The position numbers were made by a program, and so were the translations under genes. Source: Paenibacillus sp. sptzw28 (GTDB lineage: Bacteria > Bacillota > Bacilli > Paenibacillales > Paenibacillaceae). Taken from it: a DNA stretch of 64,000 bases. This document shows positions 1-64,000 of the stretch, in pieces. Positions within the stretch are counted from its first letter, which is position 1. Each line of letters begins with the position of its first letter. The stretch is taken from the NCBI RefSeq assembly GCF_019550795.1, contig NZ_CP080545.1:2127501-2191500 (forward strand). Reading direction: 5' to 3'. The notes beneath the pieces are model-generated. The model saw only the letters and a list, made by a program, of their open reading frames with translations. It searched no databases and was not told where the DNA came from.

Positions 1-46
1 AAAGCGCTTCCTGAGGAGGGGGATTACCATTCAAAAGCAGCAGCTA

Positions 47-973
47 TTGCTCAAGCAGCTTCACAAGCAATTCCCATTTCACGTATTTGTATGGCTTGGG
101 ATATTGTTTCTACTTATTTTTAGCTACATTCCCATGTTCGGCATTATTATCGCATTTAAAAACTATAAAATTTCAACCGGTATTGAGGGAATATTCACAA
201 GCTCATGGGCAGGTTTAACACATTTTAAGGCACTGATCGACGATTATAATTTCCCGAATCTGGTTAGGAATACACTCATTCTAAGCATTCTGAAGGTTGT
301 TTTTTCTTACCCGGTCCCGATCCTGTTTGCCATAATACTCAGTGAGGTCAAGAATGTCGCATTCAAGAGGTTCGTACAAACCGTCAGTTATTTGCCGCAT
401 TTTATATCATGGGTTGTTGTAACGGGGATTGCATACGCTTTCTTTTCCACCGGTTATGGGATCTTTAACGAGCTGCTGCTTTCGCTCGGCATATTGAAAG
501 AGCCGGTCGATGTTCTGACGGATCCTGACTCGTTCTATGGCTTAGCCGTAGCCTCCGCGATCTGGAAAGAAGCGGGCTGGTGGACGATCATATTCCTTGC
601 TGCTCTTGCCGGTATTGATCCTTCGCTATATGAAGCGGCCGAGATGGATGGCGCCGGCAGAATTAAACGCATCTTGTATATCACTCTGCCCGAATTAAAA
701 AGCGCAAGCATCGTTGTCCTTATACTGTCCGTCGGCAGCATGCTTGGCGGGGGACTAGTCGGCTCGAACTTCGAGCAGTCGATGCTGCTTGGCAACTCGC
801 TTAACAGCGAGAAGTCGCAAATTATTCAGACTTATGCATTTAACATCGGGCTGGCGCAGGGCAGATTCTCGTTCGCGGCGGCTATCGATCTCATGCAATC
901 GGTCATTTCCCTGTTCCTGATCTATACGAGCAATGCGATTGCCAAGCGGGTATCGGGAACAGGTTTATTTTAA
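47..973 (+). CDS. ABC sugar transporter permease, LplB-type
   Basis: Inner permease of a carbohydrate ABC importer of the LplB/YtcP/LipO class, which brings complex oligosaccharides into the cell. The protein has about six hydrophobic segments. The permease EAA loop is visible as YEAAEMDGAGRIKRILYITLP, the contact site for the ATPase. The next gene is the partner permease and a binding lipoprotein follows; no ATPase is present, as is usual for this class, which shares a global ATPase such as MsmX. The start is uncertain: TTG at 47 is the first canonical codon, but the strong ribosome site GGAGGGGG (15-22) lies ideally for an in-frame ATT at 29, which would add six residues. Confidence 0.9.
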   Translation: MLKQLHKQFPFHVFVWLGILFLLIFSYIPMFGIIIAFKNYKISTGIEGIFTSSWAGLTHFKALIDDYNFPNLVRNTLILSILKVVFSYPVPILFAIILSEVKNVAFKRFVQTVSYLPHFISWVVVTGIAYAFFSTGYGIFNELLLSLGILKEPVDVLTDPDSFYGLAVASAIWKEAGWWTIIFLAALAGIDPSLYEAAEMDGAGRIKRILYITLPELKSASIVVLILSVGSMLGGGLVGSNFEQSMLLGNSLNSEKSQIIQTYAFNIGLAQGRFSFAAAIDLMQSVISLFLIYTSNAIAKRVSGTGLF

Positions 974-997
974 AAAAGAATAGGGGGTGGCATACTC

Positions 998-1879
998 GTG
1001 CAGCGAAGAAAGACGTTGGAAGACCGGTGCCTTGACTCGTTCATCATGGTCGTATTGGTGCTCATTGTTTTTATGACTTTATATCCCTTTTATTACATTC
1101 TGGTTATTACCTTCAATTCCGGTACGGATACCACACTCGGAGGGATGTACTTATGGCCCAGGGATTTTACATTCGGAAACTATATTTACTTTCTTAAAGA
1201 CCCGAAATGGCTCAGCGCGCTTGGGATGTCGCTGCTTCGAACCGTCGTTGGAACGTCGCTTGGGGTTTTGTTTACCGCGATGGTTGCTTACGGTCTTGCA
1301 AGACGTGACCTGCTCTTCCGGAAAAGCTATTTCTTTATCATCGTCTTTGCCATGAATTTCTCCGGCGGACTGATCGCCTACTATGTCGTGCTGAAAAGCT
1401 TGGGACTTATCAACACGTTCGGCGTGTACGTGATTCCTGGCATGCTCAATTTGTTTTTCCTGCTCATCGCCATCTCGTTCTTCAACGACATTCCTGAAGA
1501 GCTCGGTGAATCGGCACGAATGGACGGCGCGAGCGAGCTTCGCATTTTTGCGCGCATCATACTTCCGGTATCCATGCCACTTGTTGCGACAATGAGCCTG
1601 TTCATGGGTTCTGGCCATTGGAATGCATGGCTGGATTCCGCCTATTTCGTACAGAATGAGGGACTTCGGACGTTGACTTACCGCATGATGCAGGTGATCA
1701 ACCAGTCTATGATACCAACTGGAGACGCGGCATCTGCTGCAATGTCAAGATCGAAAGTGACTCCTTTCTCCATCCAGGCTACTGCAATGGTCGTATCGAT
1801 TGTCCCGATTCTCGGGGTGTACCCGTTTTTGCAAAAGCATTTCGTCTCCGGTATGATGCTCGGGTCTGTCAAGGGCTGA
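998..1879 (+). CDS. ABC sugar transporter permease, YtcP-type
   Basis: Second membrane permease of the same importer (MalG/YtcP-like, 293 aa). It has an N-terminal membrane segment after a short charged stretch, about six segments overall, and the EAA loop LGESARMDGASELRIFARI before the last segments. It starts with GTG 24 bases after the upstream permease, behind AGGGGGTGG at 982-990, so it is cotranscribed. It pairs with the first permease to form the channel used by the lipoprotein encoded next. Confidence 0.9.
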   Translation: MQRRKTLEDRCLDSFIMVVLVLIVFMTLYPFYYILVITFNSGTDTTLGGMYLWPRDFTFGNYIYFLKDPKWLSALGMSLLRTVVGTSLGVLFTAMVAYGLARRDLLFRKSYFFIIVFAMNFSGGLIAYYVVLKSLGLINTFGVYVIPGMLNLFFLLIAISFFNDIPEELGESARMDGASELRIFARIILPVSMPLVATMSLFMGSGHWNAWLDSAYFVQNEGLRTLTYRMMQVINQSMIPTGDAASAAMSRSKVTPFSIQATAMVVSIVPILGVYPFLQKHFVSGMMLGSVKG

Positions 1880-1956
1880 CGTGTGGTTTTATAGCATCCC
1901 GGTATTAAGGGCACCGGGAATGCTTAAAATAAAAATGATTAATCGGGGGGATAAAA

Positions 1957-3540
1957 ATGGCTAAACGCTTCAATAGCATCACCATGCTCATGGCTCTTCT
2001 GCTTCTGCTTGGCAGTATACTGGCGGCATGCAGCAAGAGCGAAAATAACGGCGGAGCCGCAAATGGCAATGGAACTGCTGCAGACTCCAACAAAGAAGGT
2101 AACGGCGGCAGCGAACAAGGCGACTGCACGAAACCGGTAGAACTCAGCATGTTCGTCGATGCCACCTGGTATCCGTTTCAGGAATGGTCCGGTGAAATTC
2201 CAGAATTTATTACAAAGGCAACCTGCATAAAGCCGAAGGTAACGGTGGCAACCGATGACAAGCAGCTTGCTTTGATGGTTGCTTCCGGCGATCTGCCCGA
2301 CCTCATCCTTTCTTTCAACTTCAAGCTGATGTCGGATGCTAATGTGAGCCTTCCCTACAATGAAATATTTCCGAAGTACGCGCCCGACGTCAAATTCGAC
2401 CCGGTGAAAGAATTCGTCAACACCGTCAGCGACGGCAATTATTACGCGATCCGGAATGATTTCTCGACCGAAGCGGAATGGAAAGCGAATCCCTACGCGC
2501 ATATGATGGTTCCGGGCCTCTCCTTGCGCAAAGATATTTTGCAGGAGCTTGGGAACCCTTCGATCAGTTCGCTTTCCGATCTGGATAAAGTGTTCGCCGA
2601 TGTCAAGAGGAAGCATCCGGACATTACGCCGCTTATTATAAATCCGAACTGGCAGAGACCTTATTTTGATGTGCAATACGGCGCTCAGGGAGGGTTCGCG
2701 GATGAGAACGGAAAGCTCATCTACTACCTGAAGCAGGACGCCTTGCGTAAGTCGGTTCTGTATATGAACAGCTTGTACCGCAATGATTTTGTGACATCGG
2801 AGAATTATGCCTATAAGAATGAAACCGAGACCGAGCAAATGATGCTTGCCGGCAAAGGATTCGCTTATACGTGGACATACTCCGGGGCAGAGCGCCTCAA
2901 TGCGGACGCCAAGGGTAAGTACGAGTTCGTGCAGCTTGCAGAACCGCTCAGCCCGGATGCGAAAATCGTAAGTACCGGAACCGGCGGTTTGGGCGCTTAT
3001 GTCACGAAGAACAATAAGAACGTAGAAGCTACCGTGAAATTCCTGAAGTATATGTACTCCGAAGAAGGTTGGAGACTTGGCGAATGGGGCGTCGAAGGAA
3101 AGGATTGGACCTGGAATCCGGCCGGCTATCCGGAATTCAATTATGACGTCAACGACCTGGAAACGCTGAAGAAGAAAGGCGTATACTGGTGGGGCGTACC
3201 ATGGGAAACGGGCGTCGGAATGGCCTTAACGTCCTATAAGGAGGGTTCGGAAACGACCCGGCAAGGAGAGCAGTATTCCAAAATTATCACATTAAACCCG
3301 GCAATCGGCATGATTAACCCGGATACGGATTCGCCCGAACAGATTATTAAAGCGAATATCGATAATATGGTAAAAACGGAAATGACGAAGGTTTATCTGG
3401 CGCCAAGCCAGGACGAGGCAAACAAAGCTTATGATGAGATTCTCAAAAAAGCGGAGAAGATGGGATTAGAGAAGCTGGAAGCATGGGCGAATTCGCAATA
3501 CGGCCCGTTGAAGGAAAAATACGACAGTTTGACGAAATGA
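1957..3540 (+). CDS. Sugar-binding lipoprotein, LipO-type
   Basis: Extracellular solute-binding protein (family 1, 527 aa) that captures the glycan for the two upstream permeases. A lipoprotein signal peptide ends in the lipobox LAAC, so the mature protein is anchored through Cys25. A flexible Asn/Gly/Ser linker follows (about residues 26-52). The ribosome site GGGGGG at 1945-1950 precedes ATG 1957. The length and the YYAIRNDF and EEGWRLGEWGVEG segments fit the LipO group rather than maltose- or xylose-binding proteins. The substrate cannot be named; the neighbouring GH95, heparinase-like and GH31 genes suggest a mixed polysaccharide. Confidence 0.9.
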   Translation: MAKRFNSITMLMALLLLLGSILAACSKSENNGGAANGNGTAADSNKEGNGGSEQGDCTKPVELSMFVDATWYPFQEWSGEIPEFITKATCIKPKVTVATDDKQLALMVASGDLPDLILSFNFKLMSDANVSLPYNEIFPKYAPDVKFDPVKEFVNTVSDGNYYAIRNDFSTEAEWKANPYAHMMVPGLSLRKDILQELGNPSISSLSDLDKVFADVKRKHPDITPLIINPNWQRPYFDVQYGAQGGFADENGKLIYYLKQDALRKSVLYMNSLYRNDFVTSENYAYKNETETEQMMLAGKGFAYTWTYSGAERLNADAKGKYEFVQLAEPLSPDAKIVSTGTGGLGAYVTKNNKNVEATVKFLKYMYSEEGWRLGEWGVEGKDWTWNPAGYPEFNYDVNDLETLKKKGVYWWGVPWETGVGMALTSYKEGSETTRQGEQYSKIITLNPAIGMINPDTDSPEQIIKANIDNMVKTEMTKVYLAPSQDEANKAYDEILKKAEKMGLEKLEAWANSQYGPLKEKYDSLTK

Positions 3541-3568
3541 ACGCCTTCCCTATAGAATGAACGAAGAA

Positions 3569-3614
3569 GCATACGGAATGTAAGGTCTTTCATCAGGCTT
3601 TACATTCCGTATGC
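3569..3614 (+). terminator. Strong hairpin between binding protein and kinase genes
   Basis: A perfect 15-bp inverted repeat (GCATACGGAATGTAA at 3569-3583, its complement at 3600-3614) with a 16-base loop is followed by GTCTTTTG. It probably ends or attenuates transport-operon mRNA before the sensor kinase gene. The short T-run means partial readthrough is possible. Confidence 0.7.
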
Positions 3615-3659
3615 GTCTTTTGTCAGCACACTTCATTCAGGCACGGAGGAATGGATCGT

Positions 3660-5426
3660 ATGCGCATCAGTACGAAAATGATCATCGGGTATGTTCTGCT
3701 CATTGTACTTCCATTTCTTCTGTTTACCGTCTTTGTTTATATGCAGCTGTACGATAAATTGTTGACGCAGTACCAGCTGTCCAACCAGCAAAATATTGAG
3801 CAGCTGGCCGGCAACCTGGATTCGACACTGGGCAAGATTGAATCCCTGCAATCGATTTATCAGAATAATGCAGCCCTGATCGATTATTTACGCGATGAAT
3901 ATACCGATGACCGGGATCTTATTTATTTCTATTTGAGGGAAATCAGTCCGGCCATATCGTTTGCAACCTTGGCGGAGCCGTCGGTGCAATCGCTTACAAT
4001 ATACCCGAAGTCGCAGAAGAGGCTGCTTACGGTAACTGGTTTTCGCCCGTTCTACAACATTTACGATAAGCTCTCACGGGACGAAATAAACGCCTTGCGC
4101 CCTTCGCAAGGACTTTGGAAAAAGTCGGTAAGCGCGAAAGAAATTTCACTCACTTACTACCAAAAAATATACAACGATACTTTCACAAGAGATCTTGGCA
4201 TTATTGAATTGTCAGTCGAGCCCAAACTGCTTGGTGACTTCATGCAGAATATTCGTGACGTCCATCGCGATAATGCGATTCTCCTTATGGACAAGCAGGG
4301 GAATTCGGTCGATACTCCTTTCCAGTCGAATATCCCGCAGAGTCAAATCTCAAATATAATGGCAGACATTCACAGCGGCGCTTCCAAATCGTTTCTCGCC
4401 TGGCATGACCAATTGCTTGTAAATTCCGTGAGCATTCCAAGACTCGGCCTGACCGTTATTGAAATCAACAAGCAAAACGTGTTATTTGAATTCCTGCGGG
4501 TCAAACAGCTGTGGGTAGCTGGAGGGTTCTTACTTCTTGGCTTGCTGTCCGTCAGCTATTATTTGATTGTTTCGTCACTTACTAAGCGAATCGTGATGTT
4601 ATCCCGTCATATGAGGAAAGTCGGACAAGACTCGCTCGGCAAGCATTTTGCAGGCCATACCGGCAGGGATGAAATCGGCTTTCTGATTACAAGCTACAAT
4701 GCGATGATCACCCGGATTGATGAACTCGTCTATCGTGTCCAGAAGGTGGAGCTGCTTAAGAAAGAGGCTGACTTCAAAATGCTGCAGGCACAAATTCAGC
4801 CCCATTTCCTATACAATACGCTGGAAACGATGCGAATGCTTGCAAGATCCAATCAGGGCCGGGTCGTCGCGGAAATGGCATTCTCGCTCGGGAATCTTCT
4901 CCGCTACAGCTTATCCAAAAATACGGATACGATTCTGAAGGAAGAACTGGAGCAGATTCGTTCCTATATGTCCATCCATCAAATCCGCATGAAGGATTTG
5001 ATATTCGATTTGGATGTGGAAGAAAGTGTCCTGACGGTTTCTTGTCCGCGATTTATACTTCAGCCTCTCGTGGAAAACAGCATGATTCACGGATTATCAA
5101 GGAAGAGAGGCGTTAAACGGATCGGCGTAAGCATAAAGAAAGAGGTTGACCGAATGATGATCGAAGTGGAGGACAACGGCGCGGGAATAGAGCCTGACAA
5201 GCTGGTTGTTTTGAAGCGAATCCTCAATGGTGACATAGGGGACGGTGTCATCGAAACGCAAGGTACGGGAATTGGGCTGAGCAATGTGGCGGAGAGAGTC
5301 AGAGCTTATTTCGGCCCGAATTCAGAGATTAATATTATAAATACTCCAGGAAAGGGTACGCGATGTACCCTTAAACTCACGATGAAGGAGAATGGCCATG
5401 CTCAAGCTGATGATCGTGGACGATGA
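3660..5426 (+). CDS. Two-component sensor histidine kinase, YesM-type
   Basis: Membrane sensor of the YesM/LytS family (588 aa). An N-terminal membrane helix, a large extracellular domain, a second helix near residues 280-300, a HAMP region, then the His_kinase domain with phospho-acceptor His382 in QPHFLYNTLE and an ATPase domain with EDNGAGIEP and GTGIGLSN. It phosphorylates the regulator encoded next. The longest frame begins at 3651, but GGAGGA (3645-3650) abuts that ATG; ATG 3660 has proper 9-base spacing and is preferred. It presumably senses the imported sugar or its bound lipoprotein. Confidence 0.92.
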   Translation: MRISTKMIIGYVLLIVLPFLLFTVFVYMQLYDKLLTQYQLSNQQNIEQLAGNLDSTLGKIESLQSIYQNNAALIDYLRDEYTDDRDLIYFYLREISPAISFATLAEPSVQSLTIYPKSQKRLLTVTGFRPFYNIYDKLSRDEINALRPSQGLWKKSVSAKEISLTYYQKIYNDTFTRDLGIIELSVEPKLLGDFMQNIRDVHRDNAILLMDKQGNSVDTPFQSNIPQSQISNIMADIHSGASKSFLAWHDQLLVNSVSIPRLGLTVIEINKQNVLFEFLRVKQLWVAGGFLLLGLLSVSYYLIVSSLTKRIVMLSRHMRKVGQDSLGKHFAGHTGRDEIGFLITSYNAMITRIDELVYRVQKVELLKKEADFKMLQAQIQPHFLYNTLETMRMLARSNQGRVVAEMAFSLGNLLRYSLSKNTDTILKEELEQIRSYMSIHQIRMKDLIFDLDVEESVLTVSCPRFILQPLVENSMIHGLSRKRGVKRIGVSIKKEVDRMMIEVEDNGAGIEPDKLVVLKRILNGDIGDGVIETQGTGIGLSNVAERVRAYFGPNSEINIINTPGKGTRCTLKLTMKENGHAQADDRGR

Positions 5427-6159
5427 ACCGATTATTTTGACCGGGATCCGGGACATGGTGGAGAAAGCGAACACGGCTTTTACGAGAATCGCAACGGCCG
5501 GCGATAGTATAGAAGCGTTGGAAATGATCGCGTATTTCCAGCCCGATCTCGTTATTACGGACATCCAAATGCCCGAAATGAGTGGTCTGGAATTCATTCG
5601 CAGAGCTAAGGCCAGGAATGTCAGACGGTTTATCATTCTCTCAGGGTTTGATTTATTTGAATATGCACAGCATGCGGTCCGCTTGCAGGTAAGCGAATAT
5701 TTGCTTAAGCCGGTTGATGAAGCGCAGCTGGCGGAATTATTGAAGCGAATGGCTATCGAGGTGATGGATCAGCGGCGCCGGGAGAATGAAGCCGGCAGCG
5801 CAGAAGATGAGACCTGCCAGTCCTTCAGCGATCATATAAAGATGTTGATCGATTATATTCATAACAATTACATGAAGGATATTTCATTGTCTGATGCGGC
5901 GGCCTATCTCGATCTGCACCCGGTATACATTGGCAAACTGTTCAAGAACGAAACCGGCGATTCATTCGTCCATTACCTCAATCAAACCCGGATCGGGAAA
6001 GCGAAAGAGCTGCTGACCGGCGGACAGAATATATCGCTTGATAGAATCGCCGGTTGTGTCGGTTTCGAGAACCGCCGCACCTTCTATAAGGTGTTCCGCA
6101 AATATGCAGAACAGACACCGGGACAATATCGGGATAGCATAAAAGAGCCGAAACCATGA
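5398..6159 (+). CDS. Response regulator with AraC-type DNA-binding domain, YesN-type
   Basis: Partner of the upstream kinase. The receiver domain has the acidic pair near the N-terminus (VDDEP) and phospho-acceptor Asp55 in VITDIQMPE. The C-terminal AraC domain has two helix-turn-helix units (residues about 150-250), including DSFVHYLNQTRIGKAKELL. An ATG at 5392 sits right after the ribosome site GAAGGAG (5384-5390), so ATG 5398 with 7-base spacing is preferred. The gene overlaps the kinase by 29 bases, indicating coupled translation. It probably activates the flanking transport and hydrolase genes. Confidence 0.92.
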   Translation: MLKLMIVDDEPIILTGIRDMVEKANTAFTRIATAGDSIEALEMIAYFQPDLVITDIQMPEMSGLEFIRRAKARNVRRFIILSGFDLFEYAQHAVRLQVSEYLLKPVDEAQLAELLKRMAIEVMDQRRRENEAGSAEDETCQSFSDHIKMLIDYIHNNYMKDISLSDAAAYLDLHPVYIGKLFKNETGDSFVHYLNQTRIGKAKELLTGGQNISLDRIAGCVGFENRRTFYKVFRKYAEQTPGQYRDSIKEPKP

Positions 6160-6179
6160 GCCGCCGGCTCTTTTTTTTT
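6141..6179 (+). terminator. Rho-independent terminator after response regulator
   Basis: AAAAGAGCCG (6141-6150) pairs with CGGCTCTTTT (6165-6174) and is followed by an unbroken T-run to 6179. The left arm lies within the last codons of the regulator gene. The A-rich left flank would also let it work on the opposite strand. Confidence 0.9.
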
Positions 6180-6291
6180 ATTGTATTCAACAACGTGCTG
6201 TTCTCCTGAAACCGGGCTGCCTGCACAATTGCGACATGTTTGCAATCTATTGTGTCGCGTTGAACGATTCACTGATCCTTCTTCCGCCCGA

Positions 6292-6337
6292 TATAATTAA
6301 AGCCATAAGCCGGGCGTTTATTTGATAACGCTGTCAA
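6292..6337 (+). promoter_or_regulatory. Promoter -10 and CcpA cre-like operator
   Basis: A TATAAT at 6292-6297 is followed by TTGATAACGCTGTCAA at 6322-6337, which matches the catabolite-responsive element consensus WTGNNARCGNWWWCAW at all but one constrained position. Placed about 18 bases after the expected transcription start, it would act as a CcpA-HPr roadblock on the hydrolase gene at 6377 when preferred sugars are present. No convincing -35 was seen. Confidence 0.65.
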
Positions 6338-6376
6338 ATCAGGACCTTTTTTATTTCAGATTAGGAGAGTAATAAA

Positions 6377-9097
6377 ATGACTAAAGTATCGGAAGTCAAA
6401 CGCATGTACCAAAAAGGAAATTACGCCAGCACGTACACAGAAGTGCCAGCCTCAAATCCAGGATTGGCATGGCGGGAAGGCATGATCAGCGGAAACGGCG
6501 AAAACGGTTATATTACGTCAGGGTCGCCGTATACGGACAGTTTTATATTTCAATATATGTGGTTCAACTATCCGTCCCGAGATCCAAGAGTGATTCCGGA
6601 AGAATTAACGGGACAGCTTGCTGATGCCAGATGGAATGTTTTTAACCTGAATGATGGATGGAAGATTACCCATGCGGACGGTAAAACAAGGAAAAGAACT
6701 TTTTTTTACAGCTATCATCCGGGACACCAGCTCAGACTTGGCATGACTTCCAAGGGGACCGTATCCGGTTATGAAAGATGGACGAATTATGAAACGGCGG
6801 AAACCGGCGTTCGTTATACCGATGAATGTGGCGAGTGGATCCGAACCTCATTTACATCCAGAGAAGACAATGTTTCGATTACGAAAATCGAACAATCCTC
6901 CGCCGGTGCAAAAATCAACATGATCATCTCCATTGATGACGTTTCGAGCATGTATAAGGCACGCGATGGTCACACCGAGCTTAGTGCACTTCAATATAAA
7001 AAGCTGGTCGATCCAAATGCGGAATATATCGCACAGGTTGCACATTATCCTGCTTACCCAGGCAGCGAACTGATCAATGGGGGATATGCCGGACTGACAC
7101 AGGTTATTGTTGTTAACGGAACCAAGAAACAGGTGCAGCTCGCTGACACGAATGAACAGATCAACGTTGGGACGCTGCAGAATCCGGCCATTCAAGTGAC
7201 CGACGCCGACGCCGTATATTTAATAACGCAATCGAACAGGACATTTGATATGGGCAAAATTGAAGATTTTACCCGTATGACGCAATATGCTCTTGTAGAC
7301 TATCTTTATAAAAACACGAATGCTGCAGCGGAAAAGTATAAAGATCCTTCCGGTACATTCGATTATAACGCTGCCCTTGAGCCGCATAGCGACAAACAGT
7401 CCGCAGAATTTAACGCTGTATGTTTTACGCTTAAAGGCGACGAGAAATTCAAGAGCGCGGACAACTTGACGCTTATCAACGCGCAAAAGGAATCGACAAC
7501 GAGGATCAATCATGCTTTCATGGAGCAGGTGTACAATCAGGGACGATATGCCTTGATATGCTGCAGCGGTTCAAGCGCGCCGCGATTGTATGGGATGTGG
7601 ACCGGGGAGTGGAATCCTGGCTGGCGTGGCATCTATACCCTTGACGCCAACGTGAATTTACAGGTTTCCCCCATGAATACAAGCCATTTAACAGAGGCGC
7701 AGCTTGGGTATATCATATTCTTCTTGAGAAACACGCCCGACTTCGAATACAATGCGCGAATGGCTTACGGGATGCATGATGCGCTGCAGGTGTCGGTCAA
7801 CTCGGACATCGACCGCGCAATGCATGTGGAATACGACAATGACTATCCGTTTGAATATTGGAATGCCGGGGCAAGCTGGTGCCTGCTTCCTATCTTTGAG
7901 TATTGGCAGTGTTACGGCAACCGAAAGATTCCAATCCACGACAACATGAGAATCCATGATCTCAAACCGCTTCTCAGTGTAGAGGACGGAGGGCTGTCGG
8001 ATGAAGAATTCAGACAATTGACAGATAAGGGATATTTGGATTTAGAACAGGATATTCTGCTTCCGCTGCTTACCAAACAGGCGAACTTCTGGGAACAGTT
8101 ATGCACTCCGGAATACTATACGGATATTAATGGCAACGCGAGTTATGAGAAAGGTAAAACGGCGTTAAATCCGGGCGAGAAATATATGCTAATCCCTACC
8201 TATTCACCGGAAAATAACCCGATCGGGTACAACAGTACGATTACGGCAAATGCCACGATGGATATTGCTGCGGCGCGGGATGGACTGCATATGGTCATAG
8301 CCATCGAAAATGCAGTGAAACGCGACGGATATGAAGTCGCAATCGTCAAATGGGAAGCGTTGCTGAGGCTGCTGCCGGATTATAAGGTTGATAAGGACGG
8401 CGCTTTACGCGAATGGGCGATGAATGAATACGCCGAAAACAACAACCACCGCCATTTGAGCCATCTCTATCCGGCATGGCCTGCGTATGAAACGCAGAAC
8501 AATATGGAGTTGACTAAAGCTGCCAATATCGCTGTTGAGAACAGAAATAAATACAATACAGGGGACGCGACGGCAGGGCACGGCTGGATGCACAAGGCTC
8601 TGGTCTACGCCAGATTAAAAAACGGCGACGGGGTCATCTCTTCTCTTCTGCCGATGATGACGGAGTCCGGTTACTACACTTCCTTGATGACAGACCACGA
8701 CACAAACAGAAGAAGCGACTGCTATTGCACGGATACATTATTTGGGACTGTGGGAGCAGTAAATGAAGCTCTATTATTTTCCAATACGGGTGAAATTGAA
8801 GTTCTTCCGGCACTGCCCACCGAATGGAAAGCGGGATCCATCAGCGGATTGATGGCAAGGACTCGGGTGGAGGTTAGAGAGTTATCATGGGACATGTTAT
8901 CTAATATTGTAACTGTTACTTTTAAATCGGTCGCTGATCACAATCAGATCAAAATAAAAGCCGGCATTCCGTGGGCAAAAGCAACAGTTGACGGCCGTCA
9001 AGCAAAAGCGCTTTCCGATGGACTTGATAAACATATTCATTTAACGCTCAGTTCCGGTACAGATGTTACAGTCGTATTTTATTTGAATGAGGAGTAA
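6377..9097 (+). CDS. Glycoside hydrolase, GH95-like (alpha-L-fucosidase/galactosidase type)
   Basis: Large cytoplasmic hydrolase (906 aa, no signal peptide) resembling GH95, whose members remove alpha-L-fucose or alpha-L-galactose by inversion. The N-terminal sandwich domain has AWREGMISGNGENGYI. The (alpha/alpha)6 barrel carries TLDANVNLQ with Asn425 and Asn427, YSPEN with Glu612, HRHLSHLYPAW, and YCTDTLFGT with Asp786, in the order of the known catalytic Asn-Asn, Glu and Asp of this family. The C-terminal sandwich begins near GEIEVLPALPTEW. The usual DGNFG motif reads TDTLFG, so it may be a divergent subfamily with a different substrate. ATG 6377 follows AGGAGAG. Confidence 0.8.
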   Translation: MTKVSEVKRMYQKGNYASTYTEVPASNPGLAWREGMISGNGENGYITSGSPYTDSFIFQYMWFNYPSRDPRVIPEELTGQLADARWNVFNLNDGWKITHADGKTRKRTFFYSYHPGHQLRLGMTSKGTVSGYERWTNYETAETGVRYTDECGEWIRTSFTSREDNVSITKIEQSSAGAKINMIISIDDVSSMYKARDGHTELSALQYKKLVDPNAEYIAQVAHYPAYPGSELINGGYAGLTQVIVVNGTKKQVQLADTNEQINVGTLQNPAIQVTDADAVYLITQSNRTFDMGKIEDFTRMTQYALVDYLYKNTNAAAEKYKDPSGTFDYNAALEPHSDKQSAEFNAVCFTLKGDEKFKSADNLTLINAQKESTTRINHAFMEQVYNQGRYALICCSGSSAPRLYGMWTGEWNPGWRGIYTLDANVNLQVSPMNTSHLTEAQLGYIIFFLRNTPDFEYNARMAYGMHDALQVSVNSDIDRAMHVEYDNDYPFEYWNAGASWCLLPIFEYWQCYGNRKIPIHDNMRIHDLKPLLSVEDGGLSDEEFRQLTDKGYLDLEQDILLPLLTKQANFWEQLCTPEYYTDINGNASYEKGKTALNPGEKYMLIPTYSPENNPIGYNSTITANATMDIAAARDGLHMVIAIENAVKRDGYEVAIVKWEALLRLLPDYKVDKDGALREWAMNEYAENNNHRHLSHLYPAWPAYETQNNMELTKAANIAVENRNKYNTGDATAGHGWMHKALVYARLKNGDGVISSLLPMMTESGYYTSLMTDHDTNRRSDCYCTDTLFGTVGAVNEALLFSNTGEIEVLPALPTEWKAGSISGLMARTRVEVRELSWDMLSNIVTVTFKSVADHNQIKIKAGIPWAKATVDGRQAKALSDGLDKHIHLTLSSGTDVTVVFYLNEE

Positions 9098-9128
9098 ATG
9101 GATGGTTCAGAAACACAAGTGTAAGAGT

Positions 9129-10004
9129 CTATTTCAAGGCGATTTGGTTGCGAAACTCGCTTGCCGGGACATTGTAGTATTTCTTAAATGCGGTACAAAA
9201 GGGTTCCAATGAAGAAAAACCGACTTGCTGCGCTATTTCGCTAATTGAAATTGTGGTCGTAGTAAGAAGGTGAGCGGCAGCCGTCATTCTTGCCTTTGTC
9301 TTTTTTTGCGTAAACGACATGCCATAATACTGTTGAATTGTTCTCTCCGTCTGTCTGACGCTTAACCCCAGTTTTTGAGCGAGCTTCTGTATCGTTAAAT
9401 CATGAAAGTTTGTCAGAAAGCTGTTCTCAATGATAACAACTCTCTTGTCATCCAAGGTTTTAAGCGGCATAGCGGCGGATGCCGGATAATTATTTGTGTA
9501 GTTTCTGATCAGCTTGATCACGATCTGCTCGATAATATTTTGAACGGTCGGGTAGTAGCCGATATACCGGTGGGTTGTTTCAAAGGAGAGCTGCTCGAAT
9601 AATTGCATCAAATTTTGCTTGTCCTGACCGAACCAGAAGGTTGTTTGAACGAACTGGTCTGCAAGGAAGGAGAGCTCCGGATCATCGTTAACATGTTTGG
9701 CTAACACTTCAAAGCAAATGCAGTATTCTGCCATAGGGTCGGAGAGTTCGGTAATTTGCTCGTGCGCAATATCCGGGCCAGTCATGTAAAGCGTACCGGG
9801 AAGTATCGGATATTGGCGGCCGTTTGCTATCAGGATTCCCTGTCCCCGAGGAATATAATGCAGTTCGTAGCTTTTAATGCTATGGCTGTGTTCCAGAAAG
9901 GATTGGTAAAAGTACCCGAACCTGACATACAGAACGTTTAATAATAATCCGCCTAACGAAATCTTGACGTTCATATTTTCGACACTAACTTTTGGGAGCT
10001 CCAC
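9129..10004 (-). CDS. AraC-family transcriptional regulator
   Basis: Sugar-responsive regulator (291 aa). The N-terminal cupin-like ligand domain includes HYIPRGQGILIANGRQYPI, and the C-terminal tandem helix-turn-helix runs from about residue 195, with ISEIAQQVGFSSLEPFCTAF as the second unit. It starts with GTG behind AGGTGG. The gene is convergent with the GH95-like gene (about 30 bases apart) and divergent from the heparinase-like gene, so it probably controls one or both. There is no receiver domain, so it responds directly to a small molecule, not through the YesM kinase. Confidence 0.88.
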   Translation of the reverse strand: MELPKVSVENMNVKISLGGLLLNVLYVRFGYFYQSFLEHSHSIKSYELHYIPRGQGILIANGRQYPILPGTLYMTGPDIAHEQITELSDPMAEYCICFEVLAKHVNDDPELSFLADQFVQTTFWFGQDKQNLMQLFEQLSFETTHRYIGYYPTVQNIIEQIVIKLIRNYTNNYPASAAMPLKTLDDKRVVIIENSFLTNFHDLTIQKLAQKLGLSVRQTERTIQQYYGMSFTQKKTKARMTAAAHLLTTTTISISEIAQQVGFSSLEPFCTAFKKYYNVPASEFRNQIALK

Positions 10005-10431
10005 TAGGCTGAGTCCACCTTTCGAAGATCATGTACGCAGTTATTACCCGCTTCAAGGAAGAGGCATGATAACGATTTCTTATCCATCGTATCATAACTG
10101 TGCTTCAGTTTAACACTCCTTGACTTCGGAGCAGTTAGAAAGCAAGAGTACGCAGGGGGTTCTTCGGTCGCCTTAACATAGCTTAGACGGTTTCTGCCGT
10201 GAATGGGCGATTTGAATTTCAGCAAGCTGAAGGAAGATGCTGCGTCATAATGATAGAAGGCTCGGTCATTGCGATCGAGTTTTTTTGTTTTTCACTGCTT
10301 GTTTTCTCGACAATTCTGACACTGCACATCTCCCCCTCTTACTCCTTAAGAAACTGCGCAAAAAGCTTAAAAAAATGGCATATGCCGGCCATTTTCATGT
10401 GCTACGCTTAAGAAACGAGTAACAGAGAAGG
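10005..10431. other. Intergenic region between divergent AraC and heparinase-like genes
   Basis: A 427-base non-coding stretch. It holds a plus-strand hairpin with a T-run (see 10261-10286) and no open frame with a credible ribosome site on either strand. Short open frames of 60-73 codons exist on both strands but none is preceded by a Shine-Dalgarno sequence. It should contain the promoters of both flanking genes, but no clear -35/-10 pair was recognised. Confidence 0.5.
10261..10286 (+). terminator. Terminator-like hairpin in leader of heparinase-like gene
   Basis: CTCGGTC and GATCGAG can pair around a short loop (10261-10279) and are followed by seven T. Because it lies about 145 bases before the start codon at 10432 and no plus-strand gene ends here, it could be an attenuator in the leader of that gene. 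No alternative pairing partner was worked out. Confidence 0.5.
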
Positions 10432-13400
10432 ATGGTGTATGTATTGAATACGGATGCTGTGAGAATCGACCTCATGGAATGGGATATTCTTTATGAAGAT
10501 TTTAACAACATAACCTTTCAATATCCGGGCGTGCACGAGCCGAATAATTGGTATTTGCGCGGCTTTGAAGAGAAGAACGATTATAGCGCCGATCTGAGAG
10601 ATTGGCACGGCCTGGAATTGGAAGTGGAGCTGCAGGCGGACGGACTGCTGGAACTGAAAGCGGAGGTCGGATTGCTCGTGAATAAAAGTCCTCTGCCGGA
10701 GAAGGTTGAGTTTGCGGCAGCCCAATGTCTGATTTCAGGACATGGCAGGCATTCCGTCACCATCCCGCTTCATCAGTTTGACGATAAGAAGTCCTTGTCC
10801 GGAAAATGGAAGTTTGTAAGGTCCATCCGGATATCCGGCGAATGGAAAGCAGATGTTTCTGCGGATGATGCCTTGAAAGAACCTTTCAAGCTGCTTCGAA
10901 TGGAGCTGAGACGCAGGCAGGCTGTCCATATCAGCGCGCCTATCCGCTCTATCGCAGCACCTGGCGGGGGAAAGGCTGAATACGACGTCACGGTTCACAA
11001 TTGTACGGGCCGTGAGCAACCGGTAAGCTTTAACTGCGAGAAATACGGGTGGGAAACGATGTCCGTCAAGCTGGACCCGCCCTTCCTGATACTAGAGCCT
11101 TGGGAATCGAAGAAGCTCCGGGTCAGCGTGAATGTTCCGGAGAAAGTCGCTCCGGGCGGCCATGAAAGGCAGAAAATTACGGCAGTCCCCGGCGGACTAG
11201 GAGCCGCCGCAGACGTTCTGGAGCTGTTCACTCTCCGCTCTCTTCCTCACCCGTATATCAAAATGACCGAACCGGAATGGAACGGGGTCCGGGAGAAGGT
11301 TCAAAGCCATGAGTGGGCCAGGGAGCTTCTGGCTATGTACGAGCAGCGGGCGGACCAATGGATGGTGCCTGAAATCCATATCGGCCCCTATATGTTCGAG
11401 ACCCATAATTCGCACGAAGCCGAGAATGCGGCGATTGCCTGGAAGGTAACAGGCAGAGGGGAATTCGGGGAGAAAGCGGCACTGTTCCTGCGCAGGCTCG
11501 CCGACCCGGAGAAAGGGTATCCCGCAACGGGAAGAACCAGCCATCAGGAGCTCGTCCACGAAGGCGAATTGTTCAAGCATGCAGCGGTCGTCTACGATTT
11601 GATATACGATTCCGGATTGCTTTCGGAGGAAGACCATGCCAATGTGAAGCGGACCTTCCGTCTTTTTATCAAGCTGATCGACTTCGCGCTGTGCAAGGGC
11701 GGGACTTCCAATTGGACGCTCGCCGAAATGATCGGCGCTTTATACTGCAGCCAGTCGCTTCAGGATTATGAGTGGATGAACCGGTTCCTGTACGGAACAG
11801 GAGGCTTTACCGATCATCTGTCCAAAGGCACCTTGGACGACGGATGGTGGTATGAATGCTCGGTCGGCTACAACCTGATGGCGGCCGGGCTGTTCTCCGA
11901 GATCACGCAAAGCTGCAGGCCATGGGGCATCAATCTCTCCGATATGTGGGTTCCCGCCCATTATTATGATCAGGTTACCCCGGGGGCGAAACCGGATATT
12001 GACGGCCTCAGTCTCGATATATGGGGACCAAGCCGAATGAATTACCGTTCGATCAGCCAGCTGTGGGACAGCCTGCTGCCTTTCGCGGATTACCGCGGCG
12101 TTCTGTTCGGCATTAACGATTCCGCCGAGTCGAAGCTTCCGGGCATTTCGCCGAGAGGGTATATGGATGCCCGCTTCGATCTTGCTTATTATCTCTACCG
12201 CAGGCCGGAGTATGCCGACGTGCTGCTCACTTGCGAGCTTGCGGACAGGGACCTGCTGTATGCCGTCCCAGACCTTACGCAAAGCGAATCCAAACCGTAT
12301 CTGTCTTCAGCATATGCGGACAATGCCGGTGTAGCCGTCCTTCGTTCGCAAACGGAGGGGAGGGCTCCGCGCGAACAGATTCAGGCCGTCGTGAAATACG
12401 GCTCCCACGGAGGGGCTCACGGTCACTACGACAGGGTCAGCCTGCTGTCCGTTATGAGGTATGGAAGAAGCTTCTATAATCCGGAAAATATTTGGTACCA
12501 CTACCATACGTTTATGTATAAATTTTATGTGCAAAATTCTCTTACTCACAACATGGTCGTCGTGGATCAGAAGCTTCAGGATCCGGTAGAAGGAAGAAGG
12601 CTTCTGTTTCACAGCGGCCGGTTATTCCAAGCCTGCGCAGTGGAGAATAAAGCCCGCTGGTCACATCCCCCTTACGGAGGGTGGCGGGTCAACGGGGAAA
12701 AGACGTTTGCGGAGCGTGCCTGGAACGAGGGCCGTTATGTGCCCGTACCGGAAGAAGCTCCGGATTACTCGAAGCGAACCGCTTTTACCGAGCCTGTCCT
12801 GCAGCGGCGGATGACCGTTGTCACAGACGATTATGTGGTGCTTTTCGATTATTTGAACGGGGAGGAAGAGCATACCTATGACTCTTTGTTCCATTGCAAA
12901 GGCTTGATTGCTTTGGAAGCGGATGAGAAGCGGCACAGAGGGCATACGGAGCAGTGGAATCCCGATCCGCTGGGAAGCGCGCAATTCATCACCGATTGCG
13001 ATTGGTATGACATGGCCGGACCGGTCAAGGCCGGCTTCGAGATGGGCTTCGGTGCCGAGTATGACAACAGGGCGAACCGGACCGCATTCAACGAGGACGG
13101 CCCGCTCAAGATCGATCACTATACGGTATGGCCGCCGCAGCTTACGATGATCGTCGGAACCGATCCGGAATATTTCCCTGTCCAGAAGCAGCTCTACTAT
13201 ACGGTTGAAGGAGACGGTCTCTCGCTTACCGAAGGCAAATTCGGGGCATGGATACTGGGAAGGGATGAACTAAACTTATCTATTGAAGGTGTCGGAACAC
13301 TATCGCTGCGGGTCCGCACGGACGATGTAATGAACGAGCTTGGCGTGATGAACGAGCCGGAGAAGACGATTTTTTGGGGCGATCCGTACGTCGTTACGGC

Positions 13401-13929
13401 GGAAGGGGAAATCCGGTATTTGGCGGATTTGCCGCTAAGCTTCGAGAACACAGACCAAGGCCGCGGAATCGGGACGGATTACGAAGGCGGTCCGGTTAAG
13501 CTTGCAGGGAAGCGGTTCGACCGAGCGGTACCTGCCAACCCTGCCGATTCAGACCGGGAAGGCATTATCTCCGTAGACTTGTCAGGCTTGAATGCAGTGC
13601 GTTTCGTCGCTTCCATCGGGGGCGATTTCCCCTTGGGCGATGAGACGTACCGCCGCAAAATGCTGAGCGCCCGCGTTGTCGGCAAAAGCGCCCGATTTAT
13701 TTCCGTCATTGAAACCTATGAACATACCGCACAAATAATCAGCGCTTCCGCAGCTTCGGCAGATGAGATAAGCGTGGAATTGTCGGACGGCAGACGGCAA
13801 ATCATCAAGCTGAGCGGTTTTGAAGGGGATGGAGAAGCCATCTCCTTACAGATCCGGGAGATTGGCGAAGACGGAAGGACCGTCTGTGAAGAAGCGTCCG
13901 GGGATTTAAAATCATGGAGCCTGAGGTGA
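10432..13929 (+). CDS. Heparinase II/III-like protein
   Basis: Large protein (1165 aa) of the heparinase II/III-alginate lyase superfamily, which cleaves uronic-acid-containing glycans by beta-elimination. An N-terminal beta region of about 270 residues is followed by an alpha-rich barrel (about 280-620, with SNWTLAEMIGALYC) and the heparinase II/III domain marked by GSHGGAHGHYDRVSLL near residue 660, plus a beta-rich tail. There is no signal peptide, so it would act on imported oligosaccharides. The ribosome site GAGAAGGA overlaps ATG 10432; an in-frame TTG at 10444 is an alternative start. The next gene begins 6 bases after its stop. Confidence 0.78.
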   Translation: MVYVLNTDAVRIDLMEWDILYEDFNNITFQYPGVHEPNNWYLRGFEEKNDYSADLRDWHGLELEVELQADGLLELKAEVGLLVNKSPLPEKVEFAAAQCLISGHGRHSVTIPLHQFDDKKSLSGKWKFVRSIRISGEWKADVSADDALKEPFKLLRMELRRRQAVHISAPIRSIAAPGGGKAEYDVTVHNCTGREQPVSFNCEKYGWETMSVKLDPPFLILEPWESKKLRVSVNVPEKVAPGGHERQKITAVPGGLGAAADVLELFTLRSLPHPYIKMTEPEWNGVREKVQSHEWARELLAMYEQRADQWMVPEIHIGPYMFETHNSHEAENAAIAWKVTGRGEFGEKAALFLRRLADPEKGYPATGRTSHQELVHEGELFKHAAVVYDLIYDSGLLSEEDHANVKRTFRLFIKLIDFALCKGGTSNWTLAEMIGALYCSQSLQDYEWMNRFLYGTGGFTDHLSKGTLDDGWWYECSVGYNLMAAGLFSEITQSCRPWGINLSDMWVPAHYYDQVTPGAKPDIDGLSLDIWGPSRMNYRSISQLWDSLLPFADYRGVLFGINDSAESKLPGISPRGYMDARFDLAYYLYRRPEYADVLLTCELADRDLLYAVPDLTQSESKPYLSSAYADNAGVAVLRSQTEGRAPREQIQAVVKYGSHGGAHGHYDRVSLLSVMRYGRSFYNPENIWYHYHTFMYKFYVQNSLTHNMVVVDQKLQDPVEGRRLLFHSGRLFQACAVENKARWSHPPYGGWRVNGEKTFAERAWNEGRYVPVPEEAPDYSKRTAFTEPVLQRRMTVVTDDYVVLFDYLNGEEEHTYDSLFHCKGLIALEADEKRHRGHTEQWNPDPLGSAQFITDCDWYDMAGPVKAGFEMGFGAEYDNRANRTAFNEDGPLKIDHYTVWPPQLTMIVGTDPEYFPVQKQLYYTVEGDGLSLTEGKFGAWILGRDELNLSIEGVGTLSLRVRTDDVMNELGVMNEPEKTIFWGDPYVVTAEGEIRYLADLPLSFENTDQGRGIGTDYEGGPVKLAGKRFDRAVPANPADSDREGIISVDLSGLNAVRFVASIGGDFPLGDETYRRKMLSARVVGKSARFISVIETYEHTAQIISASAASADEISVELSDGRRQIIKLSGFEGDGEAISLQIREIGEDGRTVCEEASGDLKSWSLR

Positions 13930-13935
13930 TTGCCA

Positions 13936-16017
13936 ATGGATAAAATAGCAAACGGTGTCTGGAGGCTCCGCGGGGGAGAGCCCGAGCGTCATACGCCAGT
14001 AAGCCTGCGGGAAACGGAGATTCGATACGAGGAGCTGGATCGTCTTGACTGCCCGGGAGTGTCTCCTGTTCCCGAATCGGAGATAAGCATTCATCATACC
14101 GCGCGCGGGGTGAAGATTGAGCTCCCGCTTCGGGCAGAGGAGCAGATCTACGGCTTCGGCCTGCAGCTGCACCGTGTCAATCATACCGGCCGGAAAAAGG
14201 TGATGCGCGTCAACAGCGATCCGGTTACGGATACGGGGGACAGCCATGCGCCCGTACCTTTCTATGTGTCGACCGGCGGCTACGGCGTCTATATTGACAC
14301 GTCCAGGTATGCAGCCTTCTACTGCGGCACCAACTTGCGCAAAGGAGCTTCGGAGCATAAGAGTGCCGAACAGAAGGAGGTTGCCACCTCCGAGATTGAA
14401 TTGTACGGCTATCAGGCCGCGGAGGGCGACCGCACGATGGTCATCGACGTGCCGGCGGCGCAAGGGATCGATATTTATCTGTTTGAAGGCCCGGACCTCA
14501 AAACGGCAGTACAGCGGTATAACTTGTTCTCCGGCGGCGGATGCCTGCCCCCGGTCTGGGGGCTCGGCGTCTGGTACCGCGCCTACAGCGCGGCGAAGAG
14601 GGAAGACGTTATGCGGCTCGCCGGACAGTTCCGGGAGGACCGGATGCCTGTCGACGTGTTCGGGTTTGAGCCCGGATGGCAGACGAAAGCCTATTCGTGT
14701 TCGTTCGTCTGGGACGAAGGCAGATTCTCGGGTCATGAGGACATGCTGAAGCAGCTGTATGGCATGAATTTCAGGATCAATCTGTGGGAGCATCTGTTCG
14801 TCCACCCGACATCGCCGATGTACCCGGAGCTTCTTCCCCATTCCGGTAATTACGAGGTTTGGGAAGGACTTGTACCCGATTTGTCCGTCAAGGAAGCCAA
14901 AGATGTATTCGCCGGCCATCACTTGAAGGAATTCGTCGAGAAGGGAATTTCGGGCTTCAAGCTGGATGAATGCGACAGCTCCGACTTCGTGCATTCCAAC
15001 TGGTCCTTCCCTGATACGACGGAATTCCCCTCGGGCATGGACGGAGAGCAGATGCACAATCAGCTGGGCACGCTCTATCAGGCGGCCGTCCAGGCTCCGT
15101 TCGAGACAGCGGGGAGACGGACGTGGTCCCAGGTTCGCGCGTCAGGCGCTCTTGCTTCGCCTTACCCGTTCGTCCTGTACAGCGATCTGTACGACCATGA
15201 GGTGTTTATCCGGGGCGTGGTCAATGCCGGATTTTCAGGACTGTTGTGGACGCCGGAGGTGAGACAGGCCGAGTCGGCCGAGGATTTGATCAGGCGGATT
15301 CAGACGACGATCTTCTCCCCTCTCGCGCTGCTGAACTGCTGGCGGATTCTGAATCCGCCGTGGATGCAGGTTGACAGGGAAAAGAATGTGAAAGGCGAAT
15401 TTCTGGACAACTATGAAGAGGTCCGTGACATATGCCGGAAGCTGTTTGAAACGCGCATGTCGCTGATCCCTTATTTGTATGCCAGCTTTGCGAGCTATTA
15501 TTTCGACGGCATACCACCGTTCAGGGCGCTTGTGATGGATTATCCGGACGACCCCGGGACATATGGAATCGAGGACGCCTACATGATGGGAGACCGGATG
15601 CTGGTCGCGCCCCTGATTACGGGCAGGACGATGAGGTCCGTTTATTTGCCGCGAGGCTGCTGGCGCGATTTCTGGACGGGCGAGCTTTACGAAGGCGGGC
15701 GGACGTATACGGTAGAACCTGAGCTGGACCGCATTCCGGTCTATGTAAAGGAGAACAGCTTGCTGCCCTTGGCAAAGCCGATGGAGTTCGTCGCCGATAA
15801 TGCCGTATTTGAGATAACGGTAAAAGCATATGGAAACGAGCCGCAGGATTTCGAGCTGTTCGAAGACGATGGAACGTCCTTTGCATACCGGGACGGCGGC
15901 TTCAACCGGGTTCGCCTTTCCTGGCAGCCGAACGGTGACGCAGCCGGTTCCTCATCCAGAAGCGGCGCTTACGAAGGCACTCAATACCGTATTATTGGTT
16001 GGGAGCACATCGTTTAA
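13936..16017 (+). CDS. Glycoside hydrolase family 31 (alpha-glucosidase/alpha-xylosidase type)
   Basis: Retaining exo-alpha-glycosidase (694 aa) acting on alpha-linked glucose, xylose or galactose ends. The N-terminal sandwich domain is followed by a (beta/alpha)8 barrel with the likely nucleophile Asp344 in GFKLDECDS, in place of the more usual WxDMNE form, and GLLWTPEVRQAES and NCWRILNPPW downstream. The C-terminal sheet domain ends in FELFEDDGTSFAY. A TTG at 13930 extends the frame, but GAGGTGA (13923-13929) is correctly spaced for ATG 13936. It follows the heparinase-like gene by 6 bases, so the two enzymes are cotranslated and likely act on one substrate. Confidence 0.88.
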   Translation: MDKIANGVWRLRGGEPERHTPVSLRETEIRYEELDRLDCPGVSPVPESEISIHHTARGVKIELPLRAEEQIYGFGLQLHRVNHTGRKKVMRVNSDPVTDTGDSHAPVPFYVSTGGYGVYIDTSRYAAFYCGTNLRKGASEHKSAEQKEVATSEIELYGYQAAEGDRTMVIDVPAAQGIDIYLFEGPDLKTAVQRYNLFSGGGCLPPVWGLGVWYRAYSAAKREDVMRLAGQFREDRMPVDVFGFEPGWQTKAYSCSFVWDEGRFSGHEDMLKQLYGMNFRINLWEHLFVHPTSPMYPELLPHSGNYEVWEGLVPDLSVKEAKDVFAGHHLKEFVEKGISGFKLDECDSSDFVHSNWSFPDTTEFPSGMDGEQMHNQLGTLYQAAVQAPFETAGRRTWSQVRASGALASPYPFVLYSDLYDHEVFIRGVVNAGFSGLLWTPEVRQAESAEDLIRRIQTTIFSPLALLNCWRILNPPWMQVDREKNVKGEFLDNYEEVRDICRKLFETRMSLIPYLYASFASYYFDGIPPFRALVMDYPDDPGTYGIEDAYMMGDRMLVAPLITGRTMRSVYLPRGCWRDFWTGELYEGGRTYTVEPELDRIPVYVKENSLLPLAKPMEFVADNAVFEITVKAYGNEPQDFELFEDDGTSFAYRDGGFNRVRLSWQPNGDAAGSSSRSGAYEGTQYRIIGWEHIV

Positions 16018-16037
16018 GATAAACGAACACGGTCATC

Positions 16038-16091
16038 GCCCGGACTAACGCCCAGCGATAAAATTCGCAGCGGAAGGATGGATGTCCGGGC
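16038..16091 (+). terminator. Long hairpin after GH31 gene
   Basis: GCCCGGAC (16038-16045) and GTCCGGGC (16084-16091) form an 8-bp GC-rich stem around a 38-base loop and are followed by CTTT. It is a plausible but weak terminator for the heparinase-GH31 unit. Confidence 0.4.
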
Positions 16092-16200
16092 CTTTGCACC
16101 GATGGGAGCAGAATAAAAAGTTGCCAGGCATAGAGCCACTCCGTTCGGCTAACGCTATAAGCGGGCCGTATTATCATGATAATGAAACGGAGGATGGGAA

Positions 16201-16971
16201 ATGCAGCGCAAATGGGCAGTTCTTGCGGCAGCCGGCGCTTTGTTAAGTACAGTGATTGCCGGCTGCACCGAGAGGCAGGGTGACCTCGGTAATCGCGATA
16301 TAAGGCCAAACTCTATCCGGTATGACATGGACGGCAACCTTATTATGAACAAACGTTTTGCGGATGACCAGTTGAACGAAATGAATCGAATGGAAGGCCG
16401 CAGATTGAACAGCAACAACATTATCGGTTCTCATGCCAATTACCGTCTGGAAATGGATGATGATATCGCGGACCGCGTGGCTGAATTAAAAGAGGTCAAC
16501 AAAGCTTATGTGATGCTGACCGAATACAATGCTTATGTGGCGGTCTCCTTGAATCAAAGCAGAGCCAGAGCCGGCGCCGGTGGTGCCGGATTGCAAAGCC
16601 AAAGCGCGACGCCCGCGCCTTTGTTGGGCCGAACGCCCCAAAGCTATATGCGCCCATATATGAACGGCTATACCGGCATCAGAAACGGGAATACCGGCGG
16701 TAGTTACATGAACGCCGCTACCGCAAATGTATCGACGGATTTGCAAGCTCGGATAGCGGGCATTGTGCAGCGCATGTCGCCGCAAATCCAAAACGTATAC
16801 GTATCGGCGAATCCGGATTTTGTAGCACGTATGACATCCTATATGGATGATGTAAGGCTTGGCCATCCGATTCAGAGCTTCGTCGCCGAATTCAATGCGA
16901 TGGTTGAACGGATATTCCCCGCCGCGCCGCGAGGCGTCGGCTCCACGTTCCCCACAGACAGAGTACGTTAA
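16201..16971 (+). CDS. YhcN/YlaJ-family sporulation lipoprotein
   Basis: Spore-associated lipoprotein (256 aa) of the YhcN/YlaJ family, found in the spore inner membrane of Bacillus relatives. The signal peptide ends in the lipobox VIAGC (Cys22). The conserved domain contains MEDD-like ADRVAELKEVNKAYVMLTEY and, after a Gly/Ala/Ser/Tyr-rich central linker (about residues 120-175), DLQARIAGIVQRMSPQIQNV. The ribosome site CGGAGGA precedes ATG 16201. It is a single gene with its own terminator and lies just before gerE, consistent with expression during sporulation. Confidence 0.85.
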   Translation: MQRKWAVLAAAGALLSTVIAGCTERQGDLGNRDIRPNSIRYDMDGNLIMNKRFADDQLNEMNRMEGRRLNSNNIIGSHANYRLEMDDDIADRVAELKEVNKAYVMLTEYNAYVAVSLNQSRARAGAGGAGLQSQSATPAPLLGRTPQSYMRPYMNGYTGIRNGNTGGSYMNAATANVSTDLQARIAGIVQRMSPQIQNVYVSANPDFVARMTSYMDDVRLGHPIQSFVAEFNAMVERIFPAAPRGVGSTFPTDRVR

Positions 16972-16980
16972 CGTTTGATT

Positions 16981-17018
16981 AAGAACAGCTGATCCGCTGA
17001 TCAGTTGTTCTTTCTTTG
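16981..17018 (+). terminator. Rho-independent terminator after lipoprotein gene
   Basis: AAGAACAGCTGATC (16981-16994) pairs with GATCAGTTGTTCTT (16999-17012), with one G-T pair and a 4-base loop, and is followed by TCTTT. Confidence 0.85.
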
Positions 17019-17060
17019 CCTCGAGAAGGCCGCTACCCGCCCATTTTTAACAAGAACCGC

Positions 17061-17088
17061 ACCACTACATATGCCCCATCATACTATA
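17061..17088 (+). promoter_or_regulatory. Candidate sigma-K promoter of gerE
   Basis: CATACTATA at 17080-17088 matches the sigma-K/sigma-E -10 form CATAnnnTA exactly, and an AC-containing -35 (17061-17062) lies 17 bases upstream. In Bacillus subtilis gerE is transcribed by sigma-K, so the match and the position about 65 bases before the start codon fit late mother-cell expression. Confidence 0.6.
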
Positions 17089-17151
17089 ATTTGACTGTAT
17101 CCCTTAACCTTGTTAAACCATAAAAACCCGAGCAAGGAGGGGTGACAAACA

Positions 17152-17376
17152 TTGAAGGGTAGCGACCAGAAGAGCAAGTTTTTATTAACTCATCGTGAAC
17201 GCGAGGTTTTTGAACTACTGGTACAGGATAAAACGACCAGGGATATCGCACAGCAGCTGTTTATCAGTGAAAAAACCGTGCGCAACCACATTTCTAATGT
17301 GATGCAGAAGTTGAATGTCAAAGGTCGTTCACAAGCGGTTGTCGAGCTGATCAAGCTTGGGGAATTAAAAATTTGA
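17152..17376 (+). CDS. gerE: Spore-coat transcription regulator GerE
   Basis: Small LuxR-type regulator (74 aa, the same length as Bacillus GerE) that switches late mother-cell and spore-coat genes. Nearly the whole protein is one helix-turn-helix domain: LTHREREVFELLVQDKTT, then EKTVRNHISNVMQKLNVKGR, then QAVVELIKLGEL. The start is TTG at 17152 behind AAGGAGGGG; no other in-frame start has a ribosome site. Free-standing, lacking a receiver domain, as expected of GerE. A sigma-K-like promoter lies upstream. Confidence 0.95.
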   Translation: MKGSDQKSKFLLTHREREVFELLVQDKTTRDIAQQLFISEKTVRNHISNVMQKLNVKGRSQAVVELIKLGELKI

Positions 17377-17398
17377 CATGTTCCTGGCATACCTTGAG

Positions 17399-17447
17399 AG
17401 CCTTCTTGCCGGCTTCCGATTATGGAAGCGACGGTGGAAGGCTTTTT
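17399..17447 (+). terminator. Terminator after gerE (related to that at 21109)
   Basis: AGCCTTCTTGCCGGCTTCC and GGAAGCGACGGTGGAAGGC form an imperfect stem followed by TTTTT. The left arm is nearly the same as that of the terminator at 21109-21155, so both sit at the head of the duplicated block described at 17496 and 21538. Confidence 0.7.
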
Positions 17448-17495
17448 GATGGCCGCAGAGAGCCGTCAATTTATGTTAAATCGCGTGTTCCCGGA

Positions 17496-17713
17496 CATTG
17501 GACATGCCTCCTGCCACATTATATTCCGCAAAATAAGCAATTTTATTCGATCTTTTTCTGAGTAAGTTTGCCATTGCACTGCAAAAAAAGTGACCCGCAT
17601 CGCTGCGGGTCCAAGAAAATCTATATTAAAGGGGGGTCATTGATTAAATTATAGGCTCGGAACCTTAAATAAATATGAGTGACAGGTGACAGTTCCATTA
17701 AAAAAGATTTCAG
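17496..17713. repeat. Intergenic repeat, copy A
   Basis: A 218-base block about 90% the same as 21538-21758. It holds, on the minus strand, the leader GGAATATAATGTGG plus AGGAGG and an ATG, but here the frame stops after ten codons, so copy A is a remnant lacking the small genes found beside copy B. It also holds a conserved minus-strand terminator (17583-17611). The 240 bases that follow up to the marR operator show nothing else. Confidence 0.85.
17583..17611 (-). terminator. Minus-strand terminator in repeat copy A
   Basis: On the minus strand GACCCGCA/TGCGGGTC, a perfect 8-bp stem with a 4-base loop (17592-17611), is followed by a run of seven T. No minus-strand gene is upstream, so the transcript it ends would be a short untranslated RNA starting in 17620-17950. 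The stem is kept unchanged in copy B. Confidence 0.75.
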
Positions 17714-17903
17714 ATCCGCTAATTTATCTGTTTCTTTACTTACGGTTGGCGGCTGAATAGTGAATCATTACCTCTGAACCATTTCGTACATCGGGGAAAC
17801 TAACAACGCCGACAAGCGCCAGCACCGCACGCCGGAGGCAGACCATCCGATGTTTAAACCTTTAGGCTGCCACAGAATCAACACCTATCTTCCCGATTAA
17901 ATC

Positions 17904-17920
17904 ATTTGCAAGTTGCAAAT
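17904..17920. promoter_or_regulatory. Palindromic operator in front of marR
   Basis: ATTTGCAA-G-TTGCAAAT, a perfect 8+1+8 palindrome, lies 36 bases before the MarR-type gene and just upstream of a TATAAT (17930-17935). A similar element TTGCA-AAA-TGCAA occurs before gshAB. This is the expected architecture of a MarR operator used for autoregulation. Confidence 0.75.
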
Positions 17921-17955
17921 ATTTAGATTATAATATGTCATGAGGTGAGACCTTA

Positions 17956-18405
17956 GTGGAAAACGTCCGAGAACTATTTCAAATCATGACACGGCGTTTT
18001 GGATTTCTGAATAAAAACTGCTGTTCGGCCGGTGGATGCGAGATATCCTTAGTCCAAAGCCATATTCTGTATGAGATTGACCATCAGCGTAATCCTTCCA
18101 TGCAGCAGGTAGCTGAGGCATTAGGTACCGATGTCACGACCTTTAGCCGCCAAGTTCAATCGTTAATCAAAATGAGTTTAGTGAAAAAAGCGCCTGATCC
18201 CAGCGATCGGAGGGTGTATGTCCTTTCTTTAACGACAGAAGGAAAATATGTGGCGGCGACAATTGAGCAGCAAATGAACGCTTATTTAGCTGAAGTTTTC
18301 TCTCACATGAACGATTTTGAAAAAGAAACGGTCCTTCGCTCCATTAAGCTCTTGAACGAAGCCATGGCCAAATCGAGCCAATGCTGTTCCACCCCCATCG
18401 GGTGA
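17956..18405 (+). CDS. Cysteine-rich MarR-family regulator
   Basis: Winged-helix repressor (149 aa) of the MarR family. The wing region reads DVTTFSRQVQSLIKMSLVKK then DPSDRRVYVLSLTTEG, the classical DxRxxxLxLT signature. Unusual are a Cys cluster NCCSAGGC near residue 23 and a C-terminal QCCS, five cysteines placed to sense thiol stress or bind a soft metal or metalloid. GTG 17956 follows GAGGTGAG. Palindromes before this gene and before gshAB suggest it represses both, so glutathione would be made when the cysteines are modified. Confidence 0.87.
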   Translation: MENVRELFQIMTRRFGFLNKNCCSAGGCEISLVQSHILYEIDHQRNPSMQQVAEALGTDVTTFSRQVQSLIKMSLVKKAPDPSDRRVYVLSLTTEGKYVAATIEQQMNAYLAEVFSHMNDFEKETVLRSIKLLNEAMAKSSQCCSTPIG

Positions 18406-18421
18406 TTTTTTTCTCATATAG

Positions 18422-18434
18422 TTGCAAAATGCAA
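18422..18434. promoter_or_regulatory. Second palindromic operator, upstream of gshAB
   Basis: TTGCA-AAA-TGCAA lies 18 bases after the marR stop and about 60 bases before gshAB. It shares its half-sites with the palindrome at 17904-17920. Confidence 0.6.
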
Positions 18435-18495
18435 GTTTTATGAAGGTGGCGTCATTTGGCCATTTAATTCGGTAGGAGAGAGAGCGTGGATAAAC

Positions 18496-20823
18496 ATGTT
18501 GGATCCTGTGTTGACAAAGTTAATAGAAGATAACAGGTTGCAGAAAGACCTGTTTCGGGGGAAATTCGGACTTGAGAAAGAAAACAATCGCGTGGATAGT
18601 GAGGGACATCTTGCATTAACCCCTCATCCCGTAGCTTTTGGCAGCAAGCAAGAGAACCCTTATATCAAAGTGGATTTTTCGGAAAGCCAAATCGAAATGG
18701 TGACGCCTGTGCTGGATTCGATCGAGGACACCCACAACTTCCTTGAGACGCTTCACGATATTGTCTCCCTCGAGCTGCAGGGCGAGTATCTGTGGCCAAG
18801 CAGCAATCCGCCTGCACTTCCCAAAGACGAGGATATTCCGATCGCGCTGATGGACAATCCCGAGGAAGACCGGTACAGGCAGCAGTTGGCGGAAAAATAC
18901 GGCCGGAAGAGACAACTTATAAGCGGGATCCATTACAATTTTTCATTCGATGAGGAGTTCATCAAGAAGTTGTATCGTGCACAAAACAGCGACGGCAGTT
19001 ATAAGGATTTCAAGGATGGCTTGTATTTAAGAGTCGCTCGCAATGTACTGAAATACCGCTGGCTGCTGATCTATTTAACAGGAGCAAGTCCCGTATTCAA
19101 TAAAACCTACAACGAGCAATGCGTGAAATGGAGCGATCATTTCGACGATGAAAGCCATTTCTTTTCTTCGATGAACTCACTTCGCAACAGCATCTGCGGA
19201 TACCGCAACAGGAAACAACTGCATGTGTCCTATCAGTCTGTGAAAGAATACGTTCGGGATATCATGACTTTGGTGGATGCCAAGGAGTTAATCAGTGTGA
19301 GGGAGTATTATAGCCCTGTGCGCCTCAAACCAGCAGCTAAAAGTAACGACTTTTATCAAGAATTGCTTGGCAACGGCATCGGTTATTTGGAACTTCGGAT
19401 GATCGACCTGAATCCGCTCAAGAAGATCGGAATCAGCCAGGAGACGATGCGATTCATCCATTTGTTCCTTGTCTATATGCTTCTCCTTGAAGATCAACCA
19501 TTTGACGATGAAGCGCAAGCGAAAGCCGATCTCAACCACGATAGTGTGATTATCAACGGTCTTATGGGGATGTTTGAAAGTGACAAGGGCACAAGCTTTA
19601 CATTCACTGGGCAGGCGGAAGCCATGTTCGGGGAGATGAAACAAATCGCGAGGACGTTCATTCCAAGCGATCAACGTTACATGGAAGTCTTGGAGCTTGA
19701 AATGCGGAAGATTCGCAATTCGGACCAAAACTTTGCATACATCGTAAAAGCCGAAATCCAGGAATCATCGTATCTTACTTATCATCTGTCCAAGGCGAAA
19801 CAGTACGTCGTCGAAAGTCACGCTAACCGTTATAAATTCGTCGGTTACGAGGATCTGGAGCTCTCGACACAGCTGCTTCTCAAAGCGGCGATCAAACGCG
19901 GCATTGCTTTCACAATATTGGATCGCGACGATAATTTTGTCGTTCTGAAGAAAGGGGATCGGCTAGAGTACGTCAAACAAGCCACGAAAACATCGCTGGA
20001 TTCATACAGCACCGTGCTCATTATGGAGAACAAAGTGGTGACGAAGAAAGTTCTCAATAAGCATGGCATTCGCGTGCCTAAGGGAAACGTTTATCGGAAT
20101 ATCGATGATGCGATGAACGACTTTGCGTGGCATCTGGGCAACTCCATCGTGATTAAGCCGAAGTCGACGAACTTTGGCCTTGGCATTACCATCTTTAAGG
20201 ATTCCTATTCCCAAGAGGAGTATGCGCAAGCCTTGGAGATGGCGTTTTCTCATGATCAGTCGGTATTGATTGAGGAATTCGTATCCGGTAAGGAATATCG
20301 ATTCCTTGTCATGGGGGATGAGGTTGTTGGTGTGCTTCATCGAGTGCCGGCCAATGTCATAGGGGATGGCATTCATACGATTGAGCAGCTTATTGAGAAG
20401 AAAAACCAAGACCCGTTAAGGGGGAAAGGGTATAAAACGCCCCTTGAACGCATCCATCTCGGTGATGTGGAAAGAATGTTTCTGAAGAATCAGTCAAGGA
20501 GTGTTACTAATATTCCGCAAGATGGCGAAGTCGTATTTCTCAGGGAGAACTCTAACATTAGCACAGGAGGAGACAGCATTGATTTCACAGACGATATTCC
20601 CGGCAGTTATAAGCAAATTGCCGTGCGATCAGCCCAAGCTGCCAGGGCAACATTTTGCGGCGTGGACATGATGATCAGTGATATCGGTGAAGAAGCCAAT
20701 GAAACCAACTACAGCATTATTGAAATCAATTTCAATCCTGCGATTCATATTCATTGTTATCCTTACAAAGGCATCAATCGACAAGCTGAAGAAAAGATCC
20801 TGGAATTGTTGTTCGGCCGGTAG
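18496..20823 (+). CDS. gshAB: Bifunctional glutamate-cysteine ligase/glutathione synthetase
   Basis: Single-chain enzyme (775 aa, typical 750-780) that makes glutathione from glutamate, cysteine and glycine in two ATP-dependent steps. The N-terminal ligase domain carries FGLEKENNRV and ESQIEMVTPVLDS. The C-terminal ATP-grasp domain carries KPKSTNFGLGITIF, VLIEEFVSGKEYRFLVMGD and FNPAIHIHCYPYKG. The same fused form occurs in Listeria, Streptococcus and some Bacilli. Most Bacillaceae use bacillithiol, so glutathione synthesis here would be an additional thiol system. AGGAGAG is 15 bases before ATG 18496, a rather long spacing. It follows the cysteine-rich MarR gene and probably forms its target. 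Confidence 0.93.
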   Translation: MLDPVLTKLIEDNRLQKDLFRGKFGLEKENNRVDSEGHLALTPHPVAFGSKQENPYIKVDFSESQIEMVTPVLDSIEDTHNFLETLHDIVSLELQGEYLWPSSNPPALPKDEDIPIALMDNPEEDRYRQQLAEKYGRKRQLISGIHYNFSFDEEFIKKLYRAQNSDGSYKDFKDGLYLRVARNVLKYRWLLIYLTGASPVFNKTYNEQCVKWSDHFDDESHFFSSMNSLRNSICGYRNRKQLHVSYQSVKEYVRDIMTLVDAKELISVREYYSPVRLKPAAKSNDFYQELLGNGIGYLELRMIDLNPLKKIGISQETMRFIHLFLVYMLLLEDQPFDDEAQAKADLNHDSVIINGLMGMFESDKGTSFTFTGQAEAMFGEMKQIARTFIPSDQRYMEVLELEMRKIRNSDQNFAYIVKAEIQESSYLTYHLSKAKQYVVESHANRYKFVGYEDLELSTQLLLKAAIKRGIAFTILDRDDNFVVLKKGDRLEYVKQATKTSLDSYSTVLIMENKVVTKKVLNKHGIRVPKGNVYRNIDDAMNDFAWHLGNSIVIKPKSTNFGLGITIFKDSYSQEEYAQALEMAFSHDQSVLIEEFVSGKEYRFLVMGDEVVGVLHRVPANVIGDGIHTIEQLIEKKNQDPLRGKGYKTPLERIHLGDVERMFLKNQSRSVTNIPQDGEVVFLRENSNISTGGDSIDFTDDIPGSYKQIAVRSAQAARATFCGVDMMISDIGEEANETNYSIIEINFNPAIHIHCYPYKGINRQAEEKILELLFGR

Positions 20824-20895
20824 AATTGATTTAGGTCGACATACTGGCCCTTCATTTGGGAAAACTAAGGTCAACTTTAACAGGAGGTGATTTTT

Positions 20896-21048
20896 GTGGA
20901 TGAAGCAACAAGTAAAGGCGTAGGTAATTTAGAGAAAACGGTAACGGCGGAAGAGTTGGCAATGGAGGACGCAACAGAAGGGATACCTGTCAAAAACGTG
21001 AAGTCTGAGAAGAGTCGTGACGAAAATACTCAGCGTTTTGACGATTGA
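20896..21048 (+). CDS. Small acidic hypothetical protein
   Basis: A 50-aa, very hydrophilic, acidic protein starting MDEATSKGVGNLEKTV and ending QRFDD. It starts with GTG behind a perfect AGGAGGTGAT (20882-20891), and ends before a strong terminator, both good signs of a real gene. It is 72 bases after gshAB and may be cotranscribed. No family was recognised; composition resembles small spore-associated proteins. Confidence 0.65.
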   Translation: MDEATSKGVGNLEKTVTAEELAMEDATEGIPVKNVKSEKSRDENTQRFDD

Positions 21049-21108
21049 GAGGTAAACACCGTATTTAACTGCGGTTTGTGGATGCTGCAGCCACATTCAA
21101 GCAGTAAG

Positions 21109-21155
21109 AGCCTTCTTGCCGGCATCCGTCTGTGGAATCCGGCAAGAAGGCTTTT
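21109..21155 (+). terminator. Rho-independent terminator
   Basis: GCCTTCTTGCCGG and CCGGCAAGAAGGC (right arm 21139-21151) make a perfect 13-bp stem followed by TTTT. It closes the marR-gshAB-small-protein unit. Confidence 0.92.
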
Positions 21156-21201
21156 GGCGGCTGCAAGAACATGTTTATTTCCAAACGTATGAAGTCCGGC
21201 T

Positions 21202-21357
21202 CTAATCCTGCGGAGTCCGATCAAGATAAAGACGGGTGACCTCCGTAATTTCACCGCGCCTTACTTCTTCTTCGCTCGGTTTTTCCTCCAGAGAATCATT
21301 TGTGTTCATCCCAGGAGCGATGTTCGGTTCTTGTTCATCGGTTTTATCTTTCGCCAT
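21202..21357 (-). CDS. Small hypothetical protein
   Basis: A 51-aa charged protein beginning MAKDKTDEQEPNIAPG and ending LDRTPQD. A GAAGG precedes its ATG by about 10 bases. It lies 25 bases after the other small gene (21382-21540) in the same direction, so the two are likely one transcript. Both are absent from repeat copy A. No family recognised. Confidence 0.6.
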   Translation of the reverse strand: MAKDKTDEQEPNIAPGMNTNDSLEEKPSEEEVRRGEITEVTRLYLDRTPQD

Positions 21358-21381
21358 TCCAAGACCGCCTTCCCTCTGTGG

Positions 21382-21540
21382 TTACAGGCCGCAAGACCCC
21401 GGATATCCGTCATTCTCTTGAAGCTCCTCAAGGTTATCGCGCATTTCTTGATCCTCAGGCATTTCAGCAACAATTTTTACTCTTTGCTCCGTTTGCGGAG
21501 TTGCATTATCTTGTTCATTCCTTTGATTATGCTCGGGCAT
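21382..21540 (-). CDS. Small hypothetical protein within duplicated block
   Basis: A 52-aa acidic, glutamine- and asparagine-rich protein beginning MPEHNQRNEQDNATPQ and ending GYPGSCGL. It has an excellent ribosome site, AAGGAGG with 8-base spacing, inside the repeated block. The matching leader in copy A (17496) keeps the ribosome site and ATG but not the reading frame. Its leader has GAATA then AATATAA about 18 bases apart, which could suit a forespore sigma factor, an uncertain inference. Confidence 0.7.
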   Translation of the reverse strand: MPEHNQRNEQDNATPQTEQRVKIVAEMPEDQEMRDNLEELQENDGYPGSCGL

Positions 21541-21758
21541 TGGACATGCCTCCTTTCCACATTATATTCCGCAGAATAAGCTATTTTATTCGATTATAAC
21601 GCTGAGTAAGTCTGCCATTGCACCGCAAAAAAAGTGACCCGCATCACTGCGGGTCTAAGAAAATCTATATTAAAGGGGGGTCATTGATTTGATTATAGGC
21701 TTGGAACCTTAAAAGCATATGAGTGACAGGTGACAGTTCCATTAAAAAAACATTTCAG
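21538..21758. repeat. Intergenic repeat, copy B
   Basis: A 221-base block matching 17496-17713. It contains the start of the small minus-strand gene and, at 21636-21655, the minus-strand terminator stem GACCCGCA/TGCGGGTC with a T-run; only the loop differs from copy A. The 128 bases from here to the GH5 gene hold no other feature. Confidence 0.85.
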
Positions 21759-21886
21759 GGCCGCTTCAAGCCTGGACGGTTGCAACGAATCACTCCTTTG
21801 GATACAATACGGAAGATCGGTAATCAACAGGCGATAATACCGGAACCTGCCCCATACTATTATTCATAGGGAGATTACATAAACTA

Positions 21887-23044
21887 ATGATCAGAGGAGT
21901 GCTGAACAAATACTACGTTATAATATCGCTGCTGCTTATTTTGTCCCTGAAGGGCTCCTCGCACGAGCTGCCGGCTGCCGAGATGTTGAAGACAGCGTTT
22001 AACCCGCCCATTGTCAGGGGGTTCAATACGAGTGCCTTCGGTGATCTGCAAAGGGTGAAGGATGTATTCGGAGCCAATGTCGTCAGGCTGCAGCTGACAC
22101 CCCGGACGGAGGCCGCCAATAGGGGAGTTTCCATCAAGGTTGCTTGGGAAAATCAACTGAATAATATGGAAATGGCTTTGACGGAAGCCGTTCGGGGAGG
22201 AATGTACGTCATTATCGATTTGCATGAGCCTCCAATAGCCGACGCAAGCCTGAAAACAACCTCGGATGCTTTTTGGAACAACGATGCCAATTTGCAAATC
22301 CTGATCGACAGTTGGAAAGAGATGGCACAGCGGTTCGAACCATATCGCGACAATATTTGGGGCTACGATCTCTTAAACGAGCCTTATAATGCTTCGGAGC
22401 TTCCACTGGGCGCGGTTAAATGGCCTGATTGGGCGCAGCAAATCGTCGATGGAATCCGAATATACGACAAGCAAACTCCGGTTATTTACGAAGCCAGTCC
22501 CGGCGCACTTACGAGAGCGTTCATCGAGAACCGGAAATGGCAGCGAAAGGGATATTTTCAGCTCCTTAACGATGACAAAGTGATTTATAGCGTTCATATG
22601 TATAACCCTCTGAGCTACACGCACCAAGGACTTTCAACCTTCAATAAGGCGCCGGTCACGACGGAATGGCCCGACAAATCCACCTATCCGGGCGTCATAA
22701 ACGGTGAAAAATGGGATAAAAACAGGCTGCTTCGCGATTTACAGCCTGTAATTGATTTTCAGAACAAATATCACGTCCCGATTTACGTCGGGGAATTCAG
22801 CGCGATCCGCTGGGCTCCAGGCGCAGCACAATATACCCTCGACTTGATTGACATTTTCGAGCAGCACGGGTGGAGCTGGACCTATCATGCATATAAGGAA
22901 TGGCACGGCTGGGATGTCGAATACAATGACGTCATGACCAGCGATGCGAACCGTGCAGCGGCGAAAGCGACGGAACCGACGGAACGGGAGCTCATTCTCA
23001 AAGCCAATTTCAGTAAGAACAAGTTTCTTCCGCCGAAGCAGTAA
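21887..23044 (+). CDS. Secreted glycoside hydrolase family 5 (endoglucanase type)
   Basis: Retaining endo-beta-glycanase (385 aa) of the GH5 cellulase family. A hydrophobic N-terminal helix (about residues 8-22) serves as a signal peptide or anchor. The barrel shows VRLQLTP, YVIIDLHEPP, acid-base Glu165 in LLNEPYN, VHMYNPLSYTH, and nucleophile Glu303 in VGEFSA, followed by SWTYHAYKEWHGWD. ATG 21887 has no strong ribosome site. It sits before exopolysaccharide-type genes, so it could trim or process the cell's own polysaccharide as well as cellulose-like substrates. Confidence 0.88.
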   Translation: MIRGVLNKYYVIISLLLILSLKGSSHELPAAEMLKTAFNPPIVRGFNTSAFGDLQRVKDVFGANVVRLQLTPRTEAANRGVSIKVAWENQLNNMEMALTEAVRGGMYVIIDLHEPPIADASLKTTSDAFWNNDANLQILIDSWKEMAQRFEPYRDNIWGYDLLNEPYNASELPLGAVKWPDWAQQIVDGIRIYDKQTPVIYEASPGALTRAFIENRKWQRKGYFQLLNDDKVIYSVHMYNPLSYTHQGLSTFNKAPVTTEWPDKSTYPGVINGEKWDKNRLLRDLQPVIDFQNKYHVPIYVGEFSAIRWAPGAAQYTLDLIDIFEQHGWSWTYHAYKEWHGWDVEYNDVMTSDANRAAAKATEPTERELILKANFSKNKFLPPKQ

Positions 23045-23080
23045 CGGCGGTACTGCAAGAAACAATAATCACTACACCGA

Positions 23081-23116
23081 ACACAGCAGCCTCTACGGGC
23101 GGCTGTGTTTTTCTTT
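23081..23116 (+). terminator. Rho-independent terminator after GH5 gene
   Basis: ACACAGC plus GCC pair with GGC plus GCTGTGT and are followed by TTTTCTTTTC. Confidence 0.8.
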
Positions 23117-23210
23117 TCCCTGACAAGGAATTCTTACTCTATAAGCATTATATCTAAATATTGGCATATATAGAGGTATTAGAGAGATCCGAACCTTGAG
23201 GGATGGGTAC

Positions 23211-24587
23211 ATGATGAGTATCGCTAAAATGAAAACTGATGCCTTGGAAGGTCAAGTCACGTCTAATAGTCTGATTTCATTTTGCTTTTTTATAGTGATT
23301 ATGACGTTAATGGTTAATGGATCCATACCTCAGCTGCAAATGTTTCTTTTCAACGGCAGCATGGTCATACCCGTTTCGGTGGTAAAAGCTATTGCGGTTA
23401 TCTTAGGCTTCGGCGGTCTGCTGCTGACACTAAGGCGTAAAATCGAGCTTTATACGCCGCTAATGCTATCCTGGCTTTTATTCACGGCATATATTATGGC
23501 TGAAACCGCCCTGCTGCCTTCCCCCGATACGATTGATTCCATAACCTTGGTCGCATCTATCCTCTCGGTTTATTTCTTCATCTTCACCATTCCGTTGGTC
23601 TTGCATTTACGCAACAGCTTACAAGAGAAACAAATTGCAGGAATACTGATATCTCTATTTGTAATTCTGGCGGCTCTGGGAATTGTACAATTTCTCTTAA
23701 ATGAGCCGCTGCTCCCCGTCGTTTCAAATGACTCATCCTTTAAAGTATATTCGTCCAGCTTCCAAGGAAACCAACGGGCATTCTCTTTATTTGAATCGGG
23801 GTACTCCTTCGGTCATTATATAGCAGTTGCGGGGGCGCTTATTCTCCTGATGCCGATGCGAAAGTTCTGGAAATTCATTCTGATTGCGATTGTTATATTT
23901 GCGGGTTATTCAACGCTGACCCGAAATACTTATTTGGAGATAGGGTCCGCCTTGATAGCTGCCCTGATTTTATCTAAGAATAGAAGCAGCGGCTCAGCCG
24001 GTTACATCCTAATGGTTATTAATGCGCTTGCCGGTTTCGCTGTTATGAAATTGGCGCCGATTATATCAGGTTTATTCGGGCAGCTGGATATATTTGATAT
24101 TTATACACATACATCGAGAGTCACCGAATGGGACGGAATCATGCGGAAATGGTTAAGCAGTGACATATATACGGCATTGTTCGGCACAGGACTTACGCAG
24201 GGGTTCGGTTTCAATTATGTGGACAACATGTATCTGGCTGTCGGGGCTCAATTCGGCATTCTTGGCTTAATTGTGTTTGGCTTGCTCTTTATCTCAATGA
24301 CACAGTATGTTTTCAAGCAAGCAGCGATTCGCAAAACCCCTTTAGCGACAGCAATTGCTGCCTTTTGGACTACATTTCCGATAGTAAGCTTTTTCAACAT
24401 ATCGCTTCCACCATATGTTTTCGTGTTTATTATTCTGATAATTGGGAATAAGGGAAGTGAGAGAGCAAGACGGGCTGCAACGAATTTTATGAGCGGGAAA
24501 ATGAAAGCGGTAACTTCTGTTCTGTCTGCAGCCGTTATAATAGGTTCGGTTTTATTTGCAGAACTACTGGCGGAAATCTTAAGATAA
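23211..24587 (+). CDS. O-antigen ligase/Wzy-like membrane protein
   Basis: Polytopic membrane protein (458 aa) with about eleven hydrophobic segments and a large outer loop (about residues 300-350) carrying SRVTEWDGIMRKWLSS and GTGLTQGFGFN, the pattern of the O-antigen ligase/polymerase superfamily. In Gram-positive bacteria these proteins polymerise or attach exopolysaccharide or teichuronic chains. The longest frame opens with TTG 23196, but GAGGGA (23198-23203) fits ATG 23211. It is one of two such proteins in this region; the second is at 26693. Confidence 0.72.
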   Translation: MMSIAKMKTDALEGQVTSNSLISFCFFIVIMTLMVNGSIPQLQMFLFNGSMVIPVSVVKAIAVILGFGGLLLTLRRKIELYTPLMLSWLLFTAYIMAETALLPSPDTIDSITLVASILSVYFFIFTIPLVLHLRNSLQEKQIAGILISLFVILAALGIVQFLLNEPLLPVVSNDSSFKVYSSSFQGNQRAFSLFESGYSFGHYIAVAGALILLMPMRKFWKFILIAIVIFAGYSTLTRNTYLEIGSALIAALILSKNRSSGSAGYILMVINALAGFAVMKLAPIISGLFGQLDIFDIYTHTSRVTEWDGIMRKWLSSDIYTALFGTGLTQGFGFNYVDNMYLAVGAQFGILGLIVFGLLFISMTQYVFKQAAIRKTPLATAIAAFWTTFPIVSFFNISLPPYVFVFIILIIGNKGSERARRAATNFMSGKMKAVTSVLSAAVIIGSVLFAELLAEILR

Positions 24588-24636
24588 AAAGGAATTTCCT
24601 TTGCTGCGTCGAAAGAGGTTTTTGGGAGGTGATGAG

Positions 24637-24852
24637 GTGAAGAAATTTAATGTATGGTTTAAATTCGTTGGTGGCGATTCGGAATCGTTTGATATTGAAG
24701 CCGAGGAATATACAGACATTACCACTCAAATCACTGAAGCTGACAATGGATGGTTCGGTATTAAGGGCAAGTTGATCAATTTGAATAATGTAACACGAGT
24801 TGAAATAACCGAGGCAAATAAAGAGACGTACAAGTCGATCGGCTTCAGTTAA
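24637..24852 (+). CDS. Small hypothetical protein
   Basis: A 71-aa protein, likely a small beta fold: KKFNVWFKFVGGDSESF, then WFGIKGKLINLNNVTRVEI. GTG 24637 follows GGGAGGTGAT with 6-base spacing; the TTG at 24601 that would extend it has no ribosome site. Followed directly by a terminator. No known family recognised. Confidence 0.65.
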   Translation: MKKFNVWFKFVGGDSESFDIEAEEYTDITTQITEADNGWFGIKGKLINLNNVTRVEITEANKETYKSIGFS

Positions 24853-24858
24853 AACAAG

Positions 24859-24880
24859 CACCCTCCGGGGTGTTTTTTTT
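24859..24880 (+). terminator. Rho-independent terminator
   Basis: CACCC-TCCG-GGGTG followed by eight T. Confidence 0.93.
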
Positions 24881-24965
24881 GTGCGGACAAACCATTATTC
24901 AGATCTGACCTTTCTTTCTATCGGATATTGTTAGATTCATTAGTACATTAGTCATAAAAGTAGAC

Positions 24966-24994
24966 TTGAAATGATACTAAATGTATCATATTAT
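24966..24994 (+). promoter_or_regulatory. Promoter with palindromic spacer, copy 1
   Basis: -35 TTGAAA (24966-24971), a 17-base spacer TGATACTAAATGTATCA that is itself a TGATAC-N5-GTATCA palindrome, and -10 TATTAT (24989-24994). Spacing is ideal for the main sigma factor. A repressor dimer on the palindrome would block the promoter. Confidence 0.75.
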
Positions 24995-25123
24995 TTCCTT
25001 ATAATGAAAACATATGGCTTAAATTGGATTCTTCGCAACGAAAAATAGGAATTCGACAACTTAATGGATAATTCCGCGGCTTTTGTCGATAAATGAGCAT
25101 GGTTCAAAAGTAACGAAAAAGAC

Positions 25124-25152
25124 TTGCAATGTTACATAAAGTATCATATTAT
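25124..25152 (+). promoter_or_regulatory. Promoter with palindromic spacer, copy 2
   Basis: -35 TTGCAA (25124-25129), 17-base spacer TGTTACATAAAGTATCA with a partly degenerate left half-site, and -10 TATTAT (25147-25152). It lies about 165 bases before the zinc-ribbon gene and acyltransferase gene. Confidence 0.7.
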
Positions 25153-25330
25153 TTCCTCATATGAAAATATATGTTTAATACGGATGCTGTAAGGGATGTG
25201 TATGCATTTTAAATAGGAATTTAGTTTTAAGGTGTAAATAACCGTTGAGCGTAAATTAGCGACAAAAGTCTTACAAATAAATTCAAATTAATCGCATCAG
25301 ACGTTAATGAGAGGAAGGGCTGAATCCATC

Positions 25331-25534
25331 ATGATAAACGAGTCCTGCGATTCTGAAGATACTTTCAAATGCCCAAAGTGTAAGACGCTTTGGCGAGTTA
25401 AAAGAGATCAGGATGACGAAAATTTTGCTGTTATTATGGGAACTACTGTTGAGTCGGACGATCATTATTGTCCTTCGGGATGCATTAACTTCTTTGGCTT
25501 CAAATTAAAAGGCAAACTTCAACATGTGACTTAA
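25331..25534 (+). CDS. Small zinc-ribbon-like protein
   Basis: A 67-aa protein with FKCPKCKTLW and, about 30 residues later, YCPSGC, a CxxC...CxxxC arrangement typical of a zinc ribbon. GAGGAAGGG lies about 11 bases before ATG 25331; an ATG at 25307 is upstream of that site and unlikely. It is 24 bases before the acyltransferase gene, so they probably share the palindrome-spacer promoters. Role unknown. Confidence 0.65.
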   Translation: MINESCDSEDTFKCPKCKTLWRVKRDQDDENFAVIMGTTVESDDHYCPSGCINFFGFKLKGKLQHVT

Positions 25535-25558
25535 AATTTCCACGAAGGAGGGAGTAAT

Positions 25559-26656
25559 ATGGCAAAAACAATTGAAAGCTGTCTTGTTGATCGAAGGAAA
25601 AACAATTTTGATTTTATTAGGCTTATGGCCGCTTCATTGGTTATTTTTTCTCATTGTTTTCCATTAACTTTACCATCTGAGAATGCTGAAGAGCCTTTAA
25701 TGATTCTATCTGGTGGACAGATTACACTGGGGAATTTGTCCGTTATGATCTTTTTTGTCGTAAGCGGTTTTTTAATCACTCAAAGCTTTGTATATAGTCA
25801 GAACCTTAGAAAATTCCTGATTGCACGCGTATTAAGGATATTTCCTGCGTTACTTTTTCTCATATTGGCGACTGTGTTTATTTTGGGGCCGATTGTTTCC
25901 ACCGGCTCGGTACAAGCTTACTTCTCAAATCCTGAGACATACACATATCTGACCACCATTTTTCTGCACCAATTTGGTGATACCCCCGGATTGCCTTCTG
26001 TATTTGAGACTAATGTTCATGAGGGTGTGGTCAATGGTTCTTTATGGACGCTTGAATATGAATTTATATGTTATCTGGTTGTAGCTTTTATGGGTGTTCT
26101 GAAAATATTGAATAAACCGTTCGCGCTTCTATTGCTTATCGCCTCCATAATAATCTACAATATTCCGCTGGGATTTACGCTCGGGATAGACCTCATTAAG
26201 CACACCGCCTACTTCTTGCAATACTTTTCGGCCGGTATGTTATGTTTTTTATTCAGGGACAAAATTGCAATTAATCATTACTATGCATCGATATCATTTG
26301 TCATATTGGCGGTGTTGACGTTTACTGGCGGAGTCAAAGATGGGCTAATTGTATTTGGAACTTATTTAATTATTTACCTGGTGTTCAATCCAAGCATCAA
26401 ATTAAACAACTCATCTAAGTATGGAGATTTTTCTTATGGCCTGTATATATTTGCCTTTCCAATCCAACAAACAATCACTATGTATTTATATCCTAATATC
26501 AATCCGTACACCGAATTTTTATTAGCCTTACCATTGACACTGCTATGCTCGATTTTCTCATGGCATGTACTTGAAAAGAACGCCTTGAAGCTCAAACCGG
26601 GGAAAGCAAATAATCCTCCGAAGATTCGGGAAGTAAATTTGAAAGTATCGGTTTAG
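25559..26656 (+). CDS. Acyltransferase-3 family membrane protein (OafA/YrhL type)
   Basis: Integral membrane O-acyltransferase (365 aa, about ten hydrophobic segments) that adds acetyl or similar groups to surface polysaccharide. The family signature is near the N-terminus: NNFDFIRLMAASLVIFSH with the conserved His, then FVVSGFLI. SLWTLEYEF near residue 160 is a second hallmark. GGAGGGAG precedes ATG 25559. The codon use is AT-rich. It lies with a Wzy/ligase-like gene downstream and a second acyltransferase convergent to it. Confidence 0.88.
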   Translation: MAKTIESCLVDRRKNNFDFIRLMAASLVIFSHCFPLTLPSENAEEPLMILSGGQITLGNLSVMIFFVVSGFLITQSFVYSQNLRKFLIARVLRIFPALLFLILATVFILGPIVSTGSVQAYFSNPETYTYLTTIFLHQFGDTPGLPSVFETNVHEGVVNGSLWTLEYEFICYLVVAFMGVLKILNKPFALLLLIASIIIYNIPLGFTLGIDLIKHTAYFLQYFSAGMLCFLFRDKIAINHYYASISFVILAVLTFTGGVKDGLIVFGTYLIIYLVFNPSIKLNNSSKYGDFSYGLYIFAFPIQQTITMYLYPNINPYTEFLLALPLTLLCSIFSWHVLEKNALKLKPGKANNPPKIREVNLKVSV

Positions 26657-26692
26657 AGAAATATAGAGCAATTTGGGCAGGGGGTTATATAT

Positions 26693-28099
26693 TTGCAATT
26701 TGGAGGGTATTTAGTTTTAAAACGCTCTACTACCTTGATGTTGACTTTAGCAATTATAGTCGTTTCATATGCGATCACCTTCAACTGGTTACTTGCTCCG
26801 ATTGCGGCTTGCGGAATTGTTTTATTGTACTTGATCAGCAATTTTAAGATAACGCTTGTTTTTGTGCTTTTCGCATCTACTATGAATGGATTAAATATAG
26901 CATCACCGCTCTTAAAGCTGGAAAACGCATCGATATTATTGAGTATTGCAGCAATTTTCCTGTTTGTTACATATAAACGCGGGAAAATGTTTTTAAGCAG
27001 CGAAGTGGCCTGCTTTATTATATTCATAGCTTATAGCTACTATGTATCATCTCGATATAGCCCAGTTTTTGACCAATCCGTGCACGGAATGATACAAATC
27101 ACCATTGCTTTTCTCGGACTTGTTGTAATGCTGCAGCTTAGAAATTACGACTTTCAATCCCAATTAAGTCTGATTAAAGTATATGTGCTCATCAGTGTAC
27201 TGCAAACTATTTACGGTCTGGCCAGTTTTACGGCGTATCGGTTAAACGGTTCGATTCTCGGCGGGCTAATGTTTGGCCAAGGTGCGGAATCCGTCACTTT
27301 GAAGGGCACATTCATTGAAGCGAATCTATTTGGCGCTTTTGTTGCGGTCGGTCTCATTCTTTGCCTTGCCCTGCTCATCAATAAGATGGTTGCTCATGTT
27401 AGGCTATGGTACTTGGCTTCAATTATTTTATTCGTCGGACTGGTTTTTAGTTGGACGAGGTCGGCTTGGATCGGTTTTGCTCTTGCGTTGGCGGTGATGG
27501 CAGTCTATAACTTTAGGAGCTTCTTAAACCCCAAAACAGTCGTTCGCTTAGCAGTAACTTTAACGCTTATCGTTGTACCGTCGTTTCTTCTTATTCAGAA
27601 TCAGTTTGATCATGTTTCGGGAGAAAACGGTCTGTTCATCTCAAAGTTAAGTCATCTATTTGACCATACCAGCGGCACCGGAGGATATCGCGTCCAACAA
27701 TTCAACTCTGCCCTGGATGATGTTCAAGGTCATGAGCTGCTGGGTAAAGGTTACTATTCGATTAAGGTATACGGTAGCACGGCATGGATCTCGAACATGT
27801 ATTTGTTTATTTACCACGACACCGGGATAGTAGGCTGCATCATATTCTTCCTAGTCATCTTGAGCATCATGATAAAGGGGGTACGTGGCATTAAAAGAAC
27901 CCGGGACAAGCAAAGAAAAATTATGATTACAGCTTTGCTGTCCGGGGCCTTGTTATATTTATTCAGTTTCAATTTCACGCCCGGCCATACCCTATCGATG
28001 TTTTGGATCCATTTAGGTTTACTCCTTGCAGTTGCAGGAAACAGCAGAGAAGAAGAGATGCCGGACAAACCGGTCATAAGAGTCAAGGAAGAGATGTGA
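26693..28099 (+). CDS. O-antigen ligase/Wzy-like membrane protein
   Basis: Polytopic membrane protein (468 aa, about eleven hydrophobic segments). Features of the ligase/polymerase superfamily are FSWTRSAWIGFALAL, the segment LKGTFIEANLFGAFVAVG and a long outer loop ending in GHELLGKGYYSIKVYG. TTG 26693 follows GCAGGGGG. Start is 36 bases after the acyltransferase, so it is cotranscribed. It probably polymerises or transfers the glycan that the acyltransferase modifies. Confidence 0.78.
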   Translation: MQFGGYLVLKRSTTLMLTLAIIVVSYAITFNWLLAPIAACGIVLLYLISNFKITLVFVLFASTMNGLNIASPLLKLENASILLSIAAIFLFVTYKRGKMFLSSEVACFIIFIAYSYYVSSRYSPVFDQSVHGMIQITIAFLGLVVMLQLRNYDFQSQLSLIKVYVLISVLQTIYGLASFTAYRLNGSILGGLMFGQGAESVTLKGTFIEANLFGAFVAVGLILCLALLINKMVAHVRLWYLASIILFVGLVFSWTRSAWIGFALALAVMAVYNFRSFLNPKTVVRLAVTLTLIVVPSFLLIQNQFDHVSGENGLFISKLSHLFDHTSGTGGYRVQQFNSALDDVQGHELLGKGYYSIKVYGSTAWISNMYLFIYHDTGIVGCIIFFLVILSIMIKGVRGIKRTRDKQRKIMITALLSGALLYLFSFNFTPGHTLSMFWIHLGLLLAVAGNSREEEMPDKPVIRVKEEM

Positions 28100-28118
28100 A
28101 TGTAAAGGAAAAGAAAGA

Positions 28119-28148
28119 AATGAGGCGCAGCTCATTCTGCGCCTCATT
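28119..28148. terminator. Terminator between convergent genes
   Basis: AATGAGGCGCAG (28119-28130) and CTGCGCCTCATT (28137-28148) form a perfect 12-bp stem with a 6-base loop. The A-rich left flank becomes a T-rich tail on the minus strand, so it ends the minus-strand acyltransferase mRNA and may also stop the plus-strand one. Confidence 0.82.
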
Positions 28149-28172
28149 CGAAATAATACGTGATGCCGTTAA

Positions 28173-29273
28173 TTATGCGGATTCATAGCTGGTACGAGTA
28201 ATTTTTCGATTGGATTTTTTTGATTTTATTGTATTCACTCTGCCGACGATGTACTTTCCAAAACTGAATTTATTCAATAACCATGAAGACCATATTGATA
28301 AAACGGTACTTGCTACAAATAGGGCTGCAATGATTGTGAAGTTAGTTATTTTAAAGCGAGCGCATAGATCAGTTAGAACAACGACATAAAAAACGTGAAG
28401 AAAATATATACTGAACGAATAGTTGTTAATGACTAACCAAATTCTTGATGCTTTACGGTCTTTGAACAGATATAAAAGGGCCAGGATCATACTAAGTGTA
28501 AAGGGTATCATATCGATTCTTTTGGAACTGTTAAGCGTAATCACGTCAAAGTTGTACAGACATGCGACCAGTGCGCCGGTGATAATGGGTGCCGTCAGAA
28601 CCGCAATTTTATGACTCACAAGAAAACGTTGGATTTGCTCATAATTATTTCCCATCCATACCGCTACAGCAAAATAGGCAAGCCATCCGGGAAAAGGTAT
28701 CCATGATAATCTGTACCACAGCAAATCACCTGATATATCTAAAAATGGAGTGAATTTCGGCGAATCAACGAGATTGAAAACTGCGAGATACAAAATATTA
28801 ATGAGGAATGAGAAAGACAAAAGCTTCTTGTAACCAATTGGATATTTGGTCCACAGCCAATACAGTGCGAAGAACTGAAAGATGATTAAAAGAAAATAAC
28901 CGTGATACCCTCCATAGAACAAATTATGAAATGTGTAAGACTTCACCGATCTATTCTCCGTACCATAAATATGGAAAACGATACCGAAGAAAAATGCCAT
29001 TGATACATAGGGTATAAGTATGTACTTTATTCTTTTTTGAAAAAAACCGACCGGAAGCGACTTTTTATAATTATACGCAAGCAGAAATATCGAAATAAAG
29101 ACAAAAGCCGGGGTGCCAAACTTCAGAATAACAACTATTGTTTCAGCAAGAGTTTTATAATTGTCAATGTCGGATACTCTTTTTCTGAACTCTTCAATAG
29201 AATGCAGCAGAACAATGCTTAAACAGGCTATCACTCTTATAAAAATCATTTCTTCCGATCTTTTTTCGCTCAT
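28173..29273 (-). CDS. Acyltransferase-3 family membrane protein
   Basis: Membrane acyltransferase (366 aa, about ten segments) of the acyltransferase-3 group; MIFIRVIACLSIVLLHS carries the conserved Arg and His. It resembles the poly-N-acetylglucosamine O-succinylase-like and YfiQ-like branch, not OafA, given the weak VSGFLI motif and the WYRLSWIPFPGWLAYF segment. AGGGGG precedes its ATG. It reads toward the ligase-like gene and has the third palindrome-spacer promoter upstream, so the two convergent transcripts appear to be under one regulator. Confidence 0.85.
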   Translation of the reverse strand: MSEKRSEEMIFIRVIACLSIVLLHSIEEFRKRVSDIDNYKTLAETIVVILKFGTPAFVFISIFLLAYNYKKSLPVGFFQKRIKYILIPYVSMAFFFGIVFHIYGTENRSVKSYTFHNLFYGGYHGYFLLIIFQFFALYWLWTKYPIGYKKLLSFSFLINILYLAVFNLVDSPKFTPFLDISGDLLWYRLSWIPFPGWLAYFAVAVWMGNNYEQIQRFLVSHKIAVLTAPIITGALVACLYNFDVITLNSSKRIDMIPFTLSMILALLYLFKDRKASRIWLVINNYSFSIYFLHVFYVVVLTDLCARFKITNFTIIAALFVASTVLSIWSSWLLNKFSFGKYIVGRVNTIKSKKSNRKITRTSYESA

Positions 29274-29363
29274 GGGCTCCCCCTCTTATATCATTCTAAA
29301 ATAAATAATATTCCATCTTCCTCCCCAAAGTTAGCCAATACACATTTCTGGATGACTAGTGAA

Positions 29364-29392
29364 ATAATATGATACATTTTGTATCATTACAA
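29364..29392 (-). promoter_or_regulatory. Promoter with palindromic spacer, copy 3
   Basis: Read on the minus strand: -35 TTGTAA (29392-29387), a 17-base spacer TGATACAAAATGTATCA (a perfect TGATAC-N5-GTATCA palindrome), -10 TATTAT (29369-29364). It drives the minus-strand acyltransferase starting at 29273. Confidence 0.75.
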
Positions 29393-29453
29393 GTGAAATT
29401 GGAACTATTCCATTCCTTTGATTTACAATCGTGGAACTCAAGTCATGTAATGT

Positions 29454-29609
29454 TTAATGGTCTGCATCGGGTTCATCCGCCATTTCGTTTTCCGGCTGTG
29501 TATATGCAACCAGTACAATATTTTTACCTGTGTCAGTTGACAAATCTTGCTCATACTGCCGAAGCTGCTTTAAAGCCTCTGAAGAGAGGTCGGCTGTTTT
29601 GTATTCCAT
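29454..29609 (-). CDS. Small hypothetical protein
   Basis: A 51-aa protein beginning MEYKTADLSSEALKQLRQ and ending DEPDADH. ATG 29609 follows GAGGGTGATT, a good ribosome site. The N-terminal half is predicted helical and the tail acidic. The palindrome-spacer promoter of the acyltransferase gene lies 60 bases after its stop. No family recognised. Confidence 0.65.
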   Translation of the reverse strand: MEYKTADLSSEALKQLRQYEQDLSTDTGKNIVLVAYTQPENEMADEPDADH

Positions 29610-29725
29610 TTAATCACCCTCTATTTTTGATTTATTTTTGTTTTGAACCGGAATTAGTATCGGTACATTTATGAATAAAAATACATAAGGTGGATATGTA
29701 TGTCCGGAAAATTATCATCGGGACA

Positions 29726-29751
29726 ACAAAAAAGCTCCCGTGTACGGGAAC
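29726..29751 (-). terminator. Minus-strand terminator
   Basis: On the minus strand GTTCCCGT and ACGGGAGC (29751-29734) form a stem with one mismatch and are followed by six T. It ends the small membrane protein mRNA. Confidence 0.75.
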
Positions 29752-29810
29752 TTGTATTCAAGCTGACGCTATTCAACTCAGCAGAGACCTGGCTGTTATC
29801 GCTTTAACTT

Positions 29811-29963
29811 CTACCAGCGTCGCAGGCCATTTACTCCGAACGCAACTCCTGCCACCGTCAGCGCCAAGCCTATTATTTTGTTCAGGAATATGATGTCGAT
29901 CACGCCAAAGATGATAAAAAAGACCCCAACTACGCATAGTAATAGCGGATTTTGTTGTTTCAA
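29811..29963 (-). CDS. Small membrane protein
   Basis: A 50-aa protein with two hydrophobic segments: LLLCVVGVFFIIFGVIDIIF and IIGLALTVAGVAFG, joined by LNK, with a C-terminal LRRW. It starts with TTG after GAGGTG. A longer overlapping open frame in another phase (29773-30009) has no such coherent features. Its own terminator follows. Function unknown. Confidence 0.68.
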   Translation of the reverse strand: MKQQNPLLLCVVGVFFIIFGVIDIIFLNKIIGLALTVAGVAFGVNGLRRW

Positions 29964-30035
29964 GAGGCACCTCGTCCATTAGGTTATATATACCCGCAAA
30001 TCGTACCACAGCTTGTCCCGAAAATATACCGTCTC

Positions 30036-30374
30036 TTATGGCCGAATCGTAACGCGTGTTCGAATAGGCACCAGGTTCGCGAGAGTTACAACATCGTTAT
30101 TGTACATCCGGACACAGCCCCGTGAAACCCGCCTTCCGATCGAGGAAGGATCGTTTGTACCGTGAATGCCATAATGAGGTTTTGATAATCCCAGCCAGAA
30201 CGCCCCGTACGGCCCCCCTGGATTCTCCTGCTTGTTGATGATAGTGAATTCGCCGGAGGGCGTCTGTGTGAGCATTTTGCCGATGCCGACCGGGAAGCCG
30301 CGCACAACAGTGTTGCCATCCAGTAAATATAATTGTTTGTCTGAGAGATCGACAATGATTCGGTACTTGGGCAT
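30036..30374 (-). CDS. L,D-transpeptidase, YkuD family
   Basis: Catalytic YkuD domain only (112 aa), which forms 3-3 crosslinks in peptidoglycan or attaches proteins to it. [15 protein letters not shown] opens the domain, and [19 protein letters not shown] followed by CVRM contains the catalytic His and Cys of the HxxG...SxGC motif. The longest frame begins with GTG 30383, but that GTG is inside the AAAGGAGTG ribosome site; ATG 30374 with 8-base spacing is preferred. No signal peptide or LysM domain, as in several Bacillus spore-cortex YkuD-like proteins. Confidence 0.9.
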
Positions 30375-30544
30375 GATGTTCACTCCTTTATATATGGTAT
30401 GTGAAATAGTGCCGCTGTTTCAATATATGGGCTCATATTCCCCTCACAATGAATTAATATTAATAAAACAAGATATATGTTGTGTATTAAATATTAAATA
30501 TGATACATTATTTGTAGAAGAAGGTAGTTTTACTACATAAGGGA

Positions 30545-31183
30545 GTGGTTTTCATTACATTGTCTGAACGACAGATGGAGATTTTGAAGCTAGTAAAGAT
30601 ACATGCTCCGATAACGGGTGATCAGCTTGCCGAAATGATGGGAACAGGTAAGCCGACGCTAAGAGCAGATCTGTCGCTGCTCGTCATGCTTCGGCTTCTG
30701 GAGGCGAAGCCTAAAGTCGGGTATTTTCCAGGGGAAGGGGGATCCGGCAGGGAGCTTGCGCTTAAACGGTGGGAGGGCGCATTTGTTAAAGATGTGCAGG
30801 GTATGCCTGTCAACGTTTCGGAGACAGTATCCGTCCATGATGCCGTCATTACCCTGTTTATCGGGAACACGGAGGCGCTGACCGTTATTGACGAGAATCA
30901 GCGTTTTGTCGGTGTCGTAACCCCGAAGGATCTTCTGAAGGTGACGCTCGGCAACCCGAACGCTGCCGCCATTCCGGTGAGCATGGCGATGAACCGGCTG
31001 CCCGCAATCGCAGCCGTCTTGCCCGAGCAGCCTCTGCTGGAGGCGGTTAACAAAATGTTAATTCATGAGTTGGACGGTCTTCCTGTCGTTTCGAAGCCGG
31101 AAAATAAGTCAGAACGAGTTGAAGTGATAGGCTGGATCAGCAAAACGAACATCCTCCGCTGGATGACGGAATCGGATGCTTGA
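30545..31183 (+). CDS. ccpN: Gluconeogenesis repressor CcpN (HTH plus CBS pair)
   Basis: Transcriptional repressor (about 207-212 aa) of gluconeogenic genes such as gapB and pckA in Bacillus. The N-terminal winged helix is ITLSERQMEILKLVK to LLEAKPKVGYFPG, followed by two CBS domains (VSVHDAVITLFIGNTEALTV; PLLEAVNKMLIHELDGLPVV) that sense nucleotides. GTG 30545 opens the frame, but the ribosome site GGGAG overlaps it; an ATT at 30554 (8-base spacing) or TTG at 30560 may be the real start. The gene precedes ppsR, the usual CcpN-YqfL pairing, and then glpX. Confidence 0.9.
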   Translation: MVFITLSERQMEILKLVKIHAPITGDQLAEMMGTGKPTLRADLSLLVMLRLLEAKPKVGYFPGEGGSGRELALKRWEGAFVKDVQGMPVNVSETVSVHDAVITLFIGNTEALTVIDENQRFVGVVTPKDLLKVTLGNPNAAAIPVSMAMNRLPAIAAVLPEQPLLEAVNKMLIHELDGLPVVSKPENKSERVEVIGWISKTNILRWMTESDA

Positions 31184-31209
31184 ATGGCAGGTTAGGAGGA
31201 GCTTATAAA

Positions 31210-32028
31210 TTGGAGAAGATAGGGAACGGGCCGCATAATATATACATTTGCTCCGATGCGGTAGGGGAAACGGCCGAGGCGGTCGTGAGAGCGACAATGC
31301 GGCAATTTGCCGCCGAGCAGGTGAAGCTGAAACGGTTCAGTCAAATTAAAACGGAGGATGAAGTCGGGCAAATCGTGGGTGAAGCAGCGGCAAGCAGAGG
31401 TTTTATCGCTTATACGCTCGTACAGCCGGACCTTCGCGAGGCGATGAAGGAAGAAGCACTTCGCAAGGGCGTTCGGGCCATCGATGTTCTTGGGCCGATG
31501 ATGCAAGCGTTCATTGATACGTTCAATGATTCCCCGAAGCGTCAGCCCGGGCTGCTGCATACGCTCGACGAGGATTATTTCCGCCGGATTGACGCCATCG
31601 AGTTCGCGGTGAAATATGATGACGGGAAAGATACGCGTGGTCTGCTTCTCGCACAAGTCGTATTGGTCGGCGTGTCGCGCACCTCAAAAACACCGCTCAG
31701 CATTTATTTGGCTCATAAAGGAATACGAGTCGCCAATTTACCGCTCATGCCGGAGGTGAAAATTCCGCAGGAGCTGCAAAAGGCGGCAAGCCTGGTAGTC
31801 GGTTTGACGATGAAGCCGGAGAAGCTGTCCGCGATTCGCACGGAACGGCTGAAGGCGATGGGGCTTCCTTTCTCAGCGCAATATGCATCGATGGAACGGA
31901 TACATACGGAGCTTGAGTTCGCGGATACCGTTCTCAAGTCGCTGCGCTGTCCCGTTATTGATGTCACTGAGAAAGCCATCGAAGAAACGGCAGGGACGAT
32001 TATTCAGTGGCTGCAGAACATGTCCTGA
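31210..32028 (+). CDS. ppsR: Pyruvate, phosphate dikinase regulatory protein (DUF299)
   Basis: Bifunctional kinase/pyrophosphorylase (272 aa) of the YqfL/PpsR family that turns pyruvate-phosphate dikinase or PEP synthase off and on by ADP-dependent phosphorylation. IYICSDAVGETAEAV opens the protein and the P-loop-like GVSRTSKTPLSIYLA lies near residue 150. A TTG at 31180 extends the frame, but AGGAGG (31195-31200) fits TTG 31210. It starts 26 bases after ccpN, forming a gluconeogenesis control pair. Confidence 0.93.
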   Translation: MEKIGNGPHNIYICSDAVGETAEAVVRATMRQFAAEQVKLKRFSQIKTEDEVGQIVGEAAASRGFIAYTLVQPDLREAMKEEALRKGVRAIDVLGPMMQAFIDTFNDSPKRQPGLLHTLDEDYFRRIDAIEFAVKYDDGKDTRGLLLAQVVLVGVSRTSKTPLSIYLAHKGIRVANLPLMPEVKIPQELQKAASLVVGLTMKPEKLSAIRTERLKAMGLPFSAQYASMERIHTELEFADTVLKSLRCPVIDVTEKAIEETAGTIIQWLQNMS

Positions 32029-32055
32029 TTACAAGAACCTGAGGAGGAGATCGGT

Positions 32056-33030
32056 ATGGAACGGGAATTGGCATTGGAAATTGTAAGGGTGACGGAGCTT
32101 GCCGCGTTGGCCGCAGCGCCGTGGATGGGCCGGGGAGACAAGCATCATGCCGATGAAGCCGCCACTAATGCAATGCGGGGTATGCTCGATTCGGTATCGA
32201 TACGGGGAACGGTTGTCATTGGCGAGGGCGAGATGGACGAAGCGCCGATGCTCTATATCGGCGAATCAGTCGGGAGCATGCAGGGGCCCGAAGTCGATGT
32301 AGCCGTCGACCCGCTTGAAGGAACGGAACTGGTAGCCAAAGGGCTGAACAATGCGCTGGCCGTAATAGCAGTCGCACCGAAAGGTCATCTCCTCCACGCA
32401 CCGGACATGTATATGGAAAAACTGGCCGTTGGGCCGTCTCTTGTAGGAAAGCTCAGCATCAATGACCCGATCAGCACGACAATGGAGAAAGCCGCGCTCG
32501 CGCTGAGCAAGAAGATTTCGGACTTGACCGTTATCATTCTTGACCGCGAACGTCACCAAGATACCATTCGTACTCTGCGCGAGGTCGGTGTTCGGATCAA
32601 ATTACTGTCCGACGGGGACGTTGCCGGGGCGATTGCACCGGCCTTTGCCGAGGCCGGCATTGACCTGTACGTCGGTTCCGGGGGCGCTCCTGAGGGTGTC
32701 CTCGCGGCTGCGGCGCTGAAATGCCTTGGTGGCGAAATACAGGGCAGATTAATGCCTGAGAATGAGGAGCAAGCCCAGCGCTGTGTCGAAATGGGGCTCA
32801 CCGATCCGCGGAAGCTGCTTCGAATGGAAGATATGATCGGTACCGGGGACGTCATCTTTGCAGCCACCGGTATTACGCCAGGCGAATTTCTTGGGGGAGT
32901 GCGCTTGCTGCCCGATCAGCGTGCAGAGACGGATTCAATCGTCATGCGGGCCAAAACCCGGACGATCCGGTATATCAAATCGCTGCATTACTTGCCGAAC
33001 AAACCGCTTTTGTCGGAACTTAAACGTTAG
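32056..33030 (+). CDS. glpX: Fructose-1,6-bisphosphatase class II
   Basis: Metal-dependent fructose-1,6-bisphosphatase (324 aa) for gluconeogenesis. Motifs are GRGDKHHADEAATNAM, the metal-binding GEGEMDEAPML and DPLEGTELVAKG, GSGGAPEGVLAAAALKCLGG and TGITPGEFLGGVR. GAGGAGA precedes ATG 32056, 27 bases after ppsR. Placing it behind ccpN and ppsR makes a compact gluconeogenic switch. Confidence 0.95.
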   Translation: MERELALEIVRVTELAALAAAPWMGRGDKHHADEAATNAMRGMLDSVSIRGTVVIGEGEMDEAPMLYIGESVGSMQGPEVDVAVDPLEGTELVAKGLNNALAVIAVAPKGHLLHAPDMYMEKLAVGPSLVGKLSINDPISTTMEKAALALSKKISDLTVIILDRERHQDTIRTLREVGVRIKLLSDGDVAGAIAPAFAEAGIDLYVGSGGAPEGVLAAAALKCLGGEIQGRLMPENEEQAQRCVEMGLTDPRKLLRMEDMIGTGDVIFAATGITPGEFLGGVRLLPDQRAETDSIVMRAKTRTIRYIKSLHYLPNKPLLSELKR

Positions 33031-33074
33031 CCGAAGCGGATAGCGTCGCATATGCGGGAAAGGGGTAAATGACA

Positions 33075-33497
33075 ATGGAACAGACATTTATCATGGTGAA
33101 GCCGGACGGGGTGCAGCGTAATTTAATCGGTATGATCGTCTCAAGATTCGAGCATAAAGGACTTAAGCTGGCCCATGCTGAGTTAAGAGCGCTCGACAGG
33201 AATCTGGCTGAGCAGCATTACCGGGAGCATCTTGAGAAGCCTTTCTTCGGCGAGCTTGTGGAATTCATTACGTCCGGTCCGGTATTTGCAATGGTATGGG
33301 AAGGCCCGAACGCCGTTCAGATCGCAAGAGCTTTAATCGGCAAGACCAATCCTGTGGATGCAGCCGCAGGAACAATTCGGGGCGACTTCGCATGCGATGT
33401 GGCAAGCAATATAATTCACGGCTCGGATTCAAGTGAGAGTGCTGCGCGCGAAATTGAATTGTTTTTCGGTCAATCGTCGAAACAGATCGCCAGCTGA
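33075..33497 (+). CDS. ndk: Nucleoside diphosphate kinase
   Basis: Transfers phosphate from ATP to other nucleoside diphosphates (140 aa, typical size). [19 protein letters not shown] is the N-terminal signature and the phospho-acceptor is His115 in NIIHGSDS. An ATG at 33069 is too close to the AAAGGGG ribosome site; ATG 33075 is preferred. It is 44 bases after glpX. Confidence 0.96.
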
Positions 33498-33538
33498 TGG
33501 CACAATGACTTTGCAGGAATATAGGGAGGACAATGCAT

Positions 33539-34186
33539 ATGAAATTTTTTCTTGATACCGCAAATGTGGAGGAAATCAAAAGGGTCGCGCGCCTTGGGCT
33601 TGTCGACGGAATTACGACAAATCCGTCGCTGATTGCCAAGGAAGGCCGTAATTTCAAGGAAGTGATCCAGGAAATCTGCACGATCGTAAGTGGTCCGGTC
33701 AGCGCGGAGGTTATCGGAACGAAGGCCGAGGACATGCTCAAGGAAGCGGTAGAACTGGCCGCTTGGGCGCCTAATGTGGTCGTTAAGCTGCCGATGACCG
33801 AGGACGGCTTGTATGCTTGCAATGAACTGTATAACAAAGGCATCAAAACGAACGTGACGCTTATTTTCTCCGCGGCCCAAGGATTGATGGCGGCCAAAGC
33901 GGGCGCAACCTTCATCAGTCCGTTTATCGGACGATTGGACGATATCGGAGCAGACGGTATGCAGCTCGTACGCGATTTGCGGACCATTCTGGATAACTAC
34001 GGATTTACGACGGAAATTATTGCGGCCAGCATCCGCCATATCGGACATGCGGAGAAAGCGGCTCTCGCCGGCTCTCATATCGCAACCATTCCGGGTTCGC
34101 TTCTTCCGCAGCTGTGGAAGCATCCCCTTACCGACATCGGTATCGAGAAGTTTCTAAGCGATTGGAATAAAGGACAGTCGAAATAA
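33539..34186 (+). CDS. Fructose-6-phosphate aldolase/transaldolase-like protein
   Basis: Small transaldolase-family enzyme (215 aa, FsaA/TalC subclass) linking fructose 6-phosphate, glyceraldehyde 3-phosphate and dihydroxyacetone or sedoheptulose 7-phosphate. [14 protein letters not shown] and [11 protein letters not shown] open the barrel, the Schiff-base lysine is in [11 protein letters not shown], and [14 protein letters not shown] is conserved. ATG 33533 is too near GGGAGGA; ATG 33539 is chosen. It ends the ccpN-ppsR-glpX-ndk series. Whether it is an aldolase or transaldolase cannot be decided by eye. Confidence 0.92.
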
Positions 34187-34249
34187 CGGCATTTTCTGAT
34201 TCATTCGCCTTCGGGAAAGTTAAGTAATATATGTGACATAAAACTTCAG

Positions 34250-34362
34250 GTTAAGCTTTCGAGGCGGGTTCTTCGCTTGCCATGAAGGTTAACCCGGAAG
34301 TCTCGAAGAAAACTGAGTTTATGCTTACGAAGCCAGTTTTGCGAAAGCAGAACTCTTAGGAG
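34250..34362. repeat. Structured leader with dispersed-repeat segment
   Basis: TTCGAG...CTCGAA enclosing GGGTT...AACCC (about 34258-34306) forms one hairpin, and GAGTT...AACTC enclosing TGCTT...AAGCA (about 34315-34361) forms another. The second includes TTATGCTTACGAAGCC followed by AGTTTTGCG, very close to the unit of the tandem repeat at 57567-57730 read on the minus strand. It ends just before the ribosome site of the DUF3243 gene, so it may be a structured leader or a dispersed repeat. Confidence 0.5.
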
Positions 34363-34371
34363 GCGAATCGA

Positions 34372-34719
34372 ATGTCAGAACAATATCATGCTGTTCTTAA
34401 AGACGGTGAGTTGCAAACGGAGAAAATCGCGGATGTGATGGACAGGCTGGATTCAAGCGACAAAGATAAAATCCTTCAGGATTTCGAGGGCTTCCGCTCT
34501 TATCTTGCCAGACGGATCAGAATGGCCGAAGCGATAGGGTTGAACGAAGAACAGATGGCCATAACCGCTCAGAAGGTTGCCGATTATCTTGCCCGGCATG
34601 AGGAACCGCGCAATGCGGAGGAGCAGCTGCTGCGCGAGCTGTGGAAGGTAGGCCGTGAAGACGAGAGACATAAACTCGCTCACATGCTTGTGCGGATAGC
34701 GCAAAGGAAAGAGCACTAA
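34372..34719 (+). CDS. DUF3243 protein (YmfJ-like)
   Basis: A 115-aa protein whose C-terminal 80 residues match the YmfJ/DUF3243 family of Bacilli: FRSYLARRIRMAEAIGLNEE, KVADYLARHEEPRNAEEQLL and LWKVGREDERHKLAHMLVR. Role unknown in the family. About 30 extra N-terminal residues compared with Bacillus YmfJ. AGGAGGCGA precedes ATG 34372. A structured leader lies upstream and a terminator downstream. Confidence 0.88.
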   Translation: MSEQYHAVLKDGELQTEKIADVMDRLDSSDKDKILQDFEGFRSYLARRIRMAEAIGLNEEQMAITAQKVADYLARHEEPRNAEEQLLRELWKVGREDERHKLAHMLVRIAQRKEH

Positions 34720-34736
34720 TATGAGACATGGGACGG

Positions 34737-34790
34737 TTAAAGAGCTGCCGGCAATTTCGCTTCAGGGCGAGTTTGCAGGCAGCTCTTTTG
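34737..34790 (+). terminator. Rho-independent terminator
   Basis: AAAGAGCTGCC (34739-34749) pairs with GGCAGCTCTTTT (34778-34789) around a long loop. The A-rich left flank allows use on both strands, serving also the glutaminase gene on the minus strand. Confidence 0.8.
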
Positions 34791-34825
34791 TTTTGCACCG
34801 AATGAGATTCTGGATAGAGGAATAA

Positions 34826-35758
34826 TCAGAATATCGACCAATCGAAGGCTGAGGACATTGTCTCAAGCAAATGAACTCCGCCTGTACTGTTACCTTTGCT
34901 GCCAAGTGCCGGGCCGACTACGCCAATGCCAAACCGTCCCGGCACGAGAGCGAGGATGCCTCCGGAAACGCCGCTCTTGGCCGGAATGCCGGCGCGAATC
35001 GCGAACTCGCCGGAAGCATTATACATTCCGCACGTAATCATGAACGTCTTGGCAATCTGCACATAACGGCGGGGAATCAGCTCCTTCCCGGTCAGCGGAT
35101 CAGTACCGTCGAAAGCCAGTAAAAGCGCCATTCGCGCAAGCTGCCCGCAAGTAACTTCCACGGCGCATTGCTTGAAATAAACATCGAGAACATCCTCGAC
35201 ATCGATTTCTTCGCCAAGCACCTCATTGTCCTTCAGAAAATAAGCCAGAGACCGGTTGCGATGCGCTGTCGCAGATTCCGACCGGTATACGGCTTCGTTG
35301 TAGCCGAGCCGTTCACCGCCGGCCGCTTCACCAAAAAAACGCAAAATTCGTTCCGTCTTCTCCGAAGAGGTAGAACCGTGTATAAGTGATGCCACTGCGA
35401 TGGCTCCGGCATTGATGAGAGGGTTGAACGGCTTTCCCGGCTCGACGAGCTCGAGCTTGAGCATCGAATTGAAATCATCACCCGTCGGCTCCATGCCGAC
35501 CTTCGCAAATACGCCTTCCTCACCGTTATCCATAAAAGCCAGCAGCAGTGTGAAAACCTTTGAGATGCTCTGCATCGTAAAGGGCAGAGAGGTTTCCCCG
35601 GCTGACACCATTTCGCCGTCCGGGCCGATCACGGTCACCCCAAGCGCTTCGGCAGGCGCTTTTGCCAGCTCTGGTATATAGGCCGCCACACGGCCTTCTT
35701 TCGCTTTTAACCTGCTTGCTTCAACCCATCCCGGCAGTTCCTGCCGCAATTGTTCCAT
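34826..35758 (-). CDS. glsA: Glutaminase
   Basis: Serine-dependent glutaminase (310 aa) that converts glutamine to glutamate and ammonia. It has the beta-lactamase-like fold with the catalytic motif MQSISKVF, plus NAGAIAVASLI, YRSESATAHRN, CAVEVTCGQLARM and the C-terminal IPAKSGVSGGILALVPG. ATG 35773 extends the frame by five codons, but GGTGAG is correctly spaced for ATG 35758, giving MEQLRQELPGW. Single gene, in the opposite direction to its neighbours. Confidence 0.94.
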   Translation of the reverse strand: MEQLRQELPGWVEASRLKAKEGRVAAYIPELAKAPAEALGVTVIGPDGEMVSAGETSLPFTMQSISKVFTLLLAFMDNGEEGVFAKVGMEPTGDDFNSMLKLELVEPGKPFNPLINAGAIAVASLIHGSTSSEKTERILRFFGEAAGGERLGYNEAVYRSESATAHRNRSLAYFLKDNEVLGEEIDVEDVLDVYFKQCAVEVTCGQLARMALLLAFDGTDPLTGKELIPRRYVQIAKTFMITCGMYNASGEFAIRAGIPAKSGVSGGILALVPGRFGIGVVGPALGSKGNSTGGVHLLETMSSAFDWSIF

Positions 35759-35931
35759 CTTCGAACTCACCATCCGTTCCCAGGCGCTTTCATTCCATTG
35801 TAAGTCTTAACCAAGACAGGAAGCAAACAAGGACTTGCACCGGTTAAAAAGAGATGATTCCGATGCCGGTTTGGTGTACAATAATTGAAGTATTTATATT
35901 AAACAACGAAGATGATACAGCAGGAGGCACT

Positions 35932-36606
35932 ATGTTTAAAATATTAGGTTTCCTTCTACTTTGGCGGCTCCTCGGCAATCCTTTTCTGGCAATAATCGTG
36001 ATACTGGTGCTGTTCTATGTGCTTGACCGCAGGTTTGTCGGTATTACACCTAGCTTCGTCAAGCCTCTCAAACGGCTCGGCGCAATCAGGCGCCTTAGGC
36101 AGCAGGTGTATATGAATCCGAATGACATACCAGCCAAATATGAGCTGGCGAGATTGCTTATCGAGCGGAAGCGGTATAGAGAAGCGAAAGAATGGCTTAT
36201 GCCGCTGCAGGACCCGCTTGAGAACTCGGCCGAATTCTGGGATGACTTAGGCAACTGTCTGGCCCACTTACACGAGCATGATGCGGCGGAAGCCGCCATC
36301 AACAACGCGCTGTCGATCAATCCGCGGGTTAAATACGGAACACCGTATTTGCGCCTGGCATCACTGAATGCCCGGAACAATCCGCAGGCCGCGATCGCGC
36401 ATTTGGAATCATTTCGCGCTATACAATCGTCTTCTTGTGAAGCCTATTACAGGCTGGCGCAAACGTACACGCAGCTTGGCCGCACAGCGGAAGCCCGAAA
36501 CGCGCTGACGGAGTGCGGCTCGATATACCGCTCGCTTCCGCGGTATAAGAAGCGTCAAGAGCGCAAATGGGCGCTGCTCGCGTTTCTGAAACGCATTAAA
36601 TCGTAG
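35932..36606 (+). CDS. Membrane-anchored TPR protein
   Basis: A 224-aa protein with one or two N-terminal hydrophobic segments (ILGFLLLWRLLGNPFLAIIV, extending to about residue 32) and a cytoplasmic region of about four tetratricopeptide repeats: IPAKYELARLLIERKRY, AEFWDDLGNCLAHLHEHDAA, TPYLRLASLNARNNPQAA and CEAYYRLAQTYTQLGRTAEA. Such repeats bind other proteins. The frame is open from 35854, but AGGAGG places the start at ATG 35932. Function unknown; a similar architecture is common in Paenibacillus. Confidence 0.8.
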   Translation: MFKILGFLLLWRLLGNPFLAIIVILVLFYVLDRRFVGITPSFVKPLKRLGAIRRLRQQVYMNPNDIPAKYELARLLIERKRYREAKEWLMPLQDPLENSAEFWDDLGNCLAHLHEHDAAEAAINNALSINPRVKYGTPYLRLASLNARNNPQAAIAHLESFRAIQSSSCEAYYRLAQTYTQLGRTAEARNALTECGSIYRSLPRYKKRQERKWALLAFLKRIKS

Positions 36607-36632
36607 CCTGCTGAATGCACGCTACCATCCAT

Positions 36633-36656
36633 GCCGCCCTCGTTCAAGGGGGCGGC
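36633..36656 (+). terminator. Probable terminator
   Basis: GCCGCCC (36633-36639) and GGGCGGC (36650-36656) form a GC-rich stem followed by TATTCGTTT, a weak T-tract. Confidence 0.55.
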
Positions 36657-36788
36657 TATTCGTTTCGGTGATTTCCATATAATGTCTATCATTGTCCTGT
36701 GGTCATAATTCATTCATAATTACAGTAAATTCGGACGAGCAATCTATTGAGATGTGTACAAGGAAATGGGAGCGGGGAGTATAACGGA

Positions 36789-38537
36789 ATGCGGCGAAAT
36801 GTCTGGCTGTTGGCAATCGTATTGGTTGCCGCCTTACTCGGTGTGAACAACACCATATATTACTTTACAACAAAAAAAACGCTTGAGGACCGCCTGCGGC
36901 ATGAGCTCCAATCGGTGGCAAAACAGATTGAAATATCCATAGAGTTATCCAGAAACGGAGCGGAAAAGTATCAGGAGCAAATCGGGCGTGAGCTTCGCGC
37001 AGCGTCAATTGCAACCCAGTTTGCCCTGAATCCCGATATCGAGAAAGTCACCAATCCTCAACTGGTAGAGCTCAGAGAGAAGCTCGATATGGTAGATATT
37101 ACGCTGCTAAAGCGGACAGAGGATAATATTGTGCTGTATAAATCATCGGATCCGAAGGAACTTGGTTATAAAACAAGCTCTTGGAAGCCTTGGTACCAAG
37201 CGTTCAATCAGCTCTTCGACGAGAAAAATGTAACGGTGAAGTGGGGACAATCGCTCACCAATTTCTGGACCGGCCCGTTTGAATTTGCCTCGACCGACAC
37301 AAGCAAAATTAATAAGTGGGGCTATTACTATGACGGGGCAACCAATTATATTATCGATCCTTACATCAGCTACGAAAGCAGGCAGCGTGCATATGATGAA
37401 GTAACGGGCGTGAACCGGGTCATTTCGCAAACGCTGAAATCCAACCATTCGCTGCTGGAAATCGCTGTCATTAACCCCAATACGTTCCCGGTCGGATCGC
37501 AGACGACCATAACCGATAACGGCGACAAGCTCAAGCATATTACCCAGGAACCCATTATTAACGGGTCGAATATGTATAAACAGGATGACGATAAGGCGAA
37601 TGTGAAGCTGGCCAACGAATCGAATCAAGATGTGTGGATCAACACCACCATAAACGGCAAGCACGTGTTCAAGCTGTTTATTCCGGTGTCGGTCGAAAAT
37701 AAAGTTGCGAGTATGGTTGACGAGAACGGCAATCCGATTAACCGTTATGTTCTGACGCTCGTCGCAGATTACCAAACCATTCAGGACACCATGGACAAGC
37801 AATTTTACAACATCGTCATAATCGTCGCATTTGTAACGCTTCTAAGCTTCATCATTGTTTATTTGACGATGACGGGATATCGCAAGTCCCGGGATAAATT
37901 GGTGGGTAACGCCCAGGAGACCTATGTCGAAGAAATCAATCAGCTGTTTCACTCCATTCGGGCGCAGCGGCACGATTTCATGAATCATGTCCAAACGATA
38001 CATTCGCTGGCGGAGCTTGGCAAGCTGGACGGGCTTAAAGCATATACCGCCGAATTGACCGGCGAAATCAGGGAGATGAACGATATCATAAATATCGGAA
38101 ACCCTGCGATTGCGGCGCTGATCCGTTCCAAAATATCTCAGGCGGAATCGATGAAAATCCAGTTTGAGACCAGATTCAGCGATATTAACCAGCTTGCGCT
38201 TGGCGTGAAATCACTCGACTTGACGAGAATGCTCGGTAATTTGATTGACAATGCGTTTGATGAAGTGATGAATTACCCGGAAGACAAACGTAAAGTCACC
38301 GTCACGATCGGGCAGCATTCAGGGTTTCTGGAGTTTTCAGTCAACAACATGTGCAGCGATCTGAAGGCGCTGGAAGGAAAACCGCTCTTCGAGTCGGGAT
38401 ACAGCACAAAGGATGCGAAGCATTCAGGGCTTGGGCTTGCTATTGTCAAGTCGCTTGTCGATCGGTATAAAGGGATTATCAGAATGACGCTTGACGAGCC
38501 GGACTCGGTTACGTTTGTGATCAAAATTCCGCATTGA
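36789..38537 (+). CDS. Orphan sensor histidine kinase with Spo0B-type phosphotransfer helix
   Basis: Membrane kinase (582 aa). An N-terminal helix (residues 5-25), a long extracellular sensor domain (about 30-340) and a second helix (about 355-380) precede a cytoplasmic part with LRAQRHD-type motif RAQRHDFMNHVQ; His395 is the phospho-acceptor, in the Spo0B/CitA/AgrC-like arrangement. The ATPase domain has LIDNAFDEV and HSGLGLAIVKSLV. No response regulator is adjacent. ATG 36747 extends the frame, but GGGGAG (36774-36779) fits ATG 36789. Orphan kinases of this type often feed the sporulation phosphorelay, an inference here. Confidence 0.87.
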   Translation: MRRNVWLLAIVLVAALLGVNNTIYYFTTKKTLEDRLRHELQSVAKQIEISIELSRNGAEKYQEQIGRELRAASIATQFALNPDIEKVTNPQLVELREKLDMVDITLLKRTEDNIVLYKSSDPKELGYKTSSWKPWYQAFNQLFDEKNVTVKWGQSLTNFWTGPFEFASTDTSKINKWGYYYDGATNYIIDPYISYESRQRAYDEVTGVNRVISQTLKSNHSLLEIAVINPNTFPVGSQTTITDNGDKLKHITQEPIINGSNMYKQDDDKANVKLANESNQDVWINTTINGKHVFKLFIPVSVENKVASMVDENGNPINRYVLTLVADYQTIQDTMDKQFYNIVIIVAFVTLLSFIIVYLTMTGYRKSRDKLVGNAQETYVEEINQLFHSIRAQRHDFMNHVQTIHSLAELGKLDGLKAYTAELTGEIREMNDIINIGNPAIAALIRSKISQAESMKIQFETRFSDINQLALGVKSLDLTRMLGNLIDNAFDEVMNYPEDKRKVTVTIGQHSGFLEFSVNNMCSDLKALEGKPLFESGYSTKDAKHSGLGLAIVKSLVDRYKGIIRMTLDEPDSVTFVIKIPH

Positions 38538-38657
38538 CAAGAGATCGATTATTGTCTAAGAAGATATGGCTCTTTGCCGAACGTTCTGTTCGCGCAAGGA
38601 GCTTTTTAATTGTGGTATAATAGATGGATGCAGAAAAGTTGAACGGAGGGACGCGGG

Positions 38658-40253
38658 ATGAGCGGATTTTTCCAGCTTGATGAGCAGAAGCTGCAGGCGA
38701 TGGAATCAAAGCTTGCCGGCGTCATGCCTTTATCCATGCTCGAGAGGGGATGGGATTATTACCGCCGCGAAAAGGTGTTAAGCGTTCAGGTGATGGACGG
38801 AAACGCTATCTACGCGGCGGTGCGCGGTACCGATGTTTATGCCGTCACGCTGGATGCCGACGATTTTGCCTTCAGCACCTGCACATGCCCTTACAACGGG
38901 TACTGCAAGCATATGGCGGCTGTTTATTACGCTTATTGCAATTATATTGGCGCAAGTCCCGACGAGGTACACAACAGGCTGCTTTATGGCGGCGAGTTGT
39001 TTACGGAAGAGGGTGAGAAGGCTGGCTCCAGGGAAGGCGAAAGAAATGCGGCGGGCGCCGTGGAAGCTGAACCCCCTGCCGCCGAGTGGATTCCTGATAT
39101 GGAGCGGAAGCACGGCGATGTTTGGCGCCAGTGCCGTCACTCGCTTCATCCGCTGCAGTCGGTGCTTTCCTCTTTGAAAGGGACGTCGAAGACGTGGGAC
39201 GAAGGGCTGCGCCGACTCCATTGGCTGCACGCGATTCTCTTTGTGATCGAGCAGGCCGAGAGAGCCTATTCGGCGACGGACAGCTACAGCCGTTATTATT
39301 ACGAAATGGCATTTGCGCGCATGACCGAGCCGTGGATCAATCATTACCACGAGATGGCAGCGGCCCTCGAACCGGGAAGGATGGAAGAGAGGGAAAAGCA
39401 AGGTCTGCGGAGCTTGCTCGCGATTTTTCATGAACGGGATATGGACCGGGAGCATCAGCTTCACAGGTGGGAGACGCTCTATTTCTCCCTTTGGGAGAAG
39501 CTTGTCGCTTTTCCGGATTGGAGGAGCCTTGAGGAACGATGGCTTGAAGGGAAGCTGGAAGAAACGAAGCGTTCGGGGAGGACCGGTTCGTTCTATCCGA
39601 TGTCGCTTGCTTTTCTCGCTTTTGCTGAGCGGCGCGATGAACAGGCGGTCGAATTGCTGGCGGAAACAGCGTTCAACCGGACCGCTTTACTGGCCTGCGA
39701 CTGTGCGCTGCAGCGGCTCGAGGAAGACGATTGGAGCAAGCTGGAGGGGTGGATAGGCTATTTGTACGGAGGCTTGGCGGTGGAACGGAAATCAAGGGCA
39801 TTCGGTCCGTTTCTGAACATGTGCCGGCTCGCCGACATCCGTCAGCCTGAGAATCCGGCATGGCAGCGGTATCTGGTTTCCTTTCTGCCTTATTCGTATT
39901 CGGCCTTGACAGAGCATTGGCTGGATCGCAGGCAGTATACGGAATGGGCCGACCTGCAGCTGCTGCTTGGCATTGCGCCGGATGAAATCGACGCACAAGC
40001 AGTGCGTGAAATTGCGAAAGCTGCGCCGTCCGTGCTTATTCCACTTTACCATCAAGCGATTGACGGGTCGATCCGGGCCCGTAATCGGCAGGGCTACAAG
40101 CAGGCAGTCAAGCTGATGAAGAAACTGGAACGGCTGTATAAGGCTGAGAAGCAGCAGGAGAAATGGAGCCGTTTTGTAGATGGTATCGTACGCAAGCATC
40201 AACGGCTGCGTGCGCTGCAGGAAGAGCTCTGGAGGGGAAAAATCATCACATGA
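38658..40253 (+). CDS. SWIM zinc-finger protein
   Basis: A 531-aa protein with an N-terminal SWIM zinc finger, STCTCPYNGYCKHMAA (CxC-x5-CxH, about residues 74-84), which binds DNA or protein, and a long helical remainder with no recognised domain. ACGGAGGG precedes ATG 38658. It overlaps the SNF2 gene by 4 bases (ATGA), so the two products are made together, a pairing widespread in Firmicutes. Confidence 0.87.
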   Translation: MSGFFQLDEQKLQAMESKLAGVMPLSMLERGWDYYRREKVLSVQVMDGNAIYAAVRGTDVYAVTLDADDFAFSTCTCPYNGYCKHMAAVYYAYCNYIGASPDEVHNRLLYGGELFTEEGEKAGSREGERNAAGAVEAEPPAAEWIPDMERKHGDVWRQCRHSLHPLQSVLSSLKGTSKTWDEGLRRLHWLHAILFVIEQAERAYSATDSYSRYYYEMAFARMTEPWINHYHEMAAALEPGRMEEREKQGLRSLLAIFHERDMDREHQLHRWETLYFSLWEKLVAFPDWRSLEERWLEGKLEETKRSGRTGSFYPMSLAFLAFAERRDEQAVELLAETAFNRTALLACDCALQRLEEDDWSKLEGWIGYLYGGLAVERKSRAFGPFLNMCRLADIRQPENPAWQRYLVSFLPYSYSALTEHWLDRRQYTEWADLQLLLGIAPDEIDAQAVREIAKAAPSVLIPLYHQAIDGSIRARNRQGYKQAVKLMKKLERLYKAEKQQEKWSRFVDGIVRKHQRLRALQEELWRGKIIT

Positions 40254-43210
40254 GAGGCTACACTGGCGCTGAAACGATCATTGTGGACGGATACTGGAAA
40301 GAGGGCGAAGGAGTTGTGCTGACGGCCGGTCATGCCGCCGGTTTGACGATGCGGCTGCGCCATCTGCTGTTTGCCTGGCACGAAGCCTCATGGTACGGTG
40401 CAGACATCGATGAACGGACCGATGAGCGCTCTAAGCTGACGGAACTGTATTTATCGCCGCTTGTGGCGATGGATTACCTGGCATCCCCGGATTCCGTCCG
40501 GCTGCTGCGGGTGGAGTGGACGGAGCGGGCGTCGAAGCTGCGGGAATACGCCCGTCTGCTGCGGGAGGCGCTGCTTAACGGCTGGTACACGCCTGATTGG
40601 TCGAATTGGTCGGCCGAGTCAAGAGCGTGGAAGCTGGAGGTGCCGGCTGCGCAGCTTGAGCATGGAACAGTTGTGAACCGTCTGGTGATGGAATTGGATG
40701 AGCAGGGTGACCGCAGTGCCGCGCGGATGTGGCTTGGCGGCATCATAGAAGAGCTTCTTGCCGGCAATGGCGTTGTGGCTGCAAGTTGGCGCGCCGCATC
40801 TGAAGGAGCGGGCGAAGGCGCTCTTATGATGAAAGCGGGAGACGAAGACGATTGGCTCGTATCGATCGGCTTAAAGCAGGACAACGTGCCGTTTCGGACG
40901 GCGCTGCAGCTGCTGGAGCCGGATGACGAAGCCGGATGGAGGCTCCGTCCTGCCGTACAAAACCGTGGGGAAGGCGGACGCTGGAAGACGCTGGAGCGCA
41001 CGGCCGCGGGTTGGCGAAAGCCGGCAGGAGACGGTTCGGACGCAGCCGCTGCGGATTCGCTCCGTTTCCGGCTGCCAGACGATACTCCGCCGGAGTGGCA
41101 GCTTTACTTCCATCAGCGAATGAGCAAGGAAGAGGCGAAATGGGCTGAAGCCCTTCCCGAGTGGACAGATCCCGTGCCCGCTGAATCGGAGGATGGCACA
41201 GTCTTCATCAAGACGGAGCTTACAGACGCCGAAGCTTGGCTGTTTCTGGAGGAAGCGAGCGTACGGCTGCTCGCCGCAGGCTGCTCCGTTCTGCTGCCGG
41301 GATGGTGGGAAACCGTCCGCAGCCGCAAGCTTCGTCTGAGAGCTAAGGTTAAATCGTCTGTCGGCTCATCCGAGCAGTCGATGTTCGGCTTGCAGCAGAT
41401 CGTAGATTTTGATTGGAAGCTCGCAGTAGGCAATGTGGATATGAGCGAAGCGGAATTTATGCGGCTGGCGCAGGAGAACCGCCGGCTCATGCGAATTGGC
41501 GGGGAATGGGTCCATTTGGATCCTGATGACATGGAGCGGCTTCGTAAATGGCTGCGCAAGAGCGGCGGCAAACGAGGCTTTACGATGCGCGATGTATTGG
41601 AAATGCATTTGCGCGGCGGTACCGAGCTTGAGGCGGAGGACGAGGACCGGGAGGCGCTCGAGGCCGAGGTTGAACTGAATGAGCATTTGGCGGCGTGGAT
41701 CGGCAAGCTCAATGAATCAACGGAGCTGCCGATGGTCGAGAAGCCTGCCGCTTTTCAAGGAGAACTGCGGCATTATCAGCTGCAGGGCGTCTCGTGGCTC
41801 GTATTTCTGCGGCGGTTCGGGCTCGGCGGTTGTCTGGCCGACGATATGGGGCTTGGCAAAACGATTCAGTTTACGGCGTACCTGCAGCATGTTATGGAGC
41901 ACGGGGGACTTGGTCCGTCGCTGCTGATCTGTCCTACCTCGGTTATCGGCAATTGGGAGAAGGAACTGGAGCGTTTCGCGCCTGGCATCCGTGTGCATGT
42001 GCATTACGGACCCCGGCGGTCGCGGGGAGAGGAATTTGCGGCTGCGGCGTCAGCGGCCGATCTCGTCATTTCCTCATATGCGCTCGCGCCGATCGATGAA
42101 GAAGATTTTTCCTCGGTGCAGTGGGATGTCGTATGTCTGGATGAAGCGCAAAACATTAAAAATTACTATACGAAGCAATCCTCCGCGATCAGGCAGCTGT
42201 CCGCGCAGCATCGGATTGCGCTTACCGGAACTCCGATGGAAAACCGTCTGACCGAGCTCTGGTCGATTTATGATTTTACGAATCCCGGGTATCTCGGTAC
42301 GTTGGGCGAATTTCGCAAAACGGTCGTGCTTCCCATCGAGCGGGACCGCGATGAAGCGCTCATTGCCGAGCTGCAGCGCTGGGTCAAGCCGTTCATGCTG
42401 CGCCGCGTGAAGAAAGATCCGGCCATCCAGTTGGCCCTTCCGGAGAAGAATGAGATGCAAACATATCTCTCTTTAACCGTGGAACAGGGAGCATTGTACG
42501 AAAATATCGTTTCCGACCTGCTTGGCAAGCTGGAATCGGCAGGCGCCATGCAGCGCCGCGGCCTCATTCTGTCGGCTCTTACCCGGCTGAAGCAGGTGTG
42601 CGATCATCCGAATCTCCTGCTGAAGGAGGATGAAGCAGCCTCCCTCACTGCATGGGATCCAGAGCGTTCGAACAAGGTGCTCAGGCTGCTTGAAATGGTT
42701 GAGGAAATCGCCTCCGAAGGCGAACGCTGCCTGATATTCACCCAATATGTGCAGATGGGGGCCATGCTGAAACGACTGCTCGAACAAAGGCTTGAGCTGC
42801 CAACGCCGTATTTGTACGGGGGGGTGCCGAAGGCGGCGCGGGATGAAATGATCGAATCCTTCCAGGACCAGCAATCGCCTGGCTGCGCTTTCGTTCTTTC
42901 ACTCAAGGCGGGCGGGACCGGTCTAAACCTGACGGCCGCTAACCATGTCATTCATTTCGACAGATGGTGGAACCCGGCGGTTGAGAACCAGGCGACAGAC
43001 CGCGCATTCCGCATTGGCCAGACACGAAATGTCCAGGTTCACAAATATGTAACGCTCGGTACGCTCGAGGAGCGGATCGACGACATGATTAAGCGCAAGC
43101 AGCTGCTTAACGACCAAGTGGTCGGACAGTCGGAGAACTGGATCACGGAGCTGTCGACAGATGAGCTTCGAGACTTGTTCTCGCTGAGGAAGCAGAGGCT
43201 GAAAGGCTGA
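40250..43210 (+). CDS. SNF2-family DNA translocase/helicase
   Basis: Large Swi2/Snf2 ATPase (986 aa). The N-terminal 500 residues are a bacterial SNF2-associated region. Motor motifs are Walker A DDMGLGKTIQ (Lys537), DEAQN near 631, LTGTPMENRLTELWS, and in the C-terminal lobe LIFTQYVQMG, SLKAGGTGLNLT and DRWWNPAVENQATDRAFRIGQ (motifs V and VI). It moves along double-stranded DNA to remodel bound proteins such as stalled RNA polymerase. The open frame extends upstream to 40163, but the ATGA overlap with the SWIM gene and GGAGGGG at 40231 support ATG 40250. Confidence 0.93.
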   Translation: MRGYTGAETIIVDGYWKEGEGVVLTAGHAAGLTMRLRHLLFAWHEASWYGADIDERTDERSKLTELYLSPLVAMDYLASPDSVRLLRVEWTERASKLREYARLLREALLNGWYTPDWSNWSAESRAWKLEVPAAQLEHGTVVNRLVMELDEQGDRSAARMWLGGIIEELLAGNGVVAASWRAASEGAGEGALMMKAGDEDDWLVSIGLKQDNVPFRTALQLLEPDDEAGWRLRPAVQNRGEGGRWKTLERTAAGWRKPAGDGSDAAAADSLRFRLPDDTPPEWQLYFHQRMSKEEAKWAEALPEWTDPVPAESEDGTVFIKTELTDAEAWLFLEEASVRLLAAGCSVLLPGWWETVRSRKLRLRAKVKSSVGSSEQSMFGLQQIVDFDWKLAVGNVDMSEAEFMRLAQENRRLMRIGGEWVHLDPDDMERLRKWLRKSGGKRGFTMRDVLEMHLRGGTELEAEDEDREALEAEVELNEHLAAWIGKLNESTELPMVEKPAAFQGELRHYQLQGVSWLVFLRRFGLGGCLADDMGLGKTIQFTAYLQHVMEHGGLGPSLLICPTSVIGNWEKELERFAPGIRVHVHYGPRRSRGEEFAAAASAADLVISSYALAPIDEEDFSSVQWDVVCLDEAQNIKNYYTKQSSAIRQLSAQHRIALTGTPMENRLTELWSIYDFTNPGYLGTLGEFRKTVVLPIERDRDEALIAELQRWVKPFMLRRVKKDPAIQLALPEKNEMQTYLSLTVEQGALYENIVSDLLGKLESAGAMQRRGLILSALTRLKQVCDHPNLLLKEDEAASLTAWDPERSNKVLRLLEMVEEIASEGERCLIFTQYVQMGAMLKRLLEQRLELPTPYLYGGVPKAARDEMIESFQDQQSPGCAFVLSLKAGGTGLNLTAANHVIHFDRWWNPAVENQATDRAFRIGQTRNVQVHKYVTLGTLEERIDDMIKRKQLLNDQVVGQSENWITELSTDELRDLFSLRKQRLKG

Positions 43211-43237
43211 TAAGCACGAAAGCGAGGTGGGCCCGTA

Positions 43238-43540
43238 ATGGTGGAACAAGATAAACGAAGCGAAGAAGAGGTCCATTCCAATCACAATGGCCAGACCAGC
43301 GCAGCAGACCAGACCAAGGCAGAAGGTCAAACCAACGTATCAGGCCAAACCGTTGCAGAAGGCCAAGCCGTTAAGAAGCTTCGCCCCCGACAGCCGGGTT
43401 CGCTTCAATTAAACGATCCTCACGATGAACCGCCTGCCACCGGTGAGAAAATAATCGGCCCGGTTGAAGCGGCTCCGCACTGGCAGTCGTTCTACCGCGC
43501 TGTCAGTGATGCAATCGCGGCGATGCGGCCGAACACGTAA
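43238..43540 (+). CDS. Hypothetical protein with GQT repeats
   Basis: A 100-aa hydrophilic protein. Its N-terminal half has a degenerate repeat of about eight residues (NGQTSAADQTKAEGQT, VSGQTVAEGQAV), the C-terminal half is PHWQSFYRAVSDAIAAM. GAGGTGGG precedes ATG 43238. It starts 27 bases after the SNF2 stop and is probably the last gene of that unit. No family recognised; the repeat looks like a flexible tether. Confidence 0.68.
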   Translation: MVEQDKRSEEEVHSNHNGQTSAADQTKAEGQTNVSGQTVAEGQAVKKLRPRQPGSLQLNDPHDEPPATGEKIIGPVEAAPHWQSFYRAVSDAIAAMRPNT

Positions 43541-43618
43541 AGGTTAAGCGGCGAATCCCTCAGCTTATGTACAATATAATCTCCGGACGCTTGAGTATAG
43601 CAACGAAGTCGGAATAAA

Positions 43619-43644
43619 CCCTTTGGAACGGCCGTTCCAAAGGG
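43619..43644. terminator. Perfect 26-bp palindrome between convergent genes
   Basis: CCCTTTGGAACGG is directly followed by its exact complement. It lies between the plus-strand 100-aa gene and the minus-strand 46-aa gene, so it is likely a bidirectional terminator (four-base loop, stem 11 bp), although T-tracts are short (TTATTT on the plus strand). Confidence 0.65.
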
Positions 43645-43660
43645 CTTATTTCTCTTCGCG

Positions 43661-43801
43661 TTAGCAGCTTTTGCCGCTGCCGTTATCCTTCTTCATCGGC
43701 TTCGTGCCGGTGTCCCGGGCGAGCTTGTCGCCGAACTGATCGAGCCGGTCGGGGCTTGATGCCGGTCCGTCGTTGTCCGGCTTATTGTTTCTGCCTGTCA
43801 T
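43661..43801 (-). CDS. Small hydrophilic hypothetical protein
   Basis: A 46-aa basic and polar protein beginning MTGRNNKPDNDGPASSP and ending NGSGKSC. ATG 43801 has an excellent GGAGGTGA ribosome site. The composition (Asn, Asp, Gly, Lys, Ser) is like small spore-coat or forespore proteins, but no family was recognised. Confidence 0.7.
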   Translation of the reverse strand: MTGRNNKPDNDGPASSPDRLDQFGDKLARDTGTKPMKKDNGSGKSC

Positions 43802-43973
43802 GGTTGTCACCTCCGACGTTCATAACATGAGCGGCCGAGGGGAATTTCATACTTGCTGTCGTTCCACGTCCGGCAATTACTGCTTTTCAGACATCGTCAT
43901 AAACATAGTAAATCAGTTGAAAATGACAACTACAGGGGGACAACACTATACTGAAGGTAACCAACTTCACATA

Positions 43974-43985
43974 AAGTACGTACTT
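43974..43985. promoter_or_regulatory. Palindrome AAGTACGTACTT upstream of aldo/keto reductase
   Basis: A perfect 12-bp palindrome lies 67 bases before the reductase gene. GTAC-centred palindromes are used by HxlR-type redox and electrophile sensors, so it may be an operator. No such regulator is in the window. Confidence 0.4.
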
Positions 43986-44052
43986 AACAGGCTGGAGCGA
44001 TTACTCTATCATATATAGTGGACCATAAAGTGAAGGAGGATGTATTAATTTT

Positions 44053-45030
44053 ATGAAGTACACGTATATGGGACGTTCAGGATTAAAGGTGAGCCGTCTT
44101 TGCTTGGGCACGATGAATTTCGGTGTGGATACGGACGAGCAGGAATCATTTCGTATAATGGATGCTGCACTGGATGCAGGCATTAATTTCTTTGATACCG
44201 CGAATATTTACGGCTGGGGCGAAAATGCCGGCAGGACTGAAGAGATTATCGGCCGCTGGTTCAGCCAGGGCGGCGGACGCCGCGAGCGCACGGTCATCGC
44301 GACGAAAATGTACGGCGATATGAGTGATGCGAATGACGGACCGAATGGATCATCGGGGTTGTCGGCCTACAAAATCCGCCGCCACCTCGAGGGTTCTTTG
44401 CACCGCCTTCAGACCGATCATATCGAGCTTTACCAAATGCATCATGTGGACCGCAATGTCACTTGGGACGAGCTCTGGGGTGCCTTTCAAACGGCCGTAA
44501 ACCAAGGCAAAATCGGTTATGTCGGCTCCAGTAACTTTGCGGGATGGGATATTGCGGTAGCCCAAGGCGAAGCGAAGGCGCGGGGATTAATCGGACTCAT
44601 ATCGGAGCAGCATAAATATAATTTATTGTGCCGCTTGCCGGAGCTTGAAGTGCTGCCCGCTTCAAAAAGCCTTGGACTAGGCGTCATTCCATGGAGTCCG
44701 CTGGACGGCGGCCTGCTGGCCGGGAATGCGCTGCGCGGCGGAGCAGGAAAGCGCAGCGGCGACATGAAGCGTGTTGAGAAGCACCGTTCACAGCTCGAAG
44801 CCTATAAAGGGCTGTGCGATGAGCTGGGCGAACGCGAGGATGTCGTATCGCTCGCATGGCTGCTTGCCAATCCTGCGGTTACTGCGCCGATTATCGGCGT
44901 CCGTACGCTGGAGCAGTTCGAACGCTCGCTGCGTGCGGTTGAGCTTGAGCTGGATGAAGCTGCGATGAAGCGTATCGATGAGATTTTCCCGGGACCCGGC
45001 GGCGACGCTCCGCGCGCATACGCTTGGTAG
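44053..45030 (+). CDS. Aldo/keto reductase
   Basis: NADPH-dependent carbonyl reductase (325 aa) of the YajO/potassium-channel beta-subunit-like branch. The barrel begins MKYTYMGRSGLKVSRLCLGT. The catalytic tetrad is in FFDTANIYG (Asp, Tyr), IATKMYG (Lys) and QMHHVDRN (His). The cofactor site is IPWSPLDGGLLAGN with VTAPIIGVRTLEQFE. GGAGGA is 12 bases before ATG 44053. A single gene with a terminator; substrate unknown. Confidence 0.93.
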   Translation: MKYTYMGRSGLKVSRLCLGTMNFGVDTDEQESFRIMDAALDAGINFFDTANIYGWGENAGRTEEIIGRWFSQGGGRRERTVIATKMYGDMSDANDGPNGSSGLSAYKIRRHLEGSLHRLQTDHIELYQMHHVDRNVTWDELWGAFQTAVNQGKIGYVGSSNFAGWDIAVAQGEAKARGLIGLISEQHKYNLLCRLPELEVLPASKSLGLGVIPWSPLDGGLLAGNALRGGAGKRSGDMKRVEKHRSQLEAYKGLCDELGEREDVVSLAWLLANPAVTAPIIGVRTLEQFERSLRAVELELDEAAMKRIDEIFPGPGGDAPRAYAW

Positions 45031-45084
45031 TCGGTTTTTGTAATATTCCGTGACATGATGGATATTTTTATCTGAATGTAAGCG

Positions 45085-45123
45085 CCGCCCACAGGAGATA
45101 AACCTCCTGTGGGTGGTTTATTT
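45085..45123 (+). terminator. Rho-independent terminator after aldo/keto reductase
   Basis: CCGCCCACAGGAG (45085-45097) pairs with CTCCTGTGGGTGG (45104-45116), one G-T pair, followed by TTTATTTT. The 175 bases from here to the GH3 gene show nothing else. Confidence 0.87.
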
Positions 45124-45297
45124 TCACCCCATAGCTTACACTATTTTATAAGGGTGTTTTAGGAAATACACGGGGCGGAATCCTACGGATATCGCGCCGC
45201 GCTTCAAGGCGGCGAGGCGGGGCTGCCCACGGAACAATAATGAATGCATAGGTTAAACGGCCGCAAATATCAATTTGGAAGAAGAGGTGCAGCATTT

Positions 45298-46896
45298 ATG
45301 ACAGAGCAGTGGCGCAGCTGGAGCCTGCGGGAGAAAATCGGTCAATTGTTCGTGTTTGGTTTTCACGGGCAGGAGCCGTCTGAAGATATATTGGAGTTAA
45401 TCGAGCGATACGGTGTTGGCGGCATTATCTATTTCAGCCGCAATATCGCAGATGCGCGGCAGGTTCATACGCTGTCGTCGACCCTTAATGAGGCGGCTCG
45501 GCGAGCTGGACGCCCGCCGATGTTTATCGCGGTGGACCAGGAGGGTGGCATGGTCGCCCGCCTCGTAAAGGGCGTTACGCTCATGCCCGGAAATATGGCG
45601 CTTGGTGCAGCAGGTTCGGCGGAGGGAGCTTACGCCACGTCTCACATCTGCGGCAGGCAGCTGCGGGCGGTCGGTATTAATGTTAATTATGCTCCTTGTA
45701 TCGATGTGAACAACAATCCGGACAATCCGGTCATCAATGTGCGGTCATACAGCGATCGGCCGGGCCGGGCCGGCGAGCTTGGCCTCGCCGCGGTACGCGG
45801 CTATCAAGATGCGGGAGTTGCGGCAACAGTTAAGCATTTTCCCGGCCATGGCGATACGAGCGTGGATTCGCACCGGGATCTGCCGGTGCTGACGCATGAC
45901 CGTGAACGGCTGGAATCGGTGGAGCTGGTTCCATTCCGTATGACAGCCTCCGAAGCGGATTTGATCATGACGGCGCATGTGTGCCTGCCTGCGCTCGACC
46001 CGTCAGGCGTGCCGTCCACGCTGTCGAAGCCGGTACTGACCGGACTGCTGCGGGGCGAGCTCGGCTACGAGGGGGTCATCACGACGGATTGCCTCGAGAT
46101 GAACGCAATCGACAAGTTCTACGGACCTGAACGCGGCGCCGTCATGGCGCTGCAAGCCGGAGCGGACATGGTGCTTGTCAGCCACACACCGTCGAAGCAG
46201 CGGGCTGCGCTTGAAGCGGTGGCGGCCGCAGTGGAGCGAGGCGAGCTGTCGGAACAGCGCATTGACGCCTCCGTGGAGCGGATCATGCGGCTCAAGAAGA
46301 AGCGCGGCTTCGATGAGCCGCTTAAGCCGTGGGACAGCGTGGAGCCGGAGCTCGATACACCGGAGCAGCAGGGAGTCGCACGCCGCTGGAGCGAAGCGTC
46401 GGTTACGCTTGTCAAGAATGAAGGCGGCCTTCTGCCGCTCAAGCGGGAAGCGAGAACGCTCATCCTCTGGCCTCAGATCGTTACCGTATCGGATGCTGAT
46501 GAACTGCTTACCGATGACGGCACGCTTGGGGCCTGTCTCTCCGAATATATGGAGAATGTGACGGAGCGGCCGATGAACGAAGAAGGTGCGTTAAGCGGGT
46601 TGGACGAGTTCGAACAAATCGTGTTTGTGAGCTATGATGCGGTCAAGCATGCGCTTGAACGGGATGTCGCGGCGAAGCTGCTTGCCGAGGCAGGTGAGCG
46701 TACAGTGGCGGTATCCGTCCGCAATCCACTTGATCTGCTTGTATACCCTGAGGTGCGGGCTTACCTTGCTGTCTATGAATGCCGTCCGCTCGCGCTGGAG
46801 TCTGCCGCAAAGGCGCTCGTAGGGCAGATCACGCCCGAGGGACGGCTGCCGTTGACAATATCGGAGACCTATCCCTTCGGCTGGCGATCGGAGTAG
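45298..46896 (+). CDS. nagZ: Beta-N-acetylhexosaminidase, GH3 (NagZ-type)
   Basis: Retaining GH3 enzyme (532 aa) that cleaves N-acetylglucosamine from muropeptides or chitin pieces. The barrel shows FGFHGQEPS, GGIIYFSRN, the KHFPGHGDTSVDSHRDLP loop carrying the catalytic His-Asp pair, MTAHVCLPALD and nucleophile Asp in ITTDCLEMNAI. A second domain of about 180 residues follows, as in Bacillus NagZ. No signal peptide, so it acts inside the cell. The frame is open from 45244, but AAGAGGTG supports ATG 45298. Confidence 0.9.
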   Translation: MTEQWRSWSLREKIGQLFVFGFHGQEPSEDILELIERYGVGGIIYFSRNIADARQVHTLSSTLNEAARRAGRPPMFIAVDQEGGMVARLVKGVTLMPGNMALGAAGSAEGAYATSHICGRQLRAVGINVNYAPCIDVNNNPDNPVINVRSYSDRPGRAGELGLAAVRGYQDAGVAATVKHFPGHGDTSVDSHRDLPVLTHDRERLESVELVPFRMTASEADLIMTAHVCLPALDPSGVPSTLSKPVLTGLLRGELGYEGVITTDCLEMNAIDKFYGPERGAVMALQAGADMVLVSHTPSKQRAALEAVAAAVERGELSEQRIDASVERIMRLKKKRGFDEPLKPWDSVEPELDTPEQQGVARRWSEASVTLVKNEGGLLPLKREARTLILWPQIVTVSDADELLTDDGTLGACLSEYMENVTERPMNEEGALSGLDEFEQIVFVSYDAVKHALERDVAAKLLAEAGERTVAVSVRNPLDLLVYPEVRAYLAVYECRPLALESAAKALVGQITPEGRLPLTISETYPFGWRSE

Positions 46897-46920
46897 TAGC
46901 GGAATTCAATCCGGAAAAGA

Positions 46921-46981
46921 AGAAAAAAACCGGCGAGCACCGGCCGCACATTTGCGTGACGGCCGCTCTCCGGCTTTTTGG
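46921..46981. terminator. Bidirectional terminator
   Basis: AAAAACCGGCGAGCACCGGCCG pairs imperfectly with CGGCCGCTCTCCGGCTTTTT. T-tracts are present on both strands, serving nagZ and the minus-strand HD gene. Confidence 0.75.
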
Positions 46982-47054
46982 CTGTTCGTTTAACAAATGG
47001 AGCAAATCTTCTTCGCTGAAAACACCGCGCAGCAGTATTTGCTTAGCTGCCGCG

Positions 47055-47828
47055 TTATTCCTGCTCTGAAAGCTCATCCAGCGTCTTGCTGAAGCTTGGA
47101 GCCATATGCGCGAGAAACCAGTCGATCTCGGGCATCTTGAGCAGGGCGAGCGCCTGTTCCGTTTGACCTTTGGCTACCGCAAATTCGCGGTTGCCCGATG
47201 ACAGCTCGGAGAGACATTTGATATAGGCGTCGAGCAGGTCGGCTGCCTTCAGCATTTTCAGCAGCTCGCGGTCAGCCTCATCGATTGGCGGGGCGCCCGC
47301 ATCCAAAGCAAGCTCGGAAGCGACGCCGGGTTCCGTGGTCGATGCGGCTTCCGGCGCAGTAACCGAAGCGGCAGCTCCGGATACCATGCCCGGCGCGTCG
47401 CCCCGGGCTGTGCCGGATGCGTCGGCGGGTGCAGCCGGAGCGGCGCCGGGCGAAGGCGCGGCCGTGCCGCTGACGAGCGGCGCATAAGCCGCCTTGAGCG
47501 CCGGCGGCACCATCCCGAGCAGCCGCTCTGCCGCCATTGCCTCAAGCTCGCGGAAATTCGCGAGCATCCTGGGGTTGTGATGCTTCACCGGCGTGGGAAT
47601 ATCGCCGGTGAACACCTCCGTAGCGTCATGGAACAAGGCCATTGACGCCGCTCTGTCCGCATTCAGCGACCGGCCGAATATACGGTTGCCGATTTCACAC
47701 AGCATATGGGCCAGCAGCGCGACGTGGTACGAATGCTCGGCGACATTTTCGCGGGTGGTGTTGCGCATGAGGCTCCAGCGTTCTATATATCTCAGCCTGT
47801 ACATATAAGCGATAAAATGGCTTTCCAT
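47055..47828 (-). CDS. HD-domain phosphohydrolase, YfbR-like with Ala/Pro insertion
   Basis: Probable 5'-deoxynucleotidase of the YfbR family (257 aa; family about 200). MYRLRYIERWSLMRNTTREN is the family start, metal ligands are in NVAEHSYHVALLAHML and ALFHDATEVFTGDIPTPVKH, and the C-terminal LLKMLKAADLLDAYIKC supplies the last Asp. Residues about 119-177 are a low-complexity Ala/Pro/Gly/Ser/Thr insertion between conserved helices, absent from typical members, which should loop out of the fold. It is convergent with nagZ. Confidence 0.87.
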   Translation of the reverse strand: MESHFIAYMYRLRYIERWSLMRNTTRENVAEHSYHVALLAHMLCEIGNRIFGRSLNADRAASMALFHDATEVFTGDIPTPVKHHNPRMLANFRELEAMAAERLLGMVPPALKAAYAPLVSGTAAPSPGAAPAAPADASGTARGDAPGMVSGAAASVTAPEAASTTEPGVASELALDAGAPPIDEADRELLKMLKAADLLDAYIKCLSELSSGNREFAVAKGQTEQALALLKMPEIDWFLAHMAPSFSKTLDELSEQE

Positions 47829-47986
47829 GGCACGAATTCTCCTTCGTTGTGATGAGTGGCGAGGCTCCGCTGTATCGGATCTTCCGGGCTCTTTTTAACC
47901 GACAAACGGGATGCCCCGAGTGGCTGTATATGCTATTATATAGTTAATTGACAAATGCGACTAGAGAGAGGAGCCAGCACTACTTT

Positions 47987-49531
47987 ATGCAACAGTTTGA
48001 AGAAAGCGTCTATAAACTTATCGTAGAAACCTCCACGAACCTGCCCGGCGACGTCCGGAAAGTCATCCAGGCGGCCCAAGAGGCGGAGGACCGTGCAACC
48101 CGTGCAGGCCTGTCGCTCTCCACGATCGCCACCAACATTGAGATGGCCGAATGCAATGTCTCGCCGATCTGCCAGGACACGGGCATGCCTACTTTTATTG
48201 TTCATACTCCGGTCGGAGCCAACCAGATCATTATGAAGCGGCAAATTAAAAATGCGATCGCGCGCGCCACGAAGGACGGCAAGCTACGTACAAACTCCGT
48301 TGATTCACTGACGGGAGCCAATACGGGCGACAACCTCGGACCCGGCACGCCGGTTATACATTTCGAGCAATGGGAACAAGATGATATCGACGTCCGTCTC
48401 ATTCTTAAAGGCGGCGGTTGTGAAAATAAAAACATCCAGTACAGCCTCCCGACCGAGCTCGAAGGACTCGGCAAAGCCGGACGGGACCTCGACGGTATCC
48501 GTAAATGCGTTATGCATGCCGTCTATCAGGCGCAGGGACAAGGCTGCAGCGCCGGGTTCATAGGCGTCGGCATCGGCGGCGACCGGACGACCGGCTATGA
48601 ACTGGCCAAACAGCAGCTGTTCCGCAGCGTCGACGATACGAATCCGAATCCGGAACTCCGGCAGCTCGAAGAATATGTGATGGAGAACGCCAACAAGCTC
48701 GGAATCGGTACGATGGGCTTCGGCGGACAAGTGACGCTGCTCGGCTGCAAAGCGGGCGTGATGAACCGGCTGCCGGCCAGCTTCTTCGTCTCTGTCGCTT
48801 ATAACTGCTGGGCTTACCGCCGTCAAGGCGTATTGTTGAATGCGGAGTCCGGCGAGATTAAAGAATGGATTTATCCCGGCGGTTCGGACACCCCGATGAA
48901 ATCCCGGGCTGCCGACGCTGCTGCCGAGGCGGTAGCGGAGCAGGCGGAACGCCGCGAGGTAGTGCTGAATACACCATTTACAGAGGAACAGGTTCGCAGC
49001 CTGAAGGTCGGCGACATCGTCATTATCAATGGCGAGATGCATACAGGTCGCGACGCTCTGCACAAGTATTTGATGGATCACGACGCACCGATCGATTTGA
49101 ACGGAGCGGTTATATACCACTGCGGCCCTGTTATGCTGAAGGACGAGGAAGGCTGGCACGTAAAGGCTGCAGGCCCGACCACAAGTATTCGCGAGGAGCC
49201 TTATCAAGGCGACATTATGAAGAAATTCGGTATCAGGGCTGTTATCGGCAAAGGCGGCATGGGTCCCAAAACGCTCGCCGCACTGCAGGAGCACGGGGCG
49301 GTTTACTTGAACGCCATCGGCGGCGCCGCGCAGTATTACGCTGAATGCTTCAAGAAAGTGAACGGAGTCGACTTCATGGAATTCGGCATTCCGGAAGCGA
49401 TGTGGCACCTTAAGACGGAAGGGTTTGCGGCAATTGTCACGATGGATGCGCATGGAAACAGTTTGCATGCCGACGTGGAACAGGACTCATTCGCCAAGCT
49501 GGCGCAGTTTAAAGAACCTGTTTTCAAGTAG
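47987..49531 (+). CDS. Fumarate hydratase class I
   Basis: Oxygen-sensitive [4Fe-4S] fumarase (514 aa) interconverting fumarate and malate. The alpha domain includes SPICQDTGMPTFIVH, GCSAGFIGVGIGGDRTTGYE and LGCKAGVMNRLPASFFVS with candidate cluster cysteines. The beta domain begins near LNTPFTEEQVRSLKVGD and has GPTTSIREEPY, GKGGMGPKTLAAL and EFGIPEAMWHLKTEG. A TTG at 47948 extends the frame, but AGGAG (47969-47973) favours ATG 47987. Most Bacilli rely on class II fumarase, so this may be for low-oxygen conditions. Confidence 0.92.
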   Translation: MQQFEESVYKLIVETSTNLPGDVRKVIQAAQEAEDRATRAGLSLSTIATNIEMAECNVSPICQDTGMPTFIVHTPVGANQIIMKRQIKNAIARATKDGKLRTNSVDSLTGANTGDNLGPGTPVIHFEQWEQDDIDVRLILKGGGCENKNIQYSLPTELEGLGKAGRDLDGIRKCVMHAVYQAQGQGCSAGFIGVGIGGDRTTGYELAKQQLFRSVDDTNPNPELRQLEEYVMENANKLGIGTMGFGGQVTLLGCKAGVMNRLPASFFVSVAYNCWAYRRQGVLLNAESGEIKEWIYPGGSDTPMKSRAADAAAEAVAEQAERREVVLNTPFTEEQVRSLKVGDIVIINGEMHTGRDALHKYLMDHDAPIDLNGAVIYHCGPVMLKDEEGWHVKAAGPTTSIREEPYQGDIMKKFGIRAVIGKGGMGPKTLAALQEHGAVYLNAIGGAAQYYAECFKKVNGVDFMEFGIPEAMWHLKTEGFAAIVTMDAHGNSLHADVEQDSFAKLAQFKEPVFK

Positions 49532-49589
49532 AAATGAGGGATGCGTTACGCGCAGTTTCGGACTTGCCTTCAATAGACGTTTTGAACAA

Positions 49590-50525
49590 TGGATGTTTCT
49601 TATTGTCCCCGGATCACTCATCCTGGGATTTCTTTTTTCATCGCCGCTGCACCGATTTGTGCCCGCCGTCCCGTATCTGTTCGCCTTTGTGACGCTGACG
49701 ATGGCAATCGGGTGCGGTCTCGCTCAGCTGCGCGCCGTCGTGCGCAGACCCGGTATCATGGTGTGGACATTCGTTCTGGCACATGTGGTGTCGCCGCTCA
49801 TTGCCTACGGTTTGGGTACGCTGGTGTTCGGACATGATTCGCCCTACGTCGTCGGTCTGGTCTTATTCACGATCATACCGCTCGGAGTCTCCACGGTCTT
49901 ATGGGTGGGCATGTCGTCAGGCAGTGTCCCGCTCATGCTCGCGATGGTTGTTCTTGACTCGGCGCTCAGCCCGTTCGTCGTCCCGACCGGAATACATCTG
50001 CTGTTCAAGACGGCGGTCGATACGGATACGGCATCTATGGTAGCGGACCTTCTGCTGATCATTGTCGTCCCGACGGCTCTTGGGGTGCTGCTGCACGAAG
50101 CGACCAAAGGGCGAATTCAGAAAACCGTCCATCCATATGCGGCGCCGGTCTCCAAGCTTTGCTTCGTTGCTGTCGTCGCCCTTAATGCGGCGGCGATCGC
50201 TCCTTATACCGAAACGCTGAGGGGCGATCTGCTCCGCCTTGTGCCGCTGGCCGTCGTGATGGTCGGACTGTGTTATGCAGTCGGCTTCATCGGGGCTGCG
50301 CCGTACCGCAGCCGGGAGCTGCAAACGACCGTTTCGTATGCAACCGGGATGCGCAATATTTCGCTTGGAATCGTGCTGGCGCTCGGCTACTTCAGCCCGC
50401 TTGCAGCCGTACCCGTGGTACTTTCGATACTGATCCAGCAGCCGCTCGCAACACTCCATCATTACATTTTACAAAAGATTTACAATCGAAGGACTGGCGT
50501 ACAAACTCCCGGGCAGGTACGATAG
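49590..50525 (+). CDS. Bile acid:sodium symporter-family (BASS) transporter
   Basis: Sodium-coupled organic anion carrier family (at least 311 aa, about nine membrane segments). Signatures are MAIGCGLAQLRAVVRRPG, SGSVPLMLAMVVLDSALSPF and TVSYATGMRNISLGIVLALG. It lies directly after fumarase, so a dicarboxylate or keto-acid substrate is possible. The start is unresolved: ATG 49590 is at the edge of the first helix, while GAGGGATG (49537-49544) suggests translation from about 49546-49549, where only GTT or ACG is in frame; the frame stays open back into the fumarase gene. Confidence 0.8.
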   Translation, partial: WMFLIVPGSLILGFLFSSPLHRFVPAVPYLFAFVTLTMAIGCGLAQLRAVVRRPGIMVWTFVLAHVVSPLIAYGLGTLVFGHDSPYVVGLVLFTIIPLGVSTVLWVGMSSGSVPLMLAMVVLDSALSPFVVPTGIHLLFKTAVDTDTASMVADLLLIIVVPTALGVLLHEATKGRIQKTVHPYAAPVSKLCFVAVVALNAAAIAPYTETLRGDLLRLVPLAVVMVGLCYAVGFIGAAPYRSRELQTTVSYATGMRNISLGIVLALGYFSPLAAVPVVLSILIQQPLATLHHYILQKIYNRRTGVQTPGQVR

Positions 50526-50556
50526 GGAGCGAAAGAAACGGTGGAGGTATAACAGC

Positions 50557-52362
50557 ATGATCAGTTTTCGTACGCGGCTGACAATTATATTGATTGCATT
50601 GATCGGCTTATCGGTATTGGCAGCCGGTCTGTTTATGGGCAAGACGTTTAAAAACAATCATCTGGACGCTCTGCAGGACAATATGGTTCGCGAAATGCGA
50701 ATTATTTTGGATCAAATGGACTGGCCTAAGGGGCAGATTAGCGGTCTGTACGGCTACTATACGCAGGAGGCGCAGAAGCTCAAGAAGATCACCGGATCCA
50801 GGGTTACGTTTATCCGCGGGGACGGTGTTGTGCTGGGAGACTCGGATCACGATCCCAAGACGATGGACAACCACCTGCAAAGGGCGGAGGTCCAGGAAGC
50901 GGAGCACAATGGAGTCGGCAGGGCAATCCGTCACAGCGACACCATCAACGAGAATTTGTTGTATGTCGCGATGCTCGTTCATCCAGGCAGCCCGAACTCG
51001 GATATTATTCGGCTCTCGCTAAGTCTTCAGGAAGTGGATGACAGCCTTCGGCGCATATGGATGACGCTATTGATCGGTTTGCTGATTCTGTTAGTTGCGG
51101 CAGCGCTGATCAGCTACCGCATCGCCAGAGGGCTGACCAGGCCTCTTGAGCAAATCACCCGTGTCGCCAAGCGAATCAAGAACATGGATTACCGCGCGCG
51201 TGTCACGGTGAAGAGCAGCGACGAAATCGGCGAGCTCGGCATTGCAATCAATGCGATGGCCGACAGCCTTCAGGTTCAGATGGCTCGTATTCATCAGAAC
51301 GAAAGCCAGCTGTCGAGCGTTCTCGATAATATGATTGATGGTGTCGTCATGATCGATGGAAACGGCCGCATCGTACTGCTCAACCGCTGTGCGGAGGAAG
51401 TGCTGGGATTCTCGGCCAGAGAGCTTGTCGGACGGCATTATGCGGAAGCTAAACAGCAGTATGAGCTTTCTCAGATTATTCAGGACGGTCTTGATCGCAG
51501 GGAGCATCTCCGCGAGGAAATCACGTTCTACTATCCGGAGGAACGCCTGCTTGACCTGAACCTTGTGCCGATTTTTCAAGATGATGAATTCGGCGGCGTA
51601 CTGCTTGTGCTGCAGGATGTCTCGGCGATAAGACGGCTGGAGCGGATGCGCAGCGAGTTTGTTGCAAACGTCTCGCATGAGCTTAAGACGCCGGTTACGG
51701 CGGTGAAAGGGTTCGCCGAGACGCTGCTTGGCGGAGCGGTGAACGATCCGGAAACGGCCCGGTCCTTCCTGCAGATCATCTACGATGAGAGCGACAGGCT
51801 TAACCGCTTGATCGGCGATATCCTTGAGCTGTCGAAGATCGAGTCGCGCCGGGTGCCGCTGCAGTTCTCTCCGATCGAGCTGTCTGCATTTATCGGCAAG
51901 ACGGTCGAGCTCATGTCGGCGGAAGCGGAGCGTAAAAATATAAGGATTGCGATGAAAGCGGAGCCAGGCATCTATGTCGAGGCGGACGAGGACCGGCTGC
52001 GGCAAATCGTGATGAATTTGCTGGCCAATGGCATCAGCTATACGCAAGGTGGCGGTCTCGTTACGATTGAGGTGGAGCCGGTATCGTCTGTGTCCGATCA
52101 AGCTGGCGCCGATATATCCGATTACGAGCATATACGCATCACGATTTCCGATACCGGCATTGGCATACCCAAGAAGGATCTGCCTCGTATCTTTGAACGA
52201 TTCTACCGGGTAGATAAGGCGAGATCCCGCAGTTCAGGCGGAACCGGACTCGGTCTGTCGATCGTAAAGCATCTGGTCGAGCTGCATAAGGGCTCGATTT
52301 CTGTCGACAGCCAGGTCGGGATCGGCTCGACGTTTACGATCGAATTGCCTGTGCTGCAATAA
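50557..52362 (+). CDS. Sensor histidine kinase, PhoR-type
   Basis: Membrane kinase (601 aa) resembling PhoR/WalK. Two membrane helices (about residues 8-26 and 168-188) flank an extracellular domain; then HAMP (TRPLEQITRVAKRIKNMDYR), PAS (SVLDNMIDGVVMIDGNGRIV), HisKA with His374 in NVSHELKTPVTAVKGF, and an ATPase domain with NLLANGISYTQGGG, DTGIGIPKKDLPRIFERFYR and GGTGLGLSIVKHLV. GGTGGAGG precedes ATG 50557. Its regulator follows after 126 bases, the reverse of the usual phoP-phoR order. Confidence 0.93.
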   Translation: MISFRTRLTIILIALIGLSVLAAGLFMGKTFKNNHLDALQDNMVREMRIILDQMDWPKGQISGLYGYYTQEAQKLKKITGSRVTFIRGDGVVLGDSDHDPKTMDNHLQRAEVQEAEHNGVGRAIRHSDTINENLLYVAMLVHPGSPNSDIIRLSLSLQEVDDSLRRIWMTLLIGLLILLVAAALISYRIARGLTRPLEQITRVAKRIKNMDYRARVTVKSSDEIGELGIAINAMADSLQVQMARIHQNESQLSSVLDNMIDGVVMIDGNGRIVLLNRCAEEVLGFSARELVGRHYAEAKQQYELSQIIQDGLDRREHLREEITFYYPEERLLDLNLVPIFQDDEFGGVLLVLQDVSAIRRLERMRSEFVANVSHELKTPVTAVKGFAETLLGGAVNDPETARSFLQIIYDESDRLNRLIGDILELSKIESRRVPLQFSPIELSAFIGKTVELMSAEAERKNIRIAMKAEPGIYVEADEDRLRQIVMNLLANGISYTQGGGLVTIEVEPVSSVSDQAGADISDYEHIRITISDTGIGIPKKDLPRIFERFYRVDKARSRSSGGTGLGLSIVKHLVELHKGSISVDSQVGIGSTFTIELPVLQ

Positions 52363-52488
52363 TAGACTTACAGATTGTACCGCAGCTAAAGATGGCGCTG
52401 GACGTTACTTCCGGCGCAATGATATGATAAGTTTGTAAATGTTCATGCAAATCGGCGTATGCAATACGCGCGGAAGCTGGGGGTCGAA

Positions 52489-53208
52489 ATGTCACAAAAA
52501 ATATTGGTCATCGAAGACGAACCGACACTGGCGAGGCTGCTTTCCTATAATCTGACTCAGGAGGGTTACGATACGACAGTAATCGACCACGGAGCGGAAG
52601 GGTTGCAGACAGCGCTTCAGCGTTCGTTTGAACTAATTATTCTGGATATTATGCTGCCGGGTATGAACGGCTTCGAAATATTATCGCGGCTGAGGCAGAG
52701 CGGCAACAGTACGCCGGTTATCGTGCTGACTGCCCGCAATGCCGAGGAAGAAGTTGTACAGGGTCTGAAGCGCGGTGCGGACGATTATATTACGAAACCG
52801 TTTGGCGTCGCCGAGCTTCTGGCGCGCGTGTCTGCAGTTCTGCGCCGTACAAGCCAGGAAGAAGGAAAGCAGACCGAATCCACGGAGAAGGTCATTACTG
52901 CGGGCGAGCTGTCCATATATCCGGAGAAATATGAGGTCGTGCTGTGCGGCGAAACGGTTCCGCTTCGACCGAAGGAATTTGAAGTACTGCTCTATTTGGT
53001 GCAGCGGCCCGGAATGGTAATCACCCGCGACGATCTGATGAACGTCGTATGGGGCTTCGATTATATAGGCGGACAGCGGACGGTGGATGTTCATGTCAGT
53101 TCGCTGCGCAAGAAGCTGGAGCTCGGCCAGCAGTCGGTTCAGATCGAATCCATTCGCGGTGTCGGCTACAAATTTGTTATGCCAAAAAAGCTTGGAACGC
53201 CGAAATGA
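52489..53208 (+). CDS. Response regulator, PhoP/OmpR-type
   Basis: Winged-helix response regulator (239 aa). The receiver domain has VIEDEP and Asp53 in LIILDIMLPGMNG, with KPFGVAELLARV at its end. The OmpR/PhoB DNA-binding domain includes VPLRPKEFEVLLYLVQRPGM, VWGFDYIGGQRTVDVHVSSL and SIRGVGYKFV. The open frame begins at 52459, but ATG 52489 starts the receiver domain cleanly (MSQKILVIEDEP) with GGGGG upstream. It is the likely partner of the preceding kinase; its 126-base leader may carry its own promoter. Confidence 0.92.
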   Translation: MSQKILVIEDEPTLARLLSYNLTQEGYDTTVIDHGAEGLQTALQRSFELIILDIMLPGMNGFEILSRLRQSGNSTPVIVLTARNAEEEVVQGLKRGADDYITKPFGVAELLARVSAVLRRTSQEEGKQTESTEKVITAGELSIYPEKYEVVLCGETVPLRPKEFEVLLYLVQRPGMVITRDDLMNVVWGFDYIGGQRTVDVHVSSLRKKLELGQQSVQIESIRGVGYKFVMPKKLGTPK

Positions 53209-53271
53209 ACGGCGGACCAAGCTTTATTTTCTGATCAAACGGCAGCAGCCTGTCTTACCTGTGCTCCGGTT

Positions 53272-54141
53272 CTATTGACGGTTCCAGTCGAGCATCCGTT
53301 TCTGGAACTGCTTCGGCGAGCATTCGTTGTACTTTTTGAACATTTTGTAGAAGTGGGCCATGTTAGGCATGCCGATCCGGTCTCCTACCTCGGATACGCT
53401 CAGGTCCTTAGTCAGCAGTATTCGTTCCGCCCATTTGATTTTTCGGTAGTTGACGTATTCCGTGAAGGATAATCCGATCGCTTTTTTGAAAAACTTAACA
53501 AAGTAGTAATAGCTCATATTAGCCATCTTGCAAACGTCCTCCACCTGGATGCGGTCATTCAGATTCTCCTCAACAAAATCGAGGACACCCCGCAAGCGGG
53601 CACGATCGAAATCCTCCCGTTCGGCTAGCATTTTCTTCGAATCGCTGCGGATTAGCAGAAGCAGCAGCTTCTTGATGATCATACTGACCGCGAGCTCATA
53701 GCCGGTCTGCTTATTGGTTACTTCCTGCAGAATCGCGCGTATGCAATCGGCCGCTTCCTTATTGGCGGTTTTATTATCCTGGAAAATATAATTAGCCCGG
53801 CTGAGAGGGTTTTTTGTTTCGGAAAAAAAACGCATATAAGGCATGGTGCTGTGATCGAAAAATTGCTGCAGGTCGAACTGCAGTACGATATAGTCCATAG
53901 GAGTGCCGAGGCTTCGGTCCCGATGAAGCTGGCTGGCCCCGATTATCGCCACGTCTCCCGCTTCCAGTCGAACCACCTCTTCATCAATGTACACGTCAAG
54001 CACACCTTCATTGACGAGCAGCAGTTCAATTTCCCGATGGTAATGCCAGTTAATGAAAAAGTCGTGGGTTCGTTGCGCTTGAAATACTTTGATCGACAAA
54101 AGAGGGTTTTCATAGGCTACTTTTTCATTAAAGAACTCCAC
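53272..54141 (-). CDS. AraC-family regulator with cupin domain
   Basis: Regulator (289 aa) with an N-terminal cupin for sugar sensing (HYHREIELLLVNEGVLDVYI, DVAIIGASQLHRD) and a C-terminal AraC domain (VEDVCKMANMSYYYFVKFFK; VSEVGDRIGMPNMAHFYKMF). GTG 54141 follows GGGAGGA. It is divergent from the oxidoreductase gene at 54303 with 161 bases between, so it probably controls that gene in response to a sugar or sugar acid. Confidence 0.9.
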   Translation of the reverse strand: MEFFNEKVAYENPLLSIKVFQAQRTHDFFINWHYHREIELLLVNEGVLDVYIDEEVVRLEAGDVAIIGASQLHRDRSLGTPMDYIVLQFDLQQFFDHSTMPYMRFFSETKNPLSRANYIFQDNKTANKEAADCIRAILQEVTNKQTGYELAVSMIIKKLLLLLIRSDSKKMLAEREDFDRARLRGVLDFVEENLNDRIQVEDVCKMANMSYYYFVKFFKKAIGLSFTEYVNYRKIKWAERILLTKDLSVSEVGDRIGMPNMAHFYKMFKKYNECSPKQFQKRMLDWNRQ

Positions 54142-54302
54142 ATTATCCTCCCTCAGATACCAAAATCACATAAAAGCATCGCCATTTAGAAGCTGTTTTT
54201 TTGGAATCGGTATCGACTATACTTATTCTAGTGTTTGTCGTGCAATGAAACAAGCACGCAATTGAAAATAATACGATTATTTCGTTCTGGAGGTAGAACT
54301 CA

Positions 54303-55382
54303 ATGTCCAAAGTTCGGGTAGGCATTATCGGCTGCGGCGGTATTGCCAACGGAAAGCACATGCCAAGCCTTGCGAAGGTACAAGACGCGGAAATGGTGGC
54401 GTTCTGTGATATCGTGATCGAACGTGCTGAAGAAGCGAAATTGAAATACGGCAATCCGGAAGCGAAAGTATATAGCGATTATCACCAGCTGCTCAGCGAC
54501 GGCTCGATTGATGTCGTTCATGTTTGTACGCCGAACGACTCTCATGCGGAGATTTCGATCGCGGCTCTTGAAGCGGATAAGCATGTGCTATGCGAGAAAC
54601 CGATGGCAAAAACGGCCGAAGCCGCCCGCCGCATGCTTGAAGCTGCTAAGCGCACCGGCAAGAAGCTCAGCATCGGATACAACAACCGTTTTCGTTCCGA
54701 CAGCCGCTATTTGAAGGAAGTTTGCGCTGCGGGCGATCTGGGCGAGATTTACTATGCCAAAGCCCACGCGATTCGCCGTCGCGCCGTTCCTACGTGGGGC
54801 GTATTCCTTGATGAAGAAAAACAAGGCGGCGGCCCGCTCATCGATATCGGCACGCACGCTCTTGACCTTGTCCTTTGGATGATGGATAACTATAAACCGA
54901 AAGCCGTTCTCGGGCGCGCATACCACAAGCTGTCCCAAACCGAAAACGCGGCCAACGCTTGGGGTCCATGGGATCCGAAGGAGTTTACGGTGGAAGATTC
55001 GGCCTTCGCCATGATTACGATGGAGAATGGCGCATCGATCGTGCTGGAGTCCAGCTGGGCGCTTAACTCGCTTGAGGTGGATGAGGCGAAAGTAACGCTG
55101 TGCGGCACCAAAGCCGGCGCGGACATGAAGAAAGGCTTACGCATTAACGGAGAGAACAACAGTCGTCTGTATGTCAATGAAATCGAACTGAACAGCGGCG
55201 GTGTGGCATTCTACGACGGTGCAAGCGAAGATCCGGCCGAGCTTGAAATGCGCACCTGGATCGATGCGGTGCTAAGCGATAAAGATGTGCTCGTTAAACC
55301 GGAGCAGGCGCTGGTCGTTTCGGAAATTCTTGAAGCGATCTACGAATCGTCCCGTACGGGCAAAGCGGTTTATTTCGAATAA
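54303..55382 (+). CDS. Gfo/Idh/MocA-family oxidoreductase
   Basis: NAD(P)-dependent dehydrogenase of sugars or cyclitols (359 aa). The Rossmann motif is VGIIGCGGIANGKHMPSL, the catalytic lysine is in CEKPMAKTAE, and the C-terminal domain includes GGGPLIDIGTHALDLVLWMM with the conserved Asp and His. GGAGG precedes ATG 54303. The terminator follows directly, so it is expressed alone. Substrate not predictable; the divergent AraC regulator points to a catabolic sugar. Confidence 0.93.
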   Translation: MSKVRVGIIGCGGIANGKHMPSLAKVQDAEMVAFCDIVIERAEEAKLKYGNPEAKVYSDYHQLLSDGSIDVVHVCTPNDSHAEISIAALEADKHVLCEKPMAKTAEAARRMLEAAKRTGKKLSIGYNNRFRSDSRYLKEVCAAGDLGEIYYAKAHAIRRRAVPTWGVFLDEEKQGGGPLIDIGTHALDLVLWMMDNYKPKAVLGRAYHKLSQTENAANAWGPWDPKEFTVEDSAFAMITMENGASIVLESSWALNSLEVDEAKVTLCGTKAGADMKKGLRINGENNSRLYVNEIELNSGGVAFYDGASEDPAELEMRTWIDAVLSDKDVLVKPEQALVVSEILEAIYESSRTGKAVYFE

Positions 55383-55401
55383 AGCGTAACGCAGGAATGT
55401 G

Positions 55402-55439
55402 AAGGTTGGGGTATGGATTAACCATGCACCAGCCTTTTT
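55402..55439 (+). terminator. Rho-independent terminator after oxidoreductase
   Basis: AAGGTTGGGGTATGG and CCATGCACCAGCCTT pair with a few mismatches around ATTAA and are followed by TTT. A second AT-rich hairpin (AAAACGAA/TTCGTTTT) lies at 55532-55565 and may serve both strands. Confidence 0.8.
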
Positions 55440-55658
55440 CATGTCAGCGGCTTAACACCGGAAAGGAAACAGCTTATGCGGAAGGACCGCAATATGCGGA
55501 ACAGATGGTTTTATTGGCTGGTTGCAAATAATAAAAAAACGAACCTCTAGAATCGCTTCGTTTTATTTCACTTTTACGATCCGAGCGGTAATAAGCTTCA
55601 GGCGCATTGGTGAATCGGATTCGTAACCGGGTGGTAGTGGCTACCGCCCTTTAGGCTG

Positions 55659-56150
55659 TTATTTCGTATACACGTCGTAAGATTTGTACGGCGTATTCGT
55701 TGTGATTTCTTTATCGAGTTTCAGTAATTCCTTATCAGACTTGACAGCAACTCTGATTAATTCTTTTGAGAGCGATATTACTTCAGGATTTGACAGTGCG
55801 GATGGAATAGGTGCAAACTGTAAATCCGCAATCTCATTAACGTCCATAGCCTTTGGAATACCTGAGACGTAATCCATTTGAAATACGACATAAATGCTTG
55901 TTTCGTATCTTTTTTCAATTTGTATCACCCCGCAGCGTATACCGAGGATACTGTGAGGAATAGTATCTAGTCCTGTCTCTTCTCTAATTTCCCTCGTAAC
56001 CGCCTGTTCCAATGATTCCCCCTCTCCAACGAAGCCGCCGGGAATCATCCACTGCCCCTTATTGGTTCCGTAATTCACTCGAACAAGTAGGACTTTGCCG
56101 TCTTTTATGAGGACTCCGCCGGTTGACATCGTTTGCCTTATTGACATCAT
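55659..56150 (-). CDS. Nudix hydrolase
   Basis: Nucleoside-diphosphate-linked hydrolase (163 aa). The Nudix box is complete: [18 protein letters not shown] followed by REETGLD, fitting GX5EX7[29 protein letters not shown] precedes it. The frame is open to GTG 56174; ATG 56150, 56147 or 56129 are possible starts and none has a strong ribosome site. Substrate not predictable. A GC-rich hairpin (55626-55646, GGGTGGTAG/CTACCGCCC) lies just after the stop. Confidence 0.9.
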
Positions 56151-56393
56151 TAACACCGCTTTCACTTTTTCCACTATCTTAACTCATTCAGCTTTGCTGG
56201 AAAAATATATAAAATCAATGAGATTAATAGTTAATAACTATTGGGGAAAATGAGAATAGCGGAGCCGCAAGGTTATATAAATAGCAATTGATAAGAAATG
56301 TAATATTGATTTGGATGATATGATAAGGAACGAACATGAAGAAATTGTCTAGTGTGAAATACAGGGCAATCAAGAAGAAAGGAGTATCTGACT

Positions 56394-56897
56394 TTGACAG
56401 ATGAAGAAATGATTGAAAGTTATAAAAACTGCTTGCAAGCTTATTCATTGGAGCAGCTAAGGTATATAAGCGCGCAAGGGGTTTGGTCTCTCAGCCAAAT
56501 GTACAACCATATGATACTCACTGCTCTTGACTATTTGGTTCATGTGGAAATTTGTGCGGCAGCTGGTGAAGAGCAAACGCTCGGGAAGACAGAAGGTGGC
56601 GAGCTTTTGTTCAAACGCGGCGGATTTCCGCCTATTAAAATCAAGCTGCCGGACGGGCCTGAGAATTCTCCGAGCAATTCGGATAGTAAAGAAGACCTTA
56701 TGAGCGGACTTGATCAAGTGCTGCTCAAGTTGAAAGAATGGAAAAGTAAAGTTGATATTGTAAACCCAAACTACAAAGCTAATCACGATGGCTTTGGATG
56801 GCTGAACGCGCGGGAGTGGTTGGGCCTTGTCGGCATGCATTTCCGCCACCATCTGAATCAGAAGCGTGAACTCGAACAGAAGCTTGTATATCGATAA
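56394..56897 (+). CDS. DinB-superfamily protein
   Basis: Small four-helix protein (167 aa) of the DinB/YfiT-like metalloenzyme or thiol-transferase superfamily. VWSLSQMYNHMILTALDYL gives the first metal-site His and GMHFRHHLNQKREL the last histidine cluster. TTG 56394 follows AAAGGAG with 10-base spacing. Probably shares mRNA with the VOC gene 20 bases downstream. Members include bacillithiol transferases and DNA-damage-induced proteins; which applies here is unknown. Confidence 0.82.
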   Translation: MTDEEMIESYKNCLQAYSLEQLRYISAQGVWSLSQMYNHMILTALDYLVHVEICAAAGEEQTLGKTEGGELLFKRGGFPPIKIKLPDGPENSPSNSDSKEDLMSGLDQVLLKLKEWKSKVDIVNPNYKANHDGFGWLNAREWLGLVGMHFRHHLNQKRELEQKLVYR

Positions 56898-56917
56898 TTG
56901 ATCATGGAGGGAATAAC

Positions 56918-57301
56918 TTGAAGATATCACATTTACGCTTATTGGTGCCCAATGTTAACGAATGTTTTTTGTTTTACAGGGATATCCTGGGACTCAAAGT
57001 TCTCCATGGAAATGAAGATACTCCGTATGCGGAATTTCAAACGGGAGACATTAACATTGCGCTGGAGCCTCTGCTGATGAATGAACATACTGAAGTTCTG
57101 CGTGAACGGGATGACTTCAGTGCAAGTGACCGGGTTGCGATCATATTCGAAGCTGATGACGTCGACGCGACTTGCCATCAATTAAAGAGCAGAGGTGTAG
57201 CATTCGTGAAGGAGCCGCATGATACACCGGAATGGGGTCACCGTGTAGCGTATTTCCGTGATCCCGCCGGGAATTTGATTGAAATTAATGCAGGAATTTA
57301 G
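56918..57301 (+). CDS. Glyoxalase/VOC-family protein
   Basis: Vicinal oxygen chelate fold protein (127 aa): two beta-alpha-beta-beta-beta units, MKISHLRLLVPNVNECFLFY with the first metal His, YAEFQTGDINIALE, and VAYFRDPAGNLIEINAGI with the last Glu. TTG 56918 follows TGGAGGGA. Such proteins detoxify methylglyoxal, antibiotics or act as dioxygenases; the family alone does not tell which. Confidence 0.9.
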   Translation: MKISHLRLLVPNVNECFLFYRDILGLKVLHGNEDTPYAEFQTGDINIALEPLLMNEHTEVLRERDDFSASDRVAIIFEADDVDATCHQLKSRGVAFVKEPHDTPEWGHRVAYFRDPAGNLIEINAGI

Positions 57302-57452
57302 GAATATTTCAATCAAAGAACCCAGCAGGTGCGATACAGAATAAACTGCGGCTCTAATTTTTTTTAAAGGGCTGACGATTCTATGTTACAAATAATCGTT
57401 ATATTGAAGTATGAGATCATACTTTGAGAACTGTAAGAACCCAGAAAATCAG

Positions 57453-57551
57453 TTACTGCTTCTTCGGCGCTCGTGCCCCCCACCAGAACAAAAGGCCGAC
57501 GGCAAACGCGACAACAAGAAACGGCGCCACAAAAATCAAGAAATCTTTCAT
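57453..57551 (-). CDS. cydS: Cytochrome bd oxidase small subunit, CydS-type
   Basis: A 32-aa single-span membrane protein, MKDFLIFVAPFLVVAFAVG with a WWGARAPKKQ tail. It matches the pattern of CydS, the third subunit of Geobacillus-type cytochrome bd, in length, in the FLIFxAP start and in the FW(W) before a basic end. ATG 57551 has a GGAGGG ribosome site. It is the last gene of cydA-cydB-cydS on the minus strand, separated from cydB by four tandem repeats. Confidence 0.85.
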   Translation of the reverse strand: MKDFLIFVAPFLVVAFAVGLLFWWGARAPKKQ

Positions 57552-57566
57552 GTTTTAAACCCTCCT

Positions 57567-57730
57567 AAGGCGTTTTCGGAGAAAACGCGGCATCGTAAGC
57601 ATAAGCTAAGGCGTTTTCGGAGAAAACGCGGCATCGTAAGCATAAGCTAAGGCGTTTTGGGAGAAAACGCGGCATCGTAAGCATAAGCTAAGGCGTTTTG
57701 GGAGAAAACGCGGCATCGTAAGCATAAGCT
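57567..57730. repeat. Four tandem 41-bp repeats between cydB and cydS
   Basis: Units start at 57567, 57608, 57649 and 57690. Each holds GCGTTTT-CGGAG-AAAACGC, a 7-bp hairpin (loop CGGAG in units 1-2, GGGAG in units 3-4), followed by GGCATCGTAAGCATAAGCT. Units are otherwise the same, implying recent expansion. On the cyd mRNA they give four hairpins in a row between cydB and the ribosome site of cydS. They lack unique spacers and are not CRISPR. Confidence 0.95.
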
Positions 57731-57736
57731 GACGTT

Positions 57737-58762
57737 TTATTTGGCCCTCTTGCCCTGTACATATTTGGCATCGAACAGAAACAGCCGCATGAGCAGGTAC
57801 AACGACGGGATAAGCAGCAGCAGACCGAGTATAAACACCGATATGAGCGCTATCGCCATAGGCTGGCTTGTAAAGTTGTCATGAATCGTCAAGTACGGGT
57901 ACAAAATATAAGGTAGATGCGCCGCCCCGTAGCCGAAGAAGGCAAAGCCGAACTGCAGCATGACGAATATGAAAGCAAGCCCTAATCGTTTACGGGTCCA
58001 AACCAGATAGACTGCCATTAAAAAACAGGCGAACGAAGCGACGAACATCCACGCATGTGATTGCAGCTTGGCAAAATGCTCCGCGTTGTGGCCGCGGATC
58101 GCAAAGAATACCAGCAGGCTGCTGAGGATCGTCGGCGCGCTCCAAGCCAGCGCATATCTGCGGACGACCTCAAATGCGGAGCGGTCATTCGCTCGTTTGG
58201 CGTAATAGCTGAGAAACATGGCCGATATATAAAGTACACTCACGAGCGCGAGCAATACAACCGACCACGAGTAGGTGCTCGTGAACAGTTTGGCGTACAG
58301 GAAGGTTACTTTTCCGGCAGGATCCACATCAATATACCCGCCTTCGGAAATGGTCATGACCGTCGACAGGGAGGCAGGAATAAGCAGCCCGCTTGCCCCG
58401 TAAAGCAGTATATAAATGCTGTTGTTCTTCTTCGAGCCGTAAGCGTTGAACGCGTAATACGAACCGCGAATCGCGAGCAAAACAACAGCTACGCTGCCCG
58501 GAACCAGCAAGGCGGTGCCGTAATAGTAAGCGGTGTCGGGGAAGAACCCGACGATCCCGACGAAGAAGAACACAAGAAAGACGTTCGTCACCTCCCACAC
58601 CGGGGACAGATAACGTTCGATAATGTTGTGAATCAGATGGCGTTTGCCGGTTATCGTGCTGTAATAACTGAAGAAGCCGGCTCCAAAGTCGATCGAAGCC
58701 ACGATCAAATATCCGAACAGGAACACCCAAAGTACGGTAATACCCAGAACCTCGTAGCTCAT
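57737..58762 (-). CDS. cydB: Cytochrome bd oxidase subunit II
   Basis: Membrane subunit (341 aa, about nine segments) of the quinol-oxidising cytochrome bd complex that reduces oxygen to water with high affinity. FGYLIVASIDFGAGFF, RYLSPVWEVTNVFLVFFFVG and RGSYYAFNAYG are family regions. Its ATG overlaps the cydA stop by 4 bases, so translation is coupled. The stop is 7 bases before the tandem repeats. It is closer to the Bacillus/Geobacillus type (YthB) than to Escherichia coli CydB. Confidence 0.92.
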   Translation of the reverse strand: MSYEVLGITVLWVFLFGYLIVASIDFGAGFFSYYSTITGKRHLIHNIIERYLSPVWEVTNVFLVFFFVGIVGFFPDTAYYYGTALLVPGSVAVVLLAIRGSYYAFNAYGSKKNNSIYILLYGASGLLIPASLSTVMTISEGGYIDVDPAGKVTFLYAKLFTSTYSWSVVLLALVSVLYISAMFLSYYAKRANDRSAFEVVRRYALAWSAPTILSSLLVFFAIRGHNAEHFAKLQSHAWMFVASFACFLMAVYLVWTRKRLGLAFIFVMLQFGFAFFGYGAAHLPYILYPYLTIHDNFTSQPMAIALISVFILGLLLLIPSLYLLMRLFLFDAKYVQGKRAK

Positions 58763-60114
58763 TGCTCCTCGCCTCCTTCAATGCCTCTTGCTTTGATCTC
58801 GTCTTCCGCCCGGTTGCTGCTGAACATCTTAATAAGCACGCGAACCGCGGTAACTCCAAGAACGAGATACAAAAGTGCAAAGACAACCAGCATTGTATCG
58901 ACATGACCGGAAGCAGTGGCGCCTTCCGAGGTTTTCATAATACCGTGAAGAATCCACGGTTGACGGCCGACCTCCGAGAAGATCCAGCCATGCTCGATCG
59001 TAAGCATAGCGACCGGTGCGGCGAGGATAACTGCGCGCAGCAGCCATTTGGAAGTATAGGCTAAGCTGCGTTTACGCCACAGAACGAGCATGAACACAGA
59101 CGATATAAGGGTCATCAGCGCGACGAGCGCCATTTTCATATCGAAAAGGTAATGAATCCAGAGCGGCGGATGTTCATCTGCCGGTATATCGTTCAGTCCG
59201 GTAACTTCGGCATTAGGCGTGCCGTGGGCGAGAATACTGAGCGCATAAGGAATCGTCAGCCCGTACTTGATTTCATTGTCCTTCGTAAGCACTCCGCCAA
59301 GCACCAGCGGCGCTTGCTTCGATGTCTCAAAGTGCCATTCCATCGCGGCCAGCTTCTCCGGTTGGTAGTTGGCCAGATATTTGCCCGAGAGGTCGCCGAT
59401 TATTGCGCTTCCGATCAGGAATACAAATGCGGAAACCATCGTAAGCTTGAGCGCTTTCTTGTAATACACATGCTGCCGGCCTTTAAGCAGCGACCATGCC
59501 GAGATAGCCGCGAGTACAAAGGCGCATGTCGCATATGCGGTAATAAGAACGTGAGAAACCTTAGTCGGCATAGCGGGACTAAGCATTGCGCCGAACGGAG
59601 AAATGTCGATAATTTTACCGTCCTTGACGGTGACGCCAGCCGGGGCGTTCATAAAAGCATTCACAACCGTGATGAAGAAGGCGGAAGCCGAAGAGCCGAT
59701 AACGACCGGAATAAGCAGCCAGAAGTGAACCATCCTGCTTCTGAACCGGTCCCATGTATATAGATAAATGCCAAGGAAAATTGCTTCGAAGAAGAAAGCG
59801 AACGTCTCCATAAAGAGCGGCAGCGCGATCGATTGTCCGGCAACGCGCATGAAGCTGGGCCAAAGCAGACTGAGCTGCAGTCCGATAGCTGTCCCGGTTA
59901 CGACACCGACTGCGACGGTAATAACGAAACCGCGCGCCCATCGCCGGGCCATGAGCAGGTAATGCTCGTCATTTCGTTTCAGGCCGATCCACTCGGCAAG
60001 AGCGATCATGAGCGGCACCCCGACACCGATAGTTGCGAAAATGATGTGAAAAGCGAGTGTGAGTGATGTAAGTATTCGACTGTAGACGACTGGATCATAT
60101 CCGCTGAGCAGCAT
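58759..60114 (-). CDS. cydA: Cytochrome bd oxidase subunit I
   Basis: Heme-carrying subunit (451 aa). Predicted haem ligand His23 lies in TSLTLAFHIIFATIGVGVPL. FMETFAFFFEAIFLGIYLY contains the conserved proton-path Glu, SHVLITAYATCAFVLAAIS another haem His, and GRQPWILHGIM the conserved quinol-side motif. The quinol loop is short, as in Geobacillus. GGAGGGAA precedes ATG 60114. It heads the cydABS operon downstream of a small membrane protein and a Rex-like operator. Confidence 0.94.
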   Translation of the reverse strand: MLLSGYDPVVYSRILTSLTLAFHIIFATIGVGVPLMIALAEWIGLKRNDEHYLLMARRWARGFVITVAVGVVTGTAIGLQLSLLWPSFMRVAGQSIALPLFMETFAFFFEAIFLGIYLYTWDRFRSRMVHFWLLIPVVIGSSASAFFITVVNAFMNAPAGVTVKDGKIIDISPFGAMLSPAMPTKVSHVLITAYATCAFVLAAISAWSLLKGRQHVYYKKALKLTMVSAFVFLIGSAIIGDLSGKYLANYQPEKLAAMEWHFETSKQAPLVLGGVLTKDNEIKYGLTIPYALSILAHGTPNAEVTGLNDIPADEHPPLWIHYLFDMKMALVALMTLISSVFMLVLWRKRSLAYTSKWLLRAVILAAPVAMLTIEHGWIFSEVGRQPWILHGIMKTSEGATASGHVDTMLVVFALLYLVLGVTAVRVLIKMFSSNRAEDEIKARGIEGGEEQ

Positions 60115-60175
60115 AACAATTCCCTCCCGATAGGTAGCAACTTGCTTGTATTTGTAATATTACCTGTATGGCCGC

Positions 60176-60292
60176 TATTTGAATAAATAACGGGACAGGG
60201 ACAGCAGCATAATGACCGCTACTGCAATGCACAGGATGATGAGCCGTTTTTCCTGCTTGTTGATCCGATTATCATTTTCGTCACGGGCCACC
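60176..60292 (-). CDS. Small membrane protein ahead of cydA
   Basis: A 38-aa protein with a charged N-terminus (MARDENDNRINKQEKR) and one hydrophobic helix (LIILCIAVAVIMLLSL). GTG start behind AAGGGA. It lies between the Rex-like promoter and cydA, so it would be the first product of the cyd mRNA. No family recognised; it might be an additional small partner of the oxidase. Coordinates could be off by one base. Confidence 0.6.
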
Positions 60293-60332
60293 CGGAATCC
60301 CTTCTTTCCTATGTTCGTATGTCCTTAATTGT

Positions 60333-60373
60333 ATTATAAACTTAATTGTGATTATTTTCACAATAAATTGTGA
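60333..60373 (-). promoter_or_regulatory. cyd promoter with Rex-like operator
   Basis: TTGTGA-N6-TCACAA at 60346-60363 matches the 18-bp Rex consensus (TTGTGAAN4TTCACAA), and a further TTGTGA half-site is at 60368-60373. A minus-strand -10 TATAAT lies at 60338-60333, so bound Rex would cover the promoter. Rex leaves DNA when NADH is high, matching induction of cytochrome bd at low oxygen. No Rex gene is in the window. Confidence 0.8.
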
Positions 60374-60725
60374 GCAGCAGTTGACTAAATAGTGTCAAGT
60401 TATTGAACCTCTGGAGAAAGACGCAGATTACGGAGTAAAAATCATGTCATACACTACTCGCAAGCATGTTTATATCAGTCAAATCCAGTCGATAATTTAA
60501 AAGACAGAATATTCATATTTATCAGATAATTTAAAAATGTTATAATATAGATATAGATAAAAGTTTGCTGTACTGTCTTCCGCTGGGCAGTTTTCGATTT
60601 GCGGGTCGGCAGCAATATGCTGGATAAGGAGATCTGCGACTGTGTTGTGGCGATCTGGTTGTGAATGCCGAGGAATGCTTTCGAAGCCGGTTTTTGCTCA
60701 CGCAAAACACTGAGGAGGGGACGAT
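60374..60725 (+). promoter_or_regulatory. Leader region of prkA with 12-bp direct repeats
   Basis: GATAATTTAAAA occurs at 60491-60502 and again at 60525-60536, 34 bases apart, just before TATAAT at about 60541-60546. CATACACT at about 60446 fits a sigma-E type -10 but without a clear -35. The remaining 180 bases to the start codon hold no recognised element or open frame with a ribosome site. Confidence 0.5.
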
Positions 60726-62624
60726 ATGTTATTTTTGGACAAGCTGGCGGATTATCGTGAAAGTGAGAACAAGCTTCATTGGGAAGGGACATTTGTCGAA
60801 TATTTGGACCTTGTCCGGGAGCGTCCTGAAATTGCGGGACTTGGACACGACCGCATCTATCGCATGATTGAAGCGGCGGGAATTAACGATTTGGAAGAGG
60901 GCCGGCGCGAGTACAAGTTTTTCAGTTCCGAATTATTTGGGCTCGAGGACGATTTGCAGATATTGGTCGAGGAATATTTTCGCCCGGCGGCACAGAGGCT
61001 GGACGTCCGCAAACGGTTATTGCTCTTAATGGGCCCTGTCAGCGGGGGCAAATCGACTCTTGTGGCCCTGCTCAAGAAAGGGCTGGAGAAGTATTCGCGA
61101 ACCGATGCCGGCGCAGTTTATGCAATCAAGGGCTGTCCTATGCAGGAGGAACCGCTTCACTTGGTGCCGCTAGAGCTCCGTCCGGATTTTTACCGCGAAT
61201 ACGGAGTCAAGATTGAAGGGGATTTATGCCCTGTTTGCCGGCTGCGCCTGGAGACGGAATTCGACGGCCGCATGGAAAATATGCCTGTGGCGCGCGTGCT
61301 GTTCTCGGAGGCGAAACGTGTAGGTATAGGCACATTCGCCCCATCCGATCCAAAGTCGCAGGATATCGCCGATTTGACTGGCAGCATCGATTTCTCCACC
61401 ATCTCGCAATATGGGTCCGAATCCGACCCGAGGGCATACCGTTTCGATGGAGAGCTGAACAAGGCGAACAGAGGGCTGATGGAATTTCAGGAAATGCTCA
61501 AATGCGACGAGAAGTTTCTGTGGAATTTGTTGTCCCTTACCCAGGAGGGTAATTTCAAAGCGGGGCGGTTTGCGCTGATCTCGGCCGATGAATTAATAGT
61601 AGCGCATACGAATGAAACGGAATACCGCTCTTTCATCTCCAACAAGAAGAATGAGGCGCTGCATTCCAGGATGATCGTCATGCGTATTCCCTATAACCTT
61701 AAGGTCACCCAGGAAGAAAGAATCTATTCCAAGCTGATTGATCAGTCCAACATTCACGGTGTTCATCTGGCTCCGGCTACATTATGGACCGCCGCCGTGT
61801 TTAGTGTGCTCTCGCGGCTCAAGGAATCGAAGAAGCCCGGCATGGACCCGATCAAAAAAATGTATCTATACGACGGGGTCGAAGTGGACGGCGCGAAAAG
61901 CGGCGACGCCCAGGAGCTGAAGAAGGAATTCAACGACGAAGGCATGTCCGGAGTCGACCCCCGCTATGTGATCAACCGGATTTCAAGTGCGCTCATTAAG
62001 GGCGACAAATCATGTATTAATGCGCTTGATGTGCTGAAATCGCTCAAGGAAGGCCTCGATCAGCACGCCTCGATTATGAAGGAAGAGAGGGAACGGCTGC
62101 TTAACCTTATTACGCTTGCCCGTAAAGAATACGACCACAAGGCGCGAACCGAAGTACAGAGAGCTTTCGTCTACTCGTTCGAGGACTCGGCACGCACGCT
62201 CATGAACAATTATTTGGACAATGTGGAGGCTTATTGCAACGGCTTCAAAATGAAGGACCCGATCACGGAAGAGGAGCGGGAGCCGGACGAGAAGCTCATG
62301 CGGTCCATTGAAGAGCAGATCGGAGTCACGGAAAACCAGAAGAAAGCGTTCCGCGAGGAAATTCTGATCAAGATTTCGACAATGGCCCGGCGCGGCCGAA
62401 AATTCGATTACACTTCGCATGAAAAGCTGAAGGAAGCAATCGAGAAGAAGCTGTTCGAGGACCTGAAGGATGTCGTGAAAATAACGACATCGGTCAAAAA
62501 TCCGGATGAAAATCAACTCAAACGGATTAACGACGTTTCTGCGCGGCTGATCGAGCACCACGGTTACTGCGCTGTTTGCGCTAACGAGCTGATGAAGTAC
62601 GTAGGCAGTCTGTTGAACCGATAA
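60726..62624 (+). CDS. prkA: Serine protein kinase PrkA
   Basis: PrkA/YeaG-family AAA+ protein (632 aa) reported as a kinase or Lon-like protease, involved in stress and sporulation. The N-terminal AAA module has Walker A GPVSGGKS (residues 103-110), GCPMQEEPLHLVP, and the Walker B region NRGLMEFQEMLKCDEKF. The C-terminal third is the PrkA kinase-like domain. GAGGAGGGG precedes ATG 60726. It opens the prkA-yhbH-spoVR cluster, the same trio as yeaG-yeaH-ycgB in Escherichia coli. Confidence 0.95.
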   Translation: MLFLDKLADYRESENKLHWEGTFVEYLDLVRERPEIAGLGHDRIYRMIEAAGINDLEEGRREYKFFSSELFGLEDDLQILVEEYFRPAAQRLDVRKRLLLLMGPVSGGKSTLVALLKKGLEKYSRTDAGAVYAIKGCPMQEEPLHLVPLELRPDFYREYGVKIEGDLCPVCRLRLETEFDGRMENMPVARVLFSEAKRVGIGTFAPSDPKSQDIADLTGSIDFSTISQYGSESDPRAYRFDGELNKANRGLMEFQEMLKCDEKFLWNLLSLTQEGNFKAGRFALISADELIVAHTNETEYRSFISNKKNEALHSRMIVMRIPYNLKVTQEERIYSKLIDQSNIHGVHLAPATLWTAAVFSVLSRLKESKKPGMDPIKKMYLYDGVEVDGAKSGDAQELKKEFNDEGMSGVDPRYVINRISSALIKGDKSCINALDVLKSLKEGLDQHASIMKEERERLLNLITLARKEYDHKARTEVQRAFVYSFEDSARTLMNNYLDNVEAYCNGFKMKDPITEEEREPDEKLMRSIEEQIGVTENQKKAFREEILIKISTMARRGRKFDYTSHEKLKEAIEKKLFEDLKDVVKITTSVKNPDENQLKRINDVSARLIEHHGYCAVCANELMKYVGSLLNR

Positions 62625-62645
62625 CTAAATAGCGGGGTGAGTCCG

Positions 62646-63872
62646 ATGTTTGAACCTTTGTTTGTATTGTCACAAGATGATTGGTCGCTTCATCGCAAAG
62701 GAGAGCTTGATCAGCAGCGGCATTCCCGTAAGATAAAAGAAGCAATCCGGAATAACCTGGCCGATCTTGTGAGCGAGGAGTCGATTATAACGTCGCAAGG
62801 CGATCGTATATTGAAGGTGCCGATCCGCGGGATGGACGAGCCGAGGTTTCGCTACGATCACGCAGGCAAGAACCAAGTCGGGCAAGGCAGTGGAGGCACG
62901 AAGGTAGGAGACGTAATCGGCCAGGCTTCCCAAGACGGGGAGAAAAGCGGACCGGGAAAGGGCGGACAAGCAGGCGATCAGCCAGGCATCGATTATTATG
63001 AGGCGGAAATCACCGTCGACGAGCTGGCAGAGCTGATCTTCGAGGACCTTCAGCTCCCGCGGTTAAAACCGAAAAGCGCCGCCGATCTGACCGTTGACGA
63101 TATCCGCTTCAACGATATCCGCCGCAAAGGCATGATGGGCAACATCGATAAACGGCGTACACTGATGGAATCGATGAAGCGCAGGGCCCTGTCCGGCTAT
63201 TCCGGCGGGGAGCCGGAGACGGCAGCTGCAAGTCAGCATATGCCCCGGGAATTAGGGACGGCGGCATCGGGTGCTCAGGCTGGAATAATCCGCAATGAGG
63301 ATATGCGCTTCAAAACATGGGAGGATTTTCGTAAGCCGCAAAGCTCGGCAGTCGTACTGGCAATGATGGATACGTCCGGTTCGATGGGAACATTCGAGAA
63401 ATACATCGCGCGCAGTTTCTTTTTCTGGATGGTCCGGTTTCTGCGGACTAAGCATGAACAGGTACAGGTATGCTTTCTTGCCCATAATACCGAAGCGAAG
63501 CAGGTTGATGAGGAATCGTTCTTTACGAAAGGGGAAAGCGGCGGCACGAAATGCTCCTCGGTGTATGAATTGGCGCTGGAGCTGCTGGATACCCAGTTTC
63601 CGCCGCAGTATTACAATGCATACGCGTTCCATTTCTCGGACGGCGACAACCTTGATGCGGACAATCCTGCCACGGCAGCACTGGTGAAGAGGCTGCTTGA
63701 GCAGATCAACATGCTCGGGTACGGCGAGATTCGCAGGTACGGGCAAGGTGGAAGGCTGTGGGACGCAATGTCCGATGTCCGGCATGAAGGCTTTATCCGC
63801 TCGGTGCTGAAGGAAAAAGGCGATGTGTACCGTACATTGAAGGACTTTTTCGGTAACGCCGCCGCAGGCTGA
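62646..63872 (+). CDS. yhbH: Sporulation protein YhbH (DUF444)
   Basis: YeaH/YhbH-family protein (408 aa). The N-terminal part reads [20 protein letters not shown]; a glycine-rich linker near residues 80-115 precedes [20 protein letters not shown]; the C-terminal von Willebrand A-like domain has the metal-site motif MMDTSGSMG and [13 protein letters not shown] 62637 lies within the GGGGTGAG ribosome site, so ATG 62646 is chosen. It is 21 bases after prkA and acts with PrkA and SpoVR in the family's known sporulation role. Confidence 0.94.
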
Positions 63873-63890
63873 CGAAGGGGGGACATCCAG

Positions 63891-64000
63891 TGAAACAAAC
63901 GGATTACGAGCAGCTTGAACAGGCGATCGGGCACATTACCGAATTGGCTGCACGGGAAGGGCTGGATTTCTATTCGATGCGTTACGAAATATGCCCGGCT
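63891..64000 (+). CDS. spoVR: SpoVR-family protein, N-terminal part
   Basis: The first 36 codons of SpoVR, cut by the window end: [20 protein letters not shown], then [14 protein letters not shown], the family's FYPMRFEICPA-like opening motif. GTG 63891 follows AAGGGGGG. It completes the prkA-yhbH-spoVR series; SpoVR is needed for normal spore cortex in Bacillus. Confidence 0.9.

Follow-up and report, generated by a model that had tools for sequence, protein, structure and literature searches.

The locus lies within a 64,000-nucleotide stretch of the genome of the soil bacterium Paenibacillus sp. sptzw28 (hereafter the window), and consists of a small surface-polysaccharide-type gene island framed by three putative promoters (P1–P3), each with a palindrome in its spacer:

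24966..24994, + strand: promoter P1, −35 TTGAAA, 17-bp spacer TGATACTAAATGTATCA, −10 TATTAT
24972..24988, no strand: operator 1, TGATACTAAATGTATCA, an exact palindrome forming the whole P1 spacer
25124..25152, + strand: promoter P2, −35 TTGCAA, 17-bp spacer TGTTACATAAAGTATCA, −10 TATTAT; probably a duplicate of P1
25130..25146, no strand: operator 2, TGTTACATAAAGTATCA, with the half-site TGTTAC
25307..25534, + strand: 75-aa ORF (67 aa from the ATG at 25331), small zinc-ribbon-like protein with two CPxxC-like motifs, first gene of the P1/P2 unit
25559..26656, + strand: acyltransferase (PF01757)
26693..28099, + strand: Wzy/O-antigen ligase-like protein (PF04932)
28118..28149, − strand: terminator-like hairpin separating the convergent genes
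28173..29273, − strand: convergent acyltransferase (PF01757)
29370..29386, no strand: operator 3, an exact palindrome with the core GATACATTTTGTATC
29392-29364, − strand: promoter P3, −35 TTGTAA, 17-bp spacer TGATACAAAATGTATCA, −10 TATTAT

The three elements, at 24966(+), 25124(+) and 29392(−), were singled out in an earlier note, and we confirmed their common design, TTGNAA–TGATAC-N5-GTATCA–TATTAT (TGTTAC half-site in copy 2). A simple promoter scan recovers all three with a spacer of 17; over 23000-30500 it lists 30 promoter-like sites where 22.2 would be expected, and the hexamers alone therefore mean little. At each of P1–P3 the dyad fills the 17-bp gap between the −35 and −10 hexamers, a layout that would suit a housekeeping sigma factor. 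The sequence around the three copies is AT-rich.

Within the window, the palindrome at up to 2 mismatches is found 6 times, against a mean of 1.70 and a maximum of 5 in 100 shuffles. The half-sites written as TGNTAC/GTANCA are exact in all three copies and, at up to 1 mismatch, give 4 matches against 0.85 expected, a number reached in 1 of 100 shuffles. The similarity of copies 1 and 2 extends beyond the motif into their flanks, and the two probably arose by one local duplication, which leaves about two independent instances in the window. For the same reason, the selection that had been argued from −35 and N5 bases varying around constant half-sites is a weak argument on the three copies, and we set it aside in that form; constraint on the motif is borne out by other genomes. 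Decay need not be invoked for the TGTTAC half-site of copy 2, because 13 of the 26 spacer-operators at the corresponding regulatory gene of relatives (EPS-XRE, see below) carry it too.

Over the whole genome, the 29-base full pattern at up to 3 mismatches matches P1–P3 only (reversed control, 0). The bare palindrome occurs exactly 8 times in 6.1 Mb, where 0.19 (Markov) or 0.37 (base composition) would be expected from the composition of the window rather than of the genome, i.e. P(≥8) of 4e-11 or 6e-9, respectively. Four of these 8 sites lie within 50 kb of the XRE gene of the main exopolysaccharide (EPS) locus, against 0.13 expected. Of the 22 genus genomes (own counted), 21 contain the exact palindrome, at 85 sites in all against 1 for the reversed control. 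Counting the 79 that were tabulated and 2 further ones seen (L009, L015), with the remaining 4 outside the counts, 24 of 81 lie within 50 kb of the EPS-locus XRE gene (1.16 expected). Neighbours of the sites include Wzz, PilZ, LCP, acyltransferase, glycosyltransferase and lasso-peptide genes; at 35 of the 79 tabulated sites the examined first neighbour is neither XRE2 (see below) nor a polysaccharide or RiPP gene, Pfam scans of other first neighbours covering 20 hand-picked genes. Frequent occurrence unrelated to promoters, which would have spoken against the motif, is not what we observed in this genome, but some exact sites in congeners are unconnected with promoters: a repeat in G013, five copies of which were omitted from the operator-promoter register test, and sites within coding sequence.

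In a contig collection of 84,980 species, TTGNNATGATACN5GTATCATANNAT was found in 6 stretches (Paenibacillus, Thermobacillus, Cohnella), and thus the operator is better conserved than the hexamers. The bare palindrome is present in 55 of 200 genomes class-wide and, among the matches listed outside the family, its N5 sequences are scattered. That the three copies are functionless chance or repeat-derived sequence, as the flanks common to copies 1 and 2 and the AT-rich region might suggest, is scarcely credible in view of the genome and genus statistics with their near-empty controls and of the same layout recurring in relatives.

No regulator adjoins the three sites, as the earlier note had said. 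Two XRE (HTH_3) proteins encoded elsewhere on the chromosome are the likely readers of the operator, one or both: EPS-XRE (122 aa, genome position 5,007,357), which adjoins the EPS operon, and XRE2 (109 aa, genome position 2,936,357), whose own promoter holds an operator. Each is found in 22 of 22 genus genomes. An operator lies at most 350 bp upstream, with up to 2 mismatches, of EPS-XRE in 21 of 22 genomes of the genus and 6 of 8 outside it, and of XRE2 in 22 of 22. Their recognition helices are near-identical, ISRAALSHYE in EPS-XRE and ITRSAYSHYE in XRE2 (TR, not SR); a helix of the SRxxxSH[YF]E type, as found here, is characteristic of the HTH_3 repressors of the PBSX Xre/GATAC-type class. 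Among XRE genes, the operator is upstream of 54 of 59 with an SHYE helix versus 1 of 32 others (Fisher, 6e-18), a pooled P that is inflated because orthologs are not independent; with the EPS-XRE and XRE2 orthologs removed, the counts are 4 of 6 versus 1 of 32 (P 0.001). Here the XRE2 ortholog L187 is counted as SHYE, the paralog L212, with no XRE match, is dropped, the 32 others include two operator-less genes with SHFE, close to SHYE (L204, L205), and the own genome's fourth XRE match (L050) falls outside the examination. A structure model, confident for the HTH half only, places the SHYE residues in the predicted recognition helix (residues 29-36); the C-terminal halves of EPS-XRE and XRE2 differ, in low-confidence models. 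Both proteins would fit the operator, and the present evidence does not distinguish them.

Sequence alone names no binder, and dyads of this size are used by many regulator families. An Xre repressor and its operators were reportedly described by McDonnell and McConnell in 1994 for PBSX, the defective prophage of Bacillus subtilis. In 16 viral contigs the operator has a phage XRE protein with SRARYSH[YF]E next to it, and 38 of 60 operator-bearing viral stretches have no XRE match; we take the viral repressors with SRARYSHYE and several such sites to be PBSX-like, PBSX itself being absent among the 8 phage matches listed. The operator of Lactobacillus phage phig1e is presumably the one named 'GATAC-box', a term for which a literature search gave no paper. 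The phig1e repressor (X90510, gp132/Cpg) has the recognition helix SRARYSHLE and 7 operator-like sites (up to 2 mismatches) in 3.6 kb, but in a phage lysogeny region. The PBSX Xre operator consensus is quoted as GATACATTTTGTATC in PMC4243335: its GATAC-N5-GTATC core is exact in copies 1 and 3, copy 3 agreeing with the quoted consensus letter for letter, and copy 2 has GTTAC. Both systems have a small HTH_3 repressor; they differ in that the genes of the putative repressors are placed here among EPS and sugar genes, as far as seen outside a prophage immunity region, and the sites at polysaccharide and RiPP genes genome-wide. EPS-XRE adjoins CpsB/CapC and Wzz genes and would thus share the operator class without being a prophage repressor. 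Binding of the palindrome by some other regulator family, its position upstream of XRE genes being incidental, is distinctly unlikely given this quoted consensus and the way recognition helix and operator go together among XRE paralogs and in phages.

The layout of P1–P3 recurs in relatives. In 26 of 30 EPS-XRE loci, the operator is the spacer of a promoter facing away from EPS-XRE (other strand, 1 of 30); 10 of these 26 spacer-operators have the common promoter form. The recurring layout favours the joint sigma-factor and repressor binding that the earlier note had proposed. The gene facing the spacer-operator encodes CapC, Wzz or a tyrosine kinase in 15 of 30 loci, and in 5 it is another EPS-locus gene within 370 bp; the facing EPS gene is more than 1.2 kb away in 4 and not recognised as EPS-type in 6. 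The proposed link to surface polysaccharide is supported; operators lie at EPS promoters. Note that the relatives' EPS promoters carry the consensus −35 TTGACA, and that the TTGNAA boxes of P1–P3 are weaker. An XRE protein acting as activator, e.g. aiding polymerase at weak TTGNAA boxes, would agree with these poor −35 boxes and with the 18-bp spacer of the XRE2 promoter; we consider this very unlikely, since an operator filling the −35/−10 gap is expected to exclude polymerase and the relatives' EPS promoters have TTGACA.

Repression is the reading we hold to be probable: P1–P3 would be housekeeping-sigma promoters with dyad operators, read by EPS-XRE and/or XRE2, which would repress the island together with EPS and lasso-type genes. 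Their spacers would be operators of the GATACN5GTATC class, with EPS-XRE and/or XRE2 as predicted binder; a dimer sitting between the two hexamers would block access of RNA polymerase, and the zinc-ribbon, acyltransferase, Wzy and convergent acyltransferase genes would therefore be off jointly with the EPS operon and the lasso-type clusters. On withdrawal of the XRE protein, island, EPS operon and lasso-type clusters would come on. What we infer, in other words, is a phage-type module that would sterically repress EPS and RiPP genes. Because the site, which resembles that of a prophage-type repressor, recurs at the main EPS genes and upstream of two XRE genes of this kind, the island probably forms part of a wider control circuit. 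A single repressor dedicated to the acylated glycan, as had been suggested, finds no support: the operator is genome- and genus-wide, at EPS, lasso-peptide-type and XRE genes, and two XRE proteins fit it, not one.

The island itself has the look of an accessory glycan module that has been connected to a resident regulon. Its Wzy-like protein has 34% identity to the EPS-locus counterpart; in the other 21 genus genomes nothing matches it at E ≤ 1e-20. The zinc-ribbon protein, offered earlier as a possible regulator, is an unlikely one: its 67 aa match nothing in Pfam or NCBIfam at E ≤ 0.001, a search of 145 further genomes brought up a homolog in 1 (2 of 146 counting its own), and the 3.1 kb adjoining that homolog contain neither the operator (up to 1 mismatch) nor island-like genes. 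Spo0A control through two TTGTCGAW boxes between P1 and P2 was set aside, the window containing 10 such boxes against 6.15 expected, a number reached in 8 of 100 shuffles.

SinR, the biofilm EPS regulator of Bacillus subtilis, is likewise a small XRE protein with operators at EPS genes, and is among the structural neighbours of EPS-XRE (1b0n, 3zkc). Its binding site differs from the GATAC-type operator. No protein with the SinI domain PF08671 was found in this genome (a B. subtilis control matched), and on this ground we reject SinR/SinI as its regulator; such proteins occur in 7 of 15 genus genomes searched, and EPS-XRE has no PF08671 match at E ≤ 0.001. The solved sequence closest to EPS-XRE is ImmR of ICEBs1 (7t8i, E 3e-14), whose helix is NNLSNYE against AALSHYE. 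SinR and SlrR act as a pair in switching EPS genes, and EPS-XRE and XRE2 could resemble them, both binding and antagonising each other or heterodimerising to give a bistable EPS switch, so that the island would follow their balance instead of plain repression by one of them. Near-identical helices, presence of both paralogs in 22 of 22 genus genomes, upstream operators of both and the structural neighbourhood of SinR speak for it; with C-terminal halves that differ and are modelled at low confidence, the interaction is conjectural, and we rate such a pair as unlikely, if less so than the other alternatives.

Beyond repression of the island, we tentatively suggest, at somewhat less than even chances, that the Paenibacillus/Cohnella lineage co-opted a repressor-operator pair of the prophage-immunity type (PBSX-Xre class) to act as master switch for its extracellular matrix, replacing or beside SinR and co-controlling lasso/LPP-type RiPP clusters, and that newly gained glycan modules, this island among them, enter the regulon by gaining a spacer operator. 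The operator points to candidate EPS regulators in Paenibacillus and Cohnella, for which the titles and abstract openings of the papers listed name no XRE regulator of EPS, and it provides a target for mutation and a set of genes expected to move together. The paeninodin/LPP RiPP clusters that PMC13381572 describes from Bacilli polysaccharide loci resemble the lasso-type clusters located inside the EPS locus here; the available sections of that paper name no shared regulator or operator, and its discussion calls the roles of these peptides unknown. The paper describes lppB, pbaB1 and an EPS gene of P. alginolyticus as synchronously up in stationary phase (PMC13381572), an induction for which a shared operator would be a testable cause.

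The three promoter/operator elements of the window, P1 at 24966 (+), P2 at 25124 (+) and P3 at 29392 (-), each with a palindromic operator filling the 17-bp spacer, were found by reading of the sequence and by promoter scan as the earlier note had described them, and the genome scan that it called for located the 29-base design (≤3 mismatches) at only these three places in the own genome. Among the 58 other genomes searched, 12 contain the design, at 14 places in total; its reversed control is absent from all 59. The palindrome has 6 matches with ≤2 mismatches in the window versus 1.70 expected (maximum among 100 shuffles, 5), and 8 exact copies in the genome versus 0.19–0.37 expected. That the motif is real and constrained is well supported. 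Copies 1 and 2, at P1 and P2, can be aligned over ~50 bp, flanks included, and thus probably represent a duplication. Their operators are 158 bp apart, ~15 helical turns, a spacing that would, speculatively, allow looping between them.

The GC content is 0.36–0.44 at 25–30 kb of the window and 0.48–0.57 rightward; leftward, 17–25 kb is already at 0.40–0.51, so that the dip is gradual on this side. A one-mismatch palindrome, TGATACATAGGGTATAA at 29001–29017, lies within the convergent acyltransferase gene, probably by chance. Between P1 and P2 lie TTGTCGAA (25052–25059) and TTGTCGAT (25083–25090), which we take to be Spo0A-box-like; counted across the window, such boxes show no significant excess. 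Upstream of the island (21887–24587) are a GH5-type cellulase gene and a gene for a 463-aa membrane-like protein with no Pfam or NCBIfam match.

Two of the 8 exact genome sites are in the window. The six others, and the genes of lasso-type peptide clusters (RiPP), are as follows:

2,936,763: exact operator, upstream of an XRE gene
3,562,491: exact operator, upstream of an asparagine-synthase-type gene
4,963,431: exact operator, upstream of a solute-binding protein gene
4,973,026: exact operator, upstream of a PilZ protein gene
4,974,618: exact operator, upstream of an LCP protein gene
5,007,194: exact operator, with the exopolysaccharide (EPS) operon (CpsB/CapC, Wzz) on one side and a second XRE gene on the other
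~4.975–4.989 Mb (locus L034:4834-19009) and ~3.558–3.562 Mb (L038:3432-7435): lasso-type RiPP genes, some within the EPS locus and some elsewhere

Half of the eight exact sites (four; expected 0.13) are no more than 50 kb from the second XRE gene, the one beside the EPS operon. At the EPS locus, the Wzy protein encoded in the window has a 34% identical paralog; in the 21 other genomes of the genus it matches nothing at E≤1e-20. In place of the single dedicated repressor proposed earlier for the island, we favor an Xre-type regulon that extends across the genome and has EPS at its centre.

The protein encoded by the second XRE gene, EPS-XRE, has four matches at E≤1e-4 in the own genome, itself counted. 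EPS-XRE and XRE2, a 109-aa XRE protein, have an operator upstream; the third match (L049, recognition helix SQYE) has none, and the fourth (L050) was left out. Among relatives, an operator with ≤2 mismatches within 350 bp upstream is present at EPS-XRE in 21/22 cases in the genus and 6/8 outside, at XRE2 in 22/22, and at the remaining hits of the genus and genome G022 in 6/39, five of the six being SHYE-type. Pooled by helix, 54/59 SHYE genes have the operator versus 1/32 others (including two SHFE genes without operator, L204 and L205), a comparison whose P value is inflated by the relatedness of the genes; for paralogs alone, the counts are 4/6 versus 1/32 (P 0.001). Two SHYE genes without operator, L186 and L210 (helix SRSTLSHYE), are instead preceded by the palindrome GTTACN5GTAAC, possibly a variant operator specificity. 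EPS-XRE has 660 homologs; among the 120 listed, names, where given, are generic, and they belong to proteins of Paenibacillus, Cohnella and a Paenibacillaceae bacterium.

In 26/30 loci, the strand that points away from EPS-XRE carries -35, operator and -10 in register, versus 1/30 for the opposite strand, with lenient limits (-35 ≥4/6, -10 ≥3/6, operator ≤3 mismatches) and with L151 a weak case. Of these 26 promoters, 25 have a spacing of 17 and ten read TTGACN-TGTTAC-N5-GTATCG-TAAAGT. The facing gene encodes CapC, Wzz or a tyrosine kinase in 15/30 loci; another EPS-locus-type gene is found ≤370 bp away in 5 and >1.2 kb away in 4, and none was recognised at 6. The own-genome EPS promoter is TTGACA-TGTTACGTTCTGTATCG-TAAAGT, followed 35 bp downstream by an exact operator. 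When 74 exact sites were examined in both directions (148 orientations), promoter pairs were most frequent in placements that put the operator in the spacer (spacer 18, 18 cases; spacer 17, 7 cases; mean 0.3 across all 300 placements), most of the 18 coming from XRE2 orthologs with one common promoter.

The exact palindrome is present in 21/22 genus genomes, own included (85 sites; reversed pattern, 1), and 24/81 genus sites, spread over 13 genomes, lie ≤50 kb from the EPS-XRE gene (expected 1.16). Of 79 tabulated exact sites classified by neighbour, 19 precede XRE2 orthologs (L053 and L064 among them) and 25 have a polysaccharide or RiPP gene as first neighbour. Eighteen of these 25 were assigned by comparison with named genes of the own genome (5 are own-genome sites matching themselves, one of these five being the zinc-ribbon gene in the window), including L065 in G009, whose lasso PqqD exceeds its cut-off; six were assigned by Pfam, as acyltransferases (L058, L063, L097) or glycosyltransferases (L091, L115, L122), and L021 is the remaining one. 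The other 35 include positions within coding sequence, other genes (for example Hcp-like at L110 and L117, and DUF5658 at L067 and L106) and a G013 repeat, whose copies are not promoters. Five near-identical copies of this repeat (L075, L076, L077, L079, L080), with flanks alike, hold TGATACCAAAGGTATCA, one with AAGG. Hcp-like (PF05638) proteins adjoin exact operators in two congeners (L110:1392-2018, L117:1424-1972).

Operator class and repressor family are of known kinds. The consensus quoted for Xre of PBSX, the Bacillus subtilis defective prophage, GATACATTTTGTATC (PMC4243335), equals the core of copy 3. In viral contigs, TGATACAAWWTGTATCA occurs in 60 stretches: 22 have an XRE gene ≤600 bp away, with SRARYSH[YF]E in 16, and 38 gave no XRE hit. 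These counts are over contigs without removal of redundancy, and some stretches are short. The phig1e repressor has the helix SRARYSHLE and 7 sites of ≤2 mismatches in 3.6 kb, whereas phage PBP180, whose XRE has a different helix, has none in 2.9 kb. By sequence, the solved chain closest to EPS-XRE is ImmR; fold neighbours are arbitrium-phage repressors, ImmR and, ranked lower, SinR. SinI-domain proteins are absent from the own genome and present in 7/15 genus genomes searched, so XRE may act beside SinR in other members. Paper searches in an open-licence collection, read mostly by title and abstract, yielded no description of this class and family in a chromosomal EPS regulon.

We propose that an XRE dimer occupying the spacer would block RNA polymerase, and that its release would switch on the island together with the EPS and RiPP genes. 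In P. alginolyticus, lasso, LPP and EPS genes are described as induced synchronously in stationary phase (PMC13381572); an operator common to them, if present, would explain this.

The asparagine-synthase-type protein has two relatives at the EPS locus (60–63% identical), and all three score 380–412 bits against the lasso cyclase model NF033535, under its cut-off of 525; the PqqD protein between asparagine-synthase-type proteins scores 133 with lasso_PqqD_Bac, above the cut-off of 80. Besides three cyclases and PqqD, the RiPP genes at L034 and L038 include Transglut_core3, HPr-kinase-like, ABC and sulfotransferase genes. Two near-operators, reading TGCTACTATNTGTATC, stand upstream, at L034:11421 and L034:19037.
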